Source of the DNA: a virus
Length of the DNA: 21,138 nucleotides
Strand: one strand, 5' to 3'
Virus record (IMG/VR): IMGVR_UViG_3300037395_000014
Span: 1 to 21,138 of that record
Position numbers and translations under genes: made by a program
Shown: one piece after another, positions 1 through 21,138 of the stretch
Position numbering within the stretch: position 1 is the first letter of the stretch
Layout: every line of letters begins with the position of its first letter
Notes under the pieces: generated by a model
The model's database searches: none
The model's input: the letters and a program-made list of their open reading frames with translations, nothing else
What the model was told of the DNA's origin: nothing

Positions 1-9
1 ACGTGATCC

Positions 10-207
10 ATGAACGTAACGAGGAGTTTCTGTGGAGACCCAGAACCCGGTAGATCAGCACTGGATGGCTACGAGCACGTTGGCACGTGGTTGTCCATAA
101 GATTTACTGACGATGAAGTGGCGGCGCGCAAGCGCCTCGCTAACCGGCGTTGGTATCAGCGTGTAAAAGCGAAGGACATAGTATGCACAATCAAGCACAA
201 GCTTTAG
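10..207 (+). CDS. Hypothetical protein, 65 aa
   Basis: I do not recognise this protein. The ATG is only nine bases from the window edge and follows an in-frame TGA, so the ORF does not continue from further upstream, and no convincing ribosome binding site fits in the available sequence. The C-terminal half is basic and looks helical (ARKRLANRRWYQRVKAKD), as in small nucleic-acid-associated phage proteins, but no domain can be named. It runs in the same direction as the genes that follow. A shorter start inside the ORF is possible. It is a plausible but weakly supported gene. Confidence 0.4.
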   Translation: MNVTRSFCGDPEPGRSALDGYEHVGTWLSIRFTDDEVAARKRLANRRWYQRVKAKDIVCTIKHKL

Positions 208-272
208 TATTGTTCGGTCAAGTCGCGGGCTGGCTCGCTTACATGCAAGCTGTGGCTGCGATACTAGGTTGA
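183..272 (+). CDS. Possible 29-aa hydrophobic mini-protein
   Basis: This short ORF overlaps the 3' end of the preceding ORF in another frame. An AAGGA-like site lies about six bases before the ATG. The product is mostly hydrophobic (LVLFGQVAGWLAYMQAVAAILG covers most of it in two pieces: LVLFGQVAGWL then AYMQAVAAILG), so it could form one membrane helix. Several other tiny hydrophobic ORFs occur in this block, which gives slight support. No family is recognised and it may be chance. Confidence 0.25.
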   Translation: MHNQAQALVLFGQVAGWLAYMQAVAAILG

Positions 273-276
273 GCTG

Positions 277-328
277 AGGCGGCGTGCGACGAGGGGAGAC
301 CATCTGTGGTCAGAACCCGGCGCCGCCT
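277..328 (+). promoter_or_regulatory. Imperfect hairpin in the leader of the 357-635 gene
   Basis: AGGCGGCG (277-284) is the exact reverse complement of CGCCGCCT (321-328). Nested inside, GACCA (298-302) pairs with TGGTC (307-311) across a TCTG loop, and GGG (293-295) can pair with CCC (316-318). A second small stem, CGCA (332-335) with TGCG (340-343), abuts the GAGGAG ribosome binding site. No T-run follows, so this is not a classical terminator. It could be a structured leader or a protein or processing site. The role is inferred; the pairings are seen. Confidence 0.4.
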
Positions 329-356
329 TCACGCAATCTTGCGAGGAGTAATGACA

Positions 357-635
357 ATGTGGTACACATCAGGATCAGGGCGCATTGAACTAAAGCTAAC
401 GAGAGAGCAAGCAATGTGTGGCTCACACATGGGCGCGTGCGATGGGGACGTTGCATATTTGCGGACGCTTCCTGCAATTCGCCGTCAGCTTGACAAGCTG
501 GAACCCGCGGTAGTCGCAGAAGAGCTTAAGGAATATGGCTCATGGGATGAAACCGAGTTAGCAGACCATGATGAAAACTTGTCCCGCCTACTCTGGCTGG
601 CGTGCGGCGACATAGTGGAGGAGTTACCCGGATGA
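357..635 (+). CDS. Conserved phage hypothetical protein, 92 aa
   Basis: Two ATGs lie six bases apart (351 and 357). GAGGAG at 343-348 is too close to the first and eight bases before the second, so I chose 357. The product starts MWYTSGSGRIELKL and ends with an acidic helical part (ETELADHDENLSRLLWLACGDI). I recognise this general pattern from small conserved proteins of unknown function in phages of Proteobacteria. It has no catalytic motif, membrane span or signal peptide. Its TGA overlaps the ATG of the next gene, which implies translational coupling. Confidence 0.78.
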   Translation: MWYTSGSGRIELKLTREQAMCGSHMGACDGDVAYLRTLPAIRRQLDKLEPAVVAEELKEYGSWDETELADHDENLSRLLWLACGDIVEELPG

Positions 636-889
636 TACGAGGCGAAAGCGATTTATATGGAGGCTTTGAGCCTATGCCGGGAAATGGAAAGGCCATGAGA
701 GACATCAGCATATGTGCGAGCAAGACGCCCAGCGGCCATGTGCCGGGGCGCAGCAGTATATCGCGGGAGGAACAAAGGCGACGTTCGCTTGCCTTCCTTG
801 CAGCGCGAGATGATGAACGCCGCCCGGTTCCCCTGCTAGACGAGGATTGGGATGAATTGCCTATCAACCTCAGGGAGTTAGTACAATGA
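632..889 (+). CDS. Hypothetical protein, 85 aa
   Basis: The start is the ATG overlapping the upstream TGA (ATGA), with GGAGGAG about eight bases before it. The protein is hydrophilic and contains a basic stretch (REEQRRRSLAFLAARDDERR) followed by an acidic tail (LLDEDWDELPINLRELVQ). This reads like a small helical protein that could bind nucleic acid or a partner protein, but no family is recognised. Its own stop overlaps the next start, so it sits in a tightly packed operon. Confidence 0.68.
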   Translation: MIRGESDLYGGFEPMPGNGKAMRDISICASKTPSGHVPGRSSISREEQRRRSLAFLAARDDERRPVPLLDEDWDELPINLRELVQ

Positions 890-1104
890 AAACCTTTACT
901 TTGACAATCAACTACGGTCCCGGCGTCAGCCAGGTGCACGAGTTCAACCGCGGCACGGATGCAAATGCCGCGTTCCTATCCGCGTATGATAGTGGGGCAA
1001 GCTGGGGCGAGCTACATAACAACGAGCTGAAACGGACTATTTTCGTTTTTGGCAAAAAGAAACTTGACAAAAACGAGGAACAGGTCGAGCACGAAGGGCT
1101 TTGA
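886..1104 (+). CDS. Hypothetical protein, 72 aa
   Basis: The ATG overlaps the previous TGA, and a GGAG-type site precedes it. The N-terminal half looks like β-strands (KTFTLTINYGPGVSQVHEF). The C-terminal end is basic, then acidic (FGKKKLDKNEEQVEHEGL). There is no membrane segment, cysteine pair or enzymatic motif. The function is unknown. The packed ATGA arrangement on both sides supports real translation. Confidence 0.7.
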   Translation: MKTFTLTINYGPGVSQVHEFNRGTDANAAFLSAYDSGASWGELHNNELKRTIFVFGKKKLDKNEEQVEHEGL

Positions 1105-1108
1105 GGAT

Positions 1109-1240
1109 ATGCACGCAGCACTCATTGAAATATCTCGGCCACATCGCCATATGTTCGGAAGGGAACATGACTACTTTGTGGCACTAACGGTTTGGTGCTG
1201 GCACATAAACGGCGTCGACCCATACTACTGGGGAGCATAA
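1109..1240 (+). CDS. Small hypothetical protein, 43 aa
   Basis: I chose the ATG at 1109, preceded by TGAGG, rather than an upstream TTG that would overlap the previous gene. The product is rich in histidine and aromatic residues (RPHRHMFGREHDYF, WCWHINGVDPYYWGA). It is short, has no clear membrane helix and resembles no family I know. It lies four bases after the previous stop and two before the next start, in keeping with the operon. Confidence 0.55.
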   Translation: MHAALIEISRPHRHMFGREHDYFVALTVWCWHINGVDPYYWGA

Positions 1241-1241
1241 A

Positions 1242-1409
1242 ATGGACCCTGACGCGAACCTGCTGGAACAGCGGCAGATAGTGCAGCGCATGTTAAGCGC
1301 GGACGAGGTAGACATCTCGGACGCGCTTAGGCTTGCCGAATTAGTTAAAGACTTGGACCACTGGCTTTCAAAGGGCGGGTTCCGGCCGCATAGATGGAGA
1401 GTAACATGA
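1242..1409 (+). CDS. Small hypothetical protein, 55 aa
   Basis: ATG at 1242 follows a GGGGAG site at the end of the previous gene. The product is predicted helical and acidic in its first forty residues (LLEQRQIVQRMLSADEVD, ALRLAELVKDLDHWL) and ends in a basic tail (GGFRPHRWRVT). Its TGA overlaps the ATG of the next gene. This gene fills what would otherwise be a gap in the operon. No function is recognised. Confidence 0.6.
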   Translation: MDPDANLLEQRQIVQRMLSADEVDISDALRLAELVKDLDHWLSKGGFRPHRWRVT

Positions 1410-1657
1410 CACCTGTAATTTTTAGGGTAAATAAAAGTGGCCCCTATAAGGGCGACGTGACGGCGGTGTTCCCTACACTATACGCGGCGGGCGGTCTTAT
1501 GAGCTGTTACGCGCATGTGGGGCAACATTCCGGTTGCTCTTTGGCGTGGTATCGGACAACACGCCTGGCCACGGCGGAGGAGTGCGTCGACCTTTTAACA
1601 GAGCTTGTTCAGATCGGATATAATGATCTGAAAATTTACAAGAGGCGAGTTACATGA
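1406..1657 (+). CDS. Conserved hypothetical protein, 83 aa
   Basis: The start is the ATG of an ATGA overlap, preceded by GGAGA; an alternative ATG lies 12 bases upstream. The opening (MTPVIFRVNKSGPYKGDVTA) and the AHVGQHSGCSLAWYRTTR segment match a recurrent small protein of unknown function that I recognise from phages and bacterial genomes. The protein looks mixed α/β and soluble. No catalytic residues can be assigned. The next gene starts inside its stop codon. Confidence 0.83.
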   Translation: MTPVIFRVNKSGPYKGDVTAVFPTLYAAGGLMSCYAHVGQHSGCSLAWYRTTRLATAEECVDLLTELVQIGYNDLKIYKRRVT

Positions 1658-1875
1658 GATACAGGAAGATCGTGCGGGACGGCGCCGGATTTGGCGTGCA
1701 AGAGCTTGACGCATATGGAGACCTAGTTTTTCTTAACGACGAACCGCTTCCATCAGCCCATGCGGCGAAAAACTGGATGCGTCACCATGACGCGGGCAAG
1801 ACAACAAACTGGGAAGCACTTCGCCGCAATTGGGTGCTTGGTGTTTATGACACTGTAGAGGAGGAGAGCGAGTGA
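1654..1875 (+). CDS. Hypothetical protein, 73 aa
   Basis: The ATG overlaps the previous stop, with GAGG upstream. The N-terminal part (RYRKIVRDGAGFGVQELDAY) resembles a small β-rich domain. A helical middle and a very acidic end (VYDTVEEESE) follow. No known family is recognised. The acidic end encodes the GAGGAGGAGA ribosome binding site of the next gene, which starts at an overlapping GTG. Confidence 0.73.
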   Translation: MRYRKIVRDGAGFGVQELDAYGDLVFLNDEPLPSAHAAKNWMRHHDAGKTTNWEALRRNWVLGVYDTVEEESE

Positions 1876-2093
1876 ACGCAGGAGAACGCTTTGACATCAG
1901 ACCACAGGCCAAAAAGGCCAAGTGGCGCAGGGCCGCCAGTCCTCTAGACGACGCGCGGCGCGAAGTGTGCCGCGCCTATTCCGCGTTCTACGCGGGCGCG
2001 GACAATCAACATGATGTGTTCAAGGCAGAGCTTGTGCTATATGATCAGCTTAAACTTGTGGTCAAAACACGGGACGACAAGGCAGCAGTGTAA
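1872..2093 (+). CDS. Hypothetical protein, 73 aa, GTG start
   Basis: The start is GTG in a GTGA overlap, with a strong GAGGAGGAGA site four bases upstream. The product is basic at its N-terminus (RPQAKKAKWRRAASP) and helical after that (REVCRAYSAFYAGADNQ, FKAELVLYDQLKLVVKTRDD). It could be a small nucleic-acid-binding or antitoxin-like protein, but this is only composition. It is the last gene before the terminator, so it probably closes the first small-gene operon. Confidence 0.73.
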   Translation: MNAGERFDIRPQAKKAKWRRAASPLDDARREVCRAYSAFYAGADNQHDVFKAELVLYDQLKLVVKTRDDKAAV

Positions 2094-2115
2094 TGTACAA
2101 CTATATTATGTAGTT

Positions 2116-2141
2116 AAAGGGGCTTGACAACAGGCCCCTTT
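2116..2141 (+). terminator. Rho-independent terminator
   Basis: AAAGGGGC (2116-2123) pairs perfectly with GCCCCTTT (2134-2141) across a ten-base loop, and the T-run TTTT ends the structure. It sits in the 88-base gap after the small-gene operon and before the replication genes. The A-run on the other side would also allow some function on the minus strand. The loop happens to contain TTGACA, but no matching -10 box lies downstream. Confidence 0.65.
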
Positions 2142-2181
2142 TGCTTCAGACTGGAAGCTTGCAACTTTTTTAGGAGCAATC

Positions 2182-2430
2182 ATGTCCGATTTAACAGACC
2201 GGCGGGGTAAGACGCATGGCGCTTGGCGTCAGACAGCCGGGTGTACACAGGCCATAGAGACGGCCCTGCTTATATGGCGCACGGCCAGTCTTCAGCCCCA
2301 TCACCGAGAGGCACTCCATCAAATTGCTGTGAAGCTGGCCCGCATCAACTGCGGCGACCCTGACTTCCCAGACCACTGGGATGATATCGCGGGGTATGCT
2401 GACGAGACGGCCAAGCTGTGTTCTAAATGA
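2182..2430 (+). CDS. DUF6378-like phage protein, 82 aa
   Basis: TAGGAG precedes the ATG by five bases. The protein shows the pattern RGKTHG near residue 8 and, at its end, ALHQIAVKLARI followed by GDPDFPDHWDDIAGYA. I recognise this combination from the DUF6378-type family found in many phages, whose biochemical role is unknown. The conserved His/Trp/Asp-rich segment may be a functional site, but that is inference. It is the first gene after the terminator and its stop overlaps the next start. Confidence 0.83.
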   Translation: MSDLTDRRGKTHGAWRQTAGCTQAIETALLIWRTASLQPHHREALHQIAVKLARINCGDPDFPDHWDDIAGYADETAKLCSK

Positions 2431-2765
2431 ATAAACCCAACCCCTACGAGGAATACATGCGGGAGGAGGCGGAAACGCTTCCTGCCGTAGTTCCGCTTGC
2501 CCCTGTAGAAACGATGCCGGAAGAGTTTTCCCGGTCCACTATGCTCGCGCTGCGCACACAGCAAGAGATACTTGAGATGAAGCTAGACCCTGACGACCAG
2601 CACTATGAGGCTGAGCTGAGGGCGAAAACAGCTATGGCGGGGACCCAGATAAATGCGCAGTTGAAGTCAGACGAGCAGCGCCTAAAGAGGCAGATCGCCT
2701 CCATAAGCTATTATGCAGAGCTTAAGAAGGCCCTCGAAGACTTCCGCGCCAGCAGGAGGGAATAG
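2427..2765 (+). CDS. Helical hypothetical protein, 112 aa
   Basis: The start overlaps the preceding TGA. After an acidic, proline-containing N-terminus the protein is nearly all helix (STMLALRTQQEILEMKLD, ELRAKTAMAGTQINAQLK, YYAELKKALEDFRASRRE) and may form a coiled coil. The position directly before the primase-helicase suggests a replication-linked or regulatory role. A small-terminase-like helical protein cannot be excluded, but no helix-turn-helix is evident. The function is unassigned. Confidence 0.82.
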   Translation: MNKPNPYEEYMREEAETLPAVVPLAPVETMPEEFSRSTMLALRTQQEILEMKLDPDDQHYEAELRAKTAMAGTQINAQLKSDEQRLKRQIASISYYAELKKALEDFRASRRE

Positions 2766-2766
2766 C

Positions 2767-5085
2767 TTGGCAACTGACAGAGACATCGCAATCGGGTTCC
2801 TTACGCGCGTTCTGCCTGCCGAGGGTCCCTACGCGCTTCGATCTCCATATAAGCCGGGCAAGGCGCCGAACCACGTAGAGTGGGCGGGCAATGTAACTGA
2901 GCTGTGGGACAAGATGTCGCAGCATGGTGACGTTAACTGCTTTTACTCTACAGCGGCTTTCAAGGATGACACGTCGCCAGATGCGGCCAATGTTCGGGCA
3001 AAGCGCACGTTCTACTTAGACGTAGAGGGAGACAAGGAACACTTTAAGAATGGTGCGGGGTATGATGGGCAGACCGCAGCCATAAAAGCGGTTATTGAGT
3101 TTTGTCAAGCTGTCAACCTGCCGTGGCCTGGTTTCGTACTATCTGGTGGCGGTGTGCATGCCTATTGGCCGCTCGACGGGGACATCAGCCCGGCAGTGTG
3201 GCAGCCATATGCGTCTGGCCTTAAGGCCGCGTGTAAGGAGAAGAAACTTATAATTGACCCAGCAATACCTGCTGACGCGGCTCGTATTCTGCGCTGTCCT
3301 GGTACGTTCAACTGCAAGAGGGAGCCTAAGACCGAGGTTACGATCCACGACGTTTTCTTCACGCTAGGCCCGTACAGCCTCGACGAGTTCGCCCCGCTAC
3401 TATCATATGCCCCAGAGGTTAAAGGGCTGCCAGCGGTCTCCCCAGAGGCCCGCTTTGAGGGCTCCGCCGCACTAAACGATCAGACTGCCGCGTATTATGG
3501 CGATGCCCTTGCCTCTATCCCGAACGATGACAGTGTGCCCTATGATACTTGGCTCAAGATCGGCATGGCCGTGTTTGAGCTTGGCTGGGGTGACGTGGGA
3601 CGCCAGATGTGGCATGACTGGAGCATAAAAGCGCCGAAACACAAGGAAGAGGAGTTTGACAACGCATGGAACGGATTTCTAAAATACCGGGAGACGCACC
3701 TGGACAACCTAGTGACGCCGGGCTCGCTGATCCACTTCGCCAAGGAAACGGGGTGGACAACCCCAGTTGGTATCGCGCCCCCGATATCTGCTACTGCCCC
3801 CTTTGTACCGCCGCCCGAGCTTTTGCAAAAGGCGGAGAAGGGGGACAGGTACGAGCTGCACAGCGCGAGGGTGAACGCGCAAGGTCCGCTAATGACGGGC
3901 AAGGACGGTAGCGGCTTCGCGGAGAACAAATGGCGTAACGCGACCTGGGCGCTTGTTAAGTTGGGTGTGCGCGGCCGCTGGGACGAGTTTTCAAACAACA
4001 GTGAAATCAAGTTTCCCGGCAGGCCGTGGGAACAAATTTCCAGCCGCACGGACAGCGACGCCAGACGCATGATAATGGAGGTGTGTTGTGGATCAGACCA
4101 AGGCAAGCATGCCGTCGAACAGGCTCTCGACGAACTCTGCGGTAACGTGGGGCGATATCATCCAATACGGGAACACTTACACGGACTTCGAGATTGGGAT
4201 GAAAAGCCCCGGCTGGACACCTGGCTCATTGATTACTGCCACGCTAGCGACACTCCTCTTAACCGATTTTATGGTGCCGCAGTCCTCGTCGCGGCTGTCC
4301 GCCGCGCACTTACCGACAGAATAATACGTTTTGACCACATGCTCGTACTAGAGGGTGGCACCGGCATAGGCAAAAGCTCTGTAGTCGAGATACTCGGGCG
4401 GGGCGCCGCGCCGGAGGGCTGGTATAAAAACCAAGAGATAAATTGGTTAGACCCGCGCTCCTCTGTAGAGGCGCTGCGCGGCGCCTGGTTCTACGAGTGG
4501 CCTGAGTTGAAGGGGCACGGCAAGCAGGCGGAGAACCACATCAAGAGCTGTTTGTCTAGTCCCATAGACAGCATACGTATGGCATACGATCGGAGGGTCA
4601 CTAGCTCGCCCCGGCGAGCCATACTTATCGCCACGACAAATTATGGCAGTGAGTACCTTACTGACCAGACGGGCAACCGGCGCTACTGGGTGGTAGACTG
4701 CGGTAGCAACAAGTTTAGGCTGGATGAACTGCGCCGGGATCGTGACCAGCTATTTGCTGAAGCACTGGTGTGGGAGAAGGAAGGGAGGATGGGCGCGTAT
4801 CTTGATACGCCCGAAGAGTTGGCGTCGGCGGAAAAAGCAGAACTTGAGCCTCGCACTACGGTGCCCCATTTAGTCGACTTCATCTCTCCCCTTACAAGCG
4901 GCGACGTGGAATTTCTAACGATGCACGACGTAAAGACTAGCACTTGGATGGCTAACCAAGGTGCGGCGAGGGATCAGGACATAGCTGCCGCGCTGCGCTG
5001 GCTTGGCTGGGAGCAAGACAAGTACAACAATTACAAGCTGCCAAATGGCGAACGGACGAGACGGTGGCGAAGGGTGGAAGCATGA
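2767..5085 (+). CDS. Primase-helicase (AEP primase, PriCT-2 and VirE-type SF3-like helicase)
   Basis: This 772-residue protein should prime and unwind DNA at the phage fork. I chose the TTG start because GGAGG lies about eight bases upstream and it follows the preceding stop; an ATG 54 bases earlier would overlap that gene. An archaeo-eukaryotic primase-like domain comes first: FYLDVE gives acidic D85 and E87, SGGGVHAYW has H131, and a third block has D164 and RCPGTFNCK. A PriCT-2-like region follows (WLKIGMAVFELGWG to the FAKETGW end). The C-terminal half matches the virulence-associated E family: Walker A EGGTGIGKSS at 529-538, Walker B WFYEWPEL with E577, and sensor-type ATTNYGSEYL and TGNRRYWVVD. 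Its TGA overlaps the polymerase start. All key motifs appear intact. Confidence 0.94.
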   Translation: MATDRDIAIGFLTRVLPAEGPYALRSPYKPGKAPNHVEWAGNVTELWDKMSQHGDVNCFYSTAAFKDDTSPDAANVRAKRTFYLDVEGDKEHFKNGAGYDGQTAAIKAVIEFCQAVNLPWPGFVLSGGGVHAYWPLDGDISPAVWQPYASGLKAACKEKKLIIDPAIPADAARILRCPGTFNCKREPKTEVTIHDVFFTLGPYSLDEFAPLLSYAPEVKGLPAVSPEARFEGSAALNDQTAAYYGDALASIPNDDSVPYDTWLKIGMAVFELGWGDVGRQMWHDWSIKAPKHKEEEFDNAWNGFLKYRETHLDNLVTPGSLIHFAKETGWTTPVGIAPPISATAPFVPPPELLQKAEKGDRYELHSARVNAQGPLMTGKDGSGFAENKWRNATWALVKLGVRGRWDEFSNNSEIKFPGRPWEQISSRTDSDARRMIMEVCCGSDQGKHAVEQALDELCGNVGRYHPIREHLHGLRDWDEKPRLDTWLIDYCHASDTPLNRFYGAAVLVAAVRRALTDRIIRFDHMLVLEGGTGIGKSSVVEILGRGAAPEGWYKNQEINWLDPRSSVEALRGAWFYEWPELKGHGKQAENHIKSCLSSPIDSIRMAYDRRVTSSPRRAILIATTNYGSEYLTDQTGNRRYWVVDCGSNKFRLDELRRDRDQLFAEALVWEKEGRMGAYLDTPEELASAEKAELEPRTTVPHLVDFISPLTSGDVEFLTMHDVKTSTWMANQGAARDQDIAAALRWLGWEQDKYNNYKLPNGERTRRWRRVEA

Positions 5086-6116
5086 GAACCCTCATTCTTG
5101 ACGCGGAAACATTCTACGCCCAGGACTTCACTTTGTCGCACATGACAAACGAGGAGTATGTGCGCGATCCTCGGTTCCAGACCCTTTGCCTCGGAGTAAA
5201 GGCGTTCGGCCTGCCTGATATGCTGATGTGCAGGGGGCCGGAGGAGGTAGCCAGGTGGTGTGCTGCGCAGGACTGGAGCGACATCGCGGCTGTCATGCAC
5301 CATGCCCAGTTTGACGGTTTCATACTTTCGGAGATTTATCATGTCCGTCCAGGTTTCATATTTGACACCCTCTCGATGGCTCACGCGGTTAATGGACCCC
5401 TCGAACCCGCTTCGCTCTCGGCCCTGGTGGCTAGGTGTGGCCTATCTGAGAAAACCGTTCCTTATAATTACTTCAAGGGAAAGCGATGGGAGCAGATGTC
5501 CGAGCAGCTACAGCAAGAGCTGTGCGACGGATGCGCACACGACTGCGAGCTTACCGAAGACATCTTCAAACGACTGGTACAAGATTTTCCCCGAGATGAA
5601 CTTGAGATCATAGACCAGACGGTGCGCATGTACACGGAGCCTCGCATGTGGGGCGATATAGAGCTGTTTGAAAAGCTTGCGCTAGAGGAGGAGGGGCGCA
5701 AGCGGGAGCTGCTCGCCGCGCTTAATGTGCCGCTGAAGGCCCTATCCTCTAACGCCACGTTTACCCGCCTGCTGGAGGCGTTTGGTGAAGAGGTGCCTAG
5801 CAAGCCTGGAGCTAAGGGGCCTATCCCTTGCGTGGCAGCATCGGACGCCTATATGATAGACAACATGGACCGGGATGACGCAGTGGGCCAGCTTATACGC
5901 TGCCGCATGGATGTCAAGAGTACCATACAAGAGACGCGCGCCGGACGCCTGGCGGGGATGGCCCGCCGCGGCCCGCTGCCGGTCTACCTGAAGTACGCCG
6001 CTGCCATGACCATGCGTTGGGGAGGCGGGGAGAAGACAAACATTCAGAACCTGCCCCATGATGGCCCGATGCGGTCGGGGCTTTGCGCGGAGAACCCTAA
6101 TGGAACAGTGGTCTGA
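5082..6116 (+). CDS. Family A DNA polymerase, N-terminal fragment (3'-5' exonuclease, thumb, start of palm)
   Basis: The ATG overlaps the primase stop (ATGA), with AAGGGTGG before it. The 344-residue product has a DnaQ-like proofreading domain: Exo I LILDAETF (D7, E9), Exo II HHAQFDGF (D78) and an Exo III-like GCAHDCELT (D154). In Exo III the usual Tyr four residues before the Asp seems to be Gly. The rest is thumb and early palm, ending with MRWGGGEKTNIQNLPHDGP, the conserved segment before motif A, then GTVV and a stop. Motifs A, B and C are missing here but lie on the ORF at 6310-7140. Together the two are 620 residues, a normal size for a short phage family A polymerase. The break falls inside the palm, not between domains. 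Confidence 0.94.
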   Translation: MRTLILDAETFYAQDFTLSHMTNEEYVRDPRFQTLCLGVKAFGLPDMLMCRGPEEVARWCAAQDWSDIAAVMHHAQFDGFILSEIYHVRPGFIFDTLSMAHAVNGPLEPASLSALVARCGLSEKTVPYNYFKGKRWEQMSEQLQQELCDGCAHDCELTEDIFKRLVQDFPRDELEIIDQTVRMYTEPRMWGDIELFEKLALEEEGRKRELLAALNVPLKALSSNATFTRLLEAFGEEVPSKPGAKGPIPCVAASDAYMIDNMDRDDAVGQLIRCRMDVKSTIQETRAGRLAGMARRGPLPVYLKYAAAMTMRWGGGEKTNIQNLPHDGPMRSGLCAENPNGTVV

Positions 6117-6270
6117 TAGGCTTACAATAGACGACGTGGAGGCTGTAATGATAAGCTGGAATGCGTATTTTAACATGTTGGTGCGACGCATGGTGGCTGA
6201 TGGCTGGCTGGTGGAGGATGCTATTGACGCGGCAAATGAGCAAATGAGAGCAATGGCGGAGAACCCAAAT
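6087..6270 (+). repeat. 15-nt near-direct repeats (6087-6101 and 6256-6270) bracketing the polymerase insert
   Basis: GCGGAGAACCCTAAT at 6087-6101 recurs as GCGGAGAACCCAAAT at 6256-6270, 169 bases apart with one mismatch. Both copies read Ala-Glu-Asn-Pro-Asn, the first in the polymerase N-fragment frame and the second in the frame of the 62-codon ORF. The first copy also holds the GGAG site for that ORF. This may be a duplication footprint of an insertion event or chance. Confidence 0.55.
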
Positions 6271-6288
6271 ATCAAAAAACTGCCGTAA
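6100..6288 (+). CDS. 62-aa ORF inserted between the two polymerase fragments
   Basis: The ATG overlaps the last 17 bases of the polymerase N-fragment, with GGAG seven bases upstream. The product is mainly one long amphipathic helix (DDVEAVMISWNAYFNMLV, VEDAIDAANEQMRAMAENP) with a basic end (IKKLP). It has no HNH, GIY-YIG or LAGLIDADG motif, so it is not a visible homing endonuclease. It shares the frame of the downstream polymerase fragment and is separated from it by one TAA plus seven sense codons. It could be a free-standing small protein, a bridge that helps the fragments pair, or part of a small intervening element. The function is unknown. Confidence 0.5.
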   Translation: MEQWSDRLTIDDVEAVMISWNAYFNMLVRRMVADGWLVEDAIDAANEQMRAMAENPNIKKLP

Positions 6289-6309
6289 AATTTTTTGGAG
6301 AAACACGGA

Positions 6310-7140
6310 ATGGGTAACAGCCTCTTCGCCCTAGATTTCAGCCAGATCGAGTACCGCATCCTGTGCGGGCTGGCGGGGCAGCAGGACAAGCTGGACGCGC
6401 TTGCCGCGGGCCGGGACCTGTACTGCGAGTTCGGAACCAAGCTGTTCAAGCGTCCCATCACCAAGGCAGATCGCAGCGAGCGTCAGTTCAGCAAGACCGA
6501 GGGCATCCTGTCGTGTGGCTATGGCAAGGGCAAGGACAAGGCGGCGACCCAGGCGAAGGCCAAGGGCTTTGACTTCCCCCGCGAGGTGACTGATGCCACG
6601 GTGGACGAGTACCGGGCGTCGCATCCCCGCGTAGTGCAGTTCTGGAAGACGTGTGACGCGGCCCTGCCACATATTGCCTCAGGGGAAGACTATCAAATTG
6701 TCAATACCCCCTTGACATTTTCAAACAAACACCTCATACTACCAAATGGACTGAAGTGCCGGATGGAGCTGGCATGGGCGCCGGAGGTTAAGTCATGGTT
6801 CAGGAAAGTTTACAGAGGCCCGATGGCCGCGTCCGGGGACAGTGTGGATACTCTGCGGAGCAAGGGCTATACGAAATACTGGGGTGGGGGTTTGACAGAG
6901 TTTACCTGCCAAGCGCTATCACGGGTGCGCCTCTCCGAGTTGATGTTACACGCGCGCCGCTCCCTGGGCATACGCCCTGTGTTTTTAGTCCACGACGAGT
7001 ACGTAGGCCTCGCACCGGATGACCAGTGCCAGGAGATACTCGACACGCTTATAGAGTTTGCCAGGCGCCCGTCACCGTGGTGGCCTGATGGACCTCCGTT
7101 TGACGCGGAGGGTATGGTTATGAAGAGGTACGCACACTAG
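6310..7140 (+). CDS. Family A DNA polymerase, C-terminal fragment (palm and fingers catalytic motifs)
   Basis: I chose the ATG at 6310 because GGAG (6297-6300) lies nine bases before it; an in-frame TTG at 6295 would lack this. The 276-residue product carries all polymerase catalytic motifs: motif A ALDFSQIEYR (D9), motif B R58-x3-K62 leading to GYG (Y71), and motif C VHDE (D229). It starts just before the motif A strand, so it needs the upstream fragment for exonuclease, thumb and part of the palm. The K62 to Y71 spacing is nine residues, one more than Lys758-Tyr766 of Klenow or Lys522-Tyr530 of T7 polymerase. The first 350 bases are far more GC-rich than what comes before or after. Confidence 0.94.
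   Translation: MGNSLFALDFSQIEYRILCGLAGQQDKLDALAAGRDLYCEFGTKLFKRPITKADRSERQFSKTEGILSCGYGKGKDKAATQAKAKGFDFPREVTDATVDEYRASHPRVVQFWKTCDAALPHIASGEDYQIVNTPLTFSNKHLILPNGLKCRMELAWAPEVKSWFRKVYRGPMAASGDSVDTLRSKGYTKYWGGGLTEFTCQALSRVRLSELMLHARRSLGIRPVFLVHDEYVGLAPDDQCQEILDTLIEFARRPSPWWPDGPPFDAEGMVMKRYAH
6712..6740 (+). promoter_or_regulatory. Sigma-70-like promoter candidate inside the polymerase C-fragment
   Basis: A perfect TTGACA -35 box (6712-6717) is followed, after exactly 17 bases, by CATACT (6735-6740), which matches TATAAT at four of six positions. It lies inside coding sequence in a locally AT-richer stretch, and would drive the genes after 7141. It may be fortuitous. Confidence 0.22.
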
Positions 7141-7151
7141 AGGAGAGATAC

Positions 7152-7391
7152 ATGGCTGACCATACATCTGAAGGGCTAGTATATAACATCGAGGAGGACC
7201 ACGAAGAACTACAGTTTATACACGAGGTGTTCGCTGGGGTACTTGGCGGCATCATCGAGCAGGTGCAGGAGGTGTACGTGCGCAGCGAGATTGCTAGGGG
7301 ACTGACCTTGGTGGCGACACCTTGCTGGGACCACTTGGAAGCTCGGCAGGCCATCGAGGATGAACATAACTATTGGTTCAACAATTACTAA
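7152..7391 (+). CDS. Hypothetical protein, 79 aa
   Basis: GAGGAGA lies just before the ATG. The protein is acidic and helical, with a hydrophobic central part (EVFAGVLGGIIEQVQEVYV) and a C-terminal helix (HLEARQAIEDEHNYWFNNY). The central segment is amphipathic rather than a clear membrane span. No family is recognised. It follows the polymerase by eleven bases and probably shares its transcript. Confidence 0.73.
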   Translation: MADHTSEGLVYNIEEDHEELQFIHEVFAGVLGGIIEQVQEVYVRSEIARGLTLVATPCWDHLEARQAIEDEHNYWFNNY

Positions 7392-7410
7392 ACTTATTAG
7401 GAGAAAACAC

Positions 7411-7572
7411 ATGCCATTGAAATCAGGGAAGAGCAAGAAAGTCGTATCGGAAAACATCTCCGAGTTCCACAAGGGCAAGACCTTCGCTAAGACAGAGGCG
7501 AAGTTTGGCAAGGAGAAGGCCGACAAGCAGGCAGTGGCGGTCGCCATGAGCAAGAAGAGGAAAGCGAAATGA
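7411..7572 (+). CDS. Small basic conserved phage protein, 53 aa
   Basis: I chose the ATG at 7411 because TAGGAG precedes it by about eight bases; an upstream in-frame ATG would overlap the previous gene. The product is very lysine-rich. It begins MPLKSGKSKKVVSENISEF and ends KQAVAVAMSKKRKAK. I recognise this MPLK..SKK.....NI plus KQAVA.A layout from small phage and plasmid proteins of unknown function. The charge suggests DNA or RNA contact. Its stop overlaps the start of the next small ORF. Confidence 0.73.
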   Translation: MPLKSGKSKKVVSENISEFHKGKTFAKTEAKFGKEKADKQAVAVAMSKKRKAK

Positions 7573-7667
7573 CGGCCTGGGAGCTGGGCTTCTCTATCGG
7601 CATAACCACCGGCTTTATGGTTACTAGCCTGGTGTATGCAGTGCTACGTCTTACGGCGCTTGCATGA
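7569..7667 (+). CDS. Small membrane protein, 32 aa
   Basis: The ATG overlaps the previous TGA and the stop overlaps the start of the VRR-NUC gene, so the ORF exactly fills the gap between two real genes. Nearly the whole product is hydrophobic (FSIGITTGFMVTSLVYAVL), long enough for one membrane span. There is no charged N-region typical of a cleaved signal. It could be a holin-like or host-membrane-interacting peptide, but no family is recognised. Confidence 0.5.
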   Translation: MTAWELGFSIGITTGFMVTSLVYAVLRLTALA

Positions 7668-7936
7668 CCCCCGAGGGTGAGGTAAAGCAGGAGGTACTGC
7701 GTGGACTGGCGGGCATTGGGGCTTACTACTTCATGCCCGTCCAGACCGGCTTCGGCAAGCGCACGGTAGACATACTGGCCTGCTACAAGGGACGGTTCAT
7801 AGCCATCGAGTGTAAGCGCGCCGAGGGCGGGGTGCTTACGAAGATACAACGGGACGTGCTGCGTACCGTTGAGGCCTGTGGTGGCATCGGGATAGTGGCC
7901 CGGTGCTGGGGAGATGTAATGGAGTGGCTACCATGA
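7664..7936 (+). CDS. VRR-NUC domain nuclease, 90 aa
   Basis: The whole protein is a VRR-NUC domain of the PD-(D/E)XK nuclease superfamily, known for Holliday-junction or structure-specific cleavage and common in phages. The catalytic set is visible: an N-terminal Glu (E4 or E7), GKRTVDILAC (D36), FIAIECKR (E49, K51) and the trailing Q62 in KIQRDVL. The length is the usual single-domain size. It starts in an ATGA overlap and its stop overlaps the next gene. A role in recombination or resolution of replication intermediates with the nearby SNF2 helicase is inferred. Confidence 0.9.
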   Translation: MTPEGEVKQEVLRGLAGIGAYYFMPVQTGFGKRTVDILACYKGRFIAIECKRAEGGVLTKIQRDVLRTVEACGGIGIVARCWGDVMEWLP

Positions 7937-8130
7937 CTGTTGATGAACTTCGCAGGAGTTTAATAGATGTTGATGGCGCCCTTGAAGTGTTCACTTATGA
8001 CGGTGAAACTTTTTGGGGAAAAACAGACGGTGTAATAATAGGAAGGTTATCACTCGACAGAATAGATTGGCGGAATCACGTGATAGTGGATGACAAGGAC
8101 GAAGGAGTAACAGTGTTATTAATATCATAG
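7933..8130 (+). CDS. Hypothetical protein, 65 aa
   Basis: I chose the ATG overlapping the nuclease stop; a longer start would run into the nuclease gene. The product begins MTVDELRRSLIDVDG and continues as a β-rich small protein (LEVFTYDGETFWG, HVIVDDKDEGVTVLLIS). It is acidic and soluble. No family or active site is recognised. Local base composition is AT-richer than in the nuclease, as in several small genes of this block. Confidence 0.68.
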   Translation: MTVDELRRSLIDVDGALEVFTYDGETFWGKTDGVIIGRLSLDRIDWRNHVIVDDKDEGVTVLLIS

Positions 8131-8142
8131 AGAGGTACTACC

Positions 8143-8259
8143 ATGATCGAAGTAATTAGATGGGTTGTAGCCTTCACGTTCCTTATGTTCGCCACGTACT
8201 GCTACGCACTATTAATATATGGCATGGGTCTAGGTATCCTGCACGTTTGGAACAGCTAG
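8143..8259 (+). CDS. Small membrane protein, 38 aa
   Basis: GAGG lies before the ATG, twelve bases after the previous stop. The product has one long hydrophobic run (WVVAFTFLMFATYCYALLIY, then GMGLGILHVW), which predicts a single membrane helix. The stop TAG shares a base with the GTG I take as the helicase start. It is too short for family assignment. It is the second of several such peptides in the block. Confidence 0.5.
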   Translation: MIEVIRWVVAFTFLMFATYCYALLIYGMGLGILHVWNS

Positions 8260-9860
8260 TGATATGCAACGACAAGTTTATCATCTATGAGGGCGACGAG
8301 TGCGCGACACCGGGGCTTGCTGCCCTGGTGGCCGTCTCCGCCAACGGGTACTGCGCAGTCGAGCGCACCTATTCCAACATCCTCAAGCTGGAGGCTCTTG
8401 ACCTTGACACGCCCGATCCGATGGAAGACTATGAGTGGCCGTGTCAGCCGGGGGCCGAACCCTTCATCACTCAAAAGCAGGTATCCTCATTCATGGTTCG
8501 GAACCCACGCTCGTTCGTCGTATCGGACTTGCGTACAGGTAAGACCAGGGCTTCACTTTGGGCTGCGGACTGGCTCATGTCTACTGCCGCGCGACAGCTA
8601 CGCTGTCTTGTCCTTTCTGACATCAATGCGCTGGAGGGCACTTGGGCGAATGAAATCACGACGCACTTCCTTGGTCGCCGGTCCTTCGAGATGCTGCACC
8701 ACGCGCAAGCGGAGAAGCGCCTTGTTGCACTGGACAGGGAAGCCGATTTCTACCTGTGCAACCCAGATGGGTTACGCATGGGGAGACCCAAGAGGGTGGT
8801 CGAGAAGACGCCAGAGGGCAAGATAAAACGGGTCTACCACTCGGAGCCATCGGGCTTCTATGCGGCTCTGCTAGCCAAGAAGTTCGACATCATAATCTTT
8901 GACGAAGCTACAACATATCGTGAAACAGGAACGGAGACCTTCAAATGCGCTTTACAGTTAAGCAAGATGGCATCGTTCGTCTATTTGTTGACTGGGACTC
9001 CAACACCGAACGGCCCTCTGGATGCGTTCGGGTTGAAACACCTGGCTCACCCGACATACAAATTGAATTTCAAGACCTGGCGGGACATGACGACGGATGC
9101 GGATGGTCCGTTTCGCAGGAAACCACGGCCGGAGGCAGTGACACTTGTAGACGAGCTGCTTCAACCGAGTATCAGAATTATCCAGGATCAGTGTTTTACC
9201 CCGACTACTTTGGGGGTATTGGACTTGATGGCACCCCTGTCGTCGGAGCAGAAGGCCGCTATGTCGGAGCTGAAAACGGAGCTCTCATTTATGGTGGAGG
9301 AGGGGGAAGTCAACGCAGTAAACCAAGCGGCCCTCCGTTCGAAGTTGATCCAAATATCATGCGGGGCGGTGTACGACCAAGAGCACAAGTCACACTTGAT
9401 ACCCGCGCCGCAAAGACTTGCTATGCTCCGGCAGCTAGTGGCGGAAATACCGGGTAAAATTATAGTATTCGCTCCACTCACTTCGGTTCTGAGGCTCTTG
9501 CAGACTTCGCTGGGCGAGACCTGCACGCTGATAGACAACTCGTTTAGCAAGCAGCGAAAGCTGAGACTGCTAAGAGACTGGCAGACGAGCCCTACTAGCC
9601 GCGTCCTTCTGTCACACCCAGGTCCGGTGGCTCGGGGTATTGACTTGTCCATGGCGAACACCATAATATGGTACGCACCGATTGATCGCACCGAGTACTT
9701 CATACAGGCCAACGAGCGCATTAACGGGATCAATCAGACGCGCGCCCGCTACATCATCCGGATGTATGGCTGCGAGATCGAGCGTAAGATTTACGAGCGC
9801 CTTGAGAGTAACCAGGCGTTGCAAGGTCTGATACTACAGCTCAAGGAGATGAAGATATGA
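8259..9860 (+). CDS. SNF2-type SF2 DNA helicase/ATPase, 533 aa
   Basis: This is a phage-size SNF2-family protein with a two-lobed RecA-type motor. Lobe one has Walker A SDLRTGKTRA (G94-K95-T96), motif II FDEAT (D215, E216) and motif III TGTP (245-248). Lobe two has IIVFAPLTSVLRLL, LSHPGPVARGIDL and motif VI QANERINGINQ (Q483, R487). Such proteins remodel branched or protein-bound DNA in replication and recombination. I chose GTG 8259 because it abuts the upstream stop and precedes the first conserved segment; a start at 8160 would overlap the small membrane ORF. The start is uncertain, the identity is not. The last bases overlap the next ATG. Confidence 0.88.
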   Translation: MICNDKFIIYEGDECATPGLAALVAVSANGYCAVERTYSNILKLEALDLDTPDPMEDYEWPCQPGAEPFITQKQVSSFMVRNPRSFVVSDLRTGKTRASLWAADWLMSTAARQLRCLVLSDINALEGTWANEITTHFLGRRSFEMLHHAQAEKRLVALDREADFYLCNPDGLRMGRPKRVVEKTPEGKIKRVYHSEPSGFYAALLAKKFDIIIFDEATTYRETGTETFKCALQLSKMASFVYLLTGTPTPNGPLDAFGLKHLAHPTYKLNFKTWRDMTTDADGPFRRKPRPEAVTLVDELLQPSIRIIQDQCFTPTTLGVLDLMAPLSSEQKAAMSELKTELSFMVEEGEVNAVNQAALRSKLIQISCGAVYDQEHKSHLIPAPQRLAMLRQLVAEIPGKIIVFAPLTSVLRLLQTSLGETCTLIDNSFSKQRKLRLLRDWQTSPTSRVLLSHPGPVARGIDLSMANTIIWYAPIDRTEYFIQANERINGINQTRARYIIRMYGCEIERKIYERLESNQALQGLILQLKEMKI

Positions 9861-10036
9861 CTAAGCAAGAGATACAAGACCGCGTTGTCGAGCTGCTGGA
9901 CCTTCGCCCGGTAGGCAACGTAGAAGCCTGGGCGGCCGAGTTGAAACAGCTTACCGCGGAGTACAAGCGGCTGGTGCGCCCGCAGGGCGCGTACCTAGAC
10001 GGCGAATGGTTTGGAGGCTATCATGGACAACGCTGA
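9857..10036 (+). CDS. Small hypothetical protein, 59 aa
   Basis: The ATG overlaps the helicase stop (ATGA), with AAGGAGATG just upstream. The protein is helical and charged (KQEIQDRVVELLDLRP, VEAWAAELKQLTAEYKRLV) and ends GGYHGQR. Its last 14 bases overlap the next ORF in a different frame. No family is recognised. The helix-rich composition might fit a small partner protein of the helicase, but there is no direct evidence. Confidence 0.63.
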   Translation: MTKQEIQDRVVELLDLRPVGNVEAWAAELKQLTAEYKRLVRPQGAYLDGEWFGGYHGQR

Positions 10037-10139
10037 CTTCGCCATGAAGGCCAAGGAGAAGCTGGTGCCCCTGAAAGAGGGTGAGGTAGTCGAGTACACG
10101 TCGTCCCTACGGGGCAACTTAGGAGACCAGAATGACTGA
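10023..10139 (+). CDS. Small hypothetical protein, 38 aa
   Basis: The ATG follows TTGGAGG about six bases upstream, within the end of the previous gene. The product is short, charged and soluble (FAMKAKEKLVPLKEG, EVVEYTSSLRGN). Both ends overlap neighbours (14 bases upstream, eight downstream), as expected in this compact block. No function can be given. It may simply carry the TAGGAG site for the next gene. Confidence 0.5.
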   Translation: MDNADFAMKAKEKLVPLKEGEVVEYTSSLRGNLGDQND

Positions 10140-10551
10140 AGAACTGACGGCCGTACAGAAGCTAACCGAGTATGAGGTGGACAAGCTGATCGGTGGGTAC
10201 AAGGCCATCGAGGAGGCCCGCGACGTTCTGGTAGCGGAGCACAAGGCTCAGATCAAGCCTCTCGAAGAGAAGATGCAGGAGATCATCGGCGCACTGGGTA
10301 TCAAGCTGTCCACGTCTGGGCAGGAGAACTTCAAGACCGTGTATGGTACGTACTACGAGAGCACCATCAAGAGGGTGAAGGTTACTGACCGCATACGCTG
10401 GCTTGAGTGGGTAGTCGAGCAGCAGGCGTGGGAGTGTCTGACAAGTCATGTGACTAAGGAAGAGGTTGTCAAGTGGGCAGCACAAGGGGGTGAAGACCCA
10501 CCAGGCATAGTTATTGAAGACTACACGTCCGGCCACATAAGGAAGGCATGA
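10132..10551 (+). CDS. Conserved phage protein, 139 aa, N-terminal coiled coil
   Basis: TAGGAG precedes the ATG. Residues 10-60 form a long helical, probably coiled-coil region (KAIEEARDVLVAEHKAQ, IKPLEEKMQEIIGAL). A β-type segment follows (FKTVYGTYYESTIKRVKV), then an aromatic helix (RIRWLEWVVEQQAWECL). I recognise this layout from conserved proteins of phage replication regions. Its helical start recalls Gam-like nuclease inhibitors, but I cannot confirm that. The codon usage is clean and GC-rich, like the 10898-11977 gene, which hints at strong expression. Confidence 0.82.
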   Translation: MTEELTAVQKLTEYEVDKLIGGYKAIEEARDVLVAEHKAQIKPLEEKMQEIIGALGIKLSTSGQENFKTVYGTYYESTIKRVKVTDRIRWLEWVVEQQAWECLTSHVTKEEVVKWAAQGGEDPPGIVIEDYTSGHIRKA

Positions 10552-10640
10552 ACATGGATATAATGCTAATAGGAATAGCTTGTGTAGTGGCTGCGGTAGT
10601 GCTATCTACTTTAGCAGTGTGGTGGATTGATAAATTATGA
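10548..10640 (+). CDS. Small membrane protein, 30 aa
   Basis: The ORF starts in an ATGA overlap with GGAAGG just upstream and ends in an overlap with the next ATG, so it precisely bridges two genes. Almost all residues are hydrophobic (IMLIGIACVVAAVVLSTLAV), giving one predicted membrane helix with WWIDKL after it. No family assignment is possible at this length. Confidence 0.45.
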   Translation: MNMDIMLIGIACVVAAVVLSTLAVWWIDKL

Positions 10641-10888
10641 TCATCAAAAAGGGCGACTACACATTCTGCGGCGAAGACACGCGCCCTCACCGCTGGGCAC
10701 TGAATATTGATGGCACGCTGGTTCAGCTCGACAGGCTGTCCTACGCCGAGTTTGTCGCCCGCACCCCGGACATAGACAAGCACAAGTCGGGTCAGCCCAC
10801 CATGTACTACGTTGCAGACGATGGCGGGTTCGCCACGCTGTACCCGCCCGCCGACAAGGACTACGAACTCGTTCAACTTTCAAACTAG
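10637..10888 (+). CDS. Hypothetical protein, 83 aa
   Basis: The start overlaps the previous stop. The protein looks like a small α/β domain. It ends with a pattern (GQPTMYYVADDGGFATLYPP, then YELVQL) that recalls the β-strand-rich ends of phage adaptor-type proteins, although its place among replication genes argues against a structural role. I therefore leave it unassigned. GGAGC nine bases after its stop serves the next gene. Confidence 0.78.
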   Translation: MIIKKGDYTFCGEDTRPHRWALNIDGTLVQLDRLSYAEFVARTPDIDKHKSGQPTMYYVADDGGFATLYPPADKDYELVQLSN

Positions 10889-10897
10889 GAGCAACAC

Positions 10898-11977
10898 ATG
10901 GCTAACGATCTAACGCAAGTACAGGAGTTCAAGTGGCTCGCAGAGATGTCCATCGACGCTGGCGACTTTGAAGACGCATCGGCCGGTGGCCGCGGCGAGC
11001 TGCCCGACCAGCTGTCCATCAAGGACAACGTGTTCACCTTCAAGACCAGCGAGGGGACGACTGACGCCCCCAACCCGCGCCAGCTATACTTCTCCTACCT
11101 CGGCGGTAAGAAGCCTAAGAGCCGCTCCCTGTATCAGGGGGCGTTCAATGACGATGACCTACAGGCGCCGGTATGCACGTCCGTGGATGGCGTCAGCTTC
11201 GAGGAGGGCTCTCAGCCACCCGTCATAACGGACCCCGCCCACCCGCGCTGCGGGCAGGAGACACGCAACTGTCGCGAGTGTCCTATGGCGAAGTGGGGCT
11301 CGGCCGTCAGTGTGAAGACTGGTAAGGCCGTGCCTGCCTGCAAGGAGCACAAGGACATCGCCGTAAAGGTGATGGGTGTGCCCGGCGCGTGGCTGTTCAA
11401 GCTGCCCCCCGCCTCATTCGTCAACTGGGACAAGGCGACGGCGAAGCTGAAGGTAGCCATCGCTGCCGACAAGGCAGCACATGAGGGGGCTAGCACGCTG
11501 TCGATAGGCAACGCCGTGTTCTCCGCCTCGTTCGGCCCTGGCATGGGTAACATTTTATTCGAGCCGGTGGGCTACCTGGCGAAGATACCAGAGGAGATGG
11601 CTCAGGTTGTCACACTGCGGCGTGAGCCGGAGGCCATCGACAAGCTGCTGTGGGGCGGCGCGGAGCGCCGCTTGCAGTATGAAGAGGGCAAGGCACCGAA
11701 GACTGTACTGCCCGCGCCGCCTACGCCGCAGTCAGCCGATTCGTTCCCAGAGGACCTGCAACGTGATCTGCAACGGGTACCTACTAAGAACGATAGCGCC
11801 AAGCTGCAACAGGCGCAGGCCACGTTGCGCGCGGCGGCACAGGCTGCCTCGGACGCGCTGGAGGCCAAGCAGGAAGCGGCCCCAGAGCTGGTACCTGACC
11901 AGCCGAAGAAGGCCAGCAAGCCCTCGCCATACAAGGACGTAGGGTCTATCCTAAAGGGTATGGGGCTGCCATCATGA
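10898..11977 (+). CDS. Putative ssDNA-binding protein with a Cys cluster, 359 aa
   Basis: TAGGAG precedes the ATG. The N-terminal 200 residues contain PVCTSVDG (C93), HPRCGQETRNCRECPMAKWG (C118, C125, C128) and VPACKEH (C148), followed by FKLPPASFVNWDKA. This cysteine layout, then the Pro-Pro-x-Ser block, recurs in phage proteins proposed as single-stranded DNA-binding proteins; a bound metal is plausible but not shown. The C-terminal third is low in complexity, Ala/Gln-rich and helical, ending GMGLPS. Location at the end of the replication block fits a fork accessory role. The codon usage is GC-rich and regular, suggesting high expression. It could instead be a nucleoprotein of another kind. 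Confidence 0.87.
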   Translation: MANDLTQVQEFKWLAEMSIDAGDFEDASAGGRGELPDQLSIKDNVFTFKTSEGTTDAPNPRQLYFSYLGGKKPKSRSLYQGAFNDDDLQAPVCTSVDGVSFEEGSQPPVITDPAHPRCGQETRNCRECPMAKWGSAVSVKTGKAVPACKEHKDIAVKVMGVPGAWLFKLPPASFVNWDKATAKLKVAIAADKAAHEGASTLSIGNAVFSASFGPGMGNILFEPVGYLAKIPEEMAQVVTLRREPEAIDKLLWGGAERRLQYEEGKAPKTVLPAPPTPQSADSFPEDLQRDLQRVPTKNDSAKLQQAQATLRAAAQAASDALEAKQEAAPELVPDQPKKASKPSPYKDVGSILKGMGLPS

Positions 11978-12084
11978 GTATCGGGTTTGTGCGGCTTAAA
12001 CACGGCTACCCATGGTGCGTGAACAAGTTGGGTAAGATTATAGTGATCGTCGCGTTTGGCGTGGGTGTGTGTATAAGGTGGTAG
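11974..12084 (+). CDS. Small membrane protein, 36 aa
   Basis: The ATG overlaps the previous TGA (ATGA). The product has a basic, aromatic N-half (FVRLKHGYPWCVNKLGK) and a hydrophobic end (IIVIVAFGVGVCIRW), consistent with one short membrane helix. It is the last plus-strand gene. Its TAG is immediately followed by the stop codon of the opposing ATP-grasp gene, with no spacer. No family is recognised. Confidence 0.45.
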   Translation: MSIGFVRLKHGYPWCVNKLGKIIVIVAFGVGVCIRW

Positions 12085-13377
12085 TCAGTATTTGAACCCT
12101 GAAGCGTAGCCATGCTTCTGCAACTCGGGGATGAACTTAGACAGTTTGTCCCCGATGTCGTTCCTGTATAACACGTCGCCGGGTATGTTGAGTTGCTTTA
12201 GCGTGCGCATGGCATTCTCCTTCGCGCCCGTTACAGTGTCCGACACCCCGGTGACGACCATAGCATACTGTCCGGCCGTGGCCCACTCGGTCTCACGGCC
12301 TTTCTGGAGGTGATAAGGATGGAGCTTCTTTCTATTGTTGGCGGTGACACCGTAGACTGGAAAGTCTGTGACAAGTTCGAGGGGGCTTGGCTCGTATGGG
12401 AACGGGCTCATGCACATACTGATGCCGAGACTAATCGCTTCCTGTTTGAACGGGGATTTCACTCCCTTGCCCCGCGCGAGATCATACATCCAAGCGATTG
12501 GGTCGCCGTCCATAAGGGCGAGCTGTATCTGAAGCGATGGGTAGCCGAACCGAGTGGTGAACTCTAACGGCCAAGGTGTACCATGATCGTCGATGATGCA
12601 GTTAACGTCGATGTCTCCGAGAAACCCGATCTTGACCAGCTCGTCCTCAAGAGGTTTAAGCATCTTGTTGGCGAGCTTAGAGCACTTTGTTATCATAAGA
12701 ACGGTGCCCATCTCGCCCGTAGTCGTGCCGATCTCTCCTGGCATGAGCTTCTTGTGCTCGAAGTTCTCTTCCCACCCGCCGGAGAACCCGTCGCGCCCCA
12801 CATAACCCCCTACAGCGAACTCCGTCCCTGGCACAAAGTCCTGTAGGATGAACTCGCTTTTAATCTTCCCTTCCTTCTTCCACTTACCGAGCATGAACAG
12901 CATGTCTTCCGGCCCCTTGGAGCAGTAGGATAGGGACTTATCTGCGTCGCCGCAAGGTTTGGAAACCAGCCGCACGTCGTCCCGCTTCTTGACATATGCC
13001 ACGGCCTGCTCATATGTGGTGCATAACTGTGTAGGAGGGCATTTGATACCATGACGCTCAAGCACCTTCATCCCGAGAAGACGGTCCGTCTCCCACGCTG
13101 CGCCTATAGCGTTCGCACCGAAGACGACTTTTTCGGGGTGTTCGGCCCGGAAATGGTCGAGGACCCGGAGGTTCTTACAGTTGTCAGCCAGCACCGTCAT
13201 GTCCGCCCAGCGGAGCCACGCCTTGAAGTCACCTGTGCGTTTGACGAGACCTTTGCCGACTAGGCAGTAGTGTCGCTCGTTAGGGTTGACATAGTAGACC
13301 ACCTCGTGTTTCGCCTCCTGCGCTCGCAGGGCCAGGTCTAGCATATCGCCGAACGGATCGACAAACAGTACCTTCAT
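12085..13377 (-). CDS. PurD-like ATP-grasp enzyme (phosphoribosylamine-glycine ligase homologue), 430 aa
   Basis: I chose the ATG at 13377, with GGGGAGA six bases upstream, over a GTG at 13392. An N-terminal Rossmann-like part (MKVLFVDPFGDMLD) precedes an ATP-grasp fold: FGANAIGAAWETDRL, K140 in RLVSKPCGDADKS, ILQDFVPGTEFAVGGY, GEMGTVLM (221-227) and LEFTTRFGYPSLQIQ (E272, R276). The order and length match PurD, the GAR synthetase of purine synthesis. However, the EFNxRFGDPE signature of PurD reads EFTTRFGYPS, so metal- or substrate-site residues have changed. Phage ATP-grasp proteins are often annotated as PurD without proof. It closes the leftward structural operon and overlaps a small acidic ORF upstream. 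It could make a nucleotide precursor or ligate an amino group to another substrate. Confidence 0.88.
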   Translation of the reverse strand: MKVLFVDPFGDMLDLALRAQEAKHEVVYYVNPNERHYCLVGKGLVKRTGDFKAWLRWADMTVLADNCKNLRVLDHFRAEHPEKVVFGANAIGAAWETDRLLGMKVLERHGIKCPPTQLCTTYEQAVAYVKKRDDVRLVSKPCGDADKSLSYCSKGPEDMLFMLGKWKKEGKIKSEFILQDFVPGTEFAVGGYVGRDGFSGGWEENFEHKKLMPGEIGTTTGEMGTVLMITKCSKLANKMLKPLEDELVKIGFLGDIDVNCIIDDHGTPWPLEFTTRFGYPSLQIQLALMDGDPIAWMYDLARGKGVKSPFKQEAISLGISMCMSPFPYEPSPLELVTDFPVYGVTANNRKKLHPYHLQKGRETEWATAGQYAMVVTGVSDTVTGAKENAMRTLKQLNIPGDVLYRNDIGDKLSKFIPELQKHGYASGFKY

Positions 13378-13448
13378 TCTGGCTCTCCCCACGGGTCAAG
13401 AATAAGCTCGTCGTCATCCTCGTCCCAGTCGTCCGGTTCAGTGAACAT
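13374..13448 (-). CDS. Acidic 24-aa peptide coupled to the ATP-grasp gene
   Basis: AGGAG (minus strand of 13455-13459) precedes two adjacent ATGs; the one at 13448 has the better spacing. The peptide is extremely acidic (DDWDEDDDE) and ends LDPWGEPE. Its TGA overlaps the ATG of the PurD-like gene, so translation should be coupled. The DPW triplet also recurs in the large upstream virion protein. It may be a leader peptide, a small partner protein or a substrate of the enzyme. Real translation is unproven. Confidence 0.42.
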   Translation of the reverse strand: MFTEPDDWDEDDDELILDPWGEPE

Positions 13449-13460
13449 CATGGGCTCCTG

Positions 13461-16400
13461 TTAGTGTGGCTTCCTAGGTCTAGGTTTAGTTGAATACGGC
13501 TCGTGTGTCAAGCCTGGGCCTAGTGGCAGCAGTGTCTCCGCCCAGTTCTTGGGCTTAGGCTTCTGCCCCTCTACCTGCTCTCTGGTTTTCTCCGGCAGGA
13601 ACCCTTCAAGCTGCCCGAATATGGGTATGTCTTTGAGCAGCTTACCTATCAACTGCCCGTTGGTCTCCGCGGTGCTGCCCACCTGCTGTGCCTTGCGCCC
13701 GGAGTTCCTTATCTTCCCCTCGGTGTGTGTGGCCCAGTCAGCGAACATAGACGCTAGTGGGGTAAGTGACTGGCCTATAAGTGAGGCTGCCGCCCAGGGA
13801 GTTACTGTACCGCGTACCACGTCTGTCGCAGCCTGCATCACAGCCATGGCTCCGTGACGGGTCATCATGGCCCGCTGGTCACCCGTCATCTCTTTGAACT
13901 TCTCGTCTATCCATGGCATGGCTATGGATAGCCCTAGCCCCAGGAGCACAGCTTGCTTCAGCGCCCGCTGTGCCTCGAACGCAGACTTAGCAGCTCCAGC
14001 CTTATCACCGCCTACCGCCCTCTGTGTCGCCTGCGCTGCCTTGAACGCGGCCTCCAGCGGCTTCATGGACTGCTGTATGGTGAAGTAGTGATACCTGGCA
14101 AAGTTATTCACCAGCTTACCCAGCTTGTCTTCAGTGAACGCCGATGGCGCGCGAGATATCTTAGCAGCCAGCTCTCCCATCTCTGGGTGTGGTACCTCGG
14201 TAGGTATGCGGTACGGGGGGACGGCCTTGTGGGCCTGCCTGATGGCGTCATCCAGCCCCATGGCCTTGTGCAGCGGCCCGGACTGCATGTAGTCACGCAC
14301 CTGCGTCAGCATCATAAGGTCCTGGGCGTACCCCATGGCGTCGTGAGACGCTTTCCACCACGCCGCAACAGGTGCCGCGGCCTTGCCTGCTAGGCTAGGT
14401 GCGGGCTTCTCCTCTCCTGACATGAGGCGCACCATGTCCTCCATGGTAGTGTAGGCTTGCGCCGCCTTGTCGCTAGACGTCCAGAGAGCCCCGCCGTGCT
14501 CCAGCACCTTGCGGTAGAACCCGTCGTTGCGGCCCTGCATGTCCTGTACGGCCTTCAGGAAGTTCTTCGGCGACGACAGGTGTATGTCGGACAGGAAGCC
14601 CACACCTACGTTGAGTATGTGGGGGATAGGGATGCCGAACATGGTACGGGTGAGGAACTGGTTAGCCGCTACAGCCTGGTCTATGAGGCCCACCTTGCTA
14701 GTGTCAATACCGCCCCAGCGGTCCAGCGCGGCGGCTAGCCTAGGCTCGACATAGGTGCCTTGCATACCGGGGAACTCGGTGGTACGCCACCCCTTGCTCT
14801 TCCCCACGTTCTCCCCGCCAGCCCAGCCGCGCTCCATCATCTCGGCCTTGAGAGCCTTGGTGTCTGCCATCTCCCGGATGGACCTCTCTAGGTGTATCTC
14901 GGCCAGCTTGTAGGCGACCAGGGGGTCCTTGATGTACTTCTCCGGGGTTGGCAGGTCCTTGGTGGCCTCCTCTATCTCTCCTATGCGGGCTGTCTTGGTG
15001 TCGTAGCTGCCCTCAAATATGGCGCGGTCTCTATCATTCTCGGGCCGCACTAATGTGAAGTTCTTAGTCTTGGGGTTCATGCGCACCACGGCGCGCTCCC
15101 CGTTAGGTGCCTCTATGGCGTGATACACCCGCTGGTTCAGGCTCATGTCATCGGACTTGCGTGTCATGCCGCGGCCACGCCTGCCCGAGATGGGGTCCAT
15201 GGCCTCTTGCTGGTCTAGGTTTAGCTGCCTGTCCGCGTATCGCTCTGGTATGCGTGGCATGTAGTTCTTGTCGAACTCGGCCTTCATGGCCTCTATGTCG
15301 TCGTTGGAGTAGCCACCTTCTTGCCTCGCCATGGCTACCCGTTGGTTGTACAGGTCGTACACTTTCTCCTGCAGGGGCACGATTAATTTCTCGTGTAGGG
15401 CCTCCTGCGCGGGGGTGAGTGGCACAGAGGTATCACCCTGGGACTTAGCCAGTAGCGCGTTAACCGTGTTAGGGTCCTTCAGCTCAGGGTGTTCCTTCAC
15501 AGCCCCCTGTAGGAACTCGTTGGCCTGCTGTAAGTTCGACTGGTGTGCACCCTCTCTCTGGTAGTGGCTAAGGTCTATAGCGTTCACGTCCTCTCGGGTG
15601 ACTGGTCCTGTAGCCTTGGGGGCTTGCTCTGCCCCTACGGCGGGGCGCTGGCTAAACCTGGAGTGTCCGTTAACGAAGTCAGCTAAATCCTCCGGCGACT
15701 TTATAAGCCCAGCATCATAGGCGGGCTTGGCGTCTGTCAATACCTTATCTTTAACACCGGCAAACGTATTCTTGCCGGACTGCAATGATTTGAATAGTCC
15801 CTCGTATAAGTTTGAAGTCATACTCTTGCCCATACCTGACAAGTTTACAGAGCCACTCCCAGTAGCTGGTGGTGCTTCTGCGGGGGCTGCTGGCTGAGGG
15901 GTTTCGGCGGCTGGTATGGTAGTAGCGGAGGCATCCTTGGAGGGCACTCCAGGCTTCTCCCACGCAGCCGGGTTTTCTGCTCCGATGAAGCCTCCTGTCT
16001 TCTCGAACGCTCGGCCCATGGCGCCTAGCGGTCCAGTCACTAGCGGCGTCAGCGCACCTGCGACGGAGCCTGCCTGCCCGAGTAGCTTGCTGGGTATGTC
16101 GCTGTGCGCCCGCGAGTAGTCTTGCCCCTGCTGGTAGCCCTCAGCCATCTGCCGCGGTATATCAGTGATCGGCTCCAGCGTATCGGCTACTTCCGCGCCA
16201 ACCTGCTTGGCGGACGGTAGCGAGGCATAGGCGCTCTTGATGTCGTCGACCAGGCCGCCGCCCTCGGCTGGCTTGCCCTGCGGCTTGAACGCTGCCCACG
16301 GGTCTGTCTTGTCTGTAGCAGGGGCCTGCGGCTTGAACGCTGCCCACGGGTCTGTCTTGTCTGTAGCAGGGGCCTGCGGCTTGAACGCTGCCCACGGGTC

Positions 16401-17120
16401 TGTCTTACTGTCCAAAGTTTGTATACTATTTCGGACAGGAGCCTGTTGTGTTGACGTGGGGGCGGTGGGGGCCGTCACTGCCTGTGTGGTAAACTTGGGC
16501 ATCCACTTGTTGACGAAGGCGGATGCAGGCGCGCTTGGGTCGCCACCGTTAGCCGATATGTGTCGCGCCGGGACCAGGGAGCCTGCGGGCTTGTCAGGGT
16601 TCTGCAACATGCTGAGAGCGCCCGCGGCCCCCTGCTGGTGTGCTAAGTACAGCTCGTGAGGCGCAGGCTCCCGGCCCAGTGCCCCCTTTAATGTGTCGTA
16701 GTTCTCCCGTGTACCCCTCTCGAAGCGTTCATCCTCGGTTCCCTGCCCGCCCCACCCAGGCCCCATTTGATAGGTGCCATGATACTGTGAGCCTGGCCGG
16801 TCTGGTATGGTGCTACCCCGGCTTTCTATAGCAGCCGTTGACTTCTTGTACTGGTCGAAGTTTAAGCTGCCCCACTGGTTATCGGGCTGCTGTGCGGGCT
16901 GCTGTGCGGGCTGCTGTGCGGGCTGCTGTGCGGGCTGCTGTGCGGGCTGCTGTGCGGGCTGCTGTGCGGGCTGCTGTGCGGGCGCTTGCTGAGGTGCCTG
17001 TGGCTTGAATACGGACCATGGGTCAGCGGCCGGTGCTGTCGCTGCACCTCCAAATTTCTGTACTACGTCGGCAGGCTCCCCCTGCTGCGTAGTGTATTTA
17101 GCCCATGGGTCGTCTGTCAC
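13461..17120 (-). CDS. Internal virion (ejection) protein with lysozyme-like domain, 1219 aa
   Basis: The start is GTG in a GTGA overlap with the upstream gene. A disordered N-terminus carries DPWAKY (4-9), DPWSVFKPQ (33-41) and eight AQQP units (to about 80). Residues 85-210 form a lysozyme/transglycosylase-like domain: AAIESRG with E99 as probable acid, YHGTYQMGPGWG, and LYLAHQQGAAGA. Three DPWAAFKPQ repeats follow (241-281). The long remainder is helical, with a hydrophobic region near the C-terminus (LLGLGLSIAMPWIDEKF), as in proteins that enter the cell envelope during DNA ejection. The size and layout fit the large internal proteins of podoviruses, which locally degrade peptidoglycan. 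This is family inference; the catalytic type is not certain. Confidence 0.88.
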   Translation of the reverse strand: MTDDPWAKYTTQQGEPADVVQKFGGAATAPAADPWSVFKPQAPQQAPAQQPAQQPAQQPAQQPAQQPAQQPAQQPAQQPDNQWGSLNFDQYKKSTAAIESRGSTIPDRPGSQYHGTYQMGPGWGGQGTEDERFERGTRENYDTLKGALGREPAPHELYLAHQQGAAGALSMLQNPDKPAGSLVPARHISANGGDPSAPASAFVNKWMPKFTTQAVTAPTAPTSTQQAPVRNSIQTLDSKTDPWAAFKPQAPATDKTDPWAAFKPQAPATDKTDPWAAFKPQGKPAEGGGLVDDIKSAYASLPSAKQVGAEVADTLEPITDIPRQMAEGYQQGQDYSRAHSDIPSKLLGQAGSVAGALTPLVTGPLGAMGRAFEKTGGFIGAENPAAWEKPGVPSKDASATTIPAAETPQPAAPAEAPPATGSGSVNLSGMGKSMTSNLYEGLFKSLQSGKNTFAGVKDKVLTDAKPAYDAGLIKSPEDLADFVNGHSRFSQRPAVGAEQAPKATGPVTREDVNAIDLSHYQREGAHQSNLQQANEFLQGAVKEHPELKDPNTVNALLAKSQGDTSVPLTPAQEALHEKLIVPLQEKVYDLYNQRVAMARQEGGYSNDDIEAMKAEFDKNYMPRIPERYADRQLNLDQQEAMDPISGRRGRGMTRKSDDMSLNQRVYHAIEAPNGERAVVRMNPKTKNFTLVRPENDRDRAIFEGSYDTKTARIGEIEEATKDLPTPEKYIKDPLVAYKLAEIHLERSIREMADTKALKAEMMERGWAGGENVGKSKGWRTTEFPGMQGTYVEPRLAAALDRWGGIDTSKVGLIDQAVAANQFLTRTMFGIPIPHILNVGVGFLSDIHLSSPKNFLKAVQDMQGRNDGFYRKVLEHGGALWTSSDKAAQAYTTMEDMVRLMSGEEKPAPSLAGKAAAPVAAWWKASHDAMGYAQDLMMLTQVRDYMQSGPLHKAMGLDDAIRQAHKAVPPYRIPTEVPHPEMGELAAKISRAPSAFTEDKLGKLVNNFARYHYFTIQQSMKPLEAAFKAAQATQRAVGGDKAGAAKSAFEAQRALKQAVLLGLGLSIAMPWIDEKFKEMTGDQRAMMTRHGAMAVMQAATDVVRGTVTPWAAASLIGQSLTPLASMFADWATHTEGKIRNSGRKAQQVGSTAETNGQLIGKLLKDIPIFGQLEGFLPEKTREQVEGQKPKPKNWAETLLPLGPGLTHEPYSTKPRPRKPH
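16279..16406 (-). repeat. 48-bp tandem repeat, 2.7 copies, coding
   Basis: Two complete and one partial (32-base) copies occur at 16279-16326, 16327-16374 and 16375-16406, with no mismatch seen. Each unit encodes 16 residues containing TDPWAAFKPQAPATDK. Perfect identity suggests a recent duplication. The repeat keeps the reading frame. Confidence 0.9.
16884..16979 (-). repeat. 12-bp tandem repeat, 8 perfect copies, coding AQQP
   Basis: GGGCTGCTGTGC on the plus strand is repeated eight times without a mismatch. On the minus strand it encodes Ala-Gln-Gln-Pro units in the linker between the DPW motifs and the lysozyme-like domain. Copy-number change would alter linker length in steps of four residues without a frameshift. 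Confidence 0.93.
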
Positions 17121-18493
17121 GGCACCCTGCCAGTGCGCCCATCAGGTAGTATTATCGGAGTACCCGAGGGCAGCTTGCTCGCTTCATCGGGGCTGCTTAC
17201 TTTTACTGGTTGTCCAGCGCCTGCTGGAGCTGCGGCACCCGGCGGACCCTTCTGTGCTTCATCAGATGCAGCCTGCGTAGCCTTGCTATCGTTAGCGTTA
17301 GCCCCCGCGTATGACTTAGCTGTGATGCTTTTGTAGAAGTCCTCGCTTTCCTTACGAGCGTCAGCTAATATTGCTTCCCTTTGCTTGGCGTCAGCAGTGC
17401 TGTGATACCTCTCCATCAAGCTGGCCTGGTCAGACGTGTGCTGGTCTAGGCGAGCCTGCTGCGCCGCCGATAGCCCGTTGAACTTGCGGTCCTGGTTGGC
17501 CTTGCTGTCTGCCGCCTTCTGCCCGTCGATGCCCTCTTTGGCTTTGTTGTGTCGCTCGCGTTCCGCCTCCGCCATAGACTGGTTGTGTGCATGTCCCGCC
17601 TGTACCTGGCCCGTCCACGCTCCGGTGTGCGCTTTTAACTGCTCCCCATACTGCTCATTCATCTTGCTCATAACCTGGTCGACGAGGCCGGGGCTCGTGC
17701 CAATCCCACCTCCCGCACCTGGCTGCATAGACCCGCCGACGGTGCCCTGCCGCAGCTTCTCTGCATAGTCCATGGCGTCTTCGTATGTAGGCGCCTTGGG
17801 CATCGGGTTGGCCTTGCTGAAGGCTGCGTAGTCGTTGAGCGGGCTTACCATCCACGGGGCTTGGGCGAAGTTACCGCCACCGCCACCGCCACCGCCACCG
17901 CCACCGCCGTAGCCTTGCTGCGGTAGCTGTGGGGCGCCGAGGGTCTGGCCCATCTGAGCCTGCGGGAAGACGCGCTGTCCGGTGGCGCCAGAGGGAGGAG
18001 CAGACCCCTGACCTCCACCGGACCCTCCACCTTGCGGCGGAAGCTGATCTGCAGTTTGTCCGCTCGGCATGGGGCCTTGCATGCGCCCTGCGTTGACATA
18101 GTTATTCCGCGGGCCAGCAGGAGCTGGCTGGTTGAACTGTGGGGTGGGGGGTAGCCCCTGTGGTTGCTGCCCGCCTTGTGGTGGGATTATGTTTGATGGG
18201 TTCGTAGCGCCCTGATTACCAGACAGCAGGGCGCCGCCCACTGCCCCTTGCGGCGACTGAAACGTGCCTGGCGTTATGTTCGACTGCTGTTGCCCCGGCA
18301 CCATGCCTGGCATGGGCATACCTGCTGATGGGTTGCCCGCGGCCTGCGCCGGGTCTGCGCCGCCGTGTAGCTGTGCGACTAGGCCGATGGTTTTCTGTAG
18401 CAGCTTCTGGAATGTGGGGTTGCCGAAGATGCCGTTGTTGCCGTCGCCGCCACCGCCACCGCCACCACTGTCTTGTCCGCTTGTGTCGCTCAT
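17117..18493 (-). CDS. Low-complexity internal virion protein, 458 aa
   Basis: GGGAG precedes the ATG. The N-terminal half is Gly/Pro/Gln-rich, with poly-Gly at residues 10-16 and a run of 12 Gly in the middle. Then comes a helical, charged region (YEDAMDYAEKLRQGT, MAEAERERHNKAKEGIDG, AKQREAILADARKESEDFY). The C-terminus reads LPSGTPIILPDGRTGRVP, a tail I recognise in large internal or structural phage proteins. It lies between the Ala/Gly-rich virion protein and the lysozyme-containing protein and overlaps the latter (GTGA), so the three are probably co-made and co-packaged. No enzymatic motif is seen. The exact virion position is unknown. Confidence 0.83.
   Translation of the reverse strand: MSDTSGQDSGGGGGGGDGNNGIFGNPTFQKLLQKTIGLVAQLHGGADPAQAAGNPSAGMPMPGMVPGQQQSNITPGTFQSPQGAVGGALLSGNQGATNPSNIIPPQGGQQPQGLPPTPQFNQPAPAGPRNNYVNAGRMQGPMPSGQTADQLPPQGGGSGGGQGSAPPSGATGQRVFPQAQMGQTLGAPQLPQQGYGGGGGGGGGGGGNFAQAPWMVSPLNDYAAFSKANPMPKAPTYEDAMDYAEKLRQGTVGGSMQPGAGGGIGTSPGLVDQVMSKMNEQYGEQLKAHTGAWTGQVQAGHAHNQSMAEAERERHNKAKEGIDGQKAADSKANQDRKFNGLSAAQQARLDQHTSDQASLMERYHSTADAKQREAILADARKESEDFYKSITAKSYAGANANDSKATQAASDEAQKGPPGAAAPAGAGQPVKVSSPDEASKLPSGTPIILPDGRTGRVP
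17874..17909 (-). repeat. CCGCCA hexamer tract coding 12 glycines
   Basis: Five CCGCCA units and one CCGCCG unit form a 36-base tract that encodes twelve Gly on the minus strand. Loss or gain of a unit changes the run by two Gly and keeps the frame. Confidence 0.85.
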
Positions 18494-18494
18494 A

Positions 18495-19304
18495 TCATGC
18501 TCCCGTAGGTGAGCTATTGGAGTTGCTGTATGTCAGGGTGCCGCCGCTCGGCGCCGTGACACTCTCGCTAAGGCTGGATAGCAGGCCCTGTATCATCTGC
18601 CCCGCCGACGCCAGGTTACTGCCCTGTAGCCCGTAGGCCTGTAGCTGCCCGGAGAGCGCCCCCAGGTCGAGCTGGCCCGCCTGGTTGATAAGTGTGCCGC
18701 CTGCGACCACGCCGCTCTCATACTGGTTTTGCAACGCTGTCGCTGTAGCTGCGCCCGTGGCCTCGCGGCCTACCTGCGCTGTCTGCCAGGCGTTAGCGAA
18801 GTTGCCCGTGGTGGCGCCCTGCACTTCCGACCCGTAGGGGGTGTTAGCCACACCTGACTGCGCCGAGGCAGCACCCGCCGCGCTCTGTGCCTGATTGAGA
18901 TAGTAGTTGTACGCTGTAGTCATAGGATCGAATGCGGTAGCTAGGGCCTGGTTGGCGTAGCCTAGGTCGCCTGAGAACGCTGTGGACAGCCCCGTGCCAA
19001 GTCCCTGAAGCTGCGACGCGAGCCCGCCTACCTGGCTAGCTGTAGCGTTAGCTGTGCTGACTGCGCCCGCGCCACTCGCCCCTAGCTGGCCTGCGATGCC
19101 CTCTACCTGTCCGGCATAGCCCGCCGCCTGGGGGTTGGTCATGGTGGCCCCGCCACCCGAGCTGACAGGGGTTGATGCGCCGCCCAAGCTGCCGACCGCG
19201 CCCCCGATAGCGTACTCGTTCGCGTTGTACTGGGGGTTGGGTACGGTCCACGGCACCCCGGAGAACGAGTTGGCATTGCCAAAAGGTTGAATTGAAGTAG
19301 CCAT
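18495..19304 (-). CDS. Ala/Gly-rich virion protein, 269 aa
   Basis: TAGGAGA precedes the ATG by five bases. The protein is rich in Ala, Gly, Ser and Gln with helical stretches (ALATAFDPMTTAYNYYLNQA) and a conserved-looking block QSGVANTPYGSEVQG, which I recognise from internal or tail-associated proteins of podoviruses. There is no signal peptide or enzymatic motif. It stands directly after the nozzle-like gene and before the low-complexity protein, in the usual position of the smallest internal virion protein. Packaging and ejection with its neighbours is inferred. Confidence 0.82.
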   Translation of the reverse strand: MATSIQPFGNANSFSGVPWTVPNPQYNANEYAIGGAVGSLGGASTPVSSGGGATMTNPQAAGYAGQVEGIAGQLGASGAGAVSTANATASQVGGLASQLQGLGTGLSTAFSGDLGYANQALATAFDPMTTAYNYYLNQAQSAAGAASAQSGVANTPYGSEVQGATTGNFANAWQTAQVGREATGAATATALQNQYESGVVAGGTLINQAGQLDLGALSGQLQAYGLQGSNLASAGQMIQGLLSSLSESVTAPSGGTLTYSNSNSSPTGA

Positions 19305-19313
19305 AATATTCTC

Positions 19314-21138
19314 CTAGTTCCCAGGGGCGCGGGAAGTGAAACCGGACTGACTGACGGGTAGTTGGAACGAGCCGAGCCGTACCCCAGCCTGCGCTGTAGT
19401 GCTGACGCTAACCGACGCCATGTTGAACACAATGGGACTGGGCCATGTGATGTCGAACGGGGCGAGAAACGTGGCCGCACTCTCCGTGTAGCCAGTGTAT
19501 ATGGCCGAGCTACCTAGCACGTTGCCGTTCACATCTTGCACTGACACGTTGTATAGGTTGCCCCCTGCTGGTACGCCGAAGTAGGCTAGTGAGCGCACTG
19601 CGGATAGCTCGCTCATGTCGTTGCGGTCCGGTATCAGGGCAGACGTAGACACACACTGCATGGGGCTGCCTAGCTCCGTGTAGGAGCTAGCCGCTGTCGG
19701 CACCAGGCTAAAGTTGTACAGCCCCGTCACTGTAGACGAGGTGTAGGGAGACACGAAGAACGAGTTGCCCAGGCTGTTTATGAGCCCCACAGGGAAGGTG
19801 TGCGGGCCATGCCAGCACTGCCGTGTGATATCGTACACCCACGTCTCTATGTTGCTCGTGACACTATTAAACATCCCGAAACACAGGTTGCTTGCGTTGT
19901 AAGCGCCAGCTATTCGGGACAGCGGTGAGGCATATACGAAGGGGGAGGGCTTACCCGAGCCGCCGTAGCCGATGGGGGGCTGCATGTGCCCCTGCAGGTC
20001 TATGTAGCGCAGCCCATCAGGGGCAGCGAAGAACAGACCTAGGGGTGTGGAGATGACACTGTTGGGCGCCGTGGTGCTCACGTTAGCGTTCATCTTCTGG
20101 AGTGACAGGTTACTCGTACCCGAGCCACTCGCGCCCTCCACGTCTCCAGTTATCTGGAACACGTCAGGCGATCCCTGTCCTGCGGACTTGAACACGTACA
20201 GCGCCTGCACCACGCCGCCCGTGGTCAAGTTGGTCAGCGACAGACAGCCCATGCCTACAAGGGGCGTTAGGTCTCCGAAAGTCAGTATGACGCCCGCGAC
20301 CGCGGCGCTCCGCGAGAGCGGTCCACTAGCTACGCCTAGCACGTCGGAGAACTCGACAGAGGGGGGCGTGTTGCCACCAGGGTTCAAGGCGAACCACGCG
20401 CGCCCATTAAACTGTGTGATCCACACGGGCACTGATGGTAAAGGGTTGGTAAGCGTGTTCTGCGCGGTGTAGGTAAGCGCCGCTATCGTGGGGTAATAGG
20501 TTATGACTATGACGCCGCCGCCGCCAGCTCCGCCGCCGCCTGCCGCACTACCGCCGCCCGCACCACCACTTGAGCCGCTGGACTTCTCGCCACCGCCACC
20601 GCCACCGCCACCACCTGGCCCGCCGCCGCCGCCACCGCCGCCAGCTCCATAGCCACTAGCCGACCCGCCAGCGGCACCGTAGCCCGTACCGCCCCCGCCA
20701 CCGTTCTGCTGACTGCCTGCACCGTAGCCACCGCCACCGCCACCTGCCGCACCTGCACCTGCACCGCCTACGCCCGCTAATCCAGCAGGACCCGCTGCTG
20801 CGCCGCCCGCGCCGCCCGCGCCGCCCGCACCACCGTTGCCGCCCGCGCCGCCTGTACCATAATAATTAGCGCCGCCGCCGCCGCCCGCCACGCCACCGCC
20901 GCCAGGCGCGCCGCCGCCGCCAGGTGAATATCCTGTACCATAATACGCGCCGCTAGACCCCCCGCCAGCCTGCAATGTAGTGGGAGTGTTGAACCACGTT
21001 GGGCCACCGCCCGTGCCAATAAGATACGGGCAAGAAGCCCCCGGAGTTAGAGCAAGGTTGGTATAATACGCCCACCCGGCGCCTGTGCCTCCCGTGCCGC
21101 CCGTGCCACCGTTGCCGCCCGCGCCACCTGAGCCGCCC
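19314..21138 (-). CDS. Tail protein: Gly-rich region fused to a nozzle-like β-propeller (partial, N-terminus beyond window)
   Basis: The reading frame stays open to the window edge, so about 607 C-terminal residues are visible and the true start is outside. The first 190 are almost pure Gly/Ala with rare Tyr (GGYGAGSQQNGGGGGTGYG), interrupted near the edge by a Trp/Tyr-containing strand segment (WAYYTNLALTPGAS). The rest is β-rich with propeller-like blades (VWITQFNGRAWFALNPGG, PLGLFFAAPDGLRYIDLQG, ETWVYDITRQCWHGPHTF), like the tail tubular B/nozzle proteins of podoviruses. Its first-in-order place before the internal virion proteins fits that. The Gly-rich part resembles the glycine-rich domains of phage fibers or adhesins. 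The nozzle call is fold-level inference. Confidence 0.83.
   Translation of the reverse strand, partial: GGSGGAGGNGGTGGTGGTGAGWAYYTNLALTPGASCPYLIGTGGGPTWFNTPTTLQAGGGSSGAYYGTGYSPGGGGAPGGGGVAGGGGGANYYGTGGAGGNGGAGGAGGAGGAAAGPAGLAGVGGAGAGAAGGGGGGYGAGSQQNGGGGGTGYGAAGGSASGYGAGGGGGGGGPGGGGGGGGGEKSSGSSGGAGGGSAAGGGGAGGGGVIVITYYPTIAALTYTAQNTLTNPLPSVPVWITQFNGRAWFALNPGGNTPPSVEFSDVLGVASGPLSRSAAVAGVILTFGDLTPLVGMGCLSLTNLTTGGVVQALYVFKSAGQGSPDVFQITGDVEGASGSGTSNLSLQKMNANVSTTAPNSVISTPLGLFFAAPDGLRYIDLQGHMQPPIGYGGSGKPSPFVYASPLSRIAGAYNASNLCFGMFNSVTSNIETWVYDITRQCWHGPHTFPVGLINSLGNSFFVSPYTSSTVTGLYNFSLVPTAASSYTELGSPMQCVSTSALIPDRNDMSELSAVRSLAYFGVPAGGNLYNVSVQDVNGNVLGSSAIYTGYTESAATFLAPFDITWPSPIVFNMASVSVSTTAQAGVRLGSFQLPVSQSGFTSRAPGN
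20507..21138 (-). repeat. GC-rich triplet-like repeats coding Gly-rich region
   Basis: CCGCCA, CCGCCG and CCGCCC type hexamers dominate this stretch and encode long Gly/Ala runs in the tail protein. The repeats are imperfect and broken by Tyr, Thr and Ser codons. Low complexity makes assembly here less reliable, and the region continues past the window edge. Confidence 0.7.

Follow-up and report, generated by a model that had tools for sequence, protein, structure and literature searches.

Does a phage DNA polymerase gene that is cut in two directly before motif A still give one enzyme, and, if so, by what route? The question is raised by the window, by which we mean the whole stretch of 21,138 nucleotides from a metagenomic virus record in IMG/VR that was analyzed here, where a family A DNA polymerase is encoded by two open reading frames (ORFs) in different frames. 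We argue that a foreign coding segment probably interrupted the gene, leaving three coupled ORFs to be translated and two polymerase chains to reassemble noncovalently into one active site.

RESULTS

The N-fragment, which ends in NIQNLPHDGPMRSGLCAENPNGTVV (last residues AENPNGTVV), contains the 3'-5' exonuclease, the thumb, and the first part of the palm, and its ATG overlaps the stop codon of the upstream primase-helicase gene (ATGA, positions 5082 to 5085). The C-fragment starts with MGNSLFALDFSQIEYR, opens at the turn and strand bearing motif A, and accounts for palm and fingers, including motifs A, B, and C (Table 1). The two ORFs matched consecutive parts of the phrog_17 DNA polymerase profile, the N-fragment positions 670 to 1005 (E = 3.9e-20) and the C-fragment positions 1006 to 1232 (8.5e-30). 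The C-fragment also matched Pfam family PF00476 (2.9e-11), and the N-fragment matched PF01612 at 1.2e-4, slightly under the curated cutoff. The assignment to family A is based on phrog_17 and PF00476, which cover the exonuclease and then the polymerase parts in order. When the window was searched with its closest continuous relative, the polymerase of locus L011, two matches were obtained that meet at glycine 337 of L011, a residue in the turn before motif A. The first-pass annotation had described a polymerase split inside the palm, with motifs A, B, and C on a separate ORF in another frame, and the ORFs and consecutive profile halves agree with this, the joint lying at the turn and strand that lead into motif A. 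The GGAG site and ATG that it had placed about 190 bases downstream were also found, with 193 nt between the N-fragment stop and the C-fragment ATG. Modeled alone with AlphaFold2, the C-fragment reached a pLDDT of 88.7, with its first strand at residues 3 to 10 and Taq polymerase (1qss_A, E = 1e-10) as the top fold match; the C-half is predicted to fold alone.

Table 1. Features of the split polymerase locus. Shine-Dalgarno scores are duplex energies with the anti-Shine-Dalgarno sequence, and a score of -6.0 is reached by 17.9% of the 352 ATGs in the window.
Feature	Positions	Strand	Details	Basis
PolA N-fragment	5082-6116	+	ATG 5082, TGA 6114-6116, 344 aa	ORF list and sequence
Duplicated junction sequence, 5' copy	6087-6101	+	GCGGAGAACCCTAAT	Repeat search
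GGAG Shine-Dalgarno site of 62-aa ORF	6089-6092	+	Inside N-fragment CDS, 7 nt upstream of ATG	-6.6 kcal/mol
Small inserted gene, putative	6100-6288	+	62 aa; overlaps last 17 nt of N-fragment ORF	Codon signal
Insert versus continuous relatives	6114-6324, equally 6102-6312	+	211 nt	Alignments
Duplicated junction sequence, 3' copy	6256-6270	+	GCGGAGAACCCAAAT; near C terminus of 62-aa ORF (AENPN)	
GGAG Shine-Dalgarno site of C-fragment	6297-6300	+	9 nt upstream of ATG	-6.4 kcal/mol
PolA C-fragment	6310-7140	+	ATG 6310, stop 7138-7140, 276 aa	

As read from alignments, the N-fragment carries DxE, HAQFDG, and CAHD, which we take to be exo I, exo II, and exo III, and the C-fragment carries what we take to be motif A (DxSQxE), motif B in the O-helix (RxxxKx7YG), and motif C (HDE). 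The claim of the first-pass annotation that all motifs are present across the two fragments held for exo I to III and for motifs A and C, whose residues are retained; the residues of motif B are present too, but with one additional residue between K and YG, so that the O-helix segment is 15 residues long in the window; each of the remaining 76 rows (of 77) has 14. The C-fragment has a further insertion of 16 residues at about residues 165 to 183, which is absent from the four relatives of alignment A5 and was modeled with low confidence.

The ends of the 211-nt insert can be placed only to within five residues, NGTVV/MGNSL, that are found at both ends. Joining the halves between GTVV and FALD leaves eight residues from the P of the turn to the D of motif A, as in all 61 rows (of 77) in which the PxG pattern was found, while a loop further upstream of the turn is two residues longer in the window than in most rows, as it also is in L076 and L088. 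The GC content of the insert is 46.4%, versus 58.0% for the window. The codon signal of the putative 62-aa gene was +0.222 per codon in frame, the two remaining forward frames giving -0.363 and -0.513, and its end lies 21 nt before the C-fragment start. The two copies of the junction sequence match at 14 of 15 nucleotides, and none of 1,000 dinucleotide shuffles gave a repeat as good. The 62-aa ORF, the duplicated junction sequence, and the extra O-helix residue had not been part of the first-pass annotation. Between positions 4900 and 7300 we found no terminator-like sites and four promoter-like sites (1.3 expected), none of them in the insert and the best at 6712 to 6740, inside the C-fragment.

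Family matches of the 62-aa protein were weak (phrog_24136, E = 0.0097; DUF6631, 0.11), and neither Pfam nor PHROGs gave a match to a nuclease family. Searches at E values up to 1 found no homolog in phages or among 299 related loci, none was confirmed in viral contigs, and a comparison with 84 loci gave four matches, all at chance level (E = 1.8 to 8.1). Thus, the form of the split seen in the window is known from one contig, which comes from a metagenomic virus record.

Splits as such were seen elsewhere. Among the 299 related loci, 287 were continuous, with both halves in one open frame, and five rows (four contigs) were interrupted; for the remaining seven, the script gave no verdict. In two IMG/VR contigs, L063 and L092, the break in the polymerase falls in this turn too, ahead of motif A and at nearly the place found in the window. 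The N ORF (ending LRRAIKAP) and C ORF (MKLGKIDLSQIECR) of L092 meet in a bare ATGA overlap with no insert, and the halves of L063 are separated by a 99-codon ORF whose ATG and stop overlap them; its product is winged-helix-like and differs from the small gene of the window. L063 and L092 are 62% identical in the N-half and the C-half alike. The dN/dS ratio was 0.25 in the C-half, and in the N-half, where synonymous sites are saturated, pN was 0.275 versus a pS of 0.742; judged from these substitution patterns, both halves are under purifying selection. The Shine-Dalgarno sites of the inner ORFs in the two contigs are weak (-3.0, -2.8, and -4.5 kcal/mol), so that only coupling, and not free initiation, is likely there. 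In a further locus, L057, the interruption of the polymerase comes about 45 residues earlier; it is due to a GIY-YIG homing endonuclease, and the ORFs overlap. Among named phages, the polymerase was one annotated CDS in the 12 regions examined, from 11 phages, Rollin being represented twice; of the 11 and 12 records matched by N-half searches, these regions cover Rollin, phiR18, RHph_TM3_14A, and phiA008.

The two halves of the window polymerase gave similar pictures in trees. L011 is 46 to 47% identical to the window in the N-half (one of four rows tied at 46%) and is the most similar row in the C-half (39%). A chimeric origin of the halves was considered and rejected: the rows nearest to the window include L011 and L015 whether the tree is built from the N-half or from the C-half, and there is no sign of a foreign C-half. 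The branch of the window polymerase is long (1.1 to 1.9 changes per column), and its end branches are alike for the N-half and the C-half (1.05 and 1.10). A clade of the window with L063 and L092, as expected from a common split event, was rejected (P = 0.011), for a group that was named after the tree had been seen and that includes this long branch. The trees favor a split in the window that is independent of that in L063 and L092.

DISCUSSION

In the explanation that we prefer, a short foreign coding segment would have entered the polymerase gene at the turn into the motif A strand, duplicating some of the target sequence. One mRNA would then carry three coupled ORFs: translation of the 62-aa ORF would begin within the last codons of the N-fragment and that of the C-fragment downstream of the 62-aa ORF, each at a Shine-Dalgarno site of its own, with termination-reinitiation yielding two polymerase chains. 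The exonuclease, the thumb, and part of the palm would come from the N-chain and the motif A strand, the fingers, and the remainder of the palm from the C-chain, and the two, associating without a covalent bond, would form a single active site. We infer that both chains are translated, that they associate, and that they are active. A two-chain polymerase was one of two possibilities raised by the first-pass annotation, and it gains support from the Shine-Dalgarno sites, from the coding signal of the insert, and from L063 and L092, where a polymerase split at almost this place is under purifying selection, in L092 without any insert.

The other possibility raised there, RNA splicing, was not supported. 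Excision of the 211 nt by a group I or similar self-splicing RNA would give one continuous protein, and with these nucleotides removed the halves do lie in one frame and the distance between the turn and motif A is normal. Group I introns are, moreover, common in the DNA polymerase genes of Bastillevirinae phages (PMC11878797), and the related polymerase of L183 seems to contain one, with E = 1.5e-5 and 31.6 bits, short of the gathering score of 50. However, no intron family was found on either strand in Rfam searches up to E = 10, where five matches all fell far below their gathering scores, and the group I core (RF00028) gave no match in the insert up to the same E value, although a search of this kind did pick up the L183 intron. 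The insert also folds in an ordinary way (z = +1.4; 185 of 200 shuffles fold at least as well), and it is mostly a coding gene with a Shine-Dalgarno site. Group I introns follow a U...G rule, and by eye we could find U...G exon and intron ends with short exon-IGS pairings; with about 15 registers such pairings are expected by chance, and there was no support from a core. The 45 introns described in PMC11878797 average 802 nt, and in L092 a split at almost this place comes with nothing to excise; at the gathering thresholds, L057 and L063 also gave no Rfam match. We consider self-splicing highly unlikely. One chain could also arise if ribosomes bypassed the insert or shifted frame, which we regard as the least probable of the explanations. 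T4 gene 60 is a precedent for translational bypass, over about 50 nt, with a stop right after the take-off codon and a matching landing codon, and the halves of L092 do overlap by a -1 step. The 211-nt insert far exceeds the span in gene 60, the gap here would be about 205 nt, and, with GGA at 6102 to 6104 as take-off codon, a stop follows only at the fourth codon. There is no recognizable slippery heptamer at the L092 overlap, and the window, with its internal Shine-Dalgarno sites, is more simply explained by reinitiation.

Alternatively, the insertion may have broken the polymerase, leaving it inactive or decaying and the phage reliant on a host or other polymerase. The extra O-helix residue, unique to the window, and the long branch could mean an altered or dead enzyme, and the 16-residue insertion in the C-fragment points the same way. 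We nevertheless think decay unlikely, since 344 and 276 codons remain open with coding signal and Shine-Dalgarno sites, the end branches of the two halves are alike, the residues of motifs A and C are kept, and the polymerase halves of L063 and L092, divided at almost the same point, are under purifying selection. A second L011-like polymerase was not found in the window (E up to 1), a 21-kb record that may be a fragment. That the insert is known from one contig would fit an assembly or sequencing fault, but it lies in the turn where L063 and L092 are also split, and both new starts carry Shine-Dalgarno sites, which are not expected from a fault; the chance of such an error seems very slim.

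Two chains, then, remain our preferred reading, and we put forward more tentatively that the turn before motif A may be a natural fission seam of phage family A polymerases. It may have been opened at least twice independently, in the window and in L063/L092, with functional chains, and may host small passenger genes (62 aa in the window, 99 aa in L063) that could act as coupled third subunits or regulators.

Split phage enzymes have been described before. In the T4-like Aeromonas phages 25 and 44RR, the family B polymerase gp43 is divided into 43A and 43B; PMC2988022 describes a short untranslated insert in 44RR, an association with a seg homing endonuclease in phage 25, and copurification and activity of the phage 25 proteins. 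As with gp43A/43B, a neighboring pair of ORFs in the window spans one replicative polymerase, each with its own start signals, but the enzyme belongs to family A, the insert has a coding gene of 62 aa, and the split falls directly before motif A. Homing endonuclease insertions in nrdA of phage Aeh1 and in a T4 topoisomerase gene, mentioned in the same paper (PMC2988022), likewise interrupt catalytic genes and leave separate ORFs whose products must assemble; these are other enzymes, however, and the homing endonuclease is recognizable there, as it is in L057 but not in the window. The Bastillevirinae introns interrupt polymerases of PHROG family 17, the same as that of the window (PMC11878797). 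These introns and those of SPO1 splice, whereas no intron model matches the window insert. In group 2.2 jumbo phages, DNA polymerase III alpha occurs as two separate proteins (PMC7824862). Unlike the window, that split concerns a polymerase III type enzyme, with distantly located genes and no adjacent insert. T7 RNA polymerase is a single-subunit enzyme with the same general palm-fingers-thumb architecture. It can be bisected in five regions with its function kept (PMC4299498), but these splits are engineered, in an RNA polymerase and at other seams.

The precedents found for split phage polymerases are thus of family B and polymerase III type, and the case here is of family A; among the matches listed in searches of titles and abstract openings of open-licence literature, none concerned a split phage DNA polymerase of family A. 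With the cut within a few residues of the catalytic aspartate, the locus offers a simple system for studying palm assembly from two chains, and L063 and L092, the latter with its bare overlap, bear on how genes stay split without a remaining mobile element. Whether such seams could be used in regulation or in engineered split polymerases is a question that they raise. The families phrog_10285, phrog_2573, and phrog_7766 model C-terminal parts of polymerases only, so that polymerases in fragments may be present among other deposited phages.

Division of the polymerase gene at the turn before motif A

In the window, a virus record of 21,138 bases, the family A DNA polymerase gene follows a primase-helicase gene with PriCT_2 and VapE-like domains; an ATGA overlap joins that gene to the polymerase N-fragment. 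The first-pass annotation had divided the polymerase between two ORFs, and this was borne out: the N-fragment and the C-fragment, which carries motifs A and C and the residues of motif B, matched consecutive stretches of PHROG family 17, DNA polymerase, in a profile search. The closest continuous relative, L011, reads LRKALHAPDGWKLAVIDLSQ at the cut segment; the same five positions are filled in the window both by NGTVV, closing the N-fragment, and by MGNSL, opening the C-fragment, and the conserved turn glycine therefore occurs twice. With L011 as the query, the window gave two matches, both ending or starting at L011 glycine 337. Removal of 211 nt at any of five places restored the normal 8 residues from the turn proline to the motif A aspartate, a spacing present in 61/61 rows in which the PxG pattern was found (77 rows in all). 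Ahead of the turn proline, the loop exceeded that of most rows by two residues and matched those of L076 and L088 in length.

An L011-Taq alignment placed the cut just ahead of the Taq polymerase motif A aspartate. In the AlphaFold2 model of L011 (pLDDT 92.1), the strand with this aspartate (residue 344) comprises residues 338 to 345, and thus the cut is predicted to fall at the turn and the opening residues of this strand. The C-fragment alone, modeled with a 19-sequence alignment, reached a pLDDT of 88.7 with its first strand from residue 3, and its best fold matches were Taq polymerase, an agreement that owes part to the continuous relatives in the alignment.

Locations of the features and side observations
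Feature	Location	Description
Polymerase N-fragment ORF	5082-6116	ends AENPNGTVV
Small ORF, 62 aa	6100-6288	inside insert; absent from first-pass annotation
Polymerase C-fragment ORF	6310-7140	begins MGNSLFALDFSQIEYR
L057 polymerase gene	L057:2036-4455	cut ~45 residues earlier than in the window; free-standing GIY-YIG homing endonuclease between halves
L005 ORF	L005:7049-7756	GIY-YIG endonuclease-like by eye
L183 polymerase	L183:3900-6930	interrupted by group I intron
ATP-grasp enzyme	12085-13392, minus strand	phosphoribosylglycinamide synthetase-like
1219-aa protein	13461-17120, minus strand	repeats
Glycine-rich ORF	19314-21137, minus strand	very glycine-rich

The insert and its small gene

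Scored against the codon usage of ten other, hand-chosen plus-strand window ORFs, the small ORF had a codon signal of +0.222 per codon; the remaining forward frames gave -0.363 and -0.513. Of 5000 mononucleotide shuffles (231 nt), 53 contained an ORF as long. No homolog of the gene was found in the searches made. The GC content of the insert was 46.4%, versus 58.0% for the window. Shine-Dalgarno energies were -7.0 kcal/mol for the N-fragment, -6.6 for the small ORF and -6.4 for the C-fragment; since 17.9% of all 352 window ATGs reached -6.0 kcal/mol, these sites are supportive, not decisive. The 5' junction sequence GCGGAGAACCCTAAT was repeated at 6256-6270 with one mismatch (as good in 0 of 1000 dinucleotide shuffles), and both copies encode AENPN, each in the frame that is used there. 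A shorter repeat, seen by eye, consists of AATGGAACAG at 6099-6108 and AATGGGTAACAG at 6309-6320. The junction repeats look like a duplication made during insertion.

Interrupted polymerases among related loci

Related loci (L-numbers) came from three viral-contig scans with N-fragment alignments, one with a C-fragment alignment, one genome-contig scan and four early loci. Each viral scan contributed its 80 best among 310 to 598 confirmed relatives (lower bounds for three of the four scans), a sample rather than a census, and certain contigs were present in more than one scan. Six early loci stood outside the scoring: L003 and L004, which are the window itself, and L001, L002, L007 and L008, more distant polymerases with one ORF or CDS each. 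The 299 scored loci comprised 287 continuous polymerases (260 distinct sequences), 7 incomplete ones and 5 interrupted rows representing four contigs: L057, L183, L092 and L063, the last of which also appears as row L091. Among the incomplete loci, L075, L182 and L184 had no C-half match, all ending shortly beyond the N-half match; L240 and L286 start at a contig end; and L243 and L283 are continuous, but with too divergent an N-half.

The endonuclease ORF of L057 (PF01541, 5.9e-6; phrog_314, 4.4e-23) overlaps both polymerase halves. In L063 the N-half ends LRRAIKAP and is followed by a 99-codon ORF (phrog_1123, 4.3e-5; winged-helix-like by eye) and then MTQFKIGKVDLAQIECR; the ATG of this ORF overlaps the N-half stop, and its stop overlaps the C-half start. 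L092 is cut as in L063 without an insert (...AAGGCACCATGAAGCTG...), with an ATGA overlap of stop and start. The two loci were 62% identical in each half, with a C-half dN/dS of 0.25 (Nei-Gojobori) and an N-half pN/pS of 0.37 at saturated synonymous sites, so the pair has retained its polymerase as two genes while diverging widely. Both loci had weak Shine-Dalgarno sites at the inner starts (-2.8 to -4.5 kcal/mol), more in keeping with translation coupled through the ATGA overlaps than with independent initiation. The L005 ORF starts where a continuous polymerase of the same family ends. PHROG families 10285, 2573 and 7766 matched only C-terminal parts of PolA-like polymerases, which hints at fragmentary or interrupted polymerase genes in other deposited phages.

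Phylogenies of 77 and of 39 polymerases showed L063 and L092 as fully supported sisters among continuous sequences; the window polymerase stood elsewhere, on a long branch. Constraining the three as one group was rejected (p 0.011), and two independent splits are likely rather than proven. The window cut and those of L063 and L092 lie in the same turn, a few residues apart.

Splicing or two chains

The first-pass annotation proposed that the RNA is spliced or that two chains rejoin. Splicing was not borne out: Rfam found no intron in 5900-6500 at E up to 10, and the RNA fold of the insert region was not special (z +1.4). A search of that kind did pick up a group I intron in the L183 polymerase, on a contig labelled Methanocorpusculum (RF00028; E 1.5e-5; sub-threshold, with 31.6 bits against a gathering score of 50). 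This intron, possibly that of an archaeal virus, overlaps an ORF that by eye looks HNH-like.

In the most likely, two-chain scheme, ribosomes ending the N-fragment at 6116 would restart on the overlapping small ORF and again at the C-fragment, 21 nt beyond the small ORF stop; direct initiation at the Shine-Dalgarno sites is a possible alternative route. The N and C chains would then most likely assemble, as indicated indirectly by selection on both halves in L063 and L092, the predicted ability of the C-half to fold by itself, and split-polymerase precedents. In two such precedents, 43A and 43B of phage 25 co-purify and show activity (PMC2988022), and T7 RNA polymerase kept its function after bisection in any of five regions (PMC4299498). 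Split phage polymerases have been described for family B and for a polymerase III type. That of the window belongs to family A; no family A phage polymerase cut inside the palm was among the literature matches listed, all open-licence papers.

Unusual features of the C-fragment and other window genes

The O-helix segment of the C-fragment, which has the residues of motif B (RxxxK..YG), reads RQFSKTEGILSCGYG, one residue more than in 76 of 76 other rows. The C-fragment also has a 16-residue insertion, not in four aligned relatives, in a low-confidence region of the model. These two features, which count against a working two-chain polymerase, may reflect adaptation, an enzyme with altered properties, or decay.

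Elsewhere in the window, the ATP-grasp enzyme (GARS_A, 6.3e-7) is of a type unusual in phage and possibly serves purine supply or nucleotide modification. The 1219-aa protein, which had no Pfam match at E 0.01, contains AQQP repeats and TDPWAAFKPQAPA repeats, and the glycine-rich ORF runs past the record end.

Follow-up and report, generated by a model that had tools for sequence, protein, structure and literature searches.

PurD (GAR synthetase) stands in purine synthesis between PurF, which supplies PRA, and PurN or PurT, which uses GAR. PurD-like proteins outside this role have been described in haloarchaea, where the 'extra' proteins rrnAC0307 and Hlac_1553 were judged not to be PurD because they lack GARS_N, residues of the metal site and the R[LF]GDPE Asp, as the passages on these two proteins state (PMC3261824). 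Among phages, LUZ24-like members such as UFV-P2 carry sets of amidoligase, glutamine amidotransferase and ATP-grasp genes (PMC3890496), and viral purD has been reported as an auxiliary metabolic gene in snow and ocean viromes (PMC11097641, PMC11360552). A literature search, with the main 2009 amidoligase review outside its range, found no phage PurD-like virion enzyme.

The window, that is, the whole 21,138-nucleotide stretch of viral DNA analysed (IMG/VR record IMGVR_UViG_3300037395_000014), holds an intact minus-strand frame of 430 codons that we call the PurD-like gene. Its ATG is favoured over a GTG five codons upstream, since it is the ATG that corresponds to the first residue of the other family members. 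As originally predicted, the gene closes a minus-strand structural operon, adjoining the gene for a 1219-aa virion-type protein. The features of the operon are as follows.

12085..13377 (minus strand): PurD-fold ATP-grasp protein, 430 aa; ATG at 13377, coding 13377-12088, stop codon 12085-12087.
13374..13451 (minus strand): acidic mini-ORF of 25 codons (MMFTEPDDWDEDDDELILDPWGEPE), whose TGA overlaps the PurD-like ATG.
13461..17120 (minus strand): virion-type protein of 1219 aa, encoded directly upstream of the PurD-like gene; its N-terminal part resembles a transglycosylase.
17117..18493 (minus strand): 458-aa low-complexity protein of the same operon.
18495..19304 (minus strand): 269-aa protein of the same operon (cluster c2).
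19314..20975 (minus strand): probable stabilisation/tail protein (cluster c10), the first structural gene in the window, its frame open to the window edge.

The 458-aa protein, which matches nothing in Pfam or PHROGs, is a probable internal virion protein. Among the genes that lie three or four places upstream of the PurD-like gene in relatives, cluster c2 is the most frequent. The window copy of the c10 protein has no Pfam match, and a gene at a similar place in MW202796 is annotated 'stabilization protein'. A long glycine-rich stretch lies on the N-terminal side of this stabilisation-type protein (~20400-21137, minus strand), open to the window edge. The succession of small, mid-size and large proteins is similar to that of the T7 internal-core genes 14, 15 and 16, and for this reason we term the large upstream protein ejection-type; judged from gene order it is probably an ejection (internal virion) protein, directly supported by a weak PHROG transglycosylase match (9e-5). 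It also contains in-frame repeats at ~16240-16420 (minus strand), where KTDPWAAFKPQAPATD occurs in three copies, and closer to its N-terminus there is a run of QQPAQQPA units. The mini-ORF is a possible translational coupler and is not conserved in relatives. Promoter and terminator scans around the PurD-like gene gave no matches above chance, and no RNA elements or tRNAs were found in the window.

Replication genes (VapE-type primase/helicase, family A polymerase, SNF2-type helicase) lie on the plus strand and run towards the PurD-like gene. The polymerase is split in the window (5064-7140, plus strand) into an exonuclease-side frame at 5064-6116 and a polymerase-side frame at 6295-7140; a short frame at 6058-6288 overlaps the join, which is flanked by near-identical 14-base pieces (cggagaaccc[ta]aat) at 6088 and 6257. 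Relatives such as L004, L020 and L049 have one continuous frame, and the break could be a split gene, an intron or an insertion.

Homology to PurD is beyond chance. The window protein matches Pfam GARS_A at E=6e-7, above the gathering score, and PDB PurD 2xcl at E=3e-14, while the family profile of 59 relatives matches PDB PurD 2yw2 at E=3e-30. The AlphaFold (AF2) model (mean pLDDT 95.7, pTM 0.92) has the PurD fold over its whole length, with the ATP-grasp A/B and C domains. In a structure comparison with the PDB, PurD takes every one of the top 15 ranks (TM up to 0.78, identity 17-22%), and biotin carboxylase and PurK rank after these, at a distance. GARS_A and GARS_C are found in all 59 family proteins at E<=0.01.

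Searched against IMG/VR, the window protein gave 149 stretches with relatives and a Paraburkholderia prophage protein gave 128; these are separate, possibly overlapping counts that should not be added. The viral contigs with relatives include Paraburkholderia-type prophages. A genome scan for the family yielded seven loci, three of them Paraburkholderia prophage-type regions and four metagenome-bin contigs, and the GenBank phage MW202796.1 carries the gene without annotation (39% identity; 42140-43450, equal to L081:20001-21311). No match to the family was found in PHROGs, and no close relative among predicted viral structures (BFVD). Across the genomes of 150 relatives of one prophage host, the family profile gave the prophage copy 648 bits and no cellular PurD more than 118, with nothing between. 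By these sequence scores the phage proteins are a discrete family, apart from cellular PurD, and purely cellular relatives are rejected on the seven-locus result and the lack of intermediates among the 150 genomes.

The family was aligned with 12 PurDs from related host genomes, a narrow sample. Common to both are K140, K147, E186, K209, E272, R276 and a C-terminal RxDIG. Four of these (K140, K147, E272 and R276) align with PurD K143, K151, E284 and R288 and are invariant or nearly so in the family, and the window protein thus has the two ATP-binding lysines, the acidic metal ligand and the substrate arginine of an ATP-grasp enzyme. The PurD elements GGREHA, GPEAPLxxGI, YSPAP, and the Asp and Glu of GDPE are replaced or missing, and Aquifex, Neisseria and Bacillus PurD (PDB alignments) show the same differences from the family where aligned. 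At the N-terminus, DxxGxxLDxxxR stands in place of the GGREHA loop, and GARS_N, the domain with the GGGGREHA-type loop, was matched by none of the 59 family proteins. The PurD-type order of motifs that had been predicted therefore holds for the A and C domains and breaks down at the N-terminus. Three segments concern us further.

12703..12774 (minus strand): loop region, residues 202-225 (WEENFEHKKLMPGEIGTTTGEMGT), related to PurD DHKR...GPNTGGMGAYSPAP.
12586..12618 (minus strand): strand GDIDVNCIIDD, residues 254-264, with D257 invariant and N259 near-invariant.
12535..12564 (minus strand): signature EFTTRFGYPS, residues 272-281, replacing PurD EFNxRFGDPE.

In the loop region, the YSPAP part of the PurD GPNTGGMGAYSPAP loop is missing and Gly is changed to Glu at residue 222. 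The altered signature was read correctly in the original prediction and is no peculiarity of the window, since every one of the 82 proteins in the first comparison conforms to the consensus E-[FW]-T-x-R-x-G-[WY]-P. Glu272, Thr274, Arg276, Gly278 and Pro280 are invariant in this set, and residue 279, at the place of the PurD Asp, is always Trp or Tyr; prophage members read EWTMRDGWP. The host PurD residues at these places are E284, N286, R288, G290, D291, P292 and E293. The PurD signature R-[LF]-G-D-P-E-x-[EQIM] (PS00184) is absent, RxG[WY]P without the Asp standing there in all members tested. An alignment of 59 diverse family proteins has 43 invariant columns, and the median dN/dS over 55 pairs from 17 prophage-type sequences is 0.059, so the gene is under purifying selection. 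Family-wide invariance makes the altered motif the rule of a constrained family and, with dN/dS at about 0.06, rules out sequence decay as its cause.

What the signature says about metal binding is another matter. The premise that Glu and Asn of this segment bind metal in ATP-grasp enzymes has to be narrowed, the Asn of ExN not being universal: in host proteins, the ExN place is Ala in PurK (EMAPRP) and Ser in PurT (EVSPRP). PurK and PurT are active enzymes, so Ala or Ser at this place is compatible with ATP-grasp activity, and the change from Asn to Thr by itself gives no sign of new metal chemistry. A second difference lies 5' of the signature in the frame, where PurD has Tyr and Gly in place of D257 and N259, both of which are new with respect to PurD. 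A short profile alignment sets N259 against the metal-site Glu of PurK; D257 is two residues before it, so that N259 and not D257 aligns with the canonical metal acid. Given the tolerance of Ala and Ser at the ExN place and the position of N259, the better reading of the sequences is that the metal site was remodelled rather than lost, with D257 and N259 as candidate participants.

We think it rather probable, reasoning from sequence, that the protein is an active ATP-dependent ligase with substrates other than those of PurD, acting late in infection. It would be a catalytically competent PurD-fold enzyme that has departed from purine synthesis but still follows the PurD scheme, in which Mg-ATP is bound, a carboxylate is phosphorylated and its acyl group goes to an amine. 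The substrates would differ from phosphoribosylamine and glycine, because the PurD elements for these are replaced by residues equally conserved in the phage family. The enzyme would be made late, often by translational coupling to the large ejection-type virion protein, as an accessory of podovirus-like phages, and would work during the late phase, either on virion (ejection) proteins or jointly with them. Against this, ATP-grasp paralogues can be inactive, and the change from Asn to Thr removes a metal ligand of PurD; co-transcription with virion genes indicates timing, not target. The two leading options for the target are a virion protein and a small molecule, each a narrower form of the active-ligase reading.

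As a virion-protein amide ligase, the enzyme would attach some group, for instance an amino acid, to one of the ejection or tail proteins of its own operon, alongside a GNAT and an Asp/Asn-hydroxylase; this we put forward tentatively. Of 60 loci, 29 have a 4-bp overlap between the start codon of the PurD-like gene and the stop of the large upstream frame, and five more an overlap of 1 bp; the gap is 20 bp or less in 40 of the 60, in line with the expectation that the gene is encoded with virion genes. The gene also lies at the end of a cassette whose order is like that of T7 genes 13-16. Protein-modifying enzyme families occur in the same cassette at many loci: where the sequence is long enough to tell, 26 of 41 loci have a GNAT, an Asp/Asn beta-hydroxylase or both upstream, and all 52 loci of Burkholderiaceae-type prophages have the hydroxylase. 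The window itself has neither, however, and some near relatives without the PurD-like gene (L200, L204, L227) also have GNAT, so that shared descent may be part of the association. Asp/Asn beta-hydroxylase-like 2OG oxygenases were seen in structural operons at L033:130-1944, L022:3185-3769 and L087:4732-5478, with two in L033; in other phages their place is taken by a GNAT or a cupin-like protein.

The distribution of the gene bears on the same proposal. Among the loci found by a search with one family of upstream protein, the PurD-like gene is present at 33 and missing at 40 that have room for it downstream. On a tree of 49 upstream proteins, presence and absence change seven times, and at least six of the changes are forced by well-supported branches; whole-record searches of 21 negatives, several of them fragments, found no PurD-like gene anywhere. 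From this patchiness, the gene is an accessory function with a fixed position. Its repeated loss while the upstream protein stays speaks against a virion-protein target, and since phages with homologous upstream proteins do without it, the ejection protein has no strict need of it. In addition, the upstream proteins have diverged strongly (within one family they score 25-31% to the first sequence, and between families they are barely alike) whereas the enzyme keeps at least 39%, and a conserved acceptor site is not obvious. A frame of 115-150 aa follows instead in six relatives without the gene; four of these frames are mutually similar and look like another small gene of the window, and no analogous enzyme that might serve as a replacement was seen among them by eye.

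The enzyme could equally possibly be a late maker or modifier of small molecules, for instance of a cell-envelope or osmolyte-like peptide or of a molecule packaged in the capsid, a reading to which we give a minority weight. To our knowledge, the PurD-fold enzymes so far known all have small-molecule substrates; patchy gain and loss would fit a metabolic role dependent on host or niche, and lysis-type genes adjoin the PurD-like gene in some loci. On the other hand, no other pathway gene is consistently linked, and the gene is coupled to a virion gene, not to those for lysis.

More speculatively, and somewhat improbably in our estimate, the family may have been recruited from purine synthesis to form an amide bond on DNA-ejection proteins, or to be packaged with them, making up with GNAT and Asp/Asn-hydroxylase a set that chemically matures the ejection apparatus.

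Loss of catalysis, leaving a structural or regulatory protein of the virion or its assembly, is unlikely. Replacement of the ExN Asn, loss of the GDPE Asp and the virion-gene neighbourhood would suit such a protein, but K140, K147, E272 and R276 have stayed invariant or nearly so, a new Asn stands at the place of the PurK metal Glu, and host PurT and PurK themselves have Ser and Ala at ExN.

A true but divergent GAR synthetase, an auxiliary metabolic gene raising purine supply in infection, is very unlikely. It would account for the fold and domain order, the common ATP-grasp core and the C-terminal RxDIG, and viral purD genes have been reported in that capacity (PMC11097641, PMC11360552). Yet the window protein scores 74.2 bits with the NCBIfam purD equivalog (TIGR00877), far below the cut-off of 288, and GARS_N and RFGDPE are absent in all members tested. 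Nor is there a genomic link to purine synthesis: PurF and PurN gave no match in any of 28 phage records (40-79 kb), where control genomes did, and the gene sits with virion genes, not early metabolic genes. A PurD-level match of their own was found in 149 of the 150 genomes related to the prophage host. The equivalog score, signatures and missing partners rule out an ordinary purD auxiliary gene, and bear out the earlier claim that the protein is no ordinary PurD.

Modification of a DNA base or nucleotide, which had also been suggested, is highly improbable and gained no support: the acceptor of PurD is a phosphosugar amine, but the gene is located with the late genes, outside the replication module, and in three phage genomes, complete or nearly so, the 25 Pfam families met most often serve replication, capsid, portal/adaptor and lysis functions and include none for DNA modification (11 further families lay outside this view).

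A PurD paralogue whose active site bears a new, fixed signature, and which in many phages is tied start to stop to an ejection-type gene, is a tractable lead to a late phage reaction, and since Paraburkholderia prophages carry the gene, it can be pursued in cultured lysogens. The reported viral purD auxiliary genes (PMC11097641, PMC11360552) may include this family, and those called by domain matches may not concern purines; members of the family are likely to receive a wrong purine-gene label.

Of the known systems, the LUZ24-like sets resemble the family in being phage-encoded ATP-grasp enzymes with no assigned target, but their ATP-grasp protein has 291 aa and is encoded in an early (positive-strand) module (PMC3890496), and the PurD-like family has no PHROG or close BFVD match. 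The haloarchaeal rrnAC0307 and Hlac_1553, likened here by their description, received a non-PurD verdict on the same kind of grounds; they are encoded in archaeal genomes, and the passages on them report no phage context (PMC3261824). PurK and PurT share the Ala or Ser at ExN followed by Arg-Pro (EMAPRP, EVSPRP; compare EFTMRP in most phage members), and the Asn of the phage family stands at the metal-Glu place of PurK; they differ in that their fold match is weaker than that of PurD, with a short profile alignment to PurK and no membership at the sequence level. PurD itself (TIGR00877; GARS_N/GARS_A/GARS_C) is matched by the family in its whole-length fold, GARS_A and GARS_C homology, ATP-grasp core and RxDIG. 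In contrast to PurD, to which identity is ~20%, the family falls below the equivalog cut-off without GARS_N, GGREHA and GDPE, and has ExT for ExN, new D257 and N259, and virion genes as neighbours.
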